Shown here: one piece after another, positions 1-64,000 of the stretch
How positions within the stretch are numbered: position 1 is the first letter of the stretch
How the letters are laid out: the number at the start of each line of letters is the position of its first letter
Assembly: GCF_900631615.1 (NCBI RefSeq)
Contig: NZ_LR131273.1
Span: forward strand, 4,062,850 to 4,126,849
From: Tsukamurella paurometabola
GTDB lineage: Bacteria > Actinomycetota > Actinomycetes > Mycobacteriales > Mycobacteriaceae
Direction of reading: 5' to 3'
Length of the DNA: 64,000 nt
Position numbers and translations under genes: made by a program
The notes under the pieces: model-generated
What the model was told of the DNA's origin: nothing
The model's input: only the letters and a program-made list of their open reading frames with translations
The model's database searches: none

Positions 1-888
1 GAGCGCGGGGTCCGCCCGCAGCTCACCCAGCGCGGCGCCCGCGGCGGCGACCGCCGCGGGGGCGAGGCCGGTGTCGAAGATGAAGGGACGCGCGGCGTCG
101 ATGAGGTGGGCGCGCACGCGGTCGGGGCCGAGGACGGCACCGCCCTGCGCACCGAGCGCCTTGGACATGGTGGCGGTGAGTACCAGATCGGGCGCGCCGG
201 CGAGCCCCAGTTCGTGAACGAGGCCGCGGCCGCCGTCACCGCGGACGCCGAGGCCGTGCGCCTCGTCGACCACGAGCGCGGCGCCGTTGTCGCGCACCAC
301 GGCGTACAGCTCGGCAACGGGCGCGAGGACGCCGTCGGCGCTGTAGACCGAGTCCGTGAGCACGATCGCGCGTTCCTCGGACCGCGCCGCGAGCGCGTCT
401 CGAACGGCGTTCACATCGCCCCGCGGCGTGACGACGATGCGCGCGCGCGACAGTCGGCAGGCGTCGACGAGGGAGGCGTGGGAGCCGCCGTCGGAGACGA
501 CGAGGGCCCCCCGGCCGGCGAGGGCGGTGACCACACCGAGGTTGGCGAGGTACCCCGACGAGAAGCAGAGGGCCGCCTCGGCACCGACGAACGCCGCCAG
601 GTCGCGCTCGAACCGTTCGTGCAGCTCGGTCGTACCGGTGACCAGCCGGGACCCGGTCGACCCCGCCCCCCAGACGCGGAGCGCGTCCGCGGCCGCGTCG
701 AGCACGCGGGGATGACGGCTCAGCCCGAGGTAGTCGTTCGAGGCCAGATCGAGACCGGGCTCGTCGGGTCGGCGCGCACGGAGCGACCGACGGAGGCCCG
801 CCTCCGCGCGATCGGCGGCGTAACCGTCGAGCCACCCGAGCGCATCCGCCCGGACACCCCGACGAGCCGAGAGTTGAACACCGTTCAT
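1..888 (-). CDS. bioF: 8-amino-7-oxononanoate synthase, 3' end outside window
   Basis: PLP-dependent enzyme that condenses pimeloyl thioester with L-alanine, the first dedicated step of biotin ring assembly, in the cytosol. 296 codons are visible; the last roughly 90 residues lie beyond the left edge. Visible are DLASNDYLGLS near residue 48, the SGYLANLGV segment near 111, DEAHGLG with His211, and TMSKALGAQGG with the Schiff-base lysine Lys243. All are hallmark positions of the alpha-oxoamine synthase family. The ATG at 888 starts 4 nt after the bioA stop, so bioA and bioF are almost certainly one operon. bioD is expected next, outside the window. No damage is seen in the visible part. Confidence 0.95.
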   Translation of the reverse strand, partial: MNGVQLSARRGVRADALGWLDGYAADRAEAGLRRSLRARRPDEPGLDLASNDYLGLSRHPRVLDAAADALRVWGAGSTGSRLVTGTTELHERFERDLAAFVGAEAALCFSSGYLANLGVVTALAGRGALVVSDGGSHASLVDACRLSRARIVVTPRGDVNAVRDALAARSEERAIVLTDSVYSADGVLAPVAELYAVVRDNGAALVVDEAHGLGVRGDGGRGLVHELGLAGAPDLVLTATMSKALGAQGGAVLGPDRVRAHLIDAARPFIFDTGLAPAAVAAAGAALGELRADPAL

Positions 889-892
889 GCCC

Positions 893-2164
893 TCACTGTA
901 GCGCCGCACGCACCGCGGCCGACACGCCTCCGCAGATCGCCGCCACGTCGTCGGGCGTGCTGATGAACGGCGGCATCGTGTAGACGAGGTCGCGGAAGGG
1001 CCGCAGCCACACGCCCGCGGCGAGGGTGGCGTCGGTCGCCGCGACCATGTCGACGGGCCGGTCCAGCTGTACGACGCCGATGGCACCCAGTACGCGGACG
1101 TCCACGACGCCGGGAACGTCGCGCAGCGGCGCGAGCCCGTCGCGCAGTCCCCGTTCGATGGCCGCGACGCGGGCGGCCCAGTCCTGGGAGAGCAACAGCT
1201 CGGTGCTGGCGACGGCGATCGCACACGCCAGCGGATTGCCCATGAACGTGGGGCCGTGCATGAGCGCACCCTGATCGGAGTTCGAGATGGTGAGCGCGAC
1301 CTCGTCCGTGCAGAGCATCGCGGCGAGGGTGAGGTAGCCGCCGGTCAGGGCCTTGCCGACGCAGAGGATGTCCGGGGTGATCCCGGCGGCGGCGCTGGCG
1401 AAGAGGGTCCCGGTGCGGCCGAAGCCGGTGGCGATCTCGTCGCAGATCAGCAGGACGTCGTGCCGCCGGGTGATCTCGCGGAGCGCGGCGACGTACGCGG
1501 GCGGGTGGAACCGCATGCCGCCCGCACCCTGGACGACGGGCTCGATGATGACGGCCGCCAGCTCGTGGGCATGTGCCCCGACGAGCCGGTCGAGCTCGGC
1601 GATGTAGGCCTCGTCGTACTCGGCGGGCGGAGCGGGCGCGAAGACCTGCGTGGCGAGAACGTCGGTCCACAGCGAGTGCATGCCGCCGTCGGGGTCGCAG
1701 ACGCTCATCGGGGTGAAGGTGTCGCCGTGGTAGCCGCCGCGCCAGGTCAGCAGGCGGTTCCGGCCCGCGACGCCGCGAGCGCGCCAGTACTGCAGGGCCG
1801 TCTTCACGGCGACCTCGATGGAGACGGACCCGCTGTCCGCCAGGAAGACCCGGTCCAGGCCTTCGGGGGTGATGCGCACCAACAGCTCGCCGAGCCGGGC
1901 GGCACTCTCGTGGGTGAGGCCGCCGAACATGACGTGCGACATCGTGTCGATCTGGGATTTCGCGGCGGCGTCGAGCACGGGGTTGCGGTAGCCGTGGATC
2001 GCGGCCCACCACGAACTCATCCCGTCGATGACCTCCGTGCCGTCCCCGAGGGTGAGGCGGACCCCCTCAGCGGAGGCGACGACCCGGGCGCCCGCACCGC
2101 CGACGGCGCTGTACGGATGCCAGAGCGTCCGGGTGTCCAGGTCGAGGATCTCGTCGGGCGTCAT
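893..2164 (-). CDS. bioA: adenosylmethionine--8-amino-7-oxononanoate aminotransferase
   Basis: Class III aminotransferase that transfers an amino group from S-adenosylmethionine to 8-amino-7-oxononanoate (KAPA), giving 7,8-diaminononanoate for biotin synthesis. It is 423 residues, normal for the family. It carries WHPYSAVGG at 15, the substrate-pocket tryptophans in [10 protein letters not shown] near 50, the PLP-binding aspartate in [12 protein letters not shown] (Asp242) and the PLP lysine in VGKALTGGY (Lys271). An in-frame extension to 2263 exists, but homology begins at [18 protein letters not shown], so the ATG at 2164 is chosen. A TAACGT hexamer sits 8 nt upstream, a candidate -10 for a leaderless or near-leaderless message. 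It is divergent from treY across about 97 nt. Confidence 0.95.
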
Positions 2165-2172
2165 GTCGCGCC

Positions 2173-2178
2173 ACGTTA
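2173..2178 (-). promoter_or_regulatory. candidate -10 element of bioA
   Basis: On the minus strand this reads TAACGT, matching the actinobacterial TANNNT -10 pattern, 8 nt before the bioA ATG. There is no Shine-Dalgarno-like sequence between it and the start. I see no BioQ-type palindrome nearby. The match is short, so this is suggestive only. Confidence 0.35.
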
Positions 2179-2261
2179 GCCGTGCGCCGCGCGGCGTGGC
2201 CATCCGCCGGGTGGGCGTGGGGCGACCGGAGGCGACGATCACGGATGGCATGATCGGGCCC

Positions 2262-4613
2262 ATGGCTTCCGGCGTACCGCGGCCCGTCGGCGCGACCTAC
2301 CGCCTGCAACTGGGGCCGTCCTTCACCTTCGAGGACGCCGCCCGCCGCGTGCCCTACCTGGCCGATCTGGGCGTGACGCACCTCTACCTCTCCCCCGTCC
2401 TCGAGGCGGTCCGCGGCTCGACGCACGGCTACGACGTCACCGATCCGACGACGGTGCGCGCCGAACTCGGCGGGCGGAAGGGGCTCGAGCGGCTCGCCGA
2501 TGCGGCGCACGTCGACGGCCTCGGCCTCGTGATCGACATCGTCCCGAACCACCTCGGGGTCGGCCGGCCGGAACAGAACCCCTGGTGGTGGGATCTGCTG
2601 ACCCACGGCCGGAAATCCGCCTTCGCCCGCTACTTCGACATCGACTGGGACCCGCGCAACGGCGCCGGCGGGAAGCTCGCCCTCCCCGTCCTCGCGTCGG
2701 AGGAGGACGCCGCGGCGATCGTCGTGGACCGTACCGGCCCCGAGCCGGTGCTGCGCTACCACGACCGGGTCTTCCCGATCGGCCGCGAAGTGGGGGGCAC
2801 CGACGCCGAGCGGATCCACTACGCCCAGCCCTACCGGCTGGTGCCGTGGGACTCGCCGGTCCGCTCGTACCGTCGCTTCTTCACCGTCGACGACCTGGCC
2901 GCGGTCCGCGTCGAGGACCCCGAGGTCTTCGCCGCGACGCACACCGAGATCGGTTCCTGGTTCGCCGACGGCATCGCCGACGGCCTCCGAGTCGATCACC
3001 CCGACGGGCTGGCCGATCCGGCGGCGTATCTGCGCCGCCTCCGTGCGCTCACCGGCGCCGACGCGTGGATCGTGATCGAGAAGATCCTCGAACCCCGCGA
3101 ACCGCTCGAGCCCGCCCTCCCGGTCGCCGGGACCACCGGATACGACGCGCTCCGCGAGCTGGGACACGCCCTGCTCGATCCCGACGGCGAGGTGGGACTG
3201 AGTGCGCTCCACGAACGCTGGACGGGGGACGACGGGGCCTCCGGCGCCCTGCACGCCGCCCGCACCGTCCTCGCCGACGACCTCGCCCGCGGCGATCTCG
3301 GCCCGGAGCTGCGCAGGCTCGCGCGGGCCGCGCTGCGCGAGTCGACCCCGAAGTCGCTCGCCGGGCCGCCGCCGCAGTCGCTGATCGAGGCGGCGGCGGT
3401 CCGGTGGGCGCGGGACACCCGCTTCTACCGCGACGACTACCCCGTGCTCGCGCAGGCCGCCGCCCGGCTGCGCGAGGACGTCCGCTCCCGCACCCAGGAG
3501 TGCGAGCACGACGAGCCCGGCAGCGCGGACGCCTTCGACCTGCTCGCCGAGGCGCGCGACCGCGGCGCCGAGACCGCGGCACGGTTCCCGCAGTTCACGG
3601 GCGCCCTCACCGCGAAGACCGTCGAGGACACGCTGTTCTACCGCACCGCCCGCCTGATCTCGCTGCAGGAGGTGGGCGGCGCACCGTCGGACTTCGGACC
3701 GAGCGATCCGCACCCGGCGTTCGCGCGCCGCGCCGCGGAGTGGTCCGCCGCGATGACGACGCTCTCGACGCACGACACCAAACGCGGCGAGGACGTGCGG
3801 GCCCGCATCGGCGTGCTGTCCCAGTGCCCCGGCGACTGGTCGGCCGTCGCCGACCGATGGATGCTCCTGCGGCCCACCCGGCTGGATCCGGTGACGGGCC
3901 TCTTCCTCCTGCAGACGGCGTTCGGCGTCTGGCCCGAGGACGGCGCGATCACCGACGAACTCCGGGCGCGCCTGCACGCGTACGCGGAGAAGGCGATGCG
4001 GGAGGGCCGCATCGGCACGTCCTGGACCGCGCCCGACAGTGCCTTCGAGGCGGCCGGGCACGCCTTCCTGGACGCCCTGTTCGACGGGGCCGCGCTGTCG
4101 GACCTCGTCGCCCGGCTCGCGCCGCACGGCCGGTCGGACTCGCTCGCGCAGAAGCTGCTGCAGCTCGCCGGCCCCGGCGTGCCGGACGTCTACCAGGGCA
4201 CCGAACGGTGGGAGGACTCGCTGGTCGACCCCGACAACCGGCGGCCGGTCGACTGGTCCGCCGCGCACGACGACCACCCGAAGCAGCGTCTGGTGCGCAC
4301 CGCGCTCCGGTTGCGCCGGGAGCGGCCGGGCAGCTTCGTCGGGGGCTCGTACGCCCCGGTTCTCGCGGAGGGGCCGGCTGCGGATCATCTGCTGGGCTTC
4401 CTCCGCGGCCCCTCCGACGGGGCGCCCGACGTCGCCGCGCTCGCGACTCGGTGGTCGCTGCGCCTGGAGCGGGGCGGCGGCTGGCGCGACACGCGGGTGG
4501 ACCTCGGCGACGGCAGGTGGACGGATCGCCTGACCGGGCACGTCGTCGCAGGTCGGGCCGCACTCGGCGACCTCTTCCTCGAACACCCTGTCGCCCTGTT
4601 GGTGCGCGAGTAG
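2262..4613 (+). CDS. treY: (1->4)-alpha-D-glucan 1-alpha-D-glucosylmutase (maltooligosyl trehalose synthase)
   Basis: GH13 enzyme that converts the reducing-end maltose unit of maltooligosaccharides or glycogen branches to a trehalosyl unit, the first step of the TreY/TreZ route to trehalose. It has 783 residues. It starts with [15 protein letters not shown] and [21 protein letters not shown], typical of TreY. GH13 regions visible are DIVPNH (92-97), [10 protein letters not shown] (nucleophile Asp), IVIEKIL (acid/base Glu) and [15 protein letters not shown] (region IV). The C-terminal [25 protein letters not shown] is also characteristic. The ATG at 2262 is chosen; an in-frame ATG at 2250 is possible. 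The usual partner treX is absent here, and an unknown gene separates treY from treZ. Confidence 0.95.
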
Positions 4614-4647
4614 AAAACTTGTCAGTGGGGCCGCGCACACTCTGGGT

Positions 4648-5325
4648 ATGAACAGCGAAACCCCGCGGCCGGTCTCCACGGCACTCGCCCAGTCCGCCAT
4701 CGCGCGCGCCGGCGTCAGCGGCACCCGCGTCCGCGCCTCCACTCTGGCCCGGGTCGCCGAATCGCTGCGCGACCACGGTCTTCCCGCCGACCTGTTGCCG
4801 ACGGGGCGGCTCGTCATGGTCGCCGGCACGTCCCGTCTCACGGCGCAGGCGCTGCCCGGCGGGGCCATCGAGGTCCGAGCGTTCCGCGAGGGCCGTCACT
4901 CCATCCTCGGCCTGCTGCAGGACGCCGAGGAGGTCGCGCACCTGCTGATCCGTTGCGCCGGCATGGCCTCGGCGTGGGCACTCACCGCGGAGATCCACGA
5001 CCGGCTGATCCTCGCCGGCGATCGCACCGTACTCAGCGAGGTGCCGATGAGCGACACGCTCTACGTCCGTCTAGGCGAGCGGACCTTCGCCGAAGTCTTC
5101 GCCGAGGACGCGAGTGCGTGCCTCGGAGAACCCGCGGTGGTCACCGTGACCACCCACGTCTGCACCCACTCCCTCGACGACGTGTGGCGGTTCCGCTCCC
5201 TCGATCAGCACGACTACCGGCCGATCGGGTGCATCGCGGGCGGCAGGCACGAGACGGCCGAATCGGCGCTCGCGGCGGTCGAACTGCACCGCGCCCGCAC
5301 CGCGGAGTGGGAGAGCCTGCACTGA
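4648..5325 (+). CDS. unknown cytosolic protein between treY and treZ
   Basis: I do not recognise this 225-residue protein. It starts 34 nt after treY and ends 18 nt before treZ on the same strand, so it probably belongs to the trehalose operon. There is no signal peptide or membrane segment. The N-terminal half (1-60) is Ala/Arg/Ser-rich and probably helical. The C-terminal half has regularly spaced hydrophobic stretches (LYVRLGERTFAEVFAED, AVVTVTTHVCTHSLDDVW) that look like a compact alpha/beta domain. It contains several Cys/His (CAGM, CLGE, HVCTH, IGCIAGGRH) without a clean metal-binding spacing. Codon use and GC resemble its neighbours. Function unknown; position suggests a link to trehalose or glycogen metabolism. 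Confidence 0.8.
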   Translation: MNSETPRPVSTALAQSAIARAGVSGTRVRASTLARVAESLRDHGLPADLLPTGRLVMVAGTSRLTAQALPGGAIEVRAFREGRHSILGLLQDAEEVAHLLIRCAGMASAWALTAEIHDRLILAGDRTVLSEVPMSDTLYVRLGERTFAEVFAEDASACLGEPAVVTVTTHVCTHSLDDVWRFRSLDQHDYRPIGCIAGGRHETAESALAAVELHRARTAEWESLH

Positions 5326-5328
5326 CGC

Positions 5329-5334
5329 TATCGT
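5329..5334 (+). promoter_or_regulatory. possible -10 element before treZ
   Basis: TATCGT lies 9 nt before the treZ ATG, in the 18-nt gap after the unknown gene, and no Shine-Dalgarno sequence precedes treZ. It could allow treZ to be transcribed independently of treY. Weak evidence. Confidence 0.25.
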
Positions 5335-5343
5335 TGCGAACCG

Positions 5344-7080
5344 ATGCCCACCTCGCCCGACGCCACCGATCACGCCTTCGAGGTGTGGGCACCCCGCCCA
5401 CGACGGGTACGGCTCTGGCTCGACGGCGCGGTGCACGCGATGCGCCGCGACGCCGACGACTGGTGGCGGGTCACCACGCCCGCCGCGCCGGGTGCGCGGT
5501 ACGGCTACCTCCTCGATGACGACGAGACCGTCCTCCCGGATCCGCGTTCGCCCCGCCAACCCGACGGGGTGCACGCACCGTCGGCGCTGATCCCGGAGGC
5601 GGAGGGGCCGCACTGGGCGGGGCGCGAGCTCCGCGGCGAGGTGGTCTACGAGCTGCACATCGGCACCTTCACCCCCGACGGCACGTTCGACGCGGCCATC
5701 GATCGACTCCCGTACCTGCGGGACCTGGGCGTCGGCTTCGTCCAGGTGATGCCGGTCAACGCTTTCAACGGCGAGCACGGCTGGGGCTACGACGGTGTCG
5801 GCTGGTACGCGGTGCACGAACCCTACGGCGGACCGTCGGGCCTGGAGCGGTTCGTCGCGGCCGCACACCACCGTGGGCTCGGCGTCCTACTCGACGTGGT
5901 GCACAACCACCTGGGGCCCTCGGGCAACTATCTCGGGAGGTTCGGGCCGTACGAGACGGACGGCGCGAACACGTGGGGCCGCACCATCAACCTGTCCGGC
6001 GAGGACAGCGCCGAGGTCCGGCGATTCCTCCTCGACGACATCGCGTGGTGGCTGCGCCGATACGGCGTCGACGGGTTGCGGCTCGATGCGGTGCACGCCC
6101 TCGTCGACGATTCGGACCGGCACCTCCTGGAGGACGCCGCCGCCCTCGCGGCGCGGCTCTCCGTGGAACTCGGCCGCCCCCTGGCACTGGTGGCGGAGTC
6201 GGACCTCAACGATCCGCGCCTGGTCACCCCCGCAGGCCTCGGCGGATACGGGCTCACCGCGCAGTGGAACGACGACGTGCACCACGCGATCCACACCATC
6301 GTGTCCGGGGAGCGGCAGGGCTACTACGCCGACTTCGGCAGCCCCGAGTGCCTCGCGGCGGTTCTCACCGCCGGCTTCTTCCACGCCGGCACGTACAGCT
6401 CGTTCCGCGGCCGCGTCCACGGGGAGCGGATCGATCCCGCGCGCGTGGCACCCTCGCAGCTCCTGGCCTACACGTGCACGCACGACCAGGTGGGAAACCG
6501 GGCCCGCGGCGACCGGCCGTCGGAGTACCTCACCGACGGACAGCTGGCGGTGAAGGCGGCACTGGTCCTGTTCTCCGCGTTCACGCCGATGCTGTTCATG
6601 GGCGAGGAGTGGGGCGCGCGCACGCCCTTCCGGTTCTTCACCAGTCATCCCGAGCCGGAGTTGGCGCGCGCGACGGCGGAGGGCCGGAAGGCCGAGTTCG
6701 CGGAACACGGCTGGCCGCCGGGCGAGGTGCCCGACCCGCAGGATCCCGAGACGTTCGCCGTCTCGCACCTGGACTGGGCGGAGCCGACGCGACCGGAGCA
6801 CGCCCGGCTGCTGGCGACGTACCGCGCTCTCATCGCGCTGCGCCGTGACTCGGCCCTCGCCGCCGACGATCTGCGCGCCGTGACCTGCGACCATCCGGGG
6901 GACGCGAGCTGGTTCGCCGTGCACCGCGGTGACCTCACGCTGATCGTGAACTTCCGGTCGGTACCGGTCACGGCCCCGTTCACCGGCTCCCCCGTGCTGT
7001 TCTGGGACGCCGCGTCGATCGGCGGCACCGCGACGACCGTGCCCGGCCACTCGTTCGTCGTGCTGCGTCGTCGAAGCTGA
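5344..7080 (+). CDS. treZ: malto-oligosyltrehalose trehalohydrolase
   Basis: GH13 hydrolase that releases free trehalose from the maltooligosyl-trehalose made by TreY. It has 578 residues. An N-terminal beta-sandwich (CBM48-like, 10-90, FEVWAPRPRRVRLWLDG) is followed by the catalytic barrel. Visible GH13 motifs are DVVHNHLG (184-191), GLRLDAVHAL with nucleophile Asp248, VAESDLND with acid/base Glu285, and THDQVGNRARGDR with Asp381. GEEWGARTPFRFFTSHPEPEL near the C-terminal third is a TreZ signature. It is the last gene of the trehalose cluster; the next gene begins 56 nt later. Confidence 0.95.
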   Translation: MPTSPDATDHAFEVWAPRPRRVRLWLDGAVHAMRRDADDWWRVTTPAAPGARYGYLLDDDETVLPDPRSPRQPDGVHAPSALIPEAEGPHWAGRELRGEVVYELHIGTFTPDGTFDAAIDRLPYLRDLGVGFVQVMPVNAFNGEHGWGYDGVGWYAVHEPYGGPSGLERFVAAAHHRGLGVLLDVVHNHLGPSGNYLGRFGPYETDGANTWGRTINLSGEDSAEVRRFLLDDIAWWLRRYGVDGLRLDAVHALVDDSDRHLLEDAAALAARLSVELGRPLALVAESDLNDPRLVTPAGLGGYGLTAQWNDDVHHAIHTIVSGERQGYYADFGSPECLAAVLTAGFFHAGTYSSFRGRVHGERIDPARVAPSQLLAYTCTHDQVGNRARGDRPSEYLTDGQLAVKAALVLFSAFTPMLFMGEEWGARTPFRFFTSHPEPELARATAEGRKAEFAEHGWPPGEVPDPQDPETFAVSHLDWAEPTRPEHARLLATYRALIALRRDSALAADDLRAVTCDHPGDASWFAVHRGDLTLIVNFRSVPVTAPFTGSPVLFWDAASIGGTATTVPGHSFVVLRRRS

Positions 7081-7136
7081 CCACAATCCGCGGGCGGTCT
7101 GTCGCTAAGCGGTTGCTTTGTGAGAACCTAACGCCT

Positions 7137-8177
7137 ATGCGAATCGGATTGGGCATCAACTACACGGACGGGTTCAAGGCCACGGCCGACGAGGTCCTCG
7201 ACCTGGAGCGGGCGGGACTGGACATCGTCTTCGTCCCCGAGGCGTACTCGTTCGACGCGGTGAGCGCGCTGGGCTACCTCGCCGCGAAGACGGAGCGCGT
7301 GCAGTTGGCGTCCGGCATCCTGCAGATCTACACCCGCACGCCCACGCTGACGGCGATGACCGCGGCCGGCCTCGACAACGTCTCCGACGGCCGGTTCATC
7401 CTCGGCCTCGGCGCGTCGGGACCGCAGGTGATCGAGGGCTTCCACGGGGTGAAGTACGACGCCCCGATCGGCCGGACCCGCGAGATCATCGAGATCTGCC
7501 GCCAGGTCTGGCGCCGCGAACGCCTCGAGCATCGCGGCAAGTACTACCAGATGCCGCTCACCCGGGAGGACGGCGGCACGGGGCTCGGTAAGCCGCTCAA
7601 GCTGATCAATCACCCGGTGCGCGAACGCATCCCGGTGCTGCTCGCCGCGCTCGGCCAGAAGAACGTGGCACTGGCCGCGGAGGTCGCGGAGGGCTGGCAG
7701 CCCATCTTCTTCCTGCCGGAGAAGGCCAAGGACGTCTGGGGCGACGCGGTCGCCGAGGGCACGGCCAAGCGCGATCCCGCGCTCGGCGAACTCGATGTCT
7801 ACGCCGGGCCGGCGCTGGCGATCGGCGAGAACGTCGACCACCTGCTGGGCTTCGTCAAACCGCACCTCGCGCTCTACATCGGCGGCATGGGCGCCAAGGG
7901 GAAGAACTTCTACCACACGCTGGCGACCAACTACGGCTACGGCGCCGAGGCCGACCGGATCCAGGAGCTCTACCTCGCCGGCGACAAGGCCGCCGCGGTC
8001 GAGGCCGTGCCGGACGAGTTGGCCCGCAGCGTCTCCCTCATCGGCCCGAAGGGCTACGTGAAGGAACGGGTCGCCGCGTTCGAGGAGGCCGGGGCCACGG
8101 TGCTCAACGTCGTGCCGATCGCGGAGGACGCGGCCGGCCGGGTCAAGCAGGTCGAGGCGCTGCGCGAGCTCCTCTAG
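7137..8177 (+). CDS. LLM class F420-dependent oxidoreductase
   Basis: Luciferase-like (bacterial luciferase-fold TIM barrel) oxidoreductase of 346 residues. It resembles the mycobacterial Rv3520c-type group, which is expected to use coenzyme F420 rather than FMN. It begins MRIGLGINYTDGFKATADEV; VQLASGILQIYTRTP, DGRFILGLGASGPQVIEGFHG and AEVAEGWQPIFFLPEKA are typical of this subgroup. The substrate cannot be inferred. The ATG at 7137 is preferred over an in-frame start at 7113 because the family begins with the MRIGLG strand. A strong hairpin just downstream probably ends this transcript. Confidence 0.85.
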   Translation: MRIGLGINYTDGFKATADEVLDLERAGLDIVFVPEAYSFDAVSALGYLAAKTERVQLASGILQIYTRTPTLTAMTAAGLDNVSDGRFILGLGASGPQVIEGFHGVKYDAPIGRTREIIEICRQVWRRERLEHRGKYYQMPLTREDGGTGLGKPLKLINHPVRERIPVLLAALGQKNVALAAEVAEGWQPIFFLPEKAKDVWGDAVAEGTAKRDPALGELDVYAGPALAIGENVDHLLGFVKPHLALYIGGMGAKGKNFYHTLATNYGYGAEADRIQELYLAGDKAAAVEAVPDELARSVSLIGPKGYVKERVAAFEEAGATVLNVVPIAEDAAGRVKQVEALRELL

Positions 8178-8195
8178 TCGCCGGCACGGCGCCGG

Positions 8196-8231
8196 CGGGG
8201 GCGGTCCGGGATGAATTCCGGGCCGCCCCCG
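8196..8231 (+). terminator. strong GC-rich hairpin between two LLM genes
   Basis: The left arm (8196-8209) and right arm (8218-8231) form a 14-bp stem with a single T-G wobble (8205/8222) and an 8-nt loop at 8210-8217, followed by a TTGTCTCTT stretch. It sits 18 nt after the stop of the upstream gene. It reads as an intrinsic terminator with a poor U-tract, as is common in high-GC actinobacteria. It swallows an in-frame ATG at 8211, which argues against that codon being the downstream start. Confidence 0.7.
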
Positions 8232-8243
8232 GTTGTCTCTTCT

Positions 8244-9269
8244 GTGACCGAAGCACCGTTCCCCCGCCCTCGCCTCTCCCTGCTCGAGCTCGCTCCCGTC
8301 GTCGACGGTGCGTCCTTCGGCGACGCCCTGCGCGACACCATCGCGACCGCACAGGAGGCCGAGCGTCTGGGCTACGAGCGGGTCTGGGTCGCGGAGCACC
8401 ACTCGATGCCGGGTATCGCGAGCTCCGCCCCGGCGGTGCTCATCGGCCAGATCGCGGCCGCGACCGACACCATCCGGGTGGGCTCGGGCGGCGTGATGCT
8501 GCCGAACCACCAGCCCCTCGTCGTCGCGGAGCAGTTCGGCACGCTGGACGCGCTGTTCCCCGACCGCATCGACCTCGGCATCGGGCGCGCGCCGGGCACC
8601 GATCAGCTGACCGCGCACGCGCTGCGGGGCGGGAAGGTCAGCGAGTCCGTCGATGACTTCCCGCAGGCCCTGGCGCATCTGCGGGCGTTCCTGCGCGACG
8701 ACTTCCCCGCCGACCACCCGTACGTCGCGATCAGCGCGACGCCGGGCGTCGGCTCGAACCCGCAGATGTGGTTGCTCGGCTCGTCGACGTTCAGTGCCAA
8801 GCTCGCCGGCCTGCTGGGGCTGCCCTTCGCCTTCGCCCGGCACTTCGCGCCGCAGGCGACGTTGCCCGCGCTCGCCGAGTACCGGGAGACCTTCCGCCCC
8901 GGGGACCTGGACGCCCCCAACGCGATGCTGACGGTCACGGTCGTGGCTGCGGACACCGATGAGGAGGCCCAGCGGATCGCCGGGCCGGCGAAGGCCTCGA
9001 TGTACCGGGTGCGCACCGGCAATCCGGGGCGGATGATGACCTACGAGCAGGCCGCCGCGCAGCCGCTCACGCCCGAGCAGGAGCACGCCATCGCGCCGAC
9101 GACGTCGGCGTGGATCGTCGGCTCGCAGGCGACGGTCCGCGATGAGCTGCGCGAGCTGCTCACCCGCACGCAGCCGCAGGAGCTGATGATCTCCGGCATG
9201 ATCCCCGGTCTGGTCGAGCGCAAGCACAGCCTCGAGCTGATCAAGGGTGCAGTCGACCAGCTCGGGTAG
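8244..9269 (+). CDS. LLM class flavin-dependent oxidoreductase (luciferase-like group 1)
   Basis: FMN-dependent luciferase-fold monooxygenase of about 341 residues, close to the YhbW/alkanal-monooxygenase-like group. Visible are [75 protein letters not shown] and a C-terminal [18 protein letters not shown]. The start is placed at the GTG at 8244 ([16 protein letters not shown]). The alternative ATG at 8211 lies in the loop of a 14-bp hairpin and would add a Gly/Pro-rich stub. The same subgroup occurs again at 20748-21779. Substrate unknown. Confidence 0.85.
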
Positions 9270-9272
9270 GAC

Positions 9273-9704
9273 CTACGCGGTGACGTCGCCGTTGAACAGG
9301 ACGCGGGTGGGCCGGATGCGGACGATGATCTCCTCGGGGACGGCGTTGCGCCGGCCGAACTCCTCGCCGCGCTCGGCCCCCATGTACCGGACTCCGCAGG
9401 CCGTGCAGATCCGCAGCAGGTAGTCCGGGTCGTCGACGAACTCGGCGATGCCCTGGACCTGGGCGAAGGCGTACGGCGGTTCCTGCAGGTCCACGGACAC
9501 CGCGACCCGCGGGTCCTTCGCCAGGAGGCGCCCCTTCGGGGTGTCCCGGCCGGTCGCGAAGACGAGGGCACCGTCGTCGACGACGAACCATACCGGGGTG
9601 GTGAGCGGCCGCCCGTCCCGGCCGAGGTAGGCCAGGTGGCCGGTCCGCGTTCCGGCGGAGAGGAAGTCGACGACGGCGGGCGTGAGCGTCTCGCTGATCT
9701 GCAT
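9273..9704 (-). CDS. PPOX-class F420/FMN-dependent enzyme
   Basis: 143-residue split-barrel protein of the pyridoxamine-phosphate-oxidase-like superfamily. It belongs to the short actinobacterial class often annotated as probable F420-dependent. Visible are TGHLAYLGRDGRPLTTPVWFVVDDGALVFATG (residues 21-52), DPRVAVSVDLQEPPYAFAQVQGIAEF and a C-terminal IIVRIRPTRVLFNGD, the standard strand order of the family. Cys98 and Cys101 in ICTACGVRYMG are unusual additions for this family; I cannot assign a role. It is convergent with the LLM gene ending at 9269, 3 nt away, and divergent from the membrane protein at 9784. Confidence 0.8.
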   Translation of the reverse strand: MQISETLTPAVVDFLSAGTRTGHLAYLGRDGRPLTTPVWFVVDDGALVFATGRDTPKGRLLAKDPRVAVSVDLQEPPYAFAQVQGIAEFVDDPDYLLRICTACGVRYMGAERGEEFGRRNAVPEEIIVRIRPTRVLFNGDVTA

Positions 9705-9783
9705 GGGTCGAGGCTACGTCTCCACCCGGATCTCCACCCGTCGGCCGATCCGCCGCACGCCCGGCGGCGGGAGAGTGATCGGC

Positions 9784-10287
9784 ATGAACACAGCAACCAC
9801 CGCCGTCATCGCCGTCCTCGCCATCGGCTGGATCTTCTACCGCCAGATGCAGGCCCGCCCACTCAAGGACAAGACCGCCCGCATCGCGCTCGTCCTCGCC
9901 GCCGTCGGCCTGGTCCAGACGGTGCAGTACGTCTCGACCGGCGGGGAGGTGGGCGCCGGCCACGTCGTGGCCGCCATCCTCGGCCTCGCCATCGCCGTCG
10001 CCCTCGCCTACCCGCGGGCGCTCACCACGAAGGTCTTCCCCGGCCCCGATGGTGGCTACCTGCGCCAGGGCACCCCGGCCACCATCGGCCTGTGGATCGT
10101 CGCGATCGCCCTGCACGTCGGCGTCGACGTCCTGGTACCGATCGCGATGGGCGACCACACCGGCCGCGGCTTCGCCGGCGTGACGACGATGCTCTTCATC
10201 GGCGTGACCCTGTTCGCGCAGAACCACTTCCTCCGGCAGCGCGTCGCCGCGCACCGGGCACACCGACCGATGGCACCGGTCGCGTGA
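9784..10287 (+). CDS. small multi-pass membrane protein, unknown function
   Basis: 167 residues with about five hydrophobic segments: 3-19, 34-52, 60-80, 97-117 and 128-146. There are basic loops and a His/Arg-rich cytoplasmic tail (FLRQRVAAHRAHRP). No catalytic motif is seen. GGGAGAG lies 8 nt upstream of the ATG and is a good ribosome-binding site; this decides the start over an in-frame ATG at 9682 inside the opposite gene. It is divergent from the PPOX-fold gene and convergent with the gene at 10335. The layout resembles conserved small integral membrane proteins of Mycobacteriales. Function unknown. Confidence 0.75.
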   Translation: MNTATTAVIAVLAIGWIFYRQMQARPLKDKTARIALVLAAVGLVQTVQYVSTGGEVGAGHVVAAILGLAIAVALAYPRALTTKVFPGPDGGYLRQGTPATIGLWIVAIALHVGVDVLVPIAMGDHTGRGFAGVTTMLFIGVTLFAQNHFLRQRVAAHRAHRPMAPVA

Positions 10288-10334
10288 CGTGGCAGCCGTG
10301 GCGCCGCCGCGTCGTGCACGGCGCGCCCGGGCCG

Positions 10335-10667
10335 TCAGACCGCCTCGAGCGCCTGCCTGAGCTTGTTCAGGAAGGCGTCCTCCCCGAAGCGGTTGATCTT
10401 GAAGAACACCGCCTGGCTCCCGCCGGACGTGATGCCCGTGACGTACAGATCCTCGCCACGCCCGACGAGGGTCACGTTCAGGCTCACCCGATTCGACCCC
10501 GTGTAGCTGTACCGTTCGTACACCCGCACCGCGACCCGCACCCCACCGGCGGTGATGGTGCTCCCGTCCTCGTAGGTGGCGGAGGAGCTTCCGCGGAGGA
10601 TGTGGGCGTCGATCACGTCCAACGCCCGATCGAAGTCGCCCGTAAACGCGTGCTCCAGTTTCGCCAT
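10335..10667 (-). CDS. DUF6054-like small protein
   Basis: 110-residue cytosolic protein. It has the pattern FTGDFDRALDVIDAHIL, VRVAVRVYERYSYTGSNRVS and TGITSGGSQAVFFKINRFGE, which I associate from memory with DUF6054; function is not known for that family. GAGGAGG lies 6 nt before the ATG at 10667 on the minus strand, a near-perfect ribosome-binding site. It rules out the in-frame start at 10688. The protein is beta-rich in the middle with terminal helices. It lies 48 nt downstream of ilvA on the opposite flank of that gene's stop and could be read from its own promoter. Confidence 0.75.
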   Translation of the reverse strand: MAKLEHAFTGDFDRALDVIDAHILRGSSSATYEDGSTITAGGVRVAVRVYERYSYTGSNRVSLNVTLVGRGEDLYVTGITSGGSQAVFFKINRFGEDAFLNKLRQALEAV

Positions 10668-10715
10668 AGCGCACCTCCTCGATGCCATTGTGCATCAGGC
10701 GGGCCGATGGGGTTC

Positions 10716-12050
10716 CTACGTCAGGTAGCGGTACGCCGGAGAGCCGGGCTCCAGGCGCTCGCAGTGCAGCCGCGAGGAATCCATCCGCTCCAGCAGAGCG
10801 CCGAGATCGCCCGCGGTGCCGAGCTCGATGCCGACGAGCGCCTCGCCGGTGTCGCGGTTGTTCCGCTTGACGTACTCGAAGAGCGTGACGTCGTCGTCGG
10901 GTCCCAGCACCTCGTCGAGGAAGCGGCGCAGGGCGCCGGGCTCCTGGGGGAAGGCGACGAGGAAGTAGTGCTTGAGACCCTGGTGCACCAGCGAGCGCTC
11001 GATCACCTCGTTGTAGCGCGACACGTCGTTGTTGCCGCCGGACAGCAGGCACACGACCGTCGCACCGGGCTCGAACCTCAGCTGCGCCAGCGCCGCCACG
11101 GACAGGGCGCCCGCGGGCTCCGCGATGACGCCCTCGTTCTGGTACAGGTCCAGCATTGCGGTACAGATGGCGCCCTCGTCCACCTCGATGATGCCCAGTT
11201 CCCCGGCCGCCACGTCGCGCACCTCGTGCGCGGGCCACACCGCGGCGCCCTCGGACACCGCGACGTCGTAACCGATGGAGCCGATCCTCTTCACCGCGGC
11301 GCCATCGACGAACGGGTCGATGGTCGGCAGGTCGACCGGTGCTCCGGCCTCGATCGCGCGCGCCAGCGACGGTGCGCCCGCGGGCTCGGCGCCGACGATC
11401 GTGGCCGAGGCGGACTGCGACCGCAGGTAGCGGGTGACGCCGGCGAAGCAGCCCGCGCCGCCGACCGGCATGACGGTCACGTCGGGGACGACGCCGCCCA
11501 GCTGCTCGACGAGCTCGACGCCGATGGTGCCCTGGCCCGCGGTCGTGCGCGGGTCGTCGAAGGCGTGCACCCAGGTGGCTCCGGTCGAGGTCACGTCGTC
11601 CTTGGCCGCCGCAGCCGCCGCGTCGTAGGTCTCGCCGGTGGCGATCAGCTCGACGTACCGTCCTCCGTGCGCCCGGATACGATCCCGCTTCTGCTTCGGC
11701 GTGGTCGTCGGCACGTAGATCCGCCCGTGCACCTCCATCGCGCGGCACGCGAACGCGACGCCCTGGGCGTGGTTGCCGGCCGACGCCGCGACCACCCCGG
11801 CCGCCTTCTCCGCCTCGGTGAGCTGCGCCATCAGGTTGTAGGCGCCGCGGATCTTGTACGACCGGACGACCTGCAGGTCCTCTCGCTTGAGGTACACCTT
11901 GGCCCCGGTCAGCGCCGAGAGTCGCTCGCAGTGCTGCAGGGGGCTCACCGACACCACGCCGGCGAGCCGCGCGCGCGCCTCGATGATCGAGTGCACCGTC
12001 AGGTCGGCGGCGGCACTGGACATCGATGACGTAGTAGACATGCCGGTCAT
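10716..12050 (-). CDS. ilvA: threonine ammonia-lyase (threonine dehydratase)
   Basis: PLP enzyme that deaminates L-threonine to 2-oxobutyrate, the entry to isoleucine biosynthesis. It has 444 residues, close to the short mycobacterial IlvA form (about 430). The fold-type II catalytic domain covers about 20-350 with KREDLQVVRSYKIRGAYN (Schiff-base Lys66), the serine/glycine loop SAGNHAQGVAF and the PLP phosphate-binding GGAGCFAG. A single ACT-like regulatory domain follows from about 355 (HYFLVAFPQEPGALRRFLDEVLGPDDDVTLFEYVKRNNRDTG), consistent with isoleucine/valine allostery. The start could be residue 1 or the Met at residue 4. A possible 36-codon reading frame lies just upstream. Confidence 0.93.
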   Translation of the reverse strand: MTGMSTTSSMSSAAADLTVHSIIEARARLAGVVSVSPLQHCERLSALTGAKVYLKREDLQVVRSYKIRGAYNLMAQLTEAEKAAGVVAASAGNHAQGVAFACRAMEVHGRIYVPTTTPKQKRDRIRAHGGRYVELIATGETYDAAAAAAKDDVTSTGATWVHAFDDPRTTAGQGTIGVELVEQLGGVVPDVTVMPVGGAGCFAGVTRYLRSQSASATIVGAEPAGAPSLARAIEAGAPVDLPTIDPFVDGAAVKRIGSIGYDVAVSEGAAVWPAHEVRDVAAGELGIIEVDEGAICTAMLDLYQNEGVIAEPAGALSVAALAQLRFEPGATVVCLLSGGNNDVSRYNEVIERSLVHQGLKHYFLVAFPQEPGALRRFLDEVLGPDDDVTLFEYVKRNNRDTGEALVGIELGTAGDLGALLERMDSSRLHCERLEPGSPAYRYLT

Positions 12051-12075
12051 TTTCCCACTCGCACCGGGTGCCGTC

Positions 12076-12186
12076 TCAACCCGCCCATGGTCGCGCCGCC
12101 GGTGGCCCGCCCGTCGCCCGCCGTCGGCCGCGGACGGAGTGCACCGCGACGACGGCGAGCACGATCAGCACCACGGTCACGCGCAT
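12076..12186 (-). CDS. possible 36-residue single-pass membrane peptide
   Basis: Reading minus from the ATG at 12186 gives MRVTVVLIVLAVVAVHSVRG, then a basic Arg-rich segment and a Pro/Ala tail ending at a TGA at 12078-12076. One hydrophobic helix (residues 3-16) followed by RGRRR is the classical topology of a short type-I-like or anchored peptide. It lies in the 160-nt gap between ilvA (25 nt downstream) and the divergent histidine kinase. The ribosome-binding site is weak. It could be chance in GC-rich DNA, where Val/Ala/Leu codons dominate, so confidence is low to moderate. Confidence 0.3.
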   Translation of the reverse strand: MRVTVVLIVLAVVAVHSVRGRRRATGGPPAARPWAG

Positions 12187-12211
12187 GCCGCCACTCTGCC
12201 ATCATTGCCAC

Positions 12212-13300
12212 GTGTTCGACGGTGACCGCATGCGCTTCGGGTTCGCCGCCTCGGTCGTCGGCTTGGCCCTCGCGGCGTTCACGCTGCGCTGGGACGAGCA
12301 CCTGCCGTTCGCGCCGATCCTGTACGCGGTGCAGTGCCTCGTGGTGGCGTCACGGGCGCTCCCGGCGAGCCGCCTTCCCGAACGTGGGTGGATCGCCGTG
12401 GAGGCGGTCGGGGCCGTGACGGGCGGCGTGCTCTTCGCGCTGCAACCGAACCCCGGGACGGGCATCCTGCTCTACGTCTCCGCGGTCTACTACGGCGTCC
12501 GGTTCCCGCAGCGGGTTTCCATCCCCCTCGGTGTCCTTCTCGGCGGCACGGTCGCGCTCGGCCTCGGGCTCCAGCGCTCGGGGGACTTCTGGATCGGCCT
12601 GACGATCGCGATCTCCGTCTGGGCGGGGATAGCGCGACGGACCCGGCGTGAGCGCACGCGGGCCCTCGAGCAACTGGTGGAACAGACCACGCTGACCGCG
12701 GAGTCCGAGGCGCGCAGCAGCGCCCTGGCCGAGCGCGCCCGGATCGCGCGGGACCTGCACGACGTCCTCGCCCACACCCTCTCCGGCGCGGGGATGCAGC
12801 TCGAGCTCGCGGACGCCCTTCTGGAGGCGAACCGGCCCGACGACGCCCGCGCCGCCGTTCAGCGCGCCCGCGGCGCCATTGCGGACGGGGTCATCGAGGC
12901 GCGTGGGGTCGTGCACGCACTGCGGGAGGACACCGTCGACCTGCCCGCCGCCCTCGCCGCGCTCGCGGACGGGCCCGACGTGACCGTGCGGACGCTGCCC
13001 GTCGAACTGTCGGACGCGCAGGCGCGCGCGATCCTGCGGGTCGCGCAGGAGGCGATCACGAACGCCCGGCGGTACGCCGCGGGCGCCCCCGTGACGGCCC
13101 GCCTCGCCCCCGTGCCCGACGGTGCCGAGCTCGCCGTGGTGAACGGCCCGGGCACGGCGAGCGGCGTGCCCGGTTCCGGAATGGGCCTCATCGGCATGCG
13201 CGAGCGCGCGGCCGAGGTCGGCGGCACAGTGCACGCCGGTCCGAACGGCGACGGTGGCTGGACCGTGCGCCTCACCATCCCGACGAAGGAGGACGCGTGA
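12212..13300 (+). CDS. NarL-type sensor histidine kinase
   Basis: About 362 residues. The N-terminal region (5-145) has five or six hydrophobic segments and no large extracellular domain, suggesting a sensor that reads the membrane or an in-membrane signal. A short coiled-coil (150-185) leads to the HisKA_3 dimerisation domain with ERARIARDLHDVLAHTLSGA, whose first His is the expected phosphorylation site. The HATPase domain shows AQEAITNARRYA (N box) and GSGMGLIGMRERA (G box). The start is the GTG at 12212 or the ATG at 12230; no ribosome-binding site decides. The stop overlaps the regulator's GTG, so the pair is translationally coupled. The signal sensed is unknown. Confidence 0.9.
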   Translation: MFDGDRMRFGFAASVVGLALAAFTLRWDEHLPFAPILYAVQCLVVASRALPASRLPERGWIAVEAVGAVTGGVLFALQPNPGTGILLYVSAVYYGVRFPQRVSIPLGVLLGGTVALGLGLQRSGDFWIGLTIAISVWAGIARRTRRERTRALEQLVEQTTLTAESEARSSALAERARIARDLHDVLAHTLSGAGMQLELADALLEANRPDDARAAVQRARGAIADGVIEARGVVHALREDTVDLPAALAALADGPDVTVRTLPVELSDAQARAILRVAQEAITNARRYAAGAPVTARLAPVPDGAELAVVNGPGTASGVPGSGMGLIGMRERAAEVGGTVHAGPNGDGGWTVRLTIPTKEDA

Positions 13301-13977
13301 ACGAGGTGCGTGTGGTCGTGGCCGACGATCAGGCGGCGGTGCGCGACGCGCTCGCCGCGATGCTCGACCTGGCACCCGGGATCTCGGTGGTCGGAGCCGC
13401 CGCCGACGGCGTCGAGGCCGTCGCCCTGGTGCGGGAGCATCACCCCGACGTCCTGCTCACCGACCTGCGGATGCCGAACCTCGACGGTGCCGGTGCCACC
13501 GAGCGCGTGCTGACGGACGCCCCCGAGACCGCGGTCGTACTGCTCACCACCTTCGACGACGAGGAGTCGATCCTCCGCGGCCTGCAGGCGGGCGCCCGCG
13601 GCTACCTCACCAAGAACGCGGGGCGTGCCGAGATCGCGGCGGCCATCATGGCGGCCGCCGCGGGGCAGTCCGTGCTGGACCCCCACGTGCAGCAGCGCCT
13701 GCTCGCCTCGGCGACCGGGACCTCCGGGTCCCGGCGGGCACCGTCGGCGCCGCCCGCCGTCCCGCCCTCCGACCTGACGCCCCGGGAGACGGAGGTGCTG
13801 CGGCTGATCGCCGACGGCCTCACCAATCGCGACATCGCCGCGCGCCTGTTCGTGAGCGAGTCGACGGTGAAGACGCACATCAACAACCTGTTCGCGAAGG
13901 CGCAGCTCCGGGACCGCGCGCACGCCGTCCGATACGCCTTCGATTCCGGGATCGCCGCATCCGGTCAGGGCGATTGA
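13297..13977 (+). CDS. NarL/FixJ-family response regulator
   Basis: 226 residues. The receiver domain (1-118) has the acidic pair Asp10/Asp11, the phospho-acceptor Asp56 (DVLLTDLRMPN), the switch Thr in LLTTFDD and conserved Lys106 (GYLTKNA). A Pro/Ala/Ser-rich linker (about 140-158) leads to a LuxR/GerE helix-turn-helix (LTPRETEVLRLIADGLTNRDIAARLFVSESTVKTHINN). Its GTG start overlaps the kinase stop by 4 nt, so the kinase above is its partner. The next genes (ABC importer) begin 43 nt later on the same strand and are plausible targets or co-transcribed genes, but no operator is evident. Confidence 0.92.
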   Translation: MNEVRVVVADDQAAVRDALAAMLDLAPGISVVGAAADGVEAVALVREHHPDVLLTDLRMPNLDGAGATERVLTDAPETAVVLLTTFDDEESILRGLQAGARGYLTKNAGRAEIAAAIMAAAAGQSVLDPHVQQRLLASATGTSGSRRAPSAPPAVPPSDLTPRETEVLRLIADGLTNRDIAARLFVSESTVKTHINNLFAKAQLRDRAHAVRYAFDSGIAASGQGD

Positions 13978-14005
13978 AAACCTTCTCCTCTGCGCGCCAA
14001 CGACT

Positions 14006-14011
14006 TACGGT
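14006..14011 (+). promoter_or_regulatory. candidate -10 element of the ABC importer operon
   Basis: TACGGT, a TANNNT match, sits 8 nt before the ATG at 14020 in the 42-nt gap after the response regulator, with no ribosome-binding site between. No convincing -35 is seen at 16-18 nt. Tentative. Confidence 0.3.
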
Positions 14012-14019
14012 CGGACATC

Positions 14020-14994
14020 ATGGCGACAACGATCCTCTCCCCGTCGCGGCCCGCGCAGGGCCCGCAGGCGGGCACCCCGACGGCACCGGTGCACCTGGTG
14101 CCGCGCCGCCGCCCCGCGCGCTGGCTGGCCGCCGCCGTGGTGGCGGTTCTCGGCGCGATGCTGCTGCACACCCTGTTCACCAATGAGCGCTTCGAGTGGC
14201 CCACGGTCGCCCACTACTTCACACAGCAGGCCGTCCTCAGGGGCCTCTGGCTCACGCTGTGGCTCACGGCGGTCACCTTCGCCGCCGGTTTCGCGCTCGG
14301 GATCGGGCTCGCGGCGATGCGGCTGTGGGGCGGGTCCGTGCTCCGGACGGTGTCGTTCGTGTTCGTCTGGCTGGTGCGGTCGGTCCCGCCGCTGGTGCTG
14401 CTGCTCTTCTGGTTCCAGCTCGCGTCGCTGTACCCGCGGCTGTCGCTGGGGATCCCGTTCGGCCCCGAGTTCGTCACGTTCGACACCACGCACCTCATCA
14501 GCGGGCTGGTCGCGGCGTTCATCGCGCTGACCATCGACGTCGCCGCGTTCGCCGCGGAGATCGTCCGCGGCGGGCTGGTGTCCGTGGACCCGGGCCAGAC
14601 GGAGGCCGCGCGATCGCTGGGCCTGAGCCCGCGCCGCATCTTCCGCCGGATCGTCCTCCCCCAGGCGATGCCCGCCATCATCCCCGCCTCCGGCAACCTG
14701 CTCATCGGACTCCTGAAGTCGACGTCGCTGGTCAGCGTCATCGCGGTGACCGACCTGCTGTACTCGGTGCAGCTGGTCTACAACCAGAACTTCAAGGTGA
14801 TGCCGCTGCTGTTGGTCGCGACCATCTGGTACGTCGTGATCACGTCCGTGCTGGCAGTGGGCCAGTACTTCGTGGAGCGCCGCTTCAACCGGGGACGACG
14901 GGACGCCCGCCCGTTCCGCGAGATCCTCGCCGACGCCGCACGACTGCGCCCCCGCCTCCCCCGCGCCACCCACGCGGCGGGAGACCGCGGATGA
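14020..14994 (+). CDS. amino-acid-type ABC transporter permease (HisM/GlnP family)
   Basis: 324-residue inner-membrane permease of the polar-amino-acid uptake family. A 33-residue cytoplasmic N-terminus precedes a first helix (36-52). Five further helices follow, with the family signature [67 protein letters not shown] (the EAA loop that docks on the ATPase) and [17 protein letters not shown]. It is longer than minimal GlnP because of the N-terminal extension and an Arg-rich C-terminus. The ATPase gene overlaps its stop (ATGA). The solute-binding lipoprotein and an LLM monooxygenase follow, so substrate import and oxidation appear coupled. Confidence 0.92.
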
Positions 14995-15761
14995 GCGCGA
15001 TCGAGGTCCGCGGGCTGCGGAAGTCCTTCGGCGGCACCGAAGTGTTGCGCGGCGTCGACCTGGACGTGGCCGAGGGCGAGGTCGCCATCGTCCTCGGCCC
15101 CTCGGGGTCGGGGAAGTCGACACTGCTGCGCTGCATCAATCACATGGAGCGGCCCGACGACGGATACGTCCGGGTGAACGGCGACCTGATCGGCTACCGC
15201 GAGAGCGGACGTCGCGGCGACGCGGCCGTGCTGCGCGAGCTGCACCCCCGCGACGTGGCTCGGCAACGCCGCCGCATCGGGATGGTGTTCCAGCAGTTCA
15301 ACCTCTTCCCGCACTTCACGGTCCTCGAGAACCTCACCGAGGGGCAGCTCGCCACCGGCGTCTCCCCCGCGGAGGCGGCCGAGCGAGGGCGCGAGCTCCT
15401 CGCCCGCGTCGGCCTCGCCGGCCGCGAGAAGGCGTACCCGTCGCAGCTCTCGGGAGGCCAGCAGCAGCGCGTGGCGATCGCCCGCACCCTGGCCATGCAG
15501 CCCGACGTCGTGCTCTTCGACGAGCCCACCTCGGCCCTGGACCCGGAGCTGGTGGGCGAGGTGCTGGCCGTGATCCGCGATCTCGCCGAGTCGGGCATGA
15601 CCCTCGTCGTCGTGACCCACGAGATCGGCTTCGCCCGCGACGTCGCCGACACCGTGATCTTCATGGACGACGGCCGCATCGTCGAGACCGGCGGGCCCGC
15701 GGCGATCTTCGCCGACGCCGAACACCCCCGCACCCGCGAATTCCTCGCGGCCGTGCGCTGA
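14991..15761 (+). CDS. amino-acid-type ABC transporter ATP-binding protein
   Basis: 256-residue ABC ATPase of the GlnQ/HisP family that powers the adjacent permease at the cytosolic face. Walker A is GPSGSGKST, the Q-loop is [11 protein letters not shown], the signature is [17 protein letters not shown], Walker B is [14 protein letters not shown], and the switch is [10 protein letters not shown] 20-residue insertion after the first strands ([23 protein letters not shown]) is slightly longer than in GlnQ. The ATG overlaps the permease stop by 4 nt. The solute-binding lipoprotein starts 31 nt downstream. Confidence 0.95.
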
Positions 15762-15792
15762 TCCCCCGCTAGACCGAGTCCGAGGAGACCCC

Positions 15793-16710
15793 ATGCGCAG
15801 CCGCGCCCTGTTCGCCCTGCCCCTGCTCGCCGCCGCCACCGTCCTCACGGCGTGCGGCGGATCGTCCGATCCCGCGGCGGAGAGCTCCGGCTACCCGATT
15901 CCGACGCAGGACGTGGTGTCCTCCGTCGCCGTGGATCCGGCCGCCCAGGCCCTCCTGCCGGCGGGTACGAAGGAACTGACGCTGGGACTCACCCGGCAGC
16001 CCGGCATCAACAACCTGCCGCACGGCGGAGAGGTCCCCGACGGGAACCCGGTCGGCCTGGACGTGGACCTGCGCAACGCCGTCGCGAAGGCCCTCGGCGT
16101 CACCTGGAAGCAGGAGATCGGGACGTTCTCCACGATCATCCCGGGTGTCCAGAACGGCCGGTACCAGGTGGGCCAGGGCAACTTCGGCGTCACCAGGCCG
16201 CGCCTCGAAGTGGTCGACTTCGCGACCTACCTCAACGACGGACAGTCCTTCGTCGGCTCGTCGAAGTCCGGCCTCACGAGTGTGAAGACGCTGGAGGACC
16301 TGTGCGGCAAGAAGATCGTCACCGGCTCCGGCACCACCTTCCAGCAGATCCTGGAGAAGGGCGTGCAGCAGTGCACATCGAAGGGCAAGCCCGCCTACAC
16401 CGTCCAGTACCTCGACGACCAGGGCGCCGTCATCCTCAGCCTGCAGAACAACAAGGTCGACGCGTACTTCGGCCCGACGCTCTCCCTGCGGTACCTGGTG
16501 GACAAGGTGCCCGGGACGACGTTCCTCGGCGAGTACTCCACCACCGTGGTCGGTTTCGTGACGGCCAAGGGGTCCCCGATCGCGCCGGCGATCTCGCAGG
16601 CGATCAACACGCTCATCGCCCGCGGCGAGTACCAGAAGCTGTTCGAGAAGTGGAAGGTCCCGACGTCGGCCCTGCCGAAGTCCGAGATCAACCCGGCCGC
16701 GGGGTTCTGA
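15793..16710 (+). CDS. solute-binding lipoprotein (SBP_bac_3 family) of the ABC importer
   Basis: 305 residues. It starts with a lipoprotein signal, MRSRALFALPLLAAATVLTA followed by Cys21, the residue expected to be lipidated and anchored to the outer face of the membrane. The mature protein has the SBP_bac_3 pattern: KELTLGLTRQPGINNLPHGG, GLDVDLRNAVAKALG, RPRLEVVDFATYLNDGQSFVG, LEDLCGKKIVTGSGTTFQQIL and VDAYFGPTLSLRYLVDKVPG. This family usually binds amino acids or small amino-acid derivatives. An LLM monooxygenase begins 3 nt downstream, hinting that the ligand is oxidised after uptake. Confidence 0.92.
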   Translation: MRSRALFALPLLAAATVLTACGGSSDPAAESSGYPIPTQDVVSSVAVDPAAQALLPAGTKELTLGLTRQPGINNLPHGGEVPDGNPVGLDVDLRNAVAKALGVTWKQEIGTFSTIIPGVQNGRYQVGQGNFGVTRPRLEVVDFATYLNDGQSFVGSSKSGLTSVKTLEDLCGKKIVTGSGTTFQQILEKGVQQCTSKGKPAYTVQYLDDQGAVILSLQNNKVDAYFGPTLSLRYLVDKVPGTTFLGEYSTTVVGFVTAKGSPIAPAISQAINTLIARGEYQKLFEKWKVPTSALPKSEINPAAGF

Positions 16711-16713
16711 CCG

Positions 16714-17724
16714 GTGACGATCGAATCGCTCGCCTTTCTCACCCCCGGCAACTACCTCGATGACGATCCGGCGGGAGGGCTCGAGGACACGCTGCGGCTC
16801 ATCGCGTTCGGCGAGGGCCTGGGCTACCGCGGCGCCTGGGTGCGCCAGCGCCACCTGGAGCACGGCATCTCGTCGGCGGCGGTCTTCCTCGGGGCGGCGT
16901 CGCAGCGGACCTCCACGATCGAGCTGGGCACCGCCGTCATCCCGATCGGCTACGAGAACCCCTTCCGCCTGGCTGAGGACCTCTCCCTCGCGGACGCCCT
17001 CTCGGGCGGGCGGATCCAGGCCGGCTTCTCCACCGGCATGCCGCACGCGGACCTGCTCGCGGACGTGGTCTTCGAGGGCGACTGGCGCGCGTACGAACTC
17101 GGTCACGCGCGGGTGGCGCGCACGGTCGAGCACCTGCGGGGCGCGTACCTCGGCGACGAGGACGCGCGGATCGAGTCCCCCGGCACCGTGCAGCGCCCCC
17201 GCCTGCAGCCCCACACCCCCGGCCTCGCCGACCGCTCCTGGTACGGCGGAACGTCGCTCGGCTCATCCCGGTGGACCGGCGAGGCCGGCCTGCACCTGCT
17301 GACCGGCAACATCGTCTCGGCCGCCGGGATCGAGTCCGACGACTTCGGCACGGTCCAGGCCACCCTCATCGACGCCTACCGCGCCGCGGGCGGGACCGGC
17401 AGGCGGGTCGCCGTCGGGCGCGTGATCGTGCCGACGGACAGCGCCGACCGGGCCACCGTCGCGCGGTACCGCGAGTACGCACGGTCGCGCCACGACCGCA
17501 CGCTGAGGTCGCACGGCGAGAGGCGCACGCTGTTCGCGGAGGACCTCGTGGGGCCGATCGCGGAGATCGCCGAACGGCTCGCCGCCGATCCCGCGTTCAC
17601 TCCGGAGTCCGGGCCGATCACCGAGTTCCGGCTCGAGCTGCCGTACGAGTTCGACGTCCGCGACTACGAGCAGATCCTCACCGACGCGCGCGGGCTGCTG
17701 CCCGCGCTCTCGTCGGCGGCCTAG
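16714..17724 (+). CDS. LLM class flavin-dependent monooxygenase linked to the ABC importer
   Basis: 336-residue luciferase-fold monooxygenase. Its GTG start is 3 nt after the stop of the solute-binding lipoprotein, so it is the fourth gene of the importer operon. Typical features are LGYRGAWVRQRHLEHGISSAAVFLGAASQRT (14-residue strand-loop-helix after the first barrel strand), TIELGTAVIPIGYENPFRLAEDLSLADALSGGRIQAGFSTG and a C-terminal FRLELPYEFDVRDYEQILTD. No flavin reductase is encoded nearby. By analogy with Bacillus ytm/ytn-type sulfur clusters, where an amino-acid-type importer is paired with an LLM monooxygenase, the substrate may be a thioether or S-modified cysteine; this is inference. 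It is convergent with the acyl-CoA synthetase, 5 nt apart. Confidence 0.88.
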   Translation: MTIESLAFLTPGNYLDDDPAGGLEDTLRLIAFGEGLGYRGAWVRQRHLEHGISSAAVFLGAASQRTSTIELGTAVIPIGYENPFRLAEDLSLADALSGGRIQAGFSTGMPHADLLADVVFEGDWRAYELGHARVARTVEHLRGAYLGDEDARIESPGTVQRPRLQPHTPGLADRSWYGGTSLGSSRWTGEAGLHLLTGNIVSAAGIESDDFGTVQATLIDAYRAAGGTGRRVAVGRVIVPTDSADRATVARYREYARSRHDRTLRSHGERRTLFAEDLVGPIAEIAERLAADPAFTPESGPITEFRLELPYEFDVRDYEQILTDARGLLPALSSAA

Positions 17725-17729
17725 GTGGG

Positions 17730-19355
17730 CTAGGTCCGGGTCTCGCGCAGGGTCCGGACGAGGTTCTTCTGGATCTTGCCGGTCGCGGTCTTGGGCAGGG
17801 CGTCGACGAAGACGATCTCCTTGGGCGCCTTGAAGCCCGCGAGGTTCTGTCGCGCGTACTCCAGGAGGGCATCGCCGTCGGCCGCGCCCGACGGTGAGGT
17901 CACGACGAAGGCCGTCACGGCCTCGCCCCAGTGCTCGTGCGGGGTTCCGACGACGGCGACCTCGGCGACCGCGTCGTGGCCGAGCAGGACGCGCTCGACC
18001 TCCACCGAGGAGACGTTCTCGCCACCCGACTTGATGATGTCCTTGGCGCGGTCGGTGAAGTAGACGACGCCCTCGTCATCGAGGTAGCCGATGTCGCCGC
18101 CGTGGAACCAGCCGTGCGCGAAGGCCTCCGTGTTCGCGGCGGCGTTGTTCCAGTACCCCTCCATGAGCTGCGGTGCGCGGTAGACGATCTCGCCGACCTC
18201 ACCCGGCGGGAGCAGGGCACCGTCGTCGCCCATGATCGCGACATCGGTGGAGACGGTGGCCGGACCCCAGGAGTCGTCCTTGACGCCCTGGTGGCCGGTC
18301 CACTGCACCTCCGACGCCGGGGTGGTCTCGGTCTGGCCGGAGCCGAGGATGATGGCGGCCCCGGGGAACCGTGCCCGCAGGGCGGCGAGCAGTTCGGCCG
18401 GCATGGGCGCCATCGCGTACAGGCCCGTGCGCAGCGAGGCGGTGTTCTCGTCGGTGAGCTCGGGCCGGGTGAGAAGGGCCGCCCACATCATGGGGAGCAG
18501 CGTCAGGTGAGTCACCCGGTGCTCGACGAAGGCGCCCGCGAGCGCCGCCGGGTCGAAGCCGCGCAGGAGGACCGCGGTGCCACCCGTGAGCAGCATCGGC
18601 ATGAGGAGCGCGTCGAGGGCGGTCACGTGGAACAGCGGCAGCGCGATGGGCTGGACGGCGGGCTCGACGTCGGGCCGCACGCCGAGCGCGACCGCGGACG
18701 AGAGCGCCGAGATGTGCACCGCGACATGGCTGGTGACGACACCCTTCGGCCGGGCGGTGGTACCCGAGGTGTACAGGCAGTGCAGGATGTCGCGGTCCTC
18801 GACGATCGTCTCCACCACCGAGTCGTCCGCGTCGGGTACGTCGGTGAAGGCGGTCGACGGGATGCCGCCGACCTCCGCGGGAAGTGCGCCACCGCCGTTC
18901 GCGACGAGGTAGACGGCCCCCACCTGATGTTCCGCGGCGTCGAGGGCCGCAGTGAGCGCCGGCACGAAGACGTCCTCGCTGATCACGGCGCGAACGCCGC
19001 TGTCACCGAGTTGGTAGGCCACATCGCCCGGGGCGAGCAGCAGGTTCACCGGCATGGCCACCACGCCGAGCTTCGCGCATGCGAACAGCGCCACCACGAA
19101 CTCCCACCGGTTCTGCAGTTGCAGCGCGATCGCGTCGCCCCGCCGGAAGCCGCGGGTCTGCAGGCCGCGCGCGAGCGCGTTGGCCCGGCTCTCCAACTCC
19201 CGGTACGTCACGGTCGATCCGCCGTCGACGAGGGCGACGCGATCGCCGAACGAGCGCGCGCCTCGCGTGGGCAGGTCGCCCAGGCACACGCGGTGGGTGA
19301 GGTTGACCACGAGGGGGTCGACACCGGACAGATCGGGACGCATCGCACGGCTCAT
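17730..19355 (-). CDS. AMP-dependent acyl-CoA synthetase
   Basis: About 541-residue ANL-superfamily ligase that activates a carboxylic acid as an adenylate and transfers it to CoA. Motifs are LYTSGTTARPKGVVTSH (phosphate loop), the GSGQTETTP loop, GWFHGGDIGYLDDEGVVYFTDRAKDIIKSGGENVSSVEVE (hinge and C-domain) and PKTATGKIQKNLVR with the catalytic lysine. The substrate cannot be read from sequence; the length and hinge resemble fatty- or aryl-acid ligases. It lies 55 nt downstream of the LLM genes on the same strand. A TACCGT hexamer 6 nt before the ATG suggests it also has its own promoter. In-frame starts at 19379 and 19343 are alternatives. Confidence 0.9.
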   Translation of the reverse strand: MSRAMRPDLSGVDPLVVNLTHRVCLGDLPTRGARSFGDRVALVDGGSTVTYRELESRANALARGLQTRGFRRGDAIALQLQNRWEFVVALFACAKLGVVAMPVNLLLAPGDVAYQLGDSGVRAVISEDVFVPALTAALDAAEHQVGAVYLVANGGGALPAEVGGIPSTAFTDVPDADDSVVETIVEDRDILHCLYTSGTTARPKGVVTSHVAVHISALSSAVALGVRPDVEPAVQPIALPLFHVTALDALLMPMLLTGGTAVLLRGFDPAALAGAFVEHRVTHLTLLPMMWAALLTRPELTDENTASLRTGLYAMAPMPAELLAALRARFPGAAIILGSGQTETTPASEVQWTGHQGVKDDSWGPATVSTDVAIMGDDGALLPPGEVGEIVYRAPQLMEGYWNNAAANTEAFAHGWFHGGDIGYLDDEGVVYFTDRAKDIIKSGGENVSSVEVERVLLGHDAVAEVAVVGTPHEHWGEAVTAFVVTSPSGAADGDALLEYARQNLAGFKAPKEIVFVDALPKTATGKIQKNLVRTLRETRT

Positions 19356-19361
19356 GGCCGC

Positions 19362-19367
19362 ACGGTA
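19362..19367 (-). promoter_or_regulatory. candidate -10 element of the acyl-CoA synthetase
   Basis: Reads TACCGT on the minus strand, 6 nt before the ATG at 19355. The same hexamer occurs 7 nt before the first LLM gene of this strand (22881-22886), so the two transcription units may share a sigma factor or regulator. There is no ribosome-binding site between it and the start. Confidence 0.4.
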
Positions 19368-19410
19368 ACCGGTTCGCACCGGCCGTGCGCCACGAACGAG
19401 TGAAGAGGCG

Positions 19411-20751
19411 CTAACCGGCGCGCTGCGCTCCGCTCGTGGTCTCCGGGACGGGCAGCCCGAGATGATCGCGCAGAGTCGATCCCGCGTAGTCCGGCCGGAA
19501 GGCGCCGCGCTCCTGCAACAAGGGCACCACGCCGTCGATGAACTCGTCGAGTCCGGTGGGCGTGAGGTGCGGGACCAGGATGAAGCCGTCGGCGGCGTCG
19601 GCCTGGATGAACGTGTCGATCTCGTCGGCCACCTGCTCGGCCGTGCCGACGAATTGCGGGCGGGTGTTGAGCTCGATGACGAGTTCGCGAATGGAGAGGC
19701 CGCCGGCCTCGGCTCGCGCGCGATAGGTCGCGACGATCTCGCGCGGATCCGCGTGCAGCACGCGCCCCTGGACGGCGGGGGCGTCGTAGACGGGCTCGAC
19801 GTCGGGCAGCGGACCGTCGGGGTCGAAGGACTGCAGCTCCCGGCCCCACACCTGCTCGAGGAAGTTGAGCGCGGTCTGCGGGCTCACCTGCCGGCGCCGG
19901 ATGTCGCGGGCCTTCTCCTGGGCCTCGTCCGCCGTATCGCCGATGACCGCGGCGGCACCGGGGAACACCTTGAGGTGGTCCGGGTTCCGGCCACGGTCGG
20001 CGGCGCGGCGTTTGACGTCGGCGTAGAACGCCCGGCCGCTCTCGAGCGACCCGTGGCGGGTGAAGATCGCATCGGCCTGCGTCGCCGCGAAGTCGCGCCC
20101 CTCACCCGAGTCTCCGGCCTGCAGGAGCACCGGGTGCCCCTGCGGGGAGAGCGGGAGTGGCGCCGCGCCCCGGACGTCGAACTGCGCACCGTGGTGGACG
20201 ACCTCGCCGCGGCCCCAGCCGTCCCAGAACTTCCGTGCGACGGTGACGAACTCGTCGGCGCGGCGGTACCGGTCGGCGTGCGCGAGGTAGCCGCCGCGGC
20301 GGAAGTTCTCCCCCGTGAAGGCGTCGGAGCTGGTGACCATGTTCCACGCGGCCCGCCCGGCGCTGAGGTGGTCGAGGGTGGCGAACTGTCGGGCCACGTC
20401 GAAGGGCTCGTTGAAGGTCGTGTTGATGGTGCCTGCGAGGCCGATCCGGTCGGTGACGGCGGCGAGTGCGGAGAGCACGGTGAAGGTGTCCGGTCGGCCG
20501 ACGACGTCGAGGTCGTGGATGCGTCCCAGGTGTTCGCGCAGCCGCAGCCCCTCGGCGACGAAGAAGAAGTCGAACTTCGCCCGTTCGGCCGCCCGCGCGA
20601 GGTACACGAAGGAGTCGAACTCCACCTGGCTGCGCGCCGCCGGGTCCGACCACACGGTGTTGTGGTTGACGCCCGGGAAGTGCGCGGCCAGGTGAATCGG
20701 CTTGCGGTGCGCACCCTCCCGGACGGGGACGTCGGCGCGGTGCATCGTCAT
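19411..20751 (-). CDS. NtaA/SnaA/DszA-family FMN-dependent monooxygenase
   Basis: 446-residue two-component monooxygenase subunit that needs FMNH2 from a separate reductase. The subfamily includes NTA, dibenzothiophene-sulfone and long-chain alkane monooxygenases. Signatures are IHLAAHFPGVNHNTVWSDP, EFDSFVYLARAAERAKFDFFF, HLGRIHDLDVVGRPDTFTVLSALAAVTDRIGLAGTINTTFNEPFDVARQFATLDHLS, RAAWNMVTSSDAFTGENFRRGG and HPVLLQAGDSGEGRDFAATQADAIFTRHG. The ATG at 20751 overlaps the stop of the upstream LLM gene (ATGA), which fixes the start. It is third in a coupled three-LLM run. The substrate is likely an organosulfur or N-substituted compound (inference). Confidence 0.92.
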   Translation of the reverse strand: MTMHRADVPVREGAHRKPIHLAAHFPGVNHNTVWSDPAARSQVEFDSFVYLARAAERAKFDFFFVAEGLRLREHLGRIHDLDVVGRPDTFTVLSALAAVTDRIGLAGTINTTFNEPFDVARQFATLDHLSAGRAAWNMVTSSDAFTGENFRRGGYLAHADRYRRADEFVTVARKFWDGWGRGEVVHHGAQFDVRGAAPLPLSPQGHPVLLQAGDSGEGRDFAATQADAIFTRHGSLESGRAFYADVKRRAADRGRNPDHLKVFPGAAAVIGDTADEAQEKARDIRRRQVSPQTALNFLEQVWGRELQSFDPDGPLPDVEPVYDAPAVQGRVLHADPREIVATYRARAEAGGLSIRELVIELNTRPQFVGTAEQVADEIDTFIQADAADGFILVPHLTPTGLDEFIDGVVPLLQERGAFRPDYAGSTLRDHLGLPVPETTSGAQRAG

Positions 20752-21779
20752 AGGAGGCCCCATTCCTTGGCCAGGAGTTCGTGGCTGCGCAGACGCGCGG
20801 TGTGATCGTGCGTGACCGAGGTGATCACGAGTTCGTCGGCGCCCGTGCGCTCGACGAGCGCACGGAGTCCATCGGCGACGCGGCCCGGTTCGCCGACGAA
20901 CTGGGTGTCGGTGCGGTCCGCGACCGTCGCGCGCTGCTCGTCGCTGAGCGCGGCGCTGTCGCGCGGGTACGCGATCGCCCCGGACCCGTACCGGATGGAG
21001 TGCACCCACGCGGGAAAGCCCGCCGCGAGATCCCGTGCCTGCGCGTCGGTCTCGCCCACGACCACATCGGCGCTCACCACCAGGTGCGGCTCGGCGAGGC
21101 GATCGGACGGACGGAACGCCTCGCGGTAGGCACGCGCCGCGTCGGCGGTGGTGGTAGGGCTGACGTGGTAGTTGGCGACGAACGGCAATCCGCGGGCGCC
21201 CGCGAGCTGCGCGCTCTCCCCCGCGCTGCTGCCGAAGATCCACACGGGCGCGTCCCGGGCAGCCTCCGCCACCGGGGAGCGCAGCGCGTGCCCGTCGGCG
21301 ACGAAGGTGCCGGCGACCAGGTCCAGGACGTCCTCGACCTGCCGCGTGTAGCTCGGCGGTTCCGCCTTCGGGTGGTAGAGCTGCTCGTAACCCGCGACGA
21401 TCGCGGGGTTCGGCGCGGGCGCACCGGGCGGCGGCGTCCGCAGCCGCTGGCCGGTGCGTCCCAGGCCGATATCCACCCGCCCGGGGTGCAGCGCCGCCAG
21501 TACGCCGAACGCGTCGGCGACCGCCGGTGCCGTCGTGAAGCCGATGAGGACGGCCGCCGAGCCGACGCGGATCCGGCTGGTACGCGCGAGGATCTCACCG
21601 ATCAGAACGGCCGGCGCCGCACTCGCGACGTGCGCGAAGTGGTGCTCGGCCACCCAGTACCGGCCGTAGCCCCAGTCCTCGGCGCGGCGCGCCAGGTCCA
21701 GGGTGTTGCGCAGGGCGTCCGACGGGGTGGCCCCGTCGGGAATCGGCGCGAGGTCGAGGACGTTCAGCCCGGCGACCAT
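20748..21779 (-). CDS. LLM class flavin-dependent oxidoreductase (luciferase-like group 1)
   Basis: 343-residue luciferase-fold oxidoreductase of the same subgroup as the gene at 8244-9269: LNVLDLAPIPDGATPSDALRNTLDLARRAEDWG, YWVAEHHFAHVASAAPAVLIGEILARTSRIRVGSAAVLIGF, GRVDIGLGRTGQ, WIFGSSAGESAQLAGARGLPF and a C-terminal ELVITSVTHDHTARLRSHELLA. It is the middle gene of a run with overlapping stops and starts on both sides: its ATG shares 1 nt with the upstream stop, and its stop overlaps the next ATG. Stoichiometric co-expression of the three LLM proteins is therefore likely. Substrate unknown. Confidence 0.88.
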   Translation of the reverse strand: MVAGLNVLDLAPIPDGATPSDALRNTLDLARRAEDWGYGRYWVAEHHFAHVASAAPAVLIGEILARTSRIRVGSAAVLIGFTTAPAVADAFGVLAALHPGRVDIGLGRTGQRLRTPPPGAPAPNPAIVAGYEQLYHPKAEPPSYTRQVEDVLDLVAGTFVADGHALRSPVAEAARDAPVWIFGSSAGESAQLAGARGLPFVANYHVSPTTTADAARAYREAFRPSDRLAEPHLVVSADVVVGETDAQARDLAAGFPAWVHSIRYGSGAIAYPRDSAALSDEQRATVADRTDTQFVGEPGRVADGLRALVERTGADELVITSVTHDHTARLRSHELLAKEWGLL

Positions 21780-22873
21780 CAGGCCCCCCTCACGGTGGCG
21801 AAGCGGTTGACCGCGGTTCCCAGGCCCAGGATCTCGCGGAGTGTGCCCTCGCGCGGCGCGCCCGGCAGCAGCGGCGCGAAGGCCGCGCGAATCCGTGGCA
21901 GGTCCACGGCGTTGACGCCCGGACGCAGCCGCGCACCGTCGAAGCCGAGCGCCTGCCACCCCGCGACCACACGGGCGAGGGACTCCCCCGTCCCGGCGAA
22001 GACGAGCGTGTCGTCGTCGGCGGGCTCGCGGCGGTCCAGCTTCTCGATGCGCCGGATCGCGGTGCGCTCGGAATCGGCGAGGTGGACGGTGACGTCGACG
22101 AGGAGCCGTGCCACCCCCGCGGCGCGGAGCCGACGGGCGGTGTCCTCGAGTTCCGCCTCGGGAGCTGCGGGGACGATCGCGAGATCCGCGTCCGCGGCGA
22201 CGGACTCCGTGGCGTCATCGGTGACGCGGACGATCACGGGCGGTCGCCCCTGCGGGGGTCGGGGGGTGATCGACGGTCCCTTGACGGAGAAGTTCTCGCC
22301 CTGGAAGTCGATGTAGTGCAGGCGGTCCCGGTCGACGAACCGGCCGGTGGCGACGTCCTTGACGATCGCATCGTCCTCCCAGCTGTCCCAGAGGTCGCGC
22401 AGCACCTCGACGTACTCGCGCGCCTCGGCGGCGCGGGACGCGGCGTCCTGCGGCTGCTTCCTTCCGAACAGGGCGGCATCCGCGGTGGCACCTGTGGTGG
22501 CGGGGAGCACGCCGGCACGACCGCCGCTCACGTAGTCCAGCGTGGCGATCGCCTTGGAGGCGTGGAAGGGCTCGGTGTGGGTTGCGGTCACGGTGGGGAC
22601 GAGGCCGACGCGCGACACCGCGGGGGCCACGCGGGCGGCGAGCAGAGTGGCGTCGAACCGACCGGTGAGCCGATCGCGGGCGGTGAGCGAGAAGGAGTCC
22701 TCGAAGGTCACGAGGTCGGCGGCGGCCGCCTCCGCGGAGCGGGCCAGCCCAACCCAGTGCTCCGCGGAGGTGGCCTCCAGTGGATCCGCGCCGACCTCCG
22801 CGAACGCTGCGGGATGCCAGCCGAACGGCTCCAGGGCTATCCCGAGGACAGGGCGTGAGGTAGGCGCGGTCAC
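21779..22873 (-). CDS. LLM class flavin-dependent oxidoreductase, divergent member
   Basis: 364-residue member of the luciferase-fold family and the first gene of the minus-strand LLM run. Recognisable are LGIALEPFGWHPAAF, EHWVGLARSAEAAAADLVTFEDSF, RVGLVPTVTATHTEPFHASKAIATLDYVSGGRAGVLPATTG, EYVEVLRDLWDSWEDDAI, the conserved LHYIDFQGENFSVKGPSITPRPPQGRPPVIV and a shortened C-terminal half. That WEDDAI-to-GENFSVKGPS stretch is typical of NtaA-like subunits. The ADLAIVPAAP segment replaces the usual Gly-rich flavin-phosphate loop, so it could be a partner subunit rather than an active enzyme. GTG start at 22873 with a -10-like hexamer 7 nt upstream. Confidence 0.85.
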   Translation of the reverse strand: MTAPTSRPVLGIALEPFGWHPAAFAEVGADPLEATSAEHWVGLARSAEAAAADLVTFEDSFSLTARDRLTGRFDATLLAARVAPAVSRVGLVPTVTATHTEPFHASKAIATLDYVSGGRAGVLPATTGATADAALFGRKQPQDAASRAAEAREYVEVLRDLWDSWEDDAIVKDVATGRFVDRDRLHYIDFQGENFSVKGPSITPRPPQGRPPVIVRVTDDATESVAADADLAIVPAAPEAELEDTARRLRAAGVARLLVDVTVHLADSERTAIRRIEKLDRREPADDDTLVFAGTGESLARVVAGWQALGFDGARLRPGVNAVDLPRIRAAFAPLLPGAPREGTLREILGLGTAVNRFATVRGA

Positions 22874-22880
22874 GGATTCG

Positions 22881-22886
22881 ACGGTA
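22881..22886 (-). promoter_or_regulatory. candidate -10 of the LLM monooxygenase operon
   Basis: TACCGT on the minus strand, exactly 7 nt before the GTG of the first LLM gene, with GTCACA (4 of 6 to TTGACA) 17 nt further upstream. No Shine-Dalgarno is present, so the message is probably leaderless. Confidence 0.45.
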
Positions 22887-23031
22887 GGCGCCGCGCTTTC
22901 GTCTGTGACCCGTTGCGCTCAGCGTGGATCCAAGGGAATCGAAGGATCGTCTACGTGCAGATATGACGTTCTCGTCAAGATTTCTCGCGAACGGCCCACC
23001 GTCGCGACCCCGGCGCGCGACCATTGCGATC

Positions 23032-24399
23032 ATGAACACCCCGATCGCGAACGGCGCCGCCCCGGAGGCTCTCCCTTCGGCCCGTGACGCCGGTAAGGCT
23101 GCCAGGAAGCAGGCGCCCCGCAGCGCCATCGGCGAGTGGAACCCCGACGGCCGAGGCCACGACGCGTTGGAGACGATCCTCGCCCAGAACGCGATCCGGG
23201 ACGCCGCACTCCTCCCCATCCGGCACGGCCGGATGGCGGCCTCTCCGTGGTCCTACTACCGCGGCGCCGCCGCTGTCATGGCCGCCGACCTGGCCTCGGC
23301 CCCGCACACGGATCTCCAGGTGCAGCTCTGCGGAGACGCGCACGTGCTCAACTTCGGCCTGTGGCGCAGCCCGGAGCGCAACCTCCTGTTCGATCTCCGC
23401 GACTTCGACGAGACCCTGCCCGGCCCGTTCGAGTGGGACGTCAAGAGATTCCTGGCGAGCCTGGTGATCCTCGCCGACAGCAACGGACTGCCACCGTCCG
23501 CCGCCCGCGAGGCGGTTCGCCGCGGATTCGACAGCTACCGCGCATGGACTGGCACGTACGCCACCTGGGCGGAACTCGACGTCTGGTACGACAACGTGGA
23601 TGTCACGCAGCTCGCCGAGTACCTGGCGCCCGACCACGAGCACGAGCTCGAACTGCAGATCGAGAAGCGCGCGGACAAGCGCTCGCAGCGCGGCTCCCTC
23701 AAGAAGCTCACGCAGCTGGTGGACGGCTCGCGCCAGATCACCGAGGACCCGCCGTACCGTACCCACGCCGTCGCCGACTACGCGACACAACTCGATGCGA
23801 TCATCAGCCGGTACCGCGCGAGCATCCCGGACCACATCGCGCACCTGTGGTCCCGCTACGACCTCGTGGACGCGGTGCAGCAGGTCGTGGGCGTCGGCAG
23901 TGTCGGCATGCGCGTCTTCCTCACCCTCAGCGAGGAGCGACGCACAGGCGACGCACTGTTCCTCCAGGTCAAGCAGGCCGGTCCATCGGTCTACGAGCAG
24001 TTCGTCGGGGCCAGCCGGTATCCGACGCATGGCGAGCGGGTGGTGCAGGGCCAGCGCCTCATCCAGGCGTCCACCGACATGTTCGTGGGCTGGACCTCGA
24101 TCGAGGGCATGGACTACTACGTCCGGCAGTTCCGTGACGGCAAGGTGATTCCCGACGGTGCCGCGATCGCTCCCCGCCTCCCCGCGTTCGCGGAGGCCTG
24201 CGGCCATGTCCTCGCCCGCGCGCACGCGCGCAGCGGCGACGCCCTGGCGATCGACGGCTACCTCGGCGCAGCACCGCGAGTCGCCGACGGATTCACCGAC
24301 TTCGCGTTCGCGTACGCCGAGCAGAACCGGCGCGATCACGCCCAACTCGCCGCTGCCGTGGAGAGCGGCACCGTGCCCGCCGCGCCCGGGTGGCCGTAG
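23032..24399 (+). CDS. DUF2252 protein (kinase-like fold)
   Basis: 455-residue cytosolic DUF2252 protein. Visible hallmarks are LLPIRHGRMAASPWSYYRGAAAVMAADLA (near 60), LQVQLCGDAHVLNFGLW, NLLFDLRDFDETLPGPFEWDVKRFLASLVI (near 120-150, catalytic-loop-like DxxDxxE) and VGSVGMRVFLTLSEE (glycine-rich loop). The fold is related to aminoglycoside phosphotransferases but no substrate is known. The ATG at 23032 begins MNTPIANGAAPEALP; upstream in-frame starts give a low-complexity leader and are rejected. It is divergent from the LLM operon across 158 nt and convergent with the multicopper oxidase, 10 nt apart. Confidence 0.88.
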   Translation: MNTPIANGAAPEALPSARDAGKAARKQAPRSAIGEWNPDGRGHDALETILAQNAIRDAALLPIRHGRMAASPWSYYRGAAAVMAADLASAPHTDLQVQLCGDAHVLNFGLWRSPERNLLFDLRDFDETLPGPFEWDVKRFLASLVILADSNGLPPSAAREAVRRGFDSYRAWTGTYATWAELDVWYDNVDVTQLAEYLAPDHEHELELQIEKRADKRSQRGSLKKLTQLVDGSRQITEDPPYRTHAVADYATQLDAIISRYRASIPDHIAHLWSRYDLVDAVQQVVGVGSVGMRVFLTLSEERRTGDALFLQVKQAGPSVYEQFVGASRYPTHGERVVQGQRLIQASTDMFVGWTSIEGMDYYVRQFRDGKVIPDGAAIAPRLPAFAEACGHVLARAHARSGDALAIDGYLGAAPRVADGFTDFAFAYAEQNRRDHAQLAAAVESGTVPAAPGWP

Positions 24400-24409
24400 C
24401 GTCCGCGCC

Positions 24410-25990
24410 CTATTCGCGCACGGTGAGATTGGCCATCATTCCCATGTCCTCGTGTTCCAGGTTGTGGCAGTGCACGAGGAACCGTCCCGCCTGGTCGGTG
24501 AACCGCACCGCGATCTCGGCCCGTTCGCCGGCGCCGAGATTGACCGTGTCCTTCCAGCCCCGGTCGCCGGGCCGAGGCGCGCGTCCGTTCACGGACAGCA
24601 CCTGGAAATGGTTGAGGTGCACGTGTACCGGATGATTGAAGTTGCTGCTGATCCGCCATACCTCCAGGCCGCCGAGTTCGACATCGACATCGCTGCGACC
24701 GGGATCGAATCCCCTACCGTTGATGAGCCAGCCCCGCCGGCCGTCGTCGAGATCGCCCATCTGGAAATGCAGGTCCCGCGTCCGCACCACCTCCGTCCGC
24801 GGTAACCGCCATTCCGGCCCGAAGCGGTCGGGAACGCGTGATGTGTCCGCCACTGCCTCCGTCACCTCGAACCGGGCCACCTCGACCATCCGACCCGCAC
24901 CGAGGTCGTTGACGATCGTGACGACGTCGCCGGTGCGGTGACCACTGAGGTCCAACACGGTGTCGAACCGTTCGCCGGGGGCTATGTCGATACGGGTCAT
25001 CTCCTGCGGCGCGGGCAGCAGGCCGCCGTCCGAACCGATCTGCACCAGAGCCGGCGCCAGTGTGTGCGGCCCGTCCAAGCGCAGCCGGTACACCCTCGCG
25101 TTCGAGGCGTTGAGCCACCTCAACCGGTGGCGGACCCCGGGAACGCGATACCTGGGCCAGGGCACACCGTTCACGAGTAGTACGTCGCCGAAGACACCCA
25201 TCATGTAGCGGTCCGTCACGCCCGGCGTCGCCGATCCCGTCGCGTCGATCGCCGGATAGGCAAGACCACCATCGCGATCGAACGACCTGTCGGTGAGGAT
25301 CATCGGCAGGTCCCGCTCGCCGGCCGGCAACCCGAATCGCTCCTCGTCCGGATCGTCCAGGATGTACATGCCAGCAAGCCCTCGCCACACCGACGCACCG
25401 GTGAAGTCCATCCGGTGGTCGTGGTACCAGAGGGTCGCGGCGTCCTGATCGTTCGGATACGTGTAGGTCCTCGTCCCGACCGTCACGCGCGCCGACGGAT
25501 CATGCGCACTCATCCCCGCGTCGTGGCGGGGAGCCTTCGGCCACGACGCGGGGACGACCAGATCGGTCGGATACCCGTCCGACTCGGCCGGTGTATGACC
25601 TCCGTGGAGATGCATCACGGTCGGAACGTCGAGCTCGTTCAGGACGTGCACCAGGACGGGCCGGCCTCGTCGCGCTCGGATCGTCGGTCCGGGGAATCGG
25701 CCGTCGTACCCCCAGATCTCGGTCTCGTACCCGGGGATGACCGTCGTTCGCGCCCGGCGCTGTACGAACCGATAGTGCTCGCCGGCATTGTCTACCAGGA
25801 ACGGCCGGGCTCGGATCGGACTCCGGCCCGGCAGGGTGTAGGGCTCCGGTATCCGCGCGGCACTGGGGACGGTGTTCCCGACGATCTTGGCGCCGGCGAG
25901 TTCCCAGGCGGCGACCGCACCGGTCGCAGACGCCGCGGTGGCGACGGCGAGGCCGCGGAGGACTGCGCGCCGGCTCATCCGCACAGTCAT
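24410..25990 (-). CDS. Tat-exported multicopper oxidase
   Basis: 526-residue three-domain multicopper oxidase (bilirubin oxidase/CotA/CueO-like) that oxidises a substrate such as a metal ion or phenol and reduces O2 to water outside the cytoplasm. The N-terminus MSRRAVLRGLAVATAASATG has a twin-arginine motif (Arg7-Arg8), so it is probably exported folded. Copper-ligand motifs are MHLHGGHTP (127-134), WYHDHRMDFTG (189-197), HPVHVHLNHF and HCHNLEHEDMGMM (from 507; axial Met518). All four clusters are intact. The start overlaps the stop of the small membrane protein (ATGA). It is third in a MarR-regulated operon with a cupin and a four-helix membrane protein. Confidence 0.92.
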   Translation of the reverse strand: MTVRMSRRAVLRGLAVATAASATGAVAAWELAGAKIVGNTVPSAARIPEPYTLPGRSPIRARPFLVDNAGEHYRFVQRRARTTVIPGYETEIWGYDGRFPGPTIRARRGRPVLVHVLNELDVPTVMHLHGGHTPAESDGYPTDLVVPASWPKAPRHDAGMSAHDPSARVTVGTRTYTYPNDQDAATLWYHDHRMDFTGASVWRGLAGMYILDDPDEERFGLPAGERDLPMILTDRSFDRDGGLAYPAIDATGSATPGVTDRYMMGVFGDVLLVNGVPWPRYRVPGVRHRLRWLNASNARVYRLRLDGPHTLAPALVQIGSDGGLLPAPQEMTRIDIAPGERFDTVLDLSGHRTGDVVTIVNDLGAGRMVEVARFEVTEAVADTSRVPDRFGPEWRLPRTEVVRTRDLHFQMGDLDDGRRGWLINGRGFDPGRSDVDVELGGLEVWRISSNFNHPVHVHLNHFQVLSVNGRAPRPGDRGWKDTVNLGAGERAEIAVRFTDQAGRFLVHCHNLEHEDMGMMANLTVRE

Positions 25991-26397
25991 CCCCGAATAC
26001 CGCCCTTCAGCCTCGCGGTGCGTTCCGGTACGCGGCTCGGTCGCAGAACGAGTGCCACGTGGAAGTAGCTCAGCGACAGCACGGCGACACCGGTGGGCAC
26101 GTGCACAGCCAGGAGGTTGGCGCGTGCCAGCGCCGCCTGCGCCGCGACTCCGACCACCAGCGCCACCGCGACGACCACCTCCTTGAGCTCGCCCCGACGA
26201 CGGATCCTGCCGATGCCGGCGAGGATCGCCGAGAGGATCACGATTCCGCCCAGCACCGACGCGACCTCGCGGTGCAGATCGAGCGCACCGAAATCCCCGG
26301 CGAGGAACCGACCCGCCAGCGCCGCCTGCGCAGTCGCAGCCAGCGCGCCCATCACCGCCGATACCTTCGCGGCGACGCCGAGGGCTCTACCCGCCAT
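25987..26397 (-). CDS. four-helix membrane protein, possible partner of the oxidase
   Basis: 136-residue integral membrane protein with four hydrophobic segments (about 9-30, 44-62, 73-90, 97-117) and a basic C-terminal tail. The duplicated pattern AAQAALAGRF ... LHREV and AAQAALARAN ... VHVPTG, plus SYFHVAL, places His residues near the start of helices 2 and 4 and inside helix 4. This could ligate haem, and the layout recalls DUF6220-like four-helix proteins (from memory, low confidence). It overlaps the cupin stop by 11 nt and couples to the multicopper oxidase start. A role in passing electrons to, or assembling, the oxidase is an inference. Confidence 0.8.
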   Translation of the reverse strand: MAGRALGVAAKVSAVMGALAATAQAALAGRFLAGDFGALDLHREVASVLGGIVILSAILAGIGRIRRRGELKEVVVAVALVVGVAAQAALARANLLAVHVPTGVAVLSLSYFHVALVLRPSRVPERTARLKGGIRG

Positions 26398-26869
26398 GAG
26401 CGGCCCCGGCGTCGCGACGCGCGCGCCACGGTGGGCTGTCGACGAAGTGGTTGTCGTACTCGTCCTGCGCCGCGAGCAACTCCGACGGCGCCCTCTCACC
26501 GGAGGCGACATCACGCAGGAGGCGGAAGTAGCCGAACCGGTCGACGCCGGGCGTGAGCACGATGAGCGCCGACGCCGCGGAGGAGGGCGGCGCCGCGAAC
26601 GCGTGCACGGTGTTCGGCTCGATGACGACGAGCGCGCCCGCCGGCACCTCCACGACGTCGTCACCGATCAGCATCTCCAGAGCTCCGTGTAGGACGTGGA
26701 AGACCTCGGCGGACCGGGTGTGGTAATGCGGTGAGGCACCGTCGACCCCGGCGGGCAGATCGACGCGCTGCACGCTCGCGGCCCCACCGGTCGCGGACGC
26801 ATCGGCGAGGAGGGCGACCTTCGGTCCTCCGTCCCCCGCAGCGATCATTTCGGGCTCGAGCACGATCAT
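26387..26869 (-). CDS. cupin-domain protein, first gene of the oxidase operon
   Basis: 160-residue single-domain cupin. The core runs from about 30 to 115: VQRVDLPAGVDGASPHYHTRSAEVFHVLHGALEML (motif 1, His-x-His plus Glu and His as metal ligands), then VPAGALVVIEPNTVHAFAAP (motif 2 with the final His). A C-terminal tail (116-160) is charged. The ATG at 26869 is preceded by GGAGG 6 nt upstream, which decides it over an in-frame start at 26914 that falls inside the operator. It could be a quercetinase-like dioxygenase or a small-molecule-binding cupin. Confidence 0.85.
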   Translation of the reverse strand: MIVLEPEMIAAGDGGPKVALLADASATGGAASVQRVDLPAGVDGASPHYHTRSAEVFHVLHGALEMLIGDDVVEVPAGALVVIEPNTVHAFAAPPSSAASALIVLTPGVDRFGYFRLLRDVASGERAPSELLAAQDEYDNHFVDSPPWRARRDAGAAHGG

Positions 26870-26882
26870 GACGACCTCCAAG

Positions 26883-26924
26883 TAGTTAGCTATCAAACTA
26901 CTTTGATAGTTCACCGTCTAACTA
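26883..26924. promoter_or_regulatory. nested palindromic operator between cupin operon and MarR gene
   Basis: A perfect inverted repeat CTATCAAA-CTAC-TTTGATAG (26890-26909) is nested inside a second inverted repeat TAGTTAG (26883-26889) / CTAACTA (26918-26924). This AT-rich block stands out in DNA that is otherwise very GC-rich. The inner palindrome overlaps the predicted -10 and start site of the cupin operon. It is the obvious binding site for the MarR protein encoded next door. Confidence 0.85.
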
Positions 26925-26934
26925 GTTCTGTCAA
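26906..26934 (-). promoter_or_regulatory. promoter of the cupin-membrane protein-oxidase operon
   Basis: On the minus strand a perfect -35 TTGACA (26934-26929) is followed by a 17-nt spacer and AACTAT (26911-26906) as -10. The predicted transcript start is near 26899, giving a 30-nt leader with a GGAGG ribosome site. The MarR palindrome covers the -10, so repression by occlusion is expected. Confidence 0.6.
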
Positions 26935-26938
26935 GGCG

Positions 26939-26944
26939 TACGCT
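26939..26944 (+). promoter_or_regulatory. candidate -10 of the MarR gene
   Basis: TACGCT lies exactly 7 nt before the GTG at 26952, with no ribosome-binding site, consistent with a leaderless message. The outer operator repeat ends 14 nt upstream, so autoregulation is plausible. Confidence 0.4.
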
Positions 26945-26951
26945 TCGGGAC

Positions 26952-27428
26952 GTGCATGACGTCGACGCCGCCATGGCCCAGTGGCGCACCGAGTACCCCG
27001 ACCTCGACACGCTGCCGATGAGCATCGTCGGTCGGCTCGCACACCTCGAGGCCGCGGCCCGCGCGGCCATCGAGGCACCGCTCGAACAGGCGGGACTGCG
27101 CCGCGGTGAATTCGACGTGCTCGCCACGCTCCGCCGCTCCGGCGCTCCGTTCGCCCTCGCTCCGGCCGTCCTCGCCGACCAACTGCTGATCACACGCGCG
27201 GGCCTGACCGCACGGCTCGACCGACTCGAGGCCGCGGGCCTGGTGTCCCGCACCCCGCGTCCCACCGACGGACGCGGGAAGACGGTCACGCTCACGGACC
27301 CCGGACGACGACTGATCGAGCGACTGCTCCCCGAGCACATCGAACGCGAACGCACCCTCCTCGGCGCCCTGACGGACGACGAACTGCGGACGCTCGACGA
27401 CCTCCTGCGACGACTCACCACGGGGTGA
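26952..27428 (+). CDS. MarR-family transcriptional regulator
   Basis: 158-residue winged-helix regulator. Dimerisation helices are at both ends (AMAQWRTEYPDLDTLPM and ERERTLLGALTDDELRTLDDLLRRL). The DNA-binding core is RRGEFDVLATLRRSG, VLADQLLITRAGLTARLDRLEAAGLVSRTPRPTDGRGKTVTLTDPGRRLIE, with the wing arginines RPTDGRGK intact. It is divergent from the cupin-membrane protein-oxidase operon with the palindromic operator between them, the classic arrangement for a MarR repressor of its neighbour. Its 3' end overlaps the convergent prepilin peptidase by 14 nt. The inducing ligand is unknown; phenolic compounds are common for the family. Confidence 0.92.
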   Translation: MHDVDAAMAQWRTEYPDLDTLPMSIVGRLAHLEAAARAAIEAPLEQAGLRRGEFDVLATLRRSGAPFALAPAVLADQLLITRAGLTARLDRLEAAGLVSRTPRPTDGRGKTVTLTDPGRRLIERLLPEHIERERTLLGALTDDELRTLDDLLRRLTTG

Positions 27429-27843
27429 CGGCGAGTCCCGACAGCACCAGTGCCGCCGCGATCATCGGCGGCCCGTGCGGCACGGTGCGGTCGCGGGCGG
27501 CGAGCGCCCACGCGACGGTGAGCAACTGAGCGCCGAGGATCGCGAGGAGCACCGCGGGGACACCGCCGGCCCCCGCGACGACCGCGCCGAGTGCCGGCGC
27601 CAGCTTCACGTCACCGGCGCCCATGCCGCGGGCGAGGAAGGCGGCGCCGTTCACCGCCGTCCAGAGGACGGCCCCGACCAGCGGGGCGGGGGCACCGTCG
27701 AACCAGGCCCCGAGCGAACCGAGGACGGCGACGCACGCGGCGGGCAGGGTCAGGACGTTCGGCAGGCGCCGCTCGCGCACGTCGAACCAGCACAGTGCCG
27801 CACACCACGCCAACAGCGCACCCCCGAAGAGCCCCCACTCCAC
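27415..27843 (-). CDS. minimal prepilin peptidase (A24 family)
   Basis: 142-residue integral membrane aspartyl protease of the leader-peptidase (type IV prepilin) family, without the N-terminal methylase domain. The first catalytic Asp is in CWFDVRERRLPN (Asp21) and the second in the GxGD motif MGAGDVKLAPALG. About five hydrophobic helices. It is the last gene of the alaS-ruvX-mltG-aroE-thioesterase array, 12 nt after the thioesterase. No pilin, Tad or Flp cluster is in the window, so its substrates are encoded elsewhere. Its stop overlaps the MarR gene on the other strand. Confidence 0.88.
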   Translation of the reverse strand: MEWGLFGGALLAWCAALCWFDVRERRLPNVLTLPAACVAVLGSLGAWFDGAPAPLVGAVLWTAVNGAAFLARGMGAGDVKLAPALGAVVAGAGGVPAVLLAILGAQLLTVAWALAARDRTVPHGPPMIAAALVLSGLAVTPW

Positions 27844-27855
27844 GGGGGCAGTCTG

Positions 27856-28266
27856 TCAGGCCTGCAGGGCCTCGCGCAGCGCATCGGGAATCGCGATCGC
27901 ACCAGAGCCGTCGGCGGCGATCACGGCGTACACGATCCTCCCCGCGACGGCCTCGGTCGGCTCGGCGGCGTCCAGATCGGTGACGAAGACGAATTCGATC
28001 GTGAAGCTCTTCGTCCCGATCCGGCCGGTCCGCATGACCAGCTCGGTATCGCCCGCATCGGTGAGCCCGGCCGCGTAATCGAGCTCGACGTGCACCACCT
28101 GCGAGTCGTAGCCCGCAGCGAGCATCGCCTCGTACGGCAGGCCGCGGTCGGCGTAGAACTCGCCGATGGCCGTGTCGACGTACCCGAGGTACCACATGTT
28201 GAACATGACGCCCTGGCGGTCGATCTCGTAGTACCGCGGCCGGAACCGGTAACGGAAGTCGGTCAT
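27856..28266 (-). CDS. acyl-CoA thioesterase (hotdog fold, 4HBT-like)
   Basis: 136-residue hotdog-fold thioesterase of the YbgC/FcbC type: FRPRYYEIDRQGVMFNMWYLGYVDTAIGEFYADRGLPYEAM, with an Asp16 in the position of the usual catalytic aspartate. QVVHVELDYAAGLTDAGDTELVMRTGRIGTKSFTIEFVF forms the central beta-sheet. It hydrolyses acyl-CoA; acyl chain preference is not evident. The ATG at 28266 overlaps the aroE stop (ATGA), so it is translated with the aroE operon. Confidence 0.88.
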   Translation of the reverse strand: MTDFRYRFRPRYYEIDRQGVMFNMWYLGYVDTAIGEFYADRGLPYEAMLAAGYDSQVVHVELDYAAGLTDAGDTELVMRTGRIGTKSFTIEFVFVTDLDAAEPTEAVAGRIVYAVIAADGSGAIAIPDALREALQA

Positions 28267-29078
28267 GACGCCTCCCTGGCCGCGGCCAGAGCAGCCGCCA
28301 TCGCCTCCCGCGGCGCGGGCATACCGGTGAACCACTCGGCCTGCCGGAACGCCTGGTGCAGCAGCATCGTCAGCCCGCCGGCGGTCCGGGCGCCCTTCGC
28401 CTCCGCCGCCGCCACCAGCAGGGTGGGCCACGGATCGTAGGCCACGTCGGCGATCGCCGGCGCCGCCGAGGACAGCGCATCCATCAGCGGGAAGTCGTCG
28501 GACTGCGCGGTGCCGGGCAGCGTGGAGACCACCACGTCCGCGGCGGGCACCGCCGCCGCGTCGAGCGGCGCCCACGTCGAGGCGAGGCCGAACGCCTCGG
28601 CGCACGCGAGGGCGCCCTGCGCCCGCTCCTCCGAACGGGCGAGCACCGTCGTGCGGGTGAAGCCCCGGTCGGCGAGCGCGGCGAACACCGGCCGTGCCGT
28701 GCCGCCCGCGCCGACGACGACCGCCGACTCCCCTGTCGCTCCGCATTCGGCCAGGAGGCCGTCGGCACCGTCGACGTCCGTGCAGTCGGCCAGCCAGCCC
28801 GTCCCGGTACGGACCAGCGTGTTGGCGGAACCGACGGTGACGGCGCGCTCCGTGCGCTCGTCCGCGAACTCCAGCGCCGCGAACTTGCCCGGCATGGTGA
28901 CCGACAGGCCGACCCATTCCGGCCCGAGCGCGCCGACGAGGCCGGGCAGCGCGTCGGCGTCGCATTCGATCCGCTCGTACGTCCAGTCCAGGCCGAGCGC
29001 CACGAACGCCGCGCCGTGCAGTACGGGCGAGAGCGAGTGCGCGATCGGGCTCCCCAGGACCGCTGCGCGCCTCGTCAC
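28263..29078 (-). CDS. aroE: shikimate dehydrogenase
   Basis: Reduces 3-dehydroshikimate to shikimate with NADPH in the chorismate pathway. It has 271 residues, normal. The substrate-binding N-domain has VLGSPIAHSLSPVLHGAAF and the catalytic lysine/aspartate pair region VTMPGKFAAL (Lys) and DCTDVDGADGLL (Asp). The NADP domain has the glycine-rich VVVGAGGTARPVFAAL, and the C-terminus has GLTMLLHQAFRQAEWFTG. The GTG at 29078 overlaps the mltG stop (GTGA) and gives the family's usual N-terminus. Confidence 0.94.
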   Translation of the reverse strand: MTRRAAVLGSPIAHSLSPVLHGAAFVALGLDWTYERIECDADALPGLVGALGPEWVGLSVTMPGKFAALEFADERTERAVTVGSANTLVRTGTGWLADCTDVDGADGLLAECGATGESAVVVGAGGTARPVFAALADRGFTRTTVLARSEERAQGALACAEAFGLASTWAPLDAAAVPAADVVVSTLPGTAQSDDFPLMDALSSAAPAIADVAYDPWPTLLVAAAEAKGARTAGGLTMLLHQAFRQAEWFTGMPAPREAMAAALAAAREAS

Positions 29079-30328
29079 GGCCCGCAGCCCACCGTCAGGA
29101 ACTTGGTGTCGCACGCCTTCTGCCGGTTGCGCTCGTGCTGTGCGAAGTCGTCCGTGAACAGCGTGGTGCCCTGGTTGTCGACGGTGACGAAGTACAGCCA
29201 CGGTCCCGGGGCCGGGTTCTCGGTCGCGACCAGCGCGTCGGTGCCCACAGCGCCGATCGGCGTGGCGGGCAGCCCCGTCTTCGCGTAGGTGTTCCACTCC
29301 GTCTTCTTGAGCAGCTTCTCGCCCGCGACGTCGATGCCGGTCACGGCCTCGCCGTAGTTCACCGTCGAGTCCATCTCCAGCTTCTGGTTCTTCGCCAGCC
29401 GGTTCAGGATGACGCGCGCGACCTTGGGGTAGTCGTCCGCCTGGTTCACCTCGCGCTCGACGATCGAGGCCGACACCAGTACCTGGTACGGCGCGAGCTT
29501 CGCCGGCGAGCTGCGGCTCGCGGTGAGCAGGCCCTGCGCCTCGTACTGTTTGGCGGACGCGGTGATGAGCTGCCTGAGGATCGCGATCGGCGTCGCGGAC
29601 GGATCGATCTGGTCCCAGACGCCCGGCGCGATGAGGCCCTCGATGCGACGGTGGTCGCCCTTGAGCCGGGTGACGGTGCCGGCCGCCCACTCCGGAACGC
29701 CCAGATCGGCGACGCTCGCGCTGGATGCGACCTTGACGAAATCCGCCTTCGGGGTCTGCTTCTTCACCCCGTCGACGGTGTGGGCGGTCGCGGCGGAGAG
29801 CTGGCTGAAGATGCCCTGCGCGACCTTGTTGTCCTTGCTGCGCTTGTCATCGAGGACCGCGCCGGCCGACACGTTGAGCATGCCGACCCGGTGCGAGCGG
29901 GCCGGGTCGACGAGCATGGTGACGGCCTCCGCGGCCGGCAGCGTCTTGCGCAACTCGTAGTACCCCGCCGAGATGGGCTTGTCCCCCGCGGCCTGGTTGA
30001 ACGCACCGACGGACTTCACCACACCGGCGTCCACCAGGTTCTGCGCGAAATCGGAGTTGTTCTGGCCGACGATGTGGACCACGACCTCGGGGCCGGCCTG
30101 GCCGGAGGCGTAGTCGTCCGGCGCGGAACCGCCGAACAACGAACCGCGCACCGTCCACAGCACGCCGCCGATGACGACCAGGAACACGACGATCAGCGAC
30201 AGCAGCGCCACCCGGCGCCGGCGCTTGATCCGCTCCCGCTGCGCGGCGCGGCGCCGCTCCGCGCGGGTGGTGCGCTGCCCGCCGATCGCCACCGGGTCGG
30301 CGCGCTCGTTGTTCCACCCGTCGCTCAC
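29075..30328 (-). CDS. mltG: endolytic murein transglycosylase
   Basis: 417-residue membrane-anchored lytic transglycosylase that cuts nascent glycan strands during cell-wall growth. A cytoplasmic, strongly basic N-terminus ([18 protein letters not shown]) is followed by one transmembrane helix (about 41-59). A LysM-like region and the YceG domain follow. The catalytic glutamate is expected in [28 protein letters not shown], and [13 protein letters not shown] and [16 protein letters not shown] are conserved YceG segments. The GTG at 30328 overlaps the ruvX stop, fixing the start; the in-frame ATG at 30376 lies inside ruvX. Confidence 0.93.
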
Positions 30329-30813
30329 TCGTCGACCTCCTCGGGACCGGGCACCGGCCTCCGCTCGTCGAGCCACCCCTGCAGGATGGCCACTGCGGCG
30401 GCCTGATCGATCACCGCTCGCTGCTCCTTCGCCCGCACCCCGTTGTCGCGCAGCGCCCGCTGCGCCGTCACGGTGGTGAAGCGCTCATCGAAAAAACATA
30501 CCCGCGGCGGTGGCGTGGCCGTGGCACCGAGCGCCCCGGCGAGCCGCCGCGCGAACGCCTCCGCCATCTTCGCCGAGGAGCCGCGCTCGCCCTTGAGGGT
30601 GCGGGGCATCCCGATCACGATCTCGACCGGCTCGTAGTCCGCCACCAGCTGCGCGATCCGGCGGAGGTCCGAGCCGTCCTTGGCTGCGCGGACCGTCTCC
30701 ACCGGCGTCGCGAGGATCCCGTCGGGATCGCAGACGGCCACCCCGATGCGGGCCCGGCCCACATCGAGGGCCAGCCGCCGGCCCCGCTCCCAGGCGGGTT
30801 CCGCGTCGCCCAC
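30325..30813 (-). CDS. ruvX: Holliday junction resolvase RuvX / pre-16S rRNA nuclease YqgF
   Basis: 162-residue RNase H-fold nuclease. Proposed roles are 5' maturation of 16S rRNA and Holliday-junction resolution. Catalytic acidic residues are visible in [16 protein letters not shown] (Asp17), [15 protein letters not shown] and [17 protein letters not shown]; the loop [26 protein letters not shown] is the YqgF signature. It starts 2 nt after alaS and its stop overlaps mltG. The ruvX-mltG-aroE order downstream of alaS is conserved in actinobacteria. Confidence 0.93.
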
Positions 30814-30815
30814 CG

Positions 30816-33488
30816 TCAGGCGCCGACCGTCCGCGCGACCTCGGCCCGGACCGCGGCGAGGGCACCGTCGATCCCGGTGGCGTCCGACCCCGCTCCCTGC
30901 GCCATGTCGGCCTTACCGCCGCCGCGTCCGCCGACCGCGGGGGCGGCCGCCTTGACCACGTCGCCCGCCTTGACGCCCAGGTCCTGCGCGGCGTCGTTGG
31001 CGGCCACCACGAACGGCACCTTCTCGCCGTCCACCGCGAACAGCGCGATGACGGCGGGCTCCGCGCCGAGGCGCCCCTTCAGCTGGGTGACGAGGCCGCG
31101 GAGCTCCCCGGCGGTGACACCCTCCGGGGCCCGCGCGGCCACCAGCCGGACCGCCCCGACGCGCTCCGGCGACGAGGCGAGTTCGGCCAGCGCCGACAGG
31201 GCCGCCTGCGCGCGCAGCTTCTCGAGCTCCTTCTCGGCGTCCTTGAGGCGCGTCACCAGCGATTCGACGCGGGCCGGGACCTCCTCGGAGGGCACCTTGA
31301 GCGAGCTCGACAGCGCCGAGACCAACGCGTGCTCCTTCGCGAGGTACTGCTGCGAGTCGAGGCCCACGTACGCCTCGACGCGGCGGACGCCCGAGCCGAC
31401 GGAGCTCTCGCCGAGGACGGTGACCGGGCCGACGAGTCCCGAGCTGGCGACGTGCGTGCCGCCGCACAACTCCAGGGAGAAGGGGCCGCCGATCTCGACG
31501 ACGCGGACCCGGTCGCCGTAGTTCTCGCCGAACAGCGCCATCGCGCCGCGCTTCTTCGCGGACTCGAGGTCCGTGACATCGGTGTGCACGGCGTAGTCGG
31601 CCTGCACGGCCTCGTTGGTGACGCGTTCGATGTCGGCGCGCTGCTCGTCGCTCAAGCCGCCCGACCAGCGGAAGTCGAAGCGCAGGTAGCCCGGCTTGTT
31701 GAGCGAGCCCGCCTGGACGGCGTTGGGACCGAGGACCTGCCGCAGCGCTGCGTGCACGAGATGGGTACCGGAGTGCCCCTGGGTGCTCCCGTGGCGGTGG
31801 GCCGCGTCGACCGCGACGGTGACGGTGTCGCCCTCGGAGACCTCGCCGGACGCCACGGTGCCCTGATGCCGCCACAGCGTCTTCGCCACGCGCTGCACAT
31901 CGGTCACCACGATCTGGGCGCCGGCGGCGGAGGTGATCGTGCCGATGTCGGCGAGCTGACCGCCGGCCTCGGCGTAGAGCGGGCTCCGGTCGAGCACGAT
32001 CTCCACGTCGTCGCCCTGGTGCACGACGGGCACACGGACGCCGTCCTTGACCAGGCCCAGCACCTGGGCGTCGGAGACCAACTCGTCGAAACCGGTGAAC
32101 TCGGTGGGCCCGCGGTCGACGAACTCGCGGAACACCGAGAGGTCGGCGAGCGCCGACTTCCGGGAGTTCGCGTCGTCCTTCGCGCGCTGGCGCTGCTCCG
32201 CCATGAGCGCCCGGAATCCGTCCTCGTCGACGGTGAGCCCGGCCTCGGAGGCCATCTCCAGCGTCAAGTCGATCGGGAAGCCGTAGGTGTCGTGCAGGGT
32301 GAACGCGTCGTCGCCGGACAGCACCGTCTTCCCGGAGGACTTGGTGGAGTCGACGGCGTTGCCGAACAGCGTGGTGCCCTGCTCCAGGGTCTTGAGGAAG
32401 GCCTGCTCCTCGCCGGTGGCGACGGTGCGGATGCGCTGCGCGTCGTCGGTGAGCTCGGGGTAGGAGGGCGACATCGTCGAGATGACGGTGTCGACGAAGT
32501 CGCCCATCGTCTCGCCCGTGGCGCCGAGCAGGCGGGCCGACCGGACGACGCGGCGCAGCAGCCGGCGCAGCACGTAACCGCGGCCGTCGTTGCCGGGATT
32601 CACACCGTCCTGGATGAGCATCACGGCGGTGCGGGTGTGGTCGGCGATGACGCGGAAGAGCCGGTCGTGCTCGGCGTCGCCGGCGTTGTAGCGCTGACCC
32701 GTGAGCGCCTGCGCCCGGTCAATCACGGGGCGCAGCAGGTCGGTGTCGTAGACGTTGTCGACCCCCTGCAGGAGGAAGGCGACGCGCTCGACCCCCATGC
32801 CGGTGTCGATGTTCTTCTTCGGAAGCTCGCCGAGGATCTCGAAGTTCTCCTTGCCGCCGCCCTGGCCCCGCTCGTTCTGCATGAAGACGAGGTTCCAGAT
32901 CTCGATGTACCGGTCCTCGTCGGCCTCGGGGCCGCCTTCGACGCCGTACTCGGGGCCGCGGTCGTAGAAGATCTCCGAGCACGGGCCGGCCGGGCCGGGG
33001 ATGCCCATCGACCAGTAGTTGTCCTTCATGCCGCGGCGCTGGATGCGCTCGGGGACCTGGCCGACCTCGAGCCACAGGTCGCGGGCCTCGTCGTCGTCGA
33101 GGTAGACCGTCGACCACAGGCGCTCGGGGTCCATGCCGAAGCCGCCCTCGTCGACCGGGTTCGTCAGCAGCGACCAGGCGAATCGGATCGCGTCGCGCTT
33201 GAAGTAGTCGCCGAAGCTGAAGTTGCCGGCCATCTGGAAGAAGGTGTTGTGCCGGGTGGTGATACCGACCTCTTCGATGTCCAGTGTGCGGACGCACTTC
33301 TGGATCGACGTGGCGCGATCGTAGGGCGGGGTCTGCTGGCCCAGGAAGTACGGCACGAAGGGCACCATGCCGGCGATGACGAAGAGCTGATTCGGGTCGT
33401 TCAGGACCAGCGATGCACTCGGCACCTGGGTGTGTCCGGCCTTGACGAAGTGGTCCGTGAACCGCTTCCGAATCTCATGGGTCTGCAC
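30816..33488 (-). CDS. alaS: alanine--tRNA ligase
   Basis: Class II synthetase that charges tRNA-Ala, with editing of mischarged Ser/Gly. It has 890 residues. The aminoacylation domain is at the N-terminus ([32 protein letters not shown]). The editing site has zinc-type ligands in [16 protein letters not shown] and [12 protein letters not shown] coiled-coil C-terminal oligomerisation region follows ([18 protein letters not shown]) and a Gly-rich tail ([15 protein letters not shown]). The GTG at 33488 gives the canonical QTHEIRKRF start and has AAGGA 6 nt upstream. An ATG further out at 33515 adds nine non-conserved residues and is rejected. Confidence 0.96.
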
Positions 33489-33599
33489 AGCGATCCTTCG
33501 CGTTGAAGATGTCATCGAGCGTTACAGCGACCCGACCACCTTACCGACGCGCCGCGACCCCATGCACGTGCGTTCCTCGGCCACCGTCGCACAGCGCCG

Positions 33600-34970
33600 T
33601 TACCGCCGCCTCAGTATCCCGCGCAGCCGCGTCACGCGCGGGCCGATCTCGCGTTCGAAGCCGTGGTCCGTGGGGGCGTAGTAGTCGACACCGACCAGGT
33701 CGTCGGGCGGGTACTGCTGTGCGGCGACGCCGCCGGGCACGTGATGCGGGTAGACGTAGCCCTGGGCGTTGCCAAGCTTCTCCGCGCCGGCGTAGTGACC
33801 GTCCCGCAGGTGCGGCGGCACCGGCCCCGCCTTGCCGGCCGCCACGTCGCCCATGGCCGCACCGATCGCGGCGACGACCCCGTCGGACTTGGGCGCCGAC
33901 GCGAGGTGGATGGTGGCCTGCGCGAGCGCGAGCCGTGCCTCGGGCATGCCGATGAGCTGCACCGCCTGGGCGGCGGCGGTGGCGACGAGCAGCGCCTGCG
34001 GGTCGGCCATACCGATGTCCTCGGAGGCGTGCACCACGAGGCGGCGGGCGATGAACCGCGGGTCCTCGCCCGCCGAGATCATCCGGGCCAGATAGTGCAG
34101 CGCCGCGTCGACGTCGGAGCCGCGGATCGACTTGATGAAGGCGCTGATGACGTCGTAGTGCTGGTCGCCCGCGCGGTCGTAGCGGACCGCCGCCGTGTCG
34201 ATCGACGATTCGACCGCCTCGAGGGTGATCTCGTCGCCGCCCTCCCCCAGCGTCACGTCCGCGGCGGCCTCCAGCGCGGTGAGCGAGCGCCGGGCGTCGC
34301 CACCGGCCAGGCGCACCAGGTGCTCGCGGGCCTCGTCGGTGATCGTCAGCGCACCGTCGTAGCCCCGCGGATCCGACAGGGCCCGGTCGATGAGTTGCGA
34401 GATGTGCGTCGGCTCCAGCGGCCGCAGCTGCAGGATCAGCGAGCGCGAGAGCAACGGCGAGACCACGGAGAAGCTCGGGTTCTCCGTGGTGGCGGCGACG
34501 AGCAGCACCACGCGGTTCTCGACGGCCGCGAGCAACGCGTCCTGCTGGGCCTTGGAGAACCGGTGCACCTCGTCGATGAACAGCACCGTCTGCTCGTCGA
34601 CGAGGAGACGACGCCGGGCCATCTCGATGACCGCGCGCACGTCCTTCACGCCCGCGGAGAGCGCCGACAGTGCCTCGAACCGGCGCCCCGTCGCGCCGGA
34701 GATGAGCGAGGCGATCGTGGTCTTGCCCGTTCCGGGCGGGCCGTACAGGATCACGCTGGCCGCGCCGGCGCCGTCGATGAGGCGGCGCAGCGGCGTCCCG
34801 GGGCCGAGCAGGTGCTCCTGACCGAGCACCTCGTCGAGGTCGCGGGGCCGCATGCGGACCGCGAGCGGGGTACCCGCATGGGTGGGGACGAACTCGACCG
34901 GCCCGCGGGAGGACGGTGCTTCGGGTGGCGCTCCGAGGTCCCCGTCGTCGCCGAACAGGGAGCCCGTCAC
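33600..34970 (-). CDS. rarA: replication-associated recombination protein A (MgsA/RarA AAA ATPase)
   Basis: 456-residue AAA+ ATPase that acts at stalled replication forks. Motifs are [17 protein letters not shown], Walker [11 protein letters not shown], Walker [10 protein letters not shown], sensor 1 AATTENPSF and arginine-finger region [13 protein letters not shown]. The RarA tetramerisation domain follows: [45 protein letters not shown] and [18 protein letters not shown]. The GTG at 34970 overlaps the upstream phosphotransferase stop (GTGA). A 111-nt gap separates it from alaS, so alaS may have its own promoter. Confidence 0.95.
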
Positions 34971-36082
34971 AGCGCGCGGACCTCCGCGGCGGCGGCGACC
35001 GCGAAATCGTGCACACGCGGGTCGGCGGCGGCCAGCCGGTCCCAGCGGGCGGCGAGGTCGTCGGAGGACCAGGCGGGGAGGCTGTCCAGGTGGCCGGCGT
35101 CGATGCGGCTGGCCAAGTCCAGACCCAGGGCCCAGTAGGTCGCGAGGGTCAGCCAGGCCAGTTTGGCGGTGGTGATGTGGCGGCGGAGCGCCACGTCGTC
35201 GGCGAGGCGCGGCCACAGACGCACGACCTCGGAGCGCCAGGCCTCCACGATCGCGACGTCCAGGTCGGGGTCGTGGCCGTCCTCGGTGCAGTCCGGGTAG
35301 GTCAGCAGCACGTAGGCCACGTCCAGCGCGCCGTCGCGGAAGCCCGCCCACTCGTAGTCGAGGAAGCGGACGGCGCCGCCCACGACATGCGTGTTGTCGG
35401 GCCCCACGTCGGACGGGCTGAACGCGCGGAACGGGCCCTCCGTGAACAGGGCGACGGCGGCGTCGAGCACCGCGCGCGCGGCCTCGTCGACCCCGCCCAC
35501 GGCGGCGGGGACCGCCGCGGCCGCCCGCGCGGCCTCCCCGGCGACGGGGTCGTTGCGCGAATCCGTGTGCTCGCGCCGCGCGAGCACGGAGAGGTCGCGC
35601 TCGCGGCCGTAGGTGCCGGCGTGCATGCGCCCGAGCGCCTGGGCCCAGGCGGAGAGCACGGTGGCCGCACCGGACGAGGGGGTCCGGCGCAGCAGATCCG
35701 CCATCGTCTCGCCCTCGCCCAGGTCCTGGAGCACGAGGATCCGCTGCTCCGCGTCCGACGCCAGGAGCTGCGGCCCCGGGCGCGCGTCGACGGGGAGCGC
35801 GGTGGCGAACTTGTACGCCGCGCCCTCGCGGGCGAACGCCTCCGAGTAGTCCTTGTCGGTGTGGTCGGCGGCGCGCAGCTGCTTGATCACGACGGACCGC
35901 GGCAGCAGCGGGTTGTTGTGCAGCACCCGGACACGCATCACGAGTGTGCGGCCGGAGCCCCCCAGATCTTCGGGTTCACCCAGCTCGACGGGTGCGCCGA
36001 CCCGGCGACCCAGCAGGCCCTCCACCGCGGTGAGGGCCGCCCTCGTCGTCTCGTACCCCAGCGCGGTGACCATCACGTCCAA
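34967..36082 (-). CDS. kinase-fold phosphotransferase (APH-like)
   Basis: 371-residue aminoglycoside-phosphotransferase/choline-kinase-like protein. ATP-site lysine region [47 protein letters not shown] hinge; catalytic loop [15 protein letters not shown] and metal motif [22 protein letters not shown]. The usual His of the HGD catalytic loop is replaced by Ser (SPSD), a variant I recall in other APH-like proteins, with the Asp and Asn intact. So it is probably active, but with an unknown substrate. Its stop is coupled to rarA, and it starts 6 nt after the transglutaminase. Confidence 0.85.
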
Positions 36083-36088
36083 CCTACC

Positions 36089-37006
36089 TCAGTCGGGCAG
36101 GGGCGCGACGTCCACGGAGACATGGATCTTCGATCCCTTCGATTCCGTGTAGATGACGCCGCGCAGGGGCGGGACGTCCTCGTAGTCACGCCCCCAGGCG
36201 ACCGTCACGTGGCGTTCGTCGACGAACTTGTTGTTGGTCGGGTCGAAGGGCAGCCAGGCGTCCCCGGGCAGCCACACCGCGGCCCACGCATGGGTGGCCC
36301 CGGCGCCGACGACGCGGTCCTGGCCGGGCGGCGGCTCGGTGGCGAGGTACCCGGACACGTACCGGGCCGCGAGCCCCTTCGACCGCAGGCACGCGATGGC
36401 GACCCGCGCGAAGTCCTGGCAGACGCCCTCGCGGCGTTCCATCACGGTGCCCACCCGGGTCGAGACGTTGGTGGCACCGGACCGGTAGGTGAAGTCCGTG
36501 TAGATCCGGGTGGTCAGCTCCTCGACGGCCTCCACCAGCGGCTTTCCCGGGGTGAAGATCGTGTCGGCGTAGGCGCGCACCGCGTCGTCGATCTCGGCCG
36601 GCCGCTGGTCCAGGCGGTACTGCGCGGCGAGCGCCCCGGCCTCGCCGACGGGCCGCGCGAGCTCCCAGGGCGCGAGCGCGGGCCCCTCGTCGGTGACGGC
36701 CCGGTCCAGCGGATCGACCTCGACGACCGATTCACCGCGGACCAGGAGCCGGGTGTGTGGTGTGGTCACGTGGAAGTAGGTGTCGGTGTTGCCGTACGCG
36801 TCCACTCCCTCGGAGCGGTCCGACGGTTCCGGCCCCACCGTGATCGTGTGCTCCTCGACGCGCTGGTCGGAGAGCTCACGCGGCGACAGATAGCACCGAC
36901 CGAAACTGGAGGTGACCTCCGCGTCGTAGGTGTAGGTGGTCTCGTGCACCACGCGGTAGCGGCGCGGCCGCGAGTCCTCGGTGCGCCGGGAGAAGCTCAG
37001 GCCCAC
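36089..37006 (-). CDS. transglutaminase-like cysteine protease/peptidase
   Basis: 305-residue bacterial transglutaminase-core protein. The N-terminal beta-domain (RYRVVHETTYTYDAEVTSSFGRCYLSPRELSDQ) is typical of the bacterial N-terminal transglutaminase module. Catalytic Cys lies in RREGVCQDFARVAIACLRSKGLAARYVSGYL, His in GATHAWAAVWLPG, and Asp in FDPTNN, a complete triad. It is cytosolic, with no signal. The GTG at 37006 overlaps the ATP-grasp gene by 10 nt. Families with this arrangement are predicted, in the comparative-genomics literature, to act on peptides made by the neighbouring ATP-grasp/alpha-E proteins. Confidence 0.9.
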   Translation of the reverse strand: MGLSFSRRTEDSRPRRYRVVHETTYTYDAEVTSSFGRCYLSPRELSDQRVEEHTITVGPEPSDRSEGVDAYGNTDTYFHVTTPHTRLLVRGESVVEVDPLDRAVTDEGPALAPWELARPVGEAGALAAQYRLDQRPAEIDDAVRAYADTIFTPGKPLVEAVEELTTRIYTDFTYRSGATNVSTRVGTVMERREGVCQDFARVAIACLRSKGLAARYVSGYLATEPPPGQDRVVGAGATHAWAAVWLPGDAWLPFDPTNNKFVDERHVTVAWGRDYEDVPPLRGVIYTESKGSKIHVSVDVAPLPD

Positions 37007-39471
37007 GACTGCACCCCCACCCAGATCGGGCGGGCCGCCGCGGGCGGCGCGAACCTGGTCCGTTCGAGCACGTCCGAGACCTCGCGCATTCCCTCGTCCA
37101 CGGCGTCGAGCAGCGCCTCGATCTCCGTCCGCCGGCCGTCGGCGATGGTCTCGGCGTCGTCCGGGTCGAACCGGCCGAGCCGCGCGAGCACCTCTCCGAC
37201 GGTGCGCTCGCACGTCGGGCTGCGCAGTTCGTCGGGCAGTTGCGCGAGGTCGGCGGTCAGGGCCGTGAGCGCGGCGACGAGCGAGCGCGGATTGGTGGCG
37301 TCGAGGAACATCAGGTCCACCGCGGCGCCCGCGCGCAGCACGGCCCGGTGCCGGCGCCGGTAGGTGACGGCGGACTCGCACGTCACGAGGTAGGCGTCCA
37401 GGAGGCCCGCCTCGATCTCCGCCGGGTTCTCGGGGACGACCATCGCCCGCGTGACGGCACTGAGTTGCAGGGCGCGTTCGATGCGCCGGCCGGCGTCCAT
37501 CATCAGCCAGGCCGGATCCTGCACGAGCGATTCCCGGCCGAGGCCGGCGAACGCCAGCAGCGAGACCAGGACCTCGCCGAGCGTCTGGTCGAGCTGCTCC
37601 CCCGCGTCGTCGCGGTCGGCGGCGAGCCGTCCGAGCGACCGTTCCGCTCCGCTGAGCACGAGCCAGGTATCGGTGGACATCTGATCGCGAACGGCCCGCA
37701 GGCACGCCCGCAGCCGGACGCCGGAGTGCGCGACGCTGCCCGGCACGTCCACGTCGAGGGTGAGGCGGCGCAATCGAGCGAGCACGTCGGTCTGTTCGGT
37801 CCCCTCGACCACGATCGGCCCGAGTTGATCGGTGACCGTGGCCGCGACCACGGCGTCCAGCAGCGGCTGCAGCACGTCGGCACCCGCCTGCCACGGCCGG
37901 TGCCGGAACTCACGGCTGCGGTCGTGCGCCATCGACAGCAGGCGGACGGTGGCCTCGGCCCGCTCCGCGTACCGTCCGATCCAGAACTGGTCGGAGAGGA
38001 CACGGGGCGTCGCCACCGGGCCGCTGGGTGCCGCCCCGACCCGGCCCGAGCGGGGCGCGGTCGCCACGCGGGCGGGGGCACGGACGTCGTCGGGGGTCGG
38101 CACCCAGACGTCGCGGGCGGCCGACGAGTGCAGCAGCGCCCCCTCGGCACCGTCGAGCAGGACCTGGCCGAGGCCGCCCGGCAGCACGGTGTAACCGGAC
38201 TCCTGTGCGAGGGCGAAGGCGCGCAGCGCGAAGCCGCGTTCCACGACGGCGCCGTGGTCGACGGCGGATCGGCCGGTGAACGGCACGAGGGTCTTCACGC
38301 ACCACACGGTCGGGTCCGCGGCGATCCGCTGCCGCAGATCGTCGGCCCGGTCCGCGGTGAGGTCGGCCCCGGCGAAGCGCTCGCCGGTGGCGAAGTTGAG
38401 CACCAGCCGGTCGTCGAGCGGACCGTCGAGCGCGGCGCGTCCGGCCGGGGTCGCGGCGTGCAGGGTCGGCGTGGACGGCAGCAGCAGGTCCTCATCGAGC
38501 AGGTCGCGGCACAGCTGCGGCAGGTACGCGTGCAGGGCCGGGTTCTCGAGCACTCCCGACCCGAGGGTGTTGACGACGGTGACGGCGCCGCGGGTCATCA
38601 TCTCGACGAGCCCGACGACGCCGAGCTGCGAATCGGTGCGCAGGTCGAGCGGGTCGGAGAACTCGGAGTCCACGCGCCGCAGGATGACGTGCACGCGCTT
38701 CATCCGGCCGAGCGAGCGCATGAACACGCCGCCGTCGCGCACCGTCAGGTCGGGGGCCTCGACCAGTGGGAAGCCGAGGACCGAGGCGAGGTACGCCTGG
38801 TCGAAGGCGGTCTCGGAGAGGGATCCGGGGCTGAGCACGACGACGGTCGGGTCGTCCACGCCCGGCGGCGCGGCCTCGATCAGCTGCATGCGCAGCGCCG
38901 CCGCGAAGGAGGCGACGGGCCGCGGTGTCTCCGACCGGAGTTCGCGCGGGAGGGCGCGGGAGGTGACCCGGCGGTCGGCGAGCGCGTAGCCCACGCCCGA
39001 CGGCGCCTGGGTGCGGTCCGCGACCGCGACGTACCCGGTCACCTCGTCGCCGGCGGCCTCGCCGATGTCGACGCCGTGCAGGAACAGCGAGCGCGGGCCG
39101 GGCGACGGAACGCCGACCGCTCGCCGGATGAAGCCGGGGTGCGCGAACACCACCTCCGGCGGGACCGTGCCGGTGCGCAGCGTGCGCTGCTCGCCGTAGA
39201 AGTCCTTGAGCACCGCGTCGAGCAGCAGCGATCGCTGGGCGACGCCGCGTGCGAGCCCGTCCCACTCCTCGGCGCCGAGGAGCACCGGCAGCGGGTCGAG
39301 CCGCCACGGCCCCGGCTCGGTGGCGGCCCCGGGCATCGCCGGGTCCTGGGCAGCGGGCACGGCGTCGAGCGCGTTGTAGGTGATGCCCTCGTCGTCGATG
39401 AGTCCGCGGACCCGCGCGGAGAGACGGCGCAGGCCCGCCGGGTCGAGTCGGCGGAGTGCGTCGATGCTCAC
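36997..39471 (-). CDS. circularly permuted ATP-grasp / alpha-E domain fusion
   Basis: 824 residues. Residues 1-480 are a circularly permuted ATP-grasp ligase of the type 2 family: LDAVLKDFYGEQRTLRTGTVPPEVVFAHPGFIRRAVG, DRTQAPSGVGYALADRRVTSRALP, PTVVVLSPGSLSETAFDQAYLASVLGFPLVE, ADLTVRDGGVFMRSLGRMKRVHVILRRVDSEFSDPLDLR, and a conserved GRGAV-like VNTLGSGVLENPALHAYLP. Residues about 510-820 form a mostly helical alpha-E domain, LSDQFWIGRYAERAEATVRLLSMAHDRSREF and LRSPTCERTVGEVLARLG. The two domains are separate genes in many bacteria. It probably forms amide bonds on a peptide or small molecule; substrate unknown. It is coupled to DUF389 upstream (GTGA) and the transglutaminase downstream. Confidence 0.9.
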   Translation of the reverse strand: MSIDALRRLDPAGLRRLSARVRGLIDDEGITYNALDAVPAAQDPAMPGAATEPGPWRLDPLPVLLGAEEWDGLARGVAQRSLLLDAVLKDFYGEQRTLRTGTVPPEVVFAHPGFIRRAVGVPSPGPRSLFLHGVDIGEAAGDEVTGYVAVADRTQAPSGVGYALADRRVTSRALPRELRSETPRPVASFAAALRMQLIEAAPPGVDDPTVVVLSPGSLSETAFDQAYLASVLGFPLVEAPDLTVRDGGVFMRSLGRMKRVHVILRRVDSEFSDPLDLRTDSQLGVVGLVEMMTRGAVTVVNTLGSGVLENPALHAYLPQLCRDLLDEDLLLPSTPTLHAATPAGRAALDGPLDDRLVLNFATGERFAGADLTADRADDLRQRIAADPTVWCVKTLVPFTGRSAVDHGAVVERGFALRAFALAQESGYTVLPGGLGQVLLDGAEGALLHSSAARDVWVPTPDDVRAPARVATAPRSGRVGAAPSGPVATPRVLSDQFWIGRYAERAEATVRLLSMAHDRSREFRHRPWQAGADVLQPLLDAVVAATVTDQLGPIVVEGTEQTDVLARLRRLTLDVDVPGSVAHSGVRLRACLRAVRDQMSTDTWLVLSGAERSLGRLAADRDDAGEQLDQTLGEVLVSLLAFAGLGRESLVQDPAWLMMDAGRRIERALQLSAVTRAMVVPENPAEIEAGLLDAYLVTCESAVTYRRRHRAVLRAGAAVDLMFLDATNPRSLVAALTALTADLAQLPDELRSPTCERTVGEVLARLGRFDPDDAETIADGRRTEIEALLDAVDEGMREVSDVLERTRFAPPAAARPIWVGVQSWA

Positions 39472-40400
39472 AGGCCCACCTGCTCCCGCATGTCGCGCCA
39501 CGCCGCCGGACGCAGCACCAGCACCAGGACGCCCGCGACGACGATGCCGACGAGGTTGATCGCGAGCTGCCCCGTCGATTCGAGAGCGCGCTGCCACTCC
39601 CCGACCGTCGCCGCCACCACGGCGTACCCGGCGGCGGGCACCGTCGTGACCGAGATGAAGACGCCGACCAGGGCGGCCGATTTGGCGGTGACCATCGAGA
39701 TCATCCCCGCGGCGCCGGCGAGCAGCGCGACGATGAGCGAGAACGGGCCGACGCGGTAGATGAAGTCGACCTGGCCCGCGGAGTCGAGGACGTCCACGCC
39801 GAACAGGTTCGCCGCGAGGGCCGCCTCGGCACCGAGCCACGTGCACGCCATCGCCACCGGGAAGCCCACCGACAGGGCGATCACCGGGCGCACCGCGAAG
39901 TGCAGGCGACGGGTGGCGAGCGCCACCGCGATCGCCGCGAGCGGCCCGAACTCCGGCCCCACGACCATCGCGCCGACGACGGTGACCGGCGAGTTCGTCA
40001 CCACGCCCACCGCGGCCAGCAGCACGGCGAGCACCAGGAAGGCGAGGAAGGTCGAGTTGAGCGTCGATTCCTCGCGGGTCCGGGCGGTCAGCTCCTCCCA
40101 CACCACCGCGTCCGACGGGTCGCCGGGCACGGCCTTCTCGGCCTCGTCCGCAGCATCCGAGAGCACCGTGTCGAGCGTCGAGACCGTGACGGCACCATCG
40201 ACGGGGATGCGCAGTTCCTCAAGGCCCTGTAGCACGCGGTGCGCGGCCTCCCGGGTGACCTCCGCGCTGAGCACATCGCCCGCGGGGACGAGCGACGCGC
40301 CGGGCGCCAGCGTGATGTGGGTGACGCCCGGCCGCGACCGCAGCAGCGCGAGCACCGCATCGGTCCGGTCGGGCGGGCTGATCACCCGGATGTGGCGCAC
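39468..40400 (-). CDS. DUF389 membrane protein
   Basis: 310 residues. A soluble N-terminal domain (1-80, ACT-like alpha/beta with [38 protein letters not shown]) is followed by a DUF389 membrane domain with about six to seven helices. Conserved segments are [32 protein letters not shown] and [29 protein letters not shown]389 proteins have no proven function; a transport role is often guessed. It starts 4 nt after aspS and its stop overlaps the GTG of the ATP-grasp fusion. Confidence 0.9.
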
Positions 40401-40404
40401 GCGG

Positions 40405-42207
<1,803 letters not shown>

Positions 42208-42304
42208 TTTCGGGGTGTCCTTTCGACGAGGAATCTTCGAGCGCCTGTCATGCTACGGGGCGAACCGGTTCACGATCTCACCCCTGTCATGGAATGCTGT
42301 GCGC

Positions 42305-43192
42305 ATGACCTTTCAGGGCAACGGGCCGCTCGAGGGCGGCAACGTCAGCGCAGGCGGCGGTGGCGGTATGGGCCGCGGCATGGTGATCGGCGGCGGCAGC
42401 ATCGGCACAGTCGTGATCGGCCTGCTCATCTATTTCCTCACCGGCAGCACCGGGGGGATGACACAGGCGCCGCAGCAAGCGGGGCCCGGTCTCTCCCAGG
42501 CGGAGCAGCAGCTCGACGAGAAGCTCAAGAACTGCACCAAGGAGCAGGCAAACAGCGACACGGCCTGCCGCATCAAGGCCACCACGATCTCCCTGGACAA
42601 GGTGTGGCCGACGGTCCTGCGCGGCTACAAGCCCCCGCGCGGCGGGACGAAGATCATGCCGGTGGGCGCGCAGTCCATCAACACCGCCTGCGGTGTCGCG
42701 GGCGCCGATACCGGCCCGTTCTACTGCCCGAGCGACCAGGTCGCGGTCTTCCAGCTGGACTTCATGGACCGCGTGATCAAGAAGATGGGCGGCACGAACG
42801 CGCCGTTCTCGCAGGAGTACATCGTGGCCCACGAGTTCGGCCACCACGTGCAGACGCTCCTCGGCGACATCGACAAGGCCCAGCAGGGCCGCGGCGCGCA
42901 GGGCGGCTCGGTCCGCGTCGAGCTGCAGGCCGATTGCTACGCGGGCGTCTGGGCCGCCCACGCCGACAAGGGCGAGGACGCGATGCTCAAGCCGCTCACG
43001 CAGCAGGAGATCTCCGACGCGATCACCACCGCGCAGGCCATCGGCGACGACACGATCCAGCGCAACGCGGGCCGCAACGTCAACCCCGAGTCCTTCTCGC
43101 ACGGGACCTCGGAGCAGCGCGTGCGGTGGTTCTCGCAGGGCTACCGGACCGGCGCTCCCGCCCAGTGCGACACCTTCAGCGGCACCATCTGA
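42305..43192 (+). CDS. YpfJ-like neutral zinc metallopeptidase, membrane-anchored
   Basis: 295-residue putative zinc peptidase of the DUF/PF04228 neutral-zinc-metallopeptidase family (M. tuberculosis Rv2575-like). Gly-rich N-terminus (9-33), one transmembrane helix (34-47), then the extracytoplasmic domain. The metal site is VAHEFGHHVQTLLG (His176, Glu177, His180); downstream ELQADCYAGVWAAHADKGE supplies the likely third ligand, and NVNPESFSHGTSEQRVRWFSQGY is a family signature. Cys77/88 and Cys129/141 could form disulfides outside the cell. It is divergent from aspS across about 97 nt. Confidence 0.9.
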   Translation: MTFQGNGPLEGGNVSAGGGGGMGRGMVIGGGSIGTVVIGLLIYFLTGSTGGMTQAPQQAGPGLSQAEQQLDEKLKNCTKEQANSDTACRIKATTISLDKVWPTVLRGYKPPRGGTKIMPVGAQSINTACGVAGADTGPFYCPSDQVAVFQLDFMDRVIKKMGGTNAPFSQEYIVAHEFGHHVQTLLGDIDKAQQGRGAQGGSVRVELQADCYAGVWAAHADKGEDAMLKPLTQQEISDAITTAQAIGDDTIQRNAGRNVNPESFSHGTSEQRVRWFSQGYRTGAPAQCDTFSGTI

Positions 43193-43361
43193 TCCGGCGC
43201 TCGGAACGCTGATCCGCTGGCCGCGTACCCGGGCGGATGGCTCGTGCCGCCGGTCGCGATGTACCCACCCGGCGACGCCGGACCGCGTACCTGAGCACGC
43301 TGACCAACGCTGCCACGCGGCGCAAGCCGGGTCGGGCCACGCGCGGCCTGTAGGCCGGGCA

Positions 43362-43367
43362 TAACCT
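43362..43367 (+). promoter_or_regulatory. candidate -10 before the DUF885 gene
   Basis: TAACCT sits 6 nt before the ATG at 43374, with no ribosome-binding site. The 180-nt gap upstream (43193-43373) holds only a short GGCC-TGTA-GGCC hairpin (43346-43357) and a repeated CCGCGTACC; I see no gene there. Confidence 0.35.
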
Positions 43368-43373
43368 GGTCGT

Positions 43374-45020
43374 ATGTCGGACGCTGCAGCTGCGAACACG
43401 CCCATCGATCAGCTCGCCAACACCCTCGCCCTGCGGGTCGCCGCCACGGACCCGATCCTGGCGACGCACGCGGGAATCACCGAGCTCAACGACAAGCTCA
43501 CCGACTTCTCCCCCGCCGGGCTGGAGGCGAGGGCGGCCGTGGGGCGCGAGACGCTGGCACAACTCGACGAGCTGACCGAGGAGAACGACGCCGACCGCGT
43601 CACCGCGGCCACCCTGCGCGAGCGGCTGGGCGTGCACGACGCGATCCACGACGCAGGGCGCACCGTCGGCGAGCTGAACGTGATCGCCTCACCGATGCAG
43701 GACATCCGCGACGTCTTCGACCTGACCCCGGCGGGCACACCGGAGGAGATCGCCACCCTCACCGCGCGCCTGGCGGCGGTCCCATCCGCCATCGACTCCG
43801 CCGTGGAGGGCCTGCGGGCCCGCCTCGCCGGCGGCACGTGGCCCTTCGCCGAGTTGCAGGTGCGGGAGGTACTGGCGCAGGCCCGCACGGCCGGCGACCA
43901 GGTCGCGGCCAACGTCGATCGCCTGGGCGAGCGGGCACCGTCGGACCTGAAGGACCGGGTGCGAGCCGCCTTCGCCGGGTACGCGGACGTCCTCGAGACC
44001 GAAGTCCTGCCCGCCGCGAAGGCGCTCGACGAGCCCAGCGGGCTGGGCGTGGGCCGCGACGTCTACCCCCTGTACTCGCGGCTGTACCTGGGCGCGACCG
44101 TCGACCTCGAGGAGACCTACGCCTGGGGGCAGGAGCTGCTGGCCGGCATCGTCGCCGAGCAGGAGCAGGTGGCGCAGCGCCTCTACCCCGGCGCGACGGT
44201 GGCGGAGGCCCTGTCTCGACTGGACTCGGAACCGCGGTACACGATCCACGGGACGGACGCGCTACGGGAGTGGATGCAGAAGACCTCCGACGAGGCCGTC
44301 GCGGCGCTGTCCGGGACCCATTTCGACATCCCCGCCGAGCTGCACCGGCTCGACTGCAGGATCGCGCCGAGCAACTCGGGCGGCATCTACTACACCGGAC
44401 CGTCCGCCGACCTGTCGCGCGCCGGCGCCATGTGGTGGTCGGTGCCGGACGGCGTGACCGAGTTCCACACCTGGCAGGAGAAGACGACCGTCTACCACGA
44501 GGGGGTCCCCGGTCATCACCTCCAGATCGGCCAGTCGGTGATCGCGCCGCTCAACATCTTCCGCAAGCTCGCGTCGTTCGTTTCCGGGCACGGCGAGGGC
44601 TGGGCGTTGTACGCGGAGCGGCTCATGCGCGACCTGGGGTTCCTCGACGACGACGGCGACCTCATGGGCATGCTCGACTCGCAGCGGCTCCGCGCCGCCC
44701 GCGTCGTGCTGGACATCGGCGTGCACTGCGGCTTCGAGGCGCCCGCGGAGGTCGGCGGCGGCGCCTGGACCTACGAGAAGGGCTGGCGGTTCCTGCGCTC
44801 GCACGTCGCGATGTCCGACGAGCAGCTGCGCTTCGAGTACCACCGCTACCTCGGCTGGCCCGGACAGGCGCCGTCGTACTCGGTCGGCCAGCGGGTGTGG
44901 GAGCAGACCCGCGACGCCTACCTCGCCGCGCACCCCGGATCCACGCTCAAGGACTTCCACCGCGACGCCCTGGCACTCGGCGGCATGGGCCTGGACACCC
45001 TGCGCGCGGCGATCGTCTGA
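43374..45020 (+). CDS. DUF885 putative metallopeptidase
   Basis: 548-residue DUF885 protein, a family of predicted zinc peptidases distantly related to M2/M32-type helical proteases. The metal motif is TVYHEGVPGHHLQ (His375-Glu376 with His381), an HExxxxH-like variant. VSGHGEGWALYAERLMRDLG supplies the likely third ligand (Glu), and WPGQAPSYSVGQRVWEQTRDAYLA ends the family pattern. It has no signal peptide, so it is cytosolic. Its stop lies 5 nt from the convergent diacylglycerol kinase gene. Confidence 0.9.
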   Translation: MSDAAAANTPIDQLANTLALRVAATDPILATHAGITELNDKLTDFSPAGLEARAAVGRETLAQLDELTEENDADRVTAATLRERLGVHDAIHDAGRTVGELNVIASPMQDIRDVFDLTPAGTPEEIATLTARLAAVPSAIDSAVEGLRARLAGGTWPFAELQVREVLAQARTAGDQVAANVDRLGERAPSDLKDRVRAAFAGYADVLETEVLPAAKALDEPSGLGVGRDVYPLYSRLYLGATVDLEETYAWGQELLAGIVAEQEQVAQRLYPGATVAEALSRLDSEPRYTIHGTDALREWMQKTSDEAVAALSGTHFDIPAELHRLDCRIAPSNSGGIYYTGPSADLSRAGAMWWSVPDGVTEFHTWQEKTTVYHEGVPGHHLQIGQSVIAPLNIFRKLASFVSGHGEGWALYAERLMRDLGFLDDDGDLMGMLDSQRLRAARVVLDIGVHCGFEAPAEVGGGAWTYEKGWRFLRSHVAMSDEQLRFEYHRYLGWPGQAPSYSVGQRVWEQTRDAYLAAHPGSTLKDFHRDALALGGMGLDTLRAAIV

Positions 45021-45025
45021 GAGAG

Positions 45026-45907
45026 TCAGCGCGACACGAGCACCGGGAGCACGGCCCTGCGGATCCCGACGGTGACGGGCAGTTCCTGCAGGTAGTCACC
45101 GTCGGCGTGCACGGGGATCGGGCGGTCGGCGCTGACGACCACCTCCTGGCCGCTGAAGGTCAGTGCTTCCGCCCGCGCGACGTGGGCGCCGGTCTTCGCC
45201 TCCCCCATCGCGCTGATGAGCTTGAGCTTGTTCCCGGCACCGTCGACGGCGAGCACGTCGATGCGACCGTTGTCGGATGCGGCGGCGGGGACCATGTGCA
45301 GGCCGCTTCCGTACCAGCCGGAGTTGGCGATGACGACCATGTGCACGGGCCCCTCGTGGACGGCACCGTCGACCTCGATGCGGAACCCCGCGGGCTTCCA
45401 CCGGAACGCCGCGATCGCCGGTGCGAGCCGGTACGCGAGCGGCCCCATCCAGCGCAGCTTGTTGATGAGCTCGGTGGCGACGGAGTCGAGCCCGACGTAG
45501 ACGTTGCCGACGGCGATCTCGTCGCCGACGGTGAGCACGTCGAGATCCTTGCGCAGGCCGTCGGTGAGCACGTCGGCGATGGCCGTCGGGTCGTCGGGAA
45601 GCCGCAGGTGTCGGGCCATGTCGTTGCCGCGGCCCGCGGTGACGATACCCATCGGCGCGCCGGGCACGCGGAGCACGCCGGTCGCGACCTCACGGATCTG
45701 GCCGTCGCCGCCGACCGCGACCGTCAGGGCGCCCGACGCGGCTGCTTCCTCGGCGCGCCGTCGGGCGTCGGCGCCGGAGGCGGACTCCACGACGTCGGTG
45801 GAGACGTCCCGGCGGGCCAGTTCCTCGGCGACGGCGGCCCACCGCGTGCGTGCGACCCCGCCGCCGGAGATCGGGTTGAGGACGGCGATGACGTCGGTGG
45901 CGGTCAC
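45026..45907 (-). CDS. diacylglycerol kinase (DAGK catalytic family)
   Basis: 293-residue lipid kinase of the DgkB/YegS type, homologous to mycobacterial Rv2252; phosphorylates diacylglycerol to phosphatidate at the membrane face. Visible are VLNPISGGGVARTRW, the nucleotide motif VAVGGDGQIREVATGV (Thr is Gln in the usual GGDGT), GIVTAGRGNDMARHLRLP, VGNVYVGLDSVATELI, HMVVIANSGWYGSGLHMVPAAASDNGRIDVLAVDGAG and VHADGDYLQELPVTV. The GTG at 45907 overlaps the stop of the FAD-binding gene (GTGA). Confidence 0.92.
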   Translation of the reverse strand: MTATDVIAVLNPISGGGVARTRWAAVAEELARRDVSTDVVESASGADARRRAEEAAASGALTVAVGGDGQIREVATGVLRVPGAPMGIVTAGRGNDMARHLRLPDDPTAIADVLTDGLRKDLDVLTVGDEIAVGNVYVGLDSVATELINKLRWMGPLAYRLAPAIAAFRWKPAGFRIEVDGAVHEGPVHMVVIANSGWYGSGLHMVPAAASDNGRIDVLAVDGAGNKLKLISAMGEAKTGAHVARAEALTFSGQEVVVSADRPIPVHADGDYLQELPVTVGIRRAVLPVLVSR

Positions 45908-47493
45908 GGGAGCAGGATCCCGGGGTTGAGCACGCCCTGCGGGTCGAGGGCGTCCTTGACCGCGCGCAGGGCCGAGACCTGCACCTCGCCGATCTCCTCC
46001 AGGTAGGTGGCGCGGTGATCGGTGCCGACGGCGTGGTGGTGGGTGATGGATGCGCCCGCCGCGCGGATCGCGGCGTTCGCGGCGGCCTTGGCCGCGCCCC
46101 ACTGGGTGAGCGGATCCTCCAGCGCCTTGCAGATCACCGTGAAGTACAGCGAGGCACCCGTCGGGTAGACGTGCGAGATGTGGCACATGACCACGGCGGG
46201 CGTCCCCTGCTCGCCGAGCGCTCCGGTCAGCGCGGCGGTCACGTCGGCCTTGAGCCGATCGACGTTGGACCAGAAGGTCACGGTCTCCAGCGTCTCCACC
46301 AGCGCGCCCGCGTCGAGCAGCGGATCGCGCAGGTAGGGGCCGCGGAACCGGCCGGCGCGCCAGGCCTCCCCCGGCTCCTCGCCGAGGAACTCGCCACCCA
46401 GCTCGATGAGCCGCGCGGAGACGTAGCCGTCGCGGCAGTCGACGTCGGGTTCGTCGCCCTCGAAGCCGACGATCATGAGGCACCCGCCGACCGCGGCCTT
46501 CCCCGCGGCCCCCGGGTTCGCGAGGTTGAGGCCGGTCTCGGCCTCGTCGGACAGGCGCAGCACCGTCGGGCGGACGGAGCTCTGCGCGAGCACCCGCATG
46601 GCGTTCGCACCGGCGGCGAAGTCGGGGAACCGCCAGCCGTAGAACCGGCGGACCGCCGGGACGGGGTGGACCCGGACGCGGACGGCGGTGACGACCCCCA
46701 AGGCGCCTTCGGAGCCGAGGAAGAGCTGCCGCAGGTCGGGACCGGCCGCGGACTTGGGCGCGGTGCCGATCTCCGCGACGCCCCGCGGCGTGGCGACGGT
46801 GAGCCCGACGACCATCTCGTCGAACCGGCCGTAGCCGATCGAGGACTGCCCCGCGGAGCGCGTGACGGCGCACCCGCCGACCGTCGCCCCCTCGTACGAC
46901 TGGGGGAAGTGACCGATTTCGTAGCCCTGCTCGCCGAGGAGCCGCTCCGCCTCGGGCAGCCGGGTGCCGGCGGCGAGCGTGGCGATCTGGGAGACCGGAT
47001 CCAGCTCGATCAGTCCGGTCAGGCCGCGCAGGTCCAGTGCGACGACGGGCCGGGTCCGCTCGGGCGCGAGGCCGCCCGTGACCGAGGTGCCGCCGGAGAA
47101 CGGGCTCAGGGTGAGGTCCTTCGCCGCACAGACGGCCAGGACCTCGGCGACCTGCTCGGCCGATGTCGGCGTGACCACGACGTCGGGGGCGTCGGAGGCA
47201 TCCCCTGCGCGGTACTTCAGCAGGTCCGGCGTGGAGAAGCCGCGAAGATGGCGCAGGCGGGTAGCGTCGTCGGTGGCGACCGTCACACCTGTCTTCTGCA
47301 GGGCCGCGAGTGCCCGGCCGGAGACGCGGGACGGCATCAGGAACGGCTGCCCGGGCTCGCCCGGGCCGTGGTCGATGCCGAGCATGGTGAGCGCGCCGAG
47401 CACCGATTCGGAGAGGTGCATGGGGTTCGCGGGATCACCCCAGCGGCCGGGTTCGAATGCGACGACGGGAAGATCCACCTCGGACGAAGTCAT
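45904..47493 (-). CDS. FAD-binding oxidase, alkyl-DHAP synthase-like
   Basis: 529-residue VAO/PCMH-type flavoprotein, homologous to mycobacterial Rv2251 and similar to alkyl-dihydroxyacetonephosphate synthase. FAD motifs are VVVTPTSAEQVAEVLAVC, LSPFSGGTSVTGGLAPE, GHFPQSYEGATVGGCAVTRSAGQSSIGYGR and LFLGSEGALGVVTAVRVRVHP. The AGPS-like CHISHVYPTGASLYFTVICK and ASITHHHAVGTDHRATYLEEIG (His cluster of the active site) are near the C-terminus. The ATG at 47493 is only 15 nt from the divergent TetR start. The true reaction in bacteria is unproven; ether-lipid synthesis is the family prediction. Confidence 0.9.
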   Translation of the reverse strand: MTSSEVDLPVVAFEPGRWGDPANPMHLSESVLGALTMLGIDHGPGEPGQPFLMPSRVSGRALAALQKTGVTVATDDATRLRHLRGFSTPDLLKYRAGDASDAPDVVVTPTSAEQVAEVLAVCAAKDLTLSPFSGGTSVTGGLAPERTRPVVALDLRGLTGLIELDPVSQIATLAAGTRLPEAERLLGEQGYEIGHFPQSYEGATVGGCAVTRSAGQSSIGYGRFDEMVVGLTVATPRGVAEIGTAPKSAAGPDLRQLFLGSEGALGVVTAVRVRVHPVPAVRRFYGWRFPDFAAGANAMRVLAQSSVRPTVLRLSDEAETGLNLANPGAAGKAAVGGCLMIVGFEGDEPDVDCRDGYVSARLIELGGEFLGEEPGEAWRAGRFRGPYLRDPLLDAGALVETLETVTFWSNVDRLKADVTAALTGALGEQGTPAVVMCHISHVYPTGASLYFTVICKALEDPLTQWGAAKAAANAAIRAAGASITHHHAVGTDHRATYLEEIGEVQVSALRAVKDALDPQGVLNPGILLP

Positions 47494-47508
47494 GATACAT
47501 TTGTACAC
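47494..47508. promoter_or_regulatory. 15-nt divergent promoter with a TACA-TT-TGTA palindrome
   Basis: Only 15 nt separate the two start codons. The centre is TACATTTGTA (47496-47505), a perfect 10-bp palindrome. TACATT (47496-47501) is also a TANNNT -10 exactly 7 nt before the TetR ATG at 47509. The reverse strand has TACAAA. Neither gene has room for a ribosome-binding site, so both messages are probably leaderless. The TetR protein is the likely binder. Confidence 0.55.
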
Positions 47509-48117
47509 ATGATGTCGCAGGATCTCAATCCGCAGGGTTCGCCCACCCGCAGCCCGGCCAACGCCGTCGATGACGAACTGATCCTCGACGCGGCCAGGGA
47601 CCTGATGGCGACCATCGGCATCCGTCGCACCACGATGGCCGATGTCGCCCGCACCGCGCAGGTCTCCCGCGCGACGCTCTACCGTCGCTACCCGAACGTG
47701 CAGGCGCTCGCCGCCGCGGTCACCACCCGCGAGTTCGTCGCGGCGCTCTCCTCCGTCGGCCTGTTCGACGGCGCCACCGGCCGCGAGACCGTCGCGCGCA
47801 CCGTCGTCCACGTGACCGCCGCGGCGCGCTCGCACCCGCTGCTGCGCCGCATCGTCGAGCTGGACCCCGAGTTCCTCATGCCCTACCTGCTGCATCGCAC
47901 CGGCCGGACGTCGCGCGCCCAGCTCGAGGCGATCACCGCGAGCATCGCGGCCGGTCAGGCGGATGGCAGCATCCGGAGCGGCGAGCCCGCCGAGCACGCC
48001 GCCGTGGTGCTGCAGCTCGCGTGGTCGTCGGCGCTCACGGGTCCCGTCTTCACCGAGTCCGCCGACCTGCTCGACGCCCAGCTCTTCGACCTCATCGACC
48101 GGTACCTGGCGCCGTGA
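47509..48117 (+). CDS. TetR-family transcriptional regulator
   Basis: 202 residues. The N-terminal helix-turn-helix is ELILDAARDLMATIGIRRTTMADVARTAQVSRATLYRRYPNVQALAAAV (residues 24-72). The variable ligand-binding domain follows (HPLLRRIVELDPEFLMPYLL ... WSSALTGPVFTESADLLDAQLFDLIDRYL). It is M. tuberculosis Rv2250c-like. Start is the ATG at 47509 or 47512. The stop overlaps the glpD GTG. Divergent from the AGPS-like gene across a 15-nt palindrome. The ligand is probably a lipid or a glycerol metabolite (inference). Confidence 0.92.
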   Translation: MMSQDLNPQGSPTRSPANAVDDELILDAARDLMATIGIRRTTMADVARTAQVSRATLYRRYPNVQALAAAVTTREFVAALSSVGLFDGATGRETVARTVVHVTAAARSHPLLRRIVELDPEFLMPYLLHRTGRTSRAQLEAITASIAAGQADGSIRSGEPAEHAAVVLQLAWSSALTGPVFTESADLLDAQLFDLIDRYLAP

Positions 48118-49657
48118 TCGCAGCCCTCAGAACCATCGACCCCGGATCGCGCCTCTCGGCGGGGCGCCGCACGGCCGACCTCGCCGCACTGGCCGCCGAT
48201 CCATCGGTCGACCTCCTGGTCATCGGCGGCGGCGTGACCGGTACGGGCGTCGCGCTCGATGCCGCGAGCCGCGGGCTGCGCGTCGCGCTGGTGGAGAAGC
48301 ACGACCTCGCCTTCGGCACCAGCCGCTGGTCGTCGAAGCTGGTGCACGGCGGCCTGCGCTACCTCGCCTCCGGAGCGGTGGGCATCGCCTACGAGAGCGC
48401 CGTCGAGCGCGACGCCTTGATCCGCGCCATCGCGCCGCACCTCACCCGCCCCCTGCCGCAGGTCGTGCCCCTGCTCGGCGGCGTGCGGCGCCGCGACGCC
48501 ACGCTCACTCGCGTCGGGTTCCTCGCCGGCGACGCGCTGCGGCTCGCCGCCCGCACCCCGTCGTCCGAGCTCGCGCGGTCGCGGAGGATCTCCCCCACCG
48601 AGGTCATCGCCATGGCCCCGACGGTGCGGCGCGCGGGGCTGCGCGGCGGCCTCCTCAACTGGGACGGCCAGCTCACCGACGACGCGAGGCTCACGGTGGG
48701 CATCGCCCGCACCTCGGCGGCCCACGGCGCCCTGATTCTGACCCACTGCGCGGCGTCCCAGGTCACGGGCACCGCGGCGACCATCACCGACGCGCTGACC
48801 GGCCACTCGATGACCATCCGGGCGAAGGCCGTGATCAACGCGACCGGCGTGTGGTCGGGCACCGTCGACCCCGCGGTCTCGCTGCGCCCCAGCCGCGGCA
48901 CGCACCTCGTCTTCCGGCAGGAGACCTTCGGCGGCCTCACCGCGGGTCTGACGGTGCCCGTCCCCGACTCCTTCGGGCGATACGTCTTCGCGCTGCCACA
49001 GCCGGACGGGCGGGTCTACGTCGGCCTCACGGACGAGGAGGCCGACGGTCCGCTGCCCGACGTCCCGACGCCGTCGAACGACGAGATCGACTTCCTGCTC
49101 GCGACAGTGAACCTCGCCCTCGGGTCCCCGCTGACCCGTGGGGACGTGGTGGGAACCTTCGCCGGCCTGCGCCCACTGCTCGATTCCGGCGCGGGGCGGA
49201 CGGCGGACGTCTCGCGCAAGCACGCGGTGCTCACGCGCGGCGACGGCCTGGTGACGGTCGTCGGCGGGAAGCTGACGACGTACCGACGGATGGCCGAGGA
49301 CGCGGTCGACGCGGCGCTGGCGGCGTCGGGCCTGACGGCCGGCCCCTGCATGACCCGGACGTTGCCCCTGGTGGGTGCCGCGCCGCGGGACGAATTGCGC
49401 CGCGTCGACGCACCGGAGCGGCTGGTCCGCGCGTACGGCACCGAGGCGCCCGTCGTGGTCGCGCTGGGCACGGCGCACCCGGAGCTCGCGGCCCCTGTCG
49501 CCGACGGTTCCGGCGTCACCGGGGCGGAGCTGGTCTTCGGTGCGCTCGTCGAGGGGGCCGTCACGGTGCCGGACCTGCTCGAGCGACGCACGCGCCTGTC
49601 GCTGATCCCGGAGGTCGCCGCGGCGGCCACGGATGCTGCGCAGGCCGCCCTCGCGGC

Positions 49658-49664
<7 letters not shown>
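48114..49664 (+). CDS. glpD: glycerol-3-phosphate dehydrogenase, FAD-dependent
   Basis: 516-residue membrane-associated FAD dehydrogenase that oxidises sn-glycerol-3-phosphate to dihydroxyacetone phosphate and feeds electrons to quinone. The FAD-binding fingerprint is [29 protein letters not shown]. Also visible are [61 protein letters not shown] and [13 protein letters not shown], all glycerol-3-phosphate dehydrogenase signatures, and [20 protein letters not shown]. The GTG at 48114 overlaps the TetR stop (GTGA). The C-terminus overlaps the convergent COG0523 GTPase by 7 nt. DHAP produced here could feed the AGPS-like enzyme. Confidence 0.94.
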
Positions 49665-50812
<1,148 letters not shown>

Positions 50813-50817
50813 GCCGC

Positions 50818-50838
50818 TAATAGTAATCATTTTCATTA
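50818..50838. promoter_or_regulatory. Zur-like operator overlapping the promoter of the COG0523 GTPase
   Basis: 21 bp with inverted symmetry. On the minus strand it reads TAATGAAAATGATTACTATT plus a final A; the arms TAATnnnAAT and ATTnnnATTA are perfect inverted copies around one central base. TAATGAAAATGATT matches the zinc-uptake-regulator half-site pattern known from mycobacteria. The -10 TACTAT (50825-50820) lies inside the box, exactly 7 nt before the ATG, so bound Zur would occlude the promoter. The remaining part of the gap (50839-50957) holds a short GATCCG-TTGC-CGGATC hairpin at 50906-50921 and nothing else evident. Confidence 0.8.
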
Positions 50839-50957
50839 CTGGCGCCAGACGAGCCCTCCACCCGCGGCCCCCGACACGACGACAACGGCGGGCTGTGGTC
50901 GCCGAGATCCGTTGCCGGATCGCTGTTCTCGTCAGCAACACCGCGCCGGCTCGCCGC

Positions 50958-51998
50958 CTAGAACAGGGACTCCTGCAGGTCCTGGGCGGCGGAACCGTCG
51001 AACCGGGGCGTGCGGGGCGCGCGTGGTGGCGGCCCCGCGTACGGATCCTCCAGGCGCACCAGCCCGAACTCCTCGAGCATCGGGGCGACGCGGGCGCGCA
51101 GGTGCGTGCGATAGTCCGCCGAGACGCGCCCTGTGGCGCCGTACAGCTGCCGGTACCGCCGCACCAGCATCGGATGGTTCTCCGACAGCCACCCGAGGAA
51201 CCAGTCCCGGTAACGCCCCGTGAGGTTCAGCGCCATCACCGAGGCACTACTGGCGCCCGCCTCCGCCAGCGCGCCGAGCAGCGCCCGCAGGGACGCGGCG
51301 TCATCGGTGAGGTAGGGCACCACCGGGGCGACCATGACGTGACAGTCGAAGCCCGCCGCCGCGATCGCGCGGATGAGGTCCAGCCGGGCCTCCGGCTTCG
51401 GTGCACCGGGCTCGAGCGAGCGCTGCAGCGCCGGATCGAGCAGCGCCAGCGACACCGACAGCTGCACCGGCACCCGGGTCGCGGCCGTCGCGAGCAGGGG
51501 AAGGTCGCGCCGCAGCAGGGTGCCCTTCGTGAGGATCGAGATCGGTGAGCCGGCTCCCGCGAGAGCGCCGATGACCCCCGGCATCAGGCGATACCGGCCC
51601 TCTGCACGCTGATACGGGTCGGTGTTGGTGCCGAGCGCCACCGCCTCGCCCCGCCAGGACGCCCGCCGCACCTCCTTCTTCAGCACCGAGACGAGGTTGG
51701 TCTTGACGACGATCTGGGAGTCGAAGTCCCCGCCGGCATCGAACTCGAGGTACTCGTGGCTCGACCGCGCGAAGCAGTAGGTGCAGGCGTGGGTGCACCC
51801 GCGATACGGGTTCACGGTCCAGGAGAACGGCATCGCGGAGGACTCCGGCACCTTGTTGAGGGCGCTCTTGCACAGCACCTCGTGAAAGGTGACGCCCTCG
51901 AACTCCGGCGTCGTCACCGTGCGCCCGACGCCTTCGAGGCCGGGCAGCGCACGCACGCCCGAGCCGGCATCACTCAGCAGCTGACCATCCCATCGCAC
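50958..51998 (-). CDS. radical SAM protein (Rv2578c-like, SplB-related)
   Basis: 346-residue radical SAM protein with the iron-sulfur motif [22 protein letters not shown] (Cys68, Cys72, Cys75). Other visible parts are [95 protein letters not shown], and a C-terminal barrel cap. It belongs to the Rv2578c family, related to spore photoproduct lyase; the substrate is unknown, though DNA repair is an attractive guess given the SOS-like operator. The GTG at 51998 is 6 nt from a -10-like TCGACT. Confidence 0.9.
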
Positions 51999-52004
51999 AC
52001 CGCT

Positions 52005-52041
52005 AGTCGAACACTTTGTTCGATCCGAGTCAAGTGTTCGA
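52005..52041 (-). promoter_or_regulatory. SOS-box-like operator and promoter of the radical SAM gene
   Basis: TCGAAC-ACTTT-GTTCGA (52007-52023) is a perfect inverted repeat with the mycobacterial LexA-box half-sites, but with a 5-nt rather than the usual 4-nt spacer. A second half-site partner makes a further 10-bp inverted repeat, TCGAACACTT (52007-52016) / AAGTGTTCGA (52032-52041). On the minus strand -35 TTGACT (52033-52028), a 17-nt spacer and -10 TCGACT (52010-52005) flank the palindrome, with the GTG 6 nt downstream. Rv2578c is, from memory, LexA-regulated in M. tuberculosis, which supports this reading. Confidence 0.55.
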
Positions 52042-52052
52042 ACGCGGCGCGT

Positions 52053-52745
52053 CTACCACGGCGGCCGGGCGATCTCGTCCACCTCGTCGGCCGTGAACAC
52101 CAGCTCGTCCGCACCGCCGACCTCGCGCGCGATGCCCGCCGCGCGAAACAGCGGGCGGTCCCGCATCGGCATCGACGAGGCCTGGCTCCGCGACTGCTCC
52201 GCGAGCACGCGGCCGATGTCGCGCACCTCGGGCCGGCGGTTCCGATCGAGAGCCTCGGCGAGCCTGCGCGTGCCCAGCATCGGCAGCTCACGGCCGCGCA
52301 CCCGACCCCGGCCGGGCCCCTCGTACAGCGCGACCGGCAGCCGCACCGTCGTGCGCCCCTGCCGGATGCGCAGCGAGACCTGCGCGAGTCGGGCCACCTC
52401 GGCCACGAGATCCACCTCGTCGGCGTCCATCAGATTCACCCGCTGCGTGCGCAGCGTCCGCCGGGTGAGCACGCGGTGGTCGAGCACAACGCGCCGCCGC
52501 GCCACGCCGAGGTAGCCGCCGAGACCCGGCGCGGCACCCGCGACGAGCACGGCGGTGCCCCACACCGGCCCGGCGAGGACGGCGACGACCACGGCGATCA
52601 CGACGGTCACCGCGAGGCCCACCGCTACCGCGCGGCGCACCTTCGGCAGCACCACTCGGGGCGGGATCAGGTCCACGTCGACGGCGTCCTCCGCGCTCAG
52701 TTCCCGCGGATCGCGGGCACCGGGCTCGGCGGGGCTGGACGACAC
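52053..52745 (-). CDS. membrane protein, unknown function
   Basis: 230 residues. A cytosolic N-terminus (1-39, acidic then PRVVLPKVRRAVA) is followed by two adjacent hydrophobic helices (about 40-60 and 62-82). A soluble beta-rich domain (RRVVLDHRVLTRRTLRTQRVNLMDADEVDLVAEVARLAQVSLRIRQGRTTVRLPVALYEG) resembles a PH-like fold (weak inference), and a basic C-terminal helix region follows. GTG start at 52745 is 5 nt after hisS. No known motif; its place between hisS and the radical SAM gene suggests a housekeeping-associated membrane protein. Confidence 0.8.
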   Translation of the reverse strand: MSSSPAEPGARDPRELSAEDAVDVDLIPPRVVLPKVRRAVAVGLAVTVVIAVVVAVLAGPVWGTAVLVAGAAPGLGGYLGVARRRVVLDHRVLTRRTLRTQRVNLMDADEVDLVAEVARLAQVSLRIRQGRTTVRLPVALYEGPGRGRVRGRELPMLGTRRLAEALDRNRRPEVRDIGRVLAEQSRSQASSMPMRDRPLFRAAGIAREVGGADELVFTADEVDEIARPPW

Positions 52746-52750
52746 GCGGA

Positions 52751-54049
52751 CTACCCCGCGCTCTCGATGCTCTCGGTGACGATCACGTCCACGACGGTAT
52801 CGATCGGGACCGCCCGCTGCTCGCCCTTCGCCAGATCCTTGACCATCACGACGCCCTGTTCGAGCTCCGAATCCCCCAGGATCAGGGCGAATCGGGCACC
52901 CGAACGATCCGCGGCCTTCATCGCGCCCTTCATGGCGCGGTTGCCGTAGGCCATGTCGGAGGCGACGCCGGCGTGCCGGAGGCGGCCCAGCAGCGGCACC
53001 ATCGCATCGCGCGCGGCATCGCCCAACGGGACGCCGAACGCGGTGACGCGGGGCGCCGACGGGGCCCGCTTGCCCTCCGCGGCGAGAGCCAGCAACGTGC
53101 GGTCGACGCCGAGCCCGAACCCCACACCGGTGACGCCCTCGCGGCCGCCGAGCTGCTCGACGAGGCCGTCGTACCGGCCGCCTCCGCCGATGCCCGACTG
53201 CGCCCCCAGGCCGTCGTGGACGAACTCGAAGCACGTCTTGGTGTAGTAGTCGAGGCCGCGCACCAGGCGCGGGTTCACGACGTAGGGCACGCCGAGCGCG
53301 TCCAGGTAGCCGAGCACCTTCTCGAAGTGCTCCTTCGGCTCGGGCGTGAGGTTGTCGATCATGAGCGGCGCGTCGGCCGTCATCGCCTTCACCTCGGGCC
53401 GCTTGTCGTCGAGCACCCGCAGCGGGTTGATCTCGGCGCGCCGCCGTGTCTCCTCGTCGAGGTCCAGGGCGAAGAGGAACTCCTGCAGCTTCTCCCGGTA
53501 CTGGGGGCGGCACGTGGCGTCGCCCAACGAGGAGATCTCCAGCCGGAAGCCGTCGAGCCCCACGCTCCGATAGGCGCGGTCGGCGACGGCGATCACCTCG
53601 GCGTCCAGCGCGGGGTCGTCGACACCGATCGCCTCGATACCCACCTGCTGCAGCTGCCGGTAGCGGCCCTCCTGGGGACGCTCGTACCGGAAGAACGGGC
53701 CGGCGTAGGCGGCCTTCACCGGCAGCTGGCCCCGGTCCAGGCCGTGCTGCAGCACCGCGCGGACCACGCCCGCGGTGCCCTCGGGCCGCAGCGTCACGGA
53801 CCGCTCCCCGCGGTCGGCGAAGGTGTACATCTCCTTCGCGACCACATCCGTCGACTCGCCGACGCCGCGCGCGAAGAGCGTGGTGTCCTCGAAGATCGGC
53901 AGCTCGATGTAGCCGTACCCGGCCTCGGCGGTCGCCCGCAGCAGCGCGGTGCGCACGGCGAGGAAGTCGGCGGAGCTGTTCTTCTCCCCCGACGGCACCG
54001 GGATGTAGTCGGGAATGCCCTTGGGAGCCTGGAAGCTACCGGCGCTCAC
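52751..54049 (-). CDS. hisS: histidine--tRNA ligase
   Basis: 432-residue class II synthetase that charges tRNA-His. Visible are [71 protein letters not shown] (motifs), [24 protein letters not shown] (motif 2), the histidine-binding [17 protein letters not shown], and [15 protein letters not shown] with motif 3 [15 protein letters not shown]. The C-terminal anticodon domain ends in [22 protein letters not shown]. The GTG at 54049 overlaps the stop of the MBL-fold gene. Confidence 0.96.
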
Positions 54050-54783
54050 AGTCCGTATCGTCCTTTCCGCTCACCCGGCGTCTGCGTGCCGGTGAGGCCC
54101 TGCAGGAACGGGTTCGACACCCGTTCCCGTCCGATGGTGGTGGCCGGGCCGTGCCCCGGAAGGACGACGGTGTCGTCCCGCAGGGGCAGCAGCTTCTCGG
54201 CGATCGAGCCCAACAACTGCTCATGGCTGCCGCCCGGCAGGTCGGTGCGGCCGATCGAGCCCTGGAACAGCACGTCGCCGTCGAAGGCCACGGTGACGGT
54301 CTCCCCCTCCACGGGCGTGCCGTCACCGTCGACCGCCGGGGCCTCGACGGTGAAGACGATCGAACCCGCGGAGTGGCCGGGCGCGTGGTCCACGCCGAAG
54401 GTGATCCCGGCGAGGGTGACGGGCTCACCGTCGACGAGATCGACGACCTTCTGCGGCTCGACGAAGACCTGATCGCCGATCATCGCGCCGAGCGCGGCGC
54501 CGATCCCGACGGCCGGATCGGCGAGCATCGGCCGGTCGGCGTCGTGGATGTGAACCGGGATGCCGTACTCGTCGGCGAACGGCTGCGCGGTCCACGTGTG
54601 GTCGAGGTGACCGTGCGTGAGCAGGACCGCCACCGGGTTCAGGCGGTGCTCGGCCAGCAGCTGCTTGAGGGGCTCGACGGCGTCCTGACCGGGGTCGATG
54701 ACGACGGCGTCGGCGCCCGGACCGGCCGCTACGACGTAGCAATTGGTCTGGAACACCCCCGCGGGGAATCCGGTGATCAGCAT
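54046..54783 (-). CDS. metallo-beta-lactamase-fold hydrolase (glyoxalase II-like)
   Basis: 245-residue MBL-fold protein of the Rv2581c/GloB-like type, next to hisS in mycobacteria as well. Zinc site: [14 protein letters not shown] (HxHxDH), the distal His in [13 protein letters not shown], the bridging Asp in [21 protein letters not shown], and the final His in [14 protein letters not shown]. All metal ligands are present, so catalysis is likely; it may hydrolyse a thioester or a related ester. It is divergent from the cyclophilin gene across 108 nt and couples to hisS. Confidence 0.9.
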
Positions 54784-54891
54784 CCGACCATTGTGGCACC
54801 AGACCCGGTGACGGCGTCTATCAGGTTTAGCTGGCAGACTTGGCGATCAGTTGTGCCCGCCGGATGTCGGTTATGAGGAGGTCGTCACACC

Positions 54892-55992
54892 GTGCCGAGC
54901 AATGAAGAGCGCCGCCAGGCAGCCCGCGAGAAGCTGGCGAAGCAGAACGAGCGGCGTGAGGCCGACGCGCGCAGGCGCAAGATCAAAGCGGGTGCTGTCG
55001 CCGGCGTCGTCGTGGTCGCGCTCGTCGCCGCAGGCTGCTACATCTGGCTCCCGCAGGGCCCCCGCGCCCCACTGCGGGTCGGTGCCGAGAACCGCTACAA
55101 GTCGCTCCACGTGACCTGTGACTTCGCAGACCGCCCGGATCAGGCGACCTCACTGCGCGAGAACATCACCAAGGCGCGCCAGCAGATCACCCAGCAGCAA
55201 GCCGGCATGGCGAAGCTGCCCCCCGACCAGCAGAAGACGACGCAGGAGCAGATCGACAGCGTCGAGAAGCAAATCGTCGAGGCCGAGAAGTCGCTCCCCG
55301 CGCTCGACAAGCTCGCTGCCAAGAACAAGGGGGTGTCCAAGCCCGACGGCAAGGACGTCCCGAACACCGGCACCGCGAACGGCACCATCACGACCAACGC
55401 CGGTGCGATCGGGTTCGAGCTCGACCGGTCGAAGGCCCCGTGCAACGTGCAGACCTTCCTCACCCTCATCCAGGCGAAGTACTTCGACGGGACGCCCTGC
55501 CATCGCGAGGTGAGCAATGCGGCCGATCCGAAGGCCGGCACCTCCGACCTGTACGTGCTCCAGTGCGGTGATCCGACCGGGACCGGCAGCGGCGGGCCCA
55601 GCTGGACCTCGCCCGACGAGAAGCCGACTTTCCTCAAGGCGGCGGGGGGTGCCGCGAACCCGATGCAGCAGACGCCGAACGTGATCTACCCCGCCGGCAC
55701 CATCGCTGTCGCCAACGCCAACACAGAGGCGAACCCTATGACAGGCCAGCCCGCGACCACGAACACTGGGTCCAGCCAGTTCTTCCTCGTCTACAAGGAG
55801 ACGACCCTGCCTGCCAACTACGCCGTCATCGGCAAGGTGGACGACGCGGGCCTGACGGCGCTGCAGATGATCGCTAAGAAGGGCATCGTGCCCAAGGACG
55901 GCGACCCCGCCCCGAAGCCCGGCGACAAGCCCGTCACCGACGGCAAGCCGAAGGAACCGGTGAACATCACCACCATGGCGCTGAGCCAGTAG
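54892..55992 (+). CDS. ppiB: membrane-anchored cyclophilin-type peptidyl-prolyl isomerase
   Basis: 366 residues. A basic cytoplasmic N-terminus (EERRQAAREKLAKQNERREADARRRK) and one transmembrane helix (33-53) are followed by a Gln/Lys-rich coiled coil (about 83-140), then the cyclophilin domain (about 155-350): FELDRSKAPCNVQTFLTLIQAKYFDGTPCHREV, YVLQCGDPTGTGSGGPSW, YPAGTIAVANANTEANPMTG and SSQFFLVYKETTLPANYAVIGKVD. The coiled-coil insertion is longer than in the M. tuberculosis homologue as I recall it. The GTG at 54892 has GAGGAGG 9 nt upstream. Likely a chaperone for exported proteins. Confidence 0.92.
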   Translation: MPSNEERRQAAREKLAKQNERREADARRRKIKAGAVAGVVVVALVAAGCYIWLPQGPRAPLRVGAENRYKSLHVTCDFADRPDQATSLRENITKARQQITQQQAGMAKLPPDQQKTTQEQIDSVEKQIVEAEKSLPALDKLAAKNKGVSKPDGKDVPNTGTANGTITTNAGAIGFELDRSKAPCNVQTFLTLIQAKYFDGTPCHREVSNAADPKAGTSDLYVLQCGDPTGTGSGGPSWTSPDEKPTFLKAAGGAANPMQQTPNVIYPAGTIAVANANTEANPMTGQPATTNTGSSQFFLVYKETTLPANYAVIGKVDDAGLTALQMIAKKGIVPKDGDPAPKPGDKPVTDGKPKEPVNITTMALSQ

Positions 55993-56001
55993 CACCCACC
56001 A

Positions 56002-56031
56002 CGAAGGCCCCCGTTCCGGCGGGGGCCTTCG
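56002..56031. terminator. bidirectional intrinsic terminator between ppiB and relA
   Basis: A perfect 12-bp stem, CGAAGGCCCCCG / CGGGGGCCTTCG, with a TTCCGG hexaloop, 9 nt after the cyclophilin stop. The symmetry allows it to serve both the plus-strand ppiB and the minus-strand relA transcript. The U-tract is weak, as usual in high-GC genomes. Confidence 0.85.
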
Positions 56032-56088
56032 TCGTCGCCGGGGGCCGCGCGGGCCGACGACGGCCGGGAGTCACCCGGCCGGTCGCGG

Positions 56089-58425
56089 CTACTGCGCGGA
56101 GGTCACGCGGTAGACGTCGTAGACGCCCTCCACGTTGCGCACGACGTTGAGCACGTGCCCGAGGTGCTTCGGGTCCCCCATCTCGAAGGTGAAGCGCGAC
56201 ACCGCGACCCGGTCACGCGACGTGGTCACGGATGCCGAGAGGATGTTCACCTTCTCGTCCGCGAGCACCTTCGTCACGTCCGACAGCAGGCGGTGCCGGT
56301 CGAGCGCCTCGACCTGGATCGCGACGAGGAACACGGAGGAGGCGGACGGCGCCCACTTCACGTCGAGGAAGCGCTCCGGCTCCTTACGGAGCTCGGCGAC
56401 GTTGGTGCAGTCGGTGCGGTGCACGCTCACGCCGCCGCCGCGGGTCACGAAGCCGACGATCTCGTCGCCCGGCACCGGTGTGCAGCACTTGGCGAGCTTC
56501 GCCAGCACGCCCGGCTGCCCGGTGACGAGCACGCCCACGTCGGTCGTCGCCGTGGGACCGGAGATGGTCGACGGCGTGCTGCGCTCGGCGAGCTCCTCCG
56601 TGGCCTCCTCGATACCGCCCAGTTGCTCGAGCATCCGCTGCACCACGGTGTGCGCCGACACCTGGTGCTCGCCGACGGCCGTGTACAGCGCGGAGACGTC
56701 CGAGTACCGCAGTTCCTTGGCGATACCCGCCATCGACTCCGCGTTCGTCAGGCGCTGCAGTGGGAGGCCGGAACGGCGCACCTCCTTCGCGATGGCGTCC
56801 CGGCCGTTCTCCAGCGCCTCCTCGCGGCGCTCCTTGGCGAACCACTGCCGGATCTTGGCCTTCGCCCGCGGCGAGACCACGAACGACTGCCAGTCGCGCG
56901 ACGGGCCGGCGTTCTCGGCCTTGCTGGTGAAGACCTCGACGACCTCGCCGTTCTCCAGCTTGCGTTCCAGGGCCACGAGCCGGCCGTTCACGCGGGCGCC
57001 GATGCACCGGTGACCGACCTCGGTGTGCACGGCGTACGCGAAGTCGACCGGCGTGCTGCCCGCGGGCAGCGTGATCACGTCTCCCTTGGGCGTGAAGACG
57101 AAGATCTCCTTGACCGCGAGGTCGTAGCGGAGCGATTCGAGGAACTCCCCCGGGTCCGCGGCCTCGCGCTGCCAGTCGAGGAGCTGTCGCATCCACGCCA
57201 TGTCGTCGACCTCGGCCAGGTCCGAGCCCTTGGCGCCGGCGCGCCCCTTGGTCTCCTTGTAGCGCCAGTGCGCGGCGATGCCGAACTCCGCGGTGCGGTG
57301 CATCTCGCGGGTGCGGATCTGCACCTCCAGAGGCTTGCCCTCGGGGCCGATCACGGTGGTGTGGAGCGACTGGTAGACGCCGTACCGGGGCTGCGCGATG
57401 TAGTCCTTGAACCGCCCGGCCATGGGCTGCCACAGCGAGTGCACGACGCCGACGGCGGCGTAGCAGTCGCGCACCTCGTCGCACAGGATCCGCACGCCGA
57501 CCAGGTCGTGGATGTCGTCGAAGTCGCGGCCCTTGACGATCATCTTCTGGTAGATCGACCAGTAGTGTTTGGGCCGCCCCTGCACGTCGGCCACGATCCG
57601 CTGGGCGGCCAGGGCGCCGTTGATCTCGGCGCGCACGGAGGCCAGGTACGTGTCCCTCGACGGTGCGCGGTCGGCCACGAGCCGGACGATCTCGTCGTAT
57701 TTCTTGGGGTGGAGGATGGCGAAGGCCAGGTCCTCCAGCTCCCACTTGACGGTCGCCATGCCGAGCCGGTGCGCCAGCGGCGCGATCACCTCGAGCGTCT
57801 CGCGGGCCTTGCGGGCCTGCTTCTCGGGCGGCAGGAAGCGCATGGTGCGCATGTTGTGCAGCCGGTCCGCGACCTTGATCACCAGCACGCGCGGGTCGCG
57901 GGCCATGGCGATGATCATCTTGCGAATGGTCTCGGCCTCGGCGGCGCTGCCGAGCGCCACCTTGTCGAGTTTGGTGACGCCGTCCACGAGGTGGGCCACC
58001 TCGGGGCCGAACTCGGCGGTGAGCTGCTCGAGGCTGTAGCCGGTGTCCTCGACCGTGTCGTGCAGGAGCGCCGCGACCAGGGTCGTGGTGTCCATCCCGA
58101 GCTCGGCGAGGATGGTCGCCACGGCCAGCGGATGGGTGATGTAGGGGTCGCCCGACTTGCGCATCTGGCTGGCGTGGCGTTGTTCGGCGACGTCGTAGGC
58201 GCGCTCGATCAGCGCCACGTCGGCCTTGGGGTACACCTCGCGGTGCAGTGCGACCAGCGGCTCGAGCACGGGTCGTACGTGGTTGCGGGTGCCCGTCATG
58301 CGGCGGGCGAGGCGCGCTCGCACGCGGCGTGTCGTGGACCCCGTGGTCTCCAGGTTGGGCGGGCCCTGCTGCCCCGCCCCGGCGGGTGTGCGCGCGGCGT
58401 CGGAACCCTGAGACTGCAGCGACAT
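56089..58425 (-). CDS. relA: bifunctional (p)ppGpp synthetase/hydrolase
   Basis: 778-residue RelA/SpoT-family protein that makes and degrades (p)ppGpp in the stringent response. HD hydrolase domain: [39 protein letters not shown] (HD motif intact). Synthetase domain: [45 protein letters not shown]. The TGS domain ([32 protein letters not shown]) and a C-terminal ACT domain follow. Both catalytic halves look complete, so this is the bifunctional Rel of actinobacteria. GGGGAGG lies 4 nt before the ATG. It is the last gene of the yajC-secDF-apt-relA group, 39 nt after apt. Confidence 0.96.
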
Positions 58426-58464
58426 GGTGCCTCCCCGCCCGGACGACGTGACTGGACTAGAGAT

Positions 58465-59097
58465 TCAGCCTACCGAGATCGCCGAGACCGCGATGGGCCC
58501 GCCGGGCAATTCCTGCAGACGGCCCCGCCCACCGAGGGCCTCCAGCTCCAGGACCACGGAGACGCGCTCGACGATCGCACCCGCCCGTCGCAGCAGTGCG
58601 ACCGCCGCCGACACGGTTCCGCCGGTCGCCAGGACGTCGTCGACGATGAGGATCCGCTTGCCCTCGAGCGCGATGCCCTCGGCGGGGATCTCCAGGGCGG
58701 CGGAGCCGTATTCGAGCTGGTACTCCTCGCGCAGCACGGGCGGCGGGAGCTTGCCCGCCTTCCGCACGGCGAGCGTGCCCACGCCGAGGCGCAGTGCCAC
58801 GCCGGAGCCGAGGAGGAAGCCACGCGCGTCGAGCCCTGCCACCAGGTCGACGGTGGCGGCACCGTCGGGCGCCTGGCCCGCCGCTCCACCGGATTCGCGG
58901 CCCGCCGCTCCACCGGATTCGCGGCCCGCCGCTCCACCGGATTCGCGGCCCGCCGCGGCGAGGCCGTCGATGACCGCCGCGAGGGCGGCACCGTCGGCGA
59001 ACACGGGCGTGAGGTCGGCGAAGACGACCCCCGGCTCCGGGAAGCCGTCGACGTGCCGCGTGTGTGCGGCGACCGCCGCGCGGGCCGCGTCAGTCAC
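58465..59097 (-). CDS. apt: adenine phosphoribosyltransferase with tandem octapeptide insert
   Basis: 210-residue purine-salvage enzyme that makes AMP from adenine and PRPP. The N-terminal [22 protein letters not shown], the mid [35 protein letters not shown] and the PRPP loop [21 protein letters not shown] are intact. A three-fold repeat of AAGRESGG (58877-58948) is inserted between the N-terminal helix and the core, where other family members are short. The GTG at 59097 overlaps secF by 8 nt. apt sits between secF and relA, as in mycobacteria. Confidence 0.93.
58877..58948 (-). repeat. apt: 24-bp in-frame tandem repeat inside apt
   Basis: Three identical 24-bp units (58877-58900, 58901-58924, 58925-58948) plus a partial fourth (58949-58958). 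Each codes AAGRESGG on the minus strand. Multiples of 24 bp keep the frame, so copy number can change without breaking the enzyme. The insert adds a flexible, charged linker before the catalytic core. Confidence 0.95.
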
Positions 59098-60226
59098 GGC
59101 GCCGGCTGCGCTTGGTCTGCGGCCGGGCGGGCGCCTTGTCGAGCTGCACCGCGCCCGAGTCCGTCGCGGCCACCGCGTCGGCCGCATCGCCCGCCTCGGC
59201 GCGGGCCCGCCGGGCCAGCACCTTCTCGTTGTGCGCCCGGTACTGCGGGCGGCGCTCCTTGAGCGAGACCAGCAGCGGCGCGGCGAAGAACACCGACGAG
59301 TAGGTGCCGACGACGACGCCCACCAGCTGGATCAGGCCGAGGTCCATGAGCGTGCCGACGCCGAGCATGCCCGCGGCGACCACCATCAGCGCGATGATGG
59401 GCAGCGCCGAGATGACCGTGGTGTTGATCGAGCGCATGAGGGTCTGGTTGATCGCGAGGTTCGCCTGCTCGGCGTAGGTGCGCCGGCTCGTGTTGAGCAC
59501 GCCGCGCACGTTCTCCTCGACCTTGTCGAAGACGACGACCGTGTCGTACAGCGAGAAGCCGAGGATCGTGAGCAGGCCGATCACCGTCGCCGGGCTGACC
59601 TCGAAGCCGGACCAGGCGTAGACGCCCGCGGTGACGACCACGTCGAAGAACAGTGACGCGAGCGCGGCGAGCGCCATGTCCCACTCGCGGAACCGGACCG
59701 CGATGTACACGGTGACCAGGACCAGGAAGACCGCGAGCGCGAGGAGGCCGCGCTGGGTGATCTGGTCGCCCCACGTCGAGCTCACGCCCGAGAAGCTGAT
59801 CGTGTTCTCGCCCGGCTTGCCGTCCTGCGCGGGCGGATGGAAGGCCTCGAACAGGGCGTCGCGGGCCCGCGTGATCTGGTTGTTGTCGAGCTCGGACAGC
59901 GCCACCTGGTACGTCTGCGCCGCGCCGGTTCCCGCGGTCTGCACGGCCGAGGGCTCGACGCCCGTGGCCGAGCGCACCGTCTCGCGCACCTTGGCAGTAT
60001 CGACCTGGGCGTTCCCCACGGGGAACGAGATCTGGGTGCCGCCCTCGAAGTCGATGCTGAACTTGAAGCCGGGGATCAGGATGCCCAGGATGGCGATCAC
60101 GATGATGACGCCGGTCGCGATGTAGTACCGGTTGCGCTTGCCGACGATGTCGAACGCGCCGGTGCCGGTGTAGAGCTTGGTGAAGAAGGACGCCTTCTTC
60201 TCGCTCTCGATGCTGGTGTCGGTCAT
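59090..60226 (-). CDS. secF: protein translocase subunit SecF
   Basis: 378-residue RND-like membrane protein that, with SecD, uses the proton gradient to finish Sec-dependent export. It has a first transmembrane helix ([18 protein letters not shown]), a periplasmic-type domain with [16 protein letters not shown], then five helices with the SecF motif [29 protein letters not shown] and [23 protein letters not shown] basic 40-residue cytoplasmic tail ends the protein. ATGA overlap with secD sets the start at 60226. Confidence 0.95.
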
Positions 60227-61785
60227 GCGGACGCCTCCCCGGTGGTAGCTGCGGCGCGTTTGCGCTCACGGCCGATCGCGGCCACGGCGCCGAGGCCGTT
60301 CATCGACGGCTTGGCGAAGAAGTCGGTCTTCGACGCGAAGTACACCAGCGGGTGGGTGACGAGGAAGACGATCACCACGTCGAGGACGGTCGACAGGCCG
60401 AGCGTGAAGGCGAAGCCCTGGACGTCGCCCACGGCCAGCACGTAGAGCACGACGGCCGAGAGCAGCGACACCGCGTTGCCGGTCCAGATGGTGCGCCGGG
60501 CACTGGCCCAGCCGCGGGGCACCGCGGAGCGGAAACTGCGCCCCTCCCTGATCTCGTCCTTGATGCGCTCGAAGTAGACGACGAAGGAGTCGGCGGTCAT
60601 GCCGATGCCGATGATGATGCCGGCGATGCCCGCGAGGTCGAGCGAGTAGCCGATCCACCGGCCCAGCAGCACGAGCAGGCCGTACAGCAGCGCGATCGAC
60701 AGTGCGAGCGACAGCGCGACGAGCACGCCGAGCGCGCGGTAGTAGGCCAGGGCGTAGATCAGCACCAGGATCAGGCCGATCGCGCCGGCGATGAGGCCCG
60801 CCTTGAGGGACTCGAAGCCGAGCGTCGCGCTCACGGTCTGCGCGGTGCCGGGCTTGAAGGACAGCGGCAGCGAGCCGTACTTGAGCACGCCGGCCAGGTC
60901 GCCGGCGGTCTGCTGGTTGAAGTCACCCGTGATCTGGGTCTGGCCGCCGGTGATCGGGCCGTTGATGTTCGGCGCCGTGATCACCTGCGAGTCGAGCACG
61001 AAGGCGGCCTGCTTGCCGACGTTCTTCGAGGTGAAGTCGGCCCACACCCGCGACGCCTCGCCGGTGAACTCGAGGGTCACGACGTAATTGACCTGGTTCT
61101 GGGGGATGCCGGACGAGGCGTTCTTGATCGACTGGCCGTCGATGATCGCGGGGCCGAGGGTGTAGACGCTGCTCGGCTGTCCCGCCTTGCGCTCGTCGGG
61201 ACGATCGCAGGTGATGAGGGGTTTCGACGGGTCGTCGTTGCCGGCCAGCGGGTCCGACGGGGCGTTGCAGTTGAGGCTCTCGATGGCCTTCTTCTGCACG
61301 GCGGGGTCGGTCGACTGGCGCGTGGCGCGCGCGTCGTCGATCGCCTTCTTCGCGGCCGCCGGGTCCGTGAGATCGGGCGCGGGCGTGTTCACGGCGGCCG
61401 CGGGCTGGGAGGCGAGCACCGGACGGACCTTGAGCTGCGCCGTCTGGCCGAGGGTGCGGGCCTGGTCGCCGTCGCTACCGGGGACGGTGATGATCAGGTT
61501 GCGCCCGCTGATCTTCACCTCGGAGCCCGAGACGCCGAGGCCGTTGACGCGCTTGTTGATGATGTCGCGGGCCTGCTCCATCTTGTCCGCCTCGGGAGCC
61601 TTCCCGTCGGGCGTGACGGCCTGCAGCACCACGGACGTGCCGCCCTGCAGGTCGATGCCGAGCTTGGGCTTGGGCTCGCGGTCGCCGGTGAAGAACACCA
61701 GCCCGAAGACCACGAGCAGGATCAGCGCGAACGCGATGAGGAGCCGCGACTCGGTGCGGTCGCTGCTCGATGTTTTCCTGGCCAC
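60223..61785 (-). CDS. secD: protein translocase subunit SecD
   Basis: 520-residue partner of SecF in the Sec machinery. One N-terminal transmembrane helix is followed by [16 protein letters not shown], then a long extracytoplasmic domain (50-310) enlarged by an Ala/Asp-rich insertion ([30 protein letters not shown]). The C-terminal five-helix RND domain has [29 protein letters not shown]. The GTG at 61785 lies 83 nt after yajC, with a 32-bp perfect hairpin in the gap. Confidence 0.95.
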   Translation of the reverse strand: [520 protein letters not shown]

Positions 61786-61811
61786 GGGCGGTTACGACTC
61801 CTCGGCGTGGA

Positions 61812-61843
61812 GAACGTCTCCGGCGGGCCCGCCGGAGACGTTC
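61812..61843 (-). other. 32-bp perfect palindrome in the yajC-secD gap
   Basis: Every base from 61812 to 61843 pairs symmetrically around GGCGGGCCCGCC, giving an RNA hairpin of up to 14 bp with a 4-nt GGCC loop. It sits in the spacer between yajC and secD on the minus strand, 24 nt after the yajC stop and 26 nt before the secD start. It could be a partial terminator, a processing site or an attenuator that sets the yajC:secD ratio. It lacks a U-tract. Confidence 0.75.
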
Positions 61844-61868
61844 GCTGAAGTGATGACGGTGATGCGGG

Positions 61869-62207
61869 TCAGCGGTCCTCGGAGCGCTTGTCCAAGTCGA
61901 TCGGGCTGTCCTCGTCGGTGATGGTCTCGATCGACGGGGCGCCGAGTTCCTCGGGGGTCAGCACCTTGGCGATGGCGCGGCGCACCCAGGTGGTGGTGAC
62001 GCCGGTGGCGATCTCCAGGTCGACGGTGTCCTCGGCGAGGCCGACCACGGTGCCGTACAGGCCCGTGCTCGTCATGACCTTGGTGCCCACGGTCAGGCCG
62101 GCCTGCATCTCCATGGTCTCGTTCATCTGCTTCTTCTGCTTCCGGAACTGGAAGAACATGAAGACGAGCATCAGGACGAGCAGCAGGGGCAGGATCAGGT
62201 TCGGCAT
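61869..62207 (-). CDS. yajC: preprotein translocase subunit YajC
   Basis: 112-residue single-pass membrane protein of the SecDF-YajC accessory complex. N-terminal transmembrane helix NLILPLLLVLMLVFMFFQF is followed by the basic RKQKKQ and the YajC soluble domain with LTVGTKVMTSTGLYGTVVGLAEDTVDLEIATGV. GAGGAG lies 6 nt before the ATG at 62207. It begins the yajC-secD-secF-apt-relA group. The 96-nt gap to recQ upstream holds a direct repeat GGAACACT-GGAACACC (62276-62293) and no clear gene. Confidence 0.93.
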   Translation of the reverse strand: MPNLILPLLLVLMLVFMFFQFRKQKKQMNETMEMQAGLTVGTKVMTSTGLYGTVVGLAEDTVDLEIATGVTTTWVRRAIAKVLTPEELGAPSIETITDEDSPIDLDKRSEDR

Positions 62208-62303
62208 GTTTCTCCTCGGTGGTGTGGTCGCGGGCGCTCCGCGGCCTCGCCGCCCAGGTCCTAGGCAGCACTCGGTGTTCCAGTGTTCCACATCTCGCGC
62301 GGG

Positions 62304-64000
62304 TCAGGCGGGACGGTGCACCACCAGCGGCAGTACGAGGGCTGCACCCGCCTCCCGAAGCCGGGCGGCCGCGACCGTCACCGCCCACCCCGTTCCCGAC
62401 TCGTCGACGACGAGCAGCACCGACCTCCCGCGGACGGACTCGGCCGCGGGACCGGCGTCGATCGCGTCCAACCAGTGAGCGGCCTCCTGCGCCCCCGAGG
62501 CGTCCCGGCCGGGCGCGGGCCCGCGCGGCACCGGCAGGCTGACCCGCTCCAGCCGACCCACCTCGGCGATCCGGTCCGCGACCGGTTCCACCGGTGCGGG
62601 CCGGTCGGTCAGCTGCAGGGAGGCGACGACCTCCGGGCGCGCGCGCCACTGGTCCCGCCACCGCGACAGGGCGGCCACGGCGGCGTCCGCCAGGTCCGCG
62701 ATCGCCTGCTGGTCGCCGGCGCGGGCGGCCCCGACGGTGCCGGTCCACTCGGGGGCGTCGGCGAAGACGAGCACGCGGCCGGGCTCCGCGGCGAGGTCGG
62801 GCAGGATCCGCCCCTTGCGTCCCGAGACGCCCCCCGGCCACATCTTGCGCGGCTCGAGCACCTGGCTCTGCGACCGCAGCGCCCCTGCCACGGCGCGCGC
62901 GGTGTCCTGCGGGACCGGCTCGCCGAGGCCTCCGGGAACATGTCCCAGACAGACCGAGCAGCGACCGCAGGGCGCCGCCTCGGGATCGTCGAGGGATTCG
63001 GTCAGCAGCTGCATCAGGCACCGCTCGCCCCGGGTGTAGGCGCGCATGATGTCGGCCTCGCGGCGCCGCGTCGCAACGATCCCGTCGTAGTGGGCGCGGT
63101 CGTAGTGCCAGGGGACGCCGGTCGCGCGGTACCCGCCCTCGACCCGTTCGACCGCACCGTCGACCGCGAGCTGCTTGAGCATGAGGTCGATCCGGGTGCG
63201 GCGGATCCCGGTCGCGGCCTCGAGGGCGATCGCCGACTGCCCTCCGCCCGTCTCGTCCTCGGCGAGGGCGGCGAGGACGCGGTCCATCTGCTGCGGATCG
63301 GGGATGGTCGCAGTGGCGAAGTAGTCCCAGACGCCGGCGTCGGACTCCGACGGCAGCAGCGCGACCACGGCGTGATCGATGGCTCGGCCGGCGCGACCGA
63401 CCTGCTGGTAGTAGGACACGGGCGAAGGCGGGGACCCGACGTGCACGACGAATCCCAGGTCCGGCTTGTCGAAGCCCATGCCGAGCGCCGAGGTCGCCAC
63501 CAGGGCCTTGATCTCGTTGGCGCGCAGCGCGTCCTCGAGCCGCGCGCGGGTGTCCGGATCCAGTTTGCCGGTGTAGGCGGCCACCGGGTACCCGGGCCCG
63601 TGCACGGCCCGGATCCCGTCGACGAGGCGCTCGGCGTCGGCCACGGTGAGCGCGTAGACGATGCCGGAACCGGGCAGGTCGGGCAGGTGCCGCGCGACCC
63701 ACGCGTAGCGGCTGATCGGGGCCAGCGCGGGCAGCACGTTGAGCTGCAGCGACCTGCGTGCCAGTGGCCCGCGCAACACCAGCGTGGCGTCGCCGAGTTG
63801 GGCGGCCACGTCGTCGGTGACGCGGGCGTTCGCGGTCGCGGTGGTGGCGAGCACCGGGGTCTGCGGGTGCAGGCGGGTGAGCACGTCCGAGACACGGCGG
63901 TAGTCGGGTCGGAAGTCGTGCCCCCAGTCCGAGACCGCGTGCGCCTCATCGATCACGAGCAGACCCAGAGAGCCCTCGAGCGCGTCGAGGACCCGCCGCC
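62304..64000 (-). CDS. recQ: RecQ-family DNA helicase with C-terminal phosphoribosyltransferase-like domain, 5' end outside window
   Basis: 565 codons visible; the N-terminal helicase lobe with Walker A lies beyond the right edge. The first visible residues RRVLDALEGSLGLLVIDEAH contain the DEAH box (motif II). They continue with SDWGHDFRPDYRR, ATTATANARV (motif III), GIVYALTVADAERLVDGI (motif IV), ALVATSALGMGFDKPDLGFVVH (motif V) and YYQQVGRAGRA (motif VI). A winged-helix region and a zinc motif C-x2-C-x2-C (EAAPCGRCSVCLG) follow. The last 150 residues (from about GRILPDLAAEPGRVLVFADAPEWTG) look like a phosphoribosyltransferase-fold domain with LLVVDESGTGWAVTVAAARLREAGA. RecQ-PRTase fusions are known in actinobacteria. 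Confidence 0.9.
   Translation of the reverse strand, partial: RRVLDALEGSLGLLVIDEAHAVSDWGHDFRPDYRRVSDVLTRLHPQTPVLATTATANARVTDDVAAQLGDATLVLRGPLARRSLQLNVLPALAPISRYAWVARHLPDLPGSGIVYALTVADAERLVDGIRAVHGPGYPVAAYTGKLDPDTRARLEDALRANEIKALVATSALGMGFDKPDLGFVVHVGSPPSPVSYYQQVGRAGRAIDHAVVALLPSESDAGVWDYFATATIPDPQQMDRVLAALAEDETGGGQSAIALEAATGIRRTRIDLMLKQLAVDGAVERVEGGYRATGVPWHYDRAHYDGIVATRRREADIMRAYTRGERCLMQLLTESLDDPEAAPCGRCSVCLGHVPGGLGEPVPQDTARAVAGALRSQSQVLEPRKMWPGGVSGRKGRILPDLAAEPGRVLVFADAPEWTGTVGAARAGDQQAIADLADAAVAALSRWRDQWRARPEVVASLQLTDRPAPVEPVADRIAEVGRLERVSLPVPRGPAPGRDASGAQEAAHWLDAIDAGPAAESVRGRSVLLVVDESGTGWAVTVAAARLREAGAALVLPLVVHRPA

Follow-up and report, generated by a model that had tools for sequence, protein, structure and literature searches.

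What does Tsukamurella (Mycobacteriales) gain from a compact island encoding an amino-acid-type ABC importer, four luciferase-like monooxygenases (LLMs) and an acyl-CoA synthetase (ACS)? LLMs are numerous in Actinobacteria, most of them without assigned substrates, and 26 LLM matches are found in this genome. The island most likely allows the organism to scavenge sulfur from organic molecules under sulfur scarcity. In the window (the whole 64,000-nucleotide stretch of DNA analyzed), the genes for the permease, the ATPase, the solute-binding protein (SBP) and LLM1 on the plus strand face those of LLM4, LLM3 and LLM2 on the minus strand, with the ACS gene in between (Table 1); all four LLMs match PF00296. 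The coordinates confirm two claims of an earlier note on this DNA: LLM1 follows the SBP stop codon after a gap of 3 nt, and the three minus-strand LLM genes are consecutively coupled by stop-start overlaps. The same note had seen no flavin reductase, and a domain scan of the island proteins found none among them.

Table 1. Features of the island and its surroundings, with positions in the window.
Feature	Position	Strand	Basis
Histidine kinase and response regulator (two-component system) ahead of the importer; uncertain whether associated	12068..13977	+	Kinase domains; regulator identity taken from the PGAP annotation in T. tyrosinosolvens
PAAT-type ABC permease, 324 aa	14020..14994	+	PF00528 82.5 bits; TIGR01726 47.2 bits
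PAAT-type ABC ATPase, 256 aa	14991..15761	+	PF00005
Solute-binding lipoprotein family 3 (SBP), 305 aa	15793..16710	+	PF00497
LLM1, monooxygenase of unnamed subfamily, 336 aa	16714..17724	+	PF00296 76.4 bits
ACS, AMP-binding acyl-CoA synthetase, probable bystander	17730..19379 (alternative ATG start 19355)	-	PF00501/PF13193
LLM2, NtaA/DmoA-family FMN monooxygenase, proposed catalytic subunit, 446 aa	19411..20751	-	TIGR03860 397.9 bits
LLM3, MsnO8-family monooxygenase, 343 aa	20748..21779	-	TIGR03558 277.7 bits
LLM4, proposed flavin-less partner subunit of LLM2, 364 aa	21779..22873	-	TIGR03860 172.5 bits
Probable promoter/operator: conserved stretch of about 75 nt directly preceding LLM4	22874..22950	-	Alignment of the window and 13 congeners

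In 14 of 15 congeners the seven genes other than ACS form one group, with frame breaks splitting some of them in G014, and in the fifteenth, G006, the contig begins within sbp and the remaining genes follow in order; this togetherness is more than chance. The co-occurrence that the earlier note proposed to check thus holds within the genus. Outside it, LLM2 is found at 76 of 77 distant LLM4 loci; only 34 of the 77, by contrast, have an importer permease or Opp gene clustered nearby, and 43 have none, a count in which some contigs are short and one locus with an ATPase and SBPs at the contig end (L055) is not included.

The amino acid composition of the monooxygenases pointed to a physiological condition for the group, and composition also told probable partners from bystanders inside one locus. 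Start methionines excluded, LLM1-LLM4 contain 3 Cys and Met (C+M) in 1485 residues vs. 32.8 expected (binomial P = 2.7e-11): LLM3 and LLM4 have neither residue beyond the start, and LLM1 has no Cys and a single Met. Cys (0x) and Met (0.13x) are their most depleted residues, followed by Lys (0.39x). Compared by domain, the island LLMs hold 2 C+M in 1165 residues vs. 104 in 5602 for the genome's 22 other LLM domains (mean 1.86%; Fisher P = 4.6e-7). As a counter-point, two of these 22 (L146 and L153) are also devoid of Cys and Met, and 3 of 186 background proteins have a C+M content of 0.3% or less. In favor of the sulfur link, a SfnG of the same genome is low as well (2/369). The depletion is seen again in the 15 congeners (LLM4, 1/5390; LLM3, 12/5165; LLM2, 20/6468; LLM1, 18/4967) and in homologues at the 77 distant loci: LLM4, LLM2, LLM3, LLM5, SBPs, OppA, acetyltransferases, DUF1684 proteins and FMN reductases are depleted, and GST15, F420_17 (an F420 glucose-6-phosphate dehydrogenase of LLM fold), ACAD19, ACAD30, pta and ackA are not. 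The same signature is on record for oxygenases that Gordonia induces when its sulfur comes from organic compounds (PMC7661421).

The earlier note counted four monooxygenases acting in steps. Four LLM genes are indeed present; the number of enzymes is probably three, since LLM4 looks like a flavin-less partner of LLM2. LLM2 scores above, and LLM4 below, the curated TIGR03860 cut-off of 279.7 bits. Of the FMN-site residues of NtfO2, 8/8 are kept in LLM2 and 2/8 in LLM4 (T101 and T133), and the lid span, 119 residues in LLM2, is reduced to 49 in LLM4, whose lid is lost. F56, Y155 and Q203 are each present in 86 of 86 LLM2 sequences vs. 1, 3 and 0 of 81 LLM4 sequences, respectively. Against the pairing count the two residues kept in LLM4 and also H151, which varies within the LLM2 family in this alignment. 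The LLM4 model shows an LLM fold (pLDDT 86). Because most of the FMN site and the lid are gone from LLM4, and its near-constant partner LLM2 keeps both, the two probably form one heterodimer like NtfO1/NtfO2, even with the LLM3 gene sitting between theirs in the window. The side loop comprises 14 residues in LLM2 and 32 in LLM4 of the window, and the 32-residue form is kept in 70 of 86 LLM2 homologues; the side-loop complementarity of NtfO1/NtfO2 is therefore true for the window LLM2 and untrue for most of its family. As for the remaining enzymes, LLM3 exceeds the TIGR03558 cut-off (166.95 bits), and the best NCBIfam match of LLM1 (TIGR04027, LLM_KPN_01858) reaches 90.1 bits, far under its cut-off of 412.9. 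If LLM2 and LLM4 are such a catalytic and flavin-less pair, a two-subunit architecture characterized in antibiotic biosynthesis would also serve the acquisition of sulfur, and it would often be necessary to test LLM genes in pairs.

The sulfur role suggested by the earlier note is backed not only by the depletion but also by the distant clusters, some of which carry N-acetyltransferases (directly beside LLM4 in 16 loci), flavin reductases, SsuD/SfnG-like enzymes (11 of 77 loci) and cysteine-ending leader peptides. The latter stand ahead of 18 of the 77 distant LLM4 genes (reversed motif control, 0), and also ahead of SsuD/SfnG-like genes. The three leader peptides tested, each encoded ahead of a distant LLM4 homologue, exceed the cut-off of NCBIfam NF042934, resembling in this sense the Ms5788A-type cysteine attenuator; they differ from it in that the Ms5788A model itself, NF042933, gives only 17-23 bits (cut-off 45). 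The window holds no match to the leader peptide motif, and the only Cys-rich short ORFs of a looser scan, at 42.4 and 46.5 kb, are remote from the island.

An amino-acid-type importer does adjoin LLM1, as the earlier note held, but its tie to the LLM group is moderate, because the ATPase shows no depletion and another importer, almost without Cys and Met, fits better and lies with an acetyltransferase at a separate site of the genome (ATPase, 0/262; permease, 0/306 C+M beyond the start). In the window, permease (1.2%) and SBP are moderately low in C+M and the ATPase (2.3%) is not; the congeners average 1.3% for the permease, 1.9% for the ATPase and 1.0% for the SBP. The unlinked operon was found by homology, and its composition fitted that of the LLM group; the island proteins scanned include no acetyltransferase, the homologue being in that operon. 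The permease passes the cut-off of the PAAT permease domain (42.2 bits), with no equivalog reaching its own cut-off among the NCBIfam matches listed, and the ATPase is best matched by TcyN (328 bits, under the cut-off of 406; best 25 of 189 matches). Arg137 and Pro228 are kept in 14 of 14 aligned SBPs. In the column of Pro228, several amino-acid binders (AncQR, GlnPQ domain 2, SocA) have Asp; since SocA binds N-substituted amino acids, Pro228 does not clearly point to an N-blocked ligand.

Taken together, we consider it rather probable that the island represents, in Tsukamurella, an actinobacterial module for sulfur starvation, in which organic sulfur is released by flavin-dependent C-S cleavage through an LLM2-LLM4 heterodimer, the ACS being a bystander. 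Under sulfur limitation, the cell would make the nearly Cys/Met-free LLM1-LLM4, presumably as a starvation-specific response. The importer and/or the separate acetyltransferase-importer operon may supply a substrate that bears a carboxylate and is perhaps N-acetylated, for instance an S-substituted cysteine. The sulfur of this substrate would probably first be oxidized by LLM3 or LLM1, and the C-S bond then cut by the LLM2-LLM4 enzyme, as CmoO and then CmoJ do; LLM2 would bind FMNH2 supplied by an unlinked reductase.

The Bacillus ytm cluster combines an amino-acid-type importer with two LLM classes. This parallel, already drawn in the earlier note, is strengthened by LLM2, whose best solved match is YtnJ/CmoJ (YtnJ/MoxC, 286.8 bits), and CmoJ-like C-S cleavage corresponds to the proposed core step of the island (PMC10863075). 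On the other hand, the island lacks the acetyltransferase, deacetylase and flavin reductase, has four LLMs and adds the proposed flavin-less subunit. The best reading is a salvage working like CmoO/CmoJ, but differently built. S-(2-succino)cysteine breakdown by the scm/yxe systems (YxeK/ScmK) also joins an acetyltransferase, an ABC importer and an FMN monooxygenase (PMC9706529, PMC12757645), a combination recurring in some distant clusters. The scm/yxe systems differ in their M20 deacetylase: the 8 M20 matches of the genome all lie outside the island and none is depleted, by a rough frame choice in which wrong frames are possible. YxeK is not known to act with an LLM4-like partner. A further likeness is Corynebacterium seuABC, three neighboring, sulfur-controlled LLM genes for sulfonate esters, also in Mycobacteriales. 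More tentatively, and with doubt prevailing, the module would be widespread among Actinobacteria, with proteins almost free of Cys and Met, leader-peptide control in some lineages, and as its core a two-subunit LLM (catalytic plus flavin-less) cleaving N-acylated cysteine S-conjugates. Actinobacteria themselves release mercapturates from mycothiol conjugates; were these among the substrates, the cell would therefore recycle its own detoxification waste.

A possible, though clearly less likely, alternative keeps the sulfur-starvation role and changes the substrates: like SsuD, SfnG or SeuABC, the LLMs would remove sulfur from sulfonates, sulfones or sulfonate esters, releasing sulfite and not a cysteine thiol. 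The SsuD/SfnG-like neighbors, the leader peptides shared with such genes and the presence of DszA and DmoA among the solved relatives of LLM2 agree with it, as does the rise of Gordonia LLMs on sulfonates (PMC7661421). Against it, the importer is of amino-acid type, and SfnG and an alkanesulfonate-monooxygenase-like protein are encoded separately in the genome. Moreover, sulfonate systems are not known to need acetyltransferases, which are the direct neighbors of LLM4 noted above. We regard as unlikely that the depletion protects peroxide-leaking flavoenzymes from self-oxidation, and that the island, unrelated to sulfur, degrades an N-substituted amino acid in the manner of NTA/EDTA monooxygenases. 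NtaA and EmoA do belong to the LLM2 family and the importer type would suit them, but transport, acetyltransferase and DUF1684 partners are also depleted though they should make no peroxide, an ATPase and a permease encoded at another site of the genome lack both residues apart from the start Met, the mean of the 22 other LLM domains is 1.86%, and the F420-dependent neighbor of LLM fold is not depleted.

The complete pathway of the earlier note, in which uptake is followed by four oxidations in a row and the ACS finally activates the resulting carboxylate with CoA, is very improbable. In 12 of 15 congeners the ACS gene does come after LLM2 in the same orientation; however, it is not coupled by the claimed stop-start overlap, starting 31 nt (GTG) or 55 nt (ATG) past the LLM2 stop. 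It is probably a bystander at a variable junction, because it is not depleted (2.2% in the window; 171/6475, 2.64%, in 12 congeners), is not part of the island in 3 of 15 congeners (located elsewhere in G006 and G007, not found in G015) and has matches of only 26-31% at 8 of 77 distant loci; nor does LLM4, without most of its FMN site, fit a fourth oxidation. Least probable of all is a secondary-metabolism tailoring cassette like StmO1-StmO2 of streptoseomycin biosynthesis. NtfO1-NtfO2, the closest characterized pair of the same anatomy found, does tailor a polyketide, and the heterodimeric flavin oxidoreductase NtfO1-NtfO2/StmO1-StmO2 (PDB 7E36) likewise pairs related LLMs, one with a (docked) FMN site and lid and the other without the lid. 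Unlike these polyketide systems, the island has further LLMs, an adjoining importer, proteins nearly free of Cys and Met and no biosynthetic genes among its own, and it is found in 15 of 15 congeners.

Regarding regulation, the block upstream of LLM4 is conserved next to the gene (window and 13 congeners, with L103 and L105 left out), is weaker in L097, L098 and L106, and gives way to non-conserved sequence further up; its core has one match in the genome at up to 3 mismatches. Upstream of the importer, the regulator is not within the 736 nt available ahead of perm in G007, and the G006 contig ends inside sbp; kinase and regulator are both present in 13 of 15 congeners.

We regard the island, which lies in a single-contig 4.70 Mb Tsukamurella genome (window G000:C1:4062850-4126849), as a variant of cysteine/organosulfur salvage by importer plus luciferase-like monooxygenase (LLM), new in its distributed and nearly Cys/Met-free parts list and, probably, in a flavin-less partner subunit. 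The gene coordinates proposed in the earlier note are correct; stop-start overlaps join the LLM4, LLM3 and LLM2 genes on the minus strand, and the acyl-CoA synthetase (ACS) gene, also described there as coupled by overlap, is not. LLM2 exceeds the TIGR03860 cut-off (397.9 vs 279.7 bits), its nearest solved relative being Bacillus YtnJ (CmoJ; 286.8 bits), and LLM3 exceeds that of TIGR03558 (277.7 vs 166.95 bits); LLM4, which has lost residues, falls below TIGR03860 (172.5 bits; cut-off 279.7), and LLM1 stays under the cut-off of all 17 LLM models listed (best TIGR04027, 90.1 bits; cut-off 412.9). The permease passes TIGR01726 (PAAT permease domain; 47.2 vs 42.2 bits), and the importer is left without a substrate assignment because no listed equivalog reached its cut-off for the permease, the ATPase (best 25 of 189 matches) or the binding protein. 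Two more LLM genes lie upstream, at window 7137-8177 and 8244-9269: an F420-dependent Rv3520c-type (TIGR03559) and a second MsnO8-family LLM (TIGR03558), both less Cys/Met-poor than LLM1-4.

Features of the island (window coordinates) and of the second locus (C+M, Cys plus Met without the start Met)
Feature	Coordinates	Strand	Remarks
Permease	14020-14994	+	
ATPase	14991-15761	+	
Family-3 binding protein (SBP)	15793-16710	+	
LLM1	16714-17724	+	
ACS	17730-19379, or from ATG 19355		Between plus and minus groups
LLM2	19411-20751	-	
LLM3	20748-21779	-	
LLM4	21779-22873	-	
Acetyltransferase heading second-locus operon	about 4005536-4006249		C+M 2 in 236
Whole second-locus operon	L168:9537-13752 = G000:C1 about 4005536-4009751		Acetyltransferase, permease, ATPase, binding protein

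Stretches round LLM4 were compared from all 15 congeners in the genomes searched (L013-L015 representing three of these), and permease-ATPase-SBP-LLM1 facing LLM2-LLM3-LLM4 was found in 14. In G006 the contig start falls inside the SBP gene, the remaining island genes being in order; in G014 (L103, an 83%-complete assembly) LLM4, LLM2, ACS and a kinase appear split by frame breaks, probably sequencing errors. The named sequences nearest to LLM4 come from Tsukamurella species, and the annotated copy from T. tyrosinosolvens NCTC13231 has the same gene order. The T. tyrosinosolvens record L174 (NZ_LR134463.1), labelled “plasmid 21,” carries aspS, alaS and the gene order of the chromosomal window, and is probably a piece of chromosome. 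Whereas the two flanking operons are not variable, the ACS junction is, since ACS lies inside the island in 12/15 congeners, is missing from it in three (G006, G007, G015) and can give place to other genes. G006 and G007 carry ACS elsewhere (71-72%), and a search at E 1e-100 found none in G015. In G007 the junction holds a flavodoxin-fold gene also passing the FMN_red model (L105:4420-5238), together with MarR-, hydrolase- and TetR-like genes (named by eye); a PIN-domain gene between ACS and LLM1 in G003 (L094:11427-11822) is another sign of the convergent junction as an insertion site. Outside the genus, matches to ACS turned up in 8/77 distant loci and reached just 26-31%; it should leave the proposed pathway.

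These distant loci, all outside Tsukamurella, come from the best 80 of at least 597 LLM4 matches in the searched genome contigs. A separate LLM2 match shares the locus with LLM4 in 76/77 (exception L084). Neighbour counts, obtained by clustering called genes, are lower bounds, several loci being cut by contig ends: LLM3 occurs near LLM4 in at least 45 of the 77, an N-acetyltransferase in at least 25, a PAAT permease in at least 20 and an Opp/Dpp importer gene in at least 16 (both in two loci, neither in 43), flavin reductases in at least 13, SsuD/SfnG-like LLMs in at least 11 and LLM1 in at least 4. A same-strand acetyltransferase directly adjoins LLM4 in 16/77. Clusters were named by eye and one representative of each was then checked, Opp clusters being named by eye throughout; Pfam returned acetyltransferases (GNAT), DUF1684, FMN_red, flavin reductase, a DAO-type oxidase and a GST C-domain. 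Among LLM representatives, one exceeds the SfnG cut-off, two have SsuD as their nearest model but score below its cut-off, and that of cluster LLM5 passes no model; the F420_17 representative is an F420 glucose-6-phosphate dehydrogenase. Beyond Tsukamurella, the nearest relatives of LLM1 (L021, 57%; L078, 67%; G031, 68%) are surrounded by module genes, in G031 after DUF1684 in an Opp cluster. The L021 contig, labelled Candidatus Melainabacteria, bears LLM1-LLM4-LLM2 of actinobacterial type and is probably misbinned.

Proteins of sulfur-starved cells often contain little Cys and Met; in Gordonia NB4-1Y, averages of 0.88-1.33% are given for oxygenases induced on organic sulfur sources, vs 3.01% for the proteome (PMC7661421). 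Our background, 309 ORFs called in twenty 20-kb stretches of the own genome, has a pooled C+M of 2.21% (start Met excluded). LLM1 contains 1 such residue in 336, LLM2 1-2 in 446 (by the start chosen), and LLM3 and LLM4 none, giving together 3 in 1485 vs 32.8 expected (P 2.7e-11); this composition suggests expression under sulfur starvation. Of the twenty residues, none is as strongly depleted as Cys (0x) and Met (0.13x), Lys (0.39x) coming next. Among background proteins 250 aa or longer, 3/186 have C+M of 0.3% or less. As a control for the fold, 22 LLM domains of the genome outside the island, read in frames picked by GC3 at listed matches (one doubtful), yielded 104/5602 (1.86%); the island domains have 2/1165 (P 4.6e-7). 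L146 and L153, both among the 22, likewise contain no Cys or Met. Own-genome LLM genes at L173:8031-8996 and L153 have neither residue in the part examined. The sulfur-acquisition enzyme SfnG is low as expected (2/369), its SsuD-like neighbour less so (1.5%).

Congener pools, in which only the best aligned piece of split genes was counted, gave 1/5390 for LLM4, 12/5165 for LLM3, 20/6468 for LLM2, 18/4967 for LLM1, 43/4390 for the SBP, 59/4460 for the permease, 69/3554 for the ATPase and 171/6475 (2.64%, 12 genomes) for ACS. The ATPase of the window shows no depletion. Values for ten ABC ATPases of the genome, taken at listed matches, span 0 to 4.6%; one of them was probably read in a wrong frame. 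Distant LLM4 proteins have a median C+M of 0.00% (none in 55/77). Compared with 602 background proteins (median 2.09%, from a caller that scored Met and Cys codons, which the own-genome caller did not), depletion is seen in LLM4, LLM2, LLM3, LLM5, SBPs, OppA, acetyltransferases, DUF1684 and flavin reductases; it is absent from GST15, F420_17, ACAD19, ACAD30, pta and ackA, and not clear in a small desulfurase-like cluster. The Cys/Met test separates probable partners from bystanders.

One acetyltransferase family adjoining LLM4 at distant loci is represented by two close homologues in the own genome (53 and 52%). The first heads the second-locus operon, which has C+M of 0/306 in the permease, 0/262 in the ATPase and 1/338 in the binding protein, and is followed on the opposite strand by a GntR/UTRA regulator; the other is not depleted (2.2%). 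Orthologues of the former occur at 63% or more in 11/15 congeners. One Streptomyces plasmid unites permease-ATPase-SBP-acetyltransferase-leader peptide-LLM4-LLM2-LLM-MsnO8 LLM; Tsukamurella seems to hold parts of such a joined cluster in two places, and the second-locus operon is probably a partner of the window island.

Regarding regulation, 18/77 distant loci have, no more than 500 nt upstream of LLM4, a short ORF carrying the motif (H)(I/V)DLxRVxxxxC. The motif has 37 intergenic matches in all, vs none for its reversed form and three, none before LLM4, for a Cys-to-Trp version; the others precede SsuD/SfnG-like, OppA and permease genes, GST15 (five) and unnamed genes (five). GST15 (GST C-terminal domain; L030, L034, L038, L058, L085) has a similar HIDLxRV leader upstream, yet the protein is not Cys/Met depleted. 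Four of six leader peptides scanned, including all three from before LLM4, pass NCBIfam NF042934 (putative leader peptide); matches of the six to the Cys-rich leader model of Ms5788A, which we take to be one of the mycobacterial cysteine-responsive attenuator ORFs, remain under its cut-off. A review describes polycysteine ORFs of this kind as cysteine-responsive attenuators in mycobacteria (PMC9031893). The window contains no such leader ORF. It does have a stretch of about 75 nt immediately before LLM4 (window 22874-22950) that most of 13 congeners share, conservation being lost in the DNA beyond it; the core of this stretch is found at a single place in the genome. The CymR/CysB-like regulator suggested earlier was not seen among the adjoining genes.

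In Bacillus, S-alkylcysteine is N-acetylated, oxidized by CmoO to the sulfoxide and cleaved by CmoJ into sulfenic acid and aldehyde, with subsequent reduction and deacetylation (PMC10863075), and the scm/yxe pathway follows an acetylate-cleave-deacetylate plan (PMC12757645, PMC9706529). In the island, LLM3 or LLM1 would correspondingly take the part of CmoO in activating sulfur, and a putative LLM2-LLM4 heterodimer that of CmoJ in cutting the C-S bond. SBP Arg137 aligns with an Arg of amino-acid binders that we take to bind carboxylate, and Pro228 with an Asp of LAO/GlnH-type proteins that presumably binds the alpha-amino group, both being invariant in 14/14 aligned SBPs. This pair might fit a carboxylate ligand without a free alpha-amine, such as an N-acyl amino acid, a weak suggestion because the Pro228 column is Asp in SocA, a binder of N-substituted amino acids, and a fold search was not discriminating. 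A PF03358 FMN reductase (about 4057114-4057710), adjoining a CE1758-family LLM roughly 5 kb ahead of the window, is a candidate FMNH2 source. Finally, among the sulfur-metabolism proteins tabled as changed on dibenzothiophene in Rhodococcus qingshengii IGTS8 (PMC8557817) are an ATPase resembling TcyC, a binding protein and a sarcosine oxidase, these three with consecutive gene numbers, and an NtaA-type protein called ScmK; they may belong to the same cluster as R. aetherivorans L071, which reads permease-ATPase-SBP-oxidase-acetyltransferase-LLM4-LLM2.
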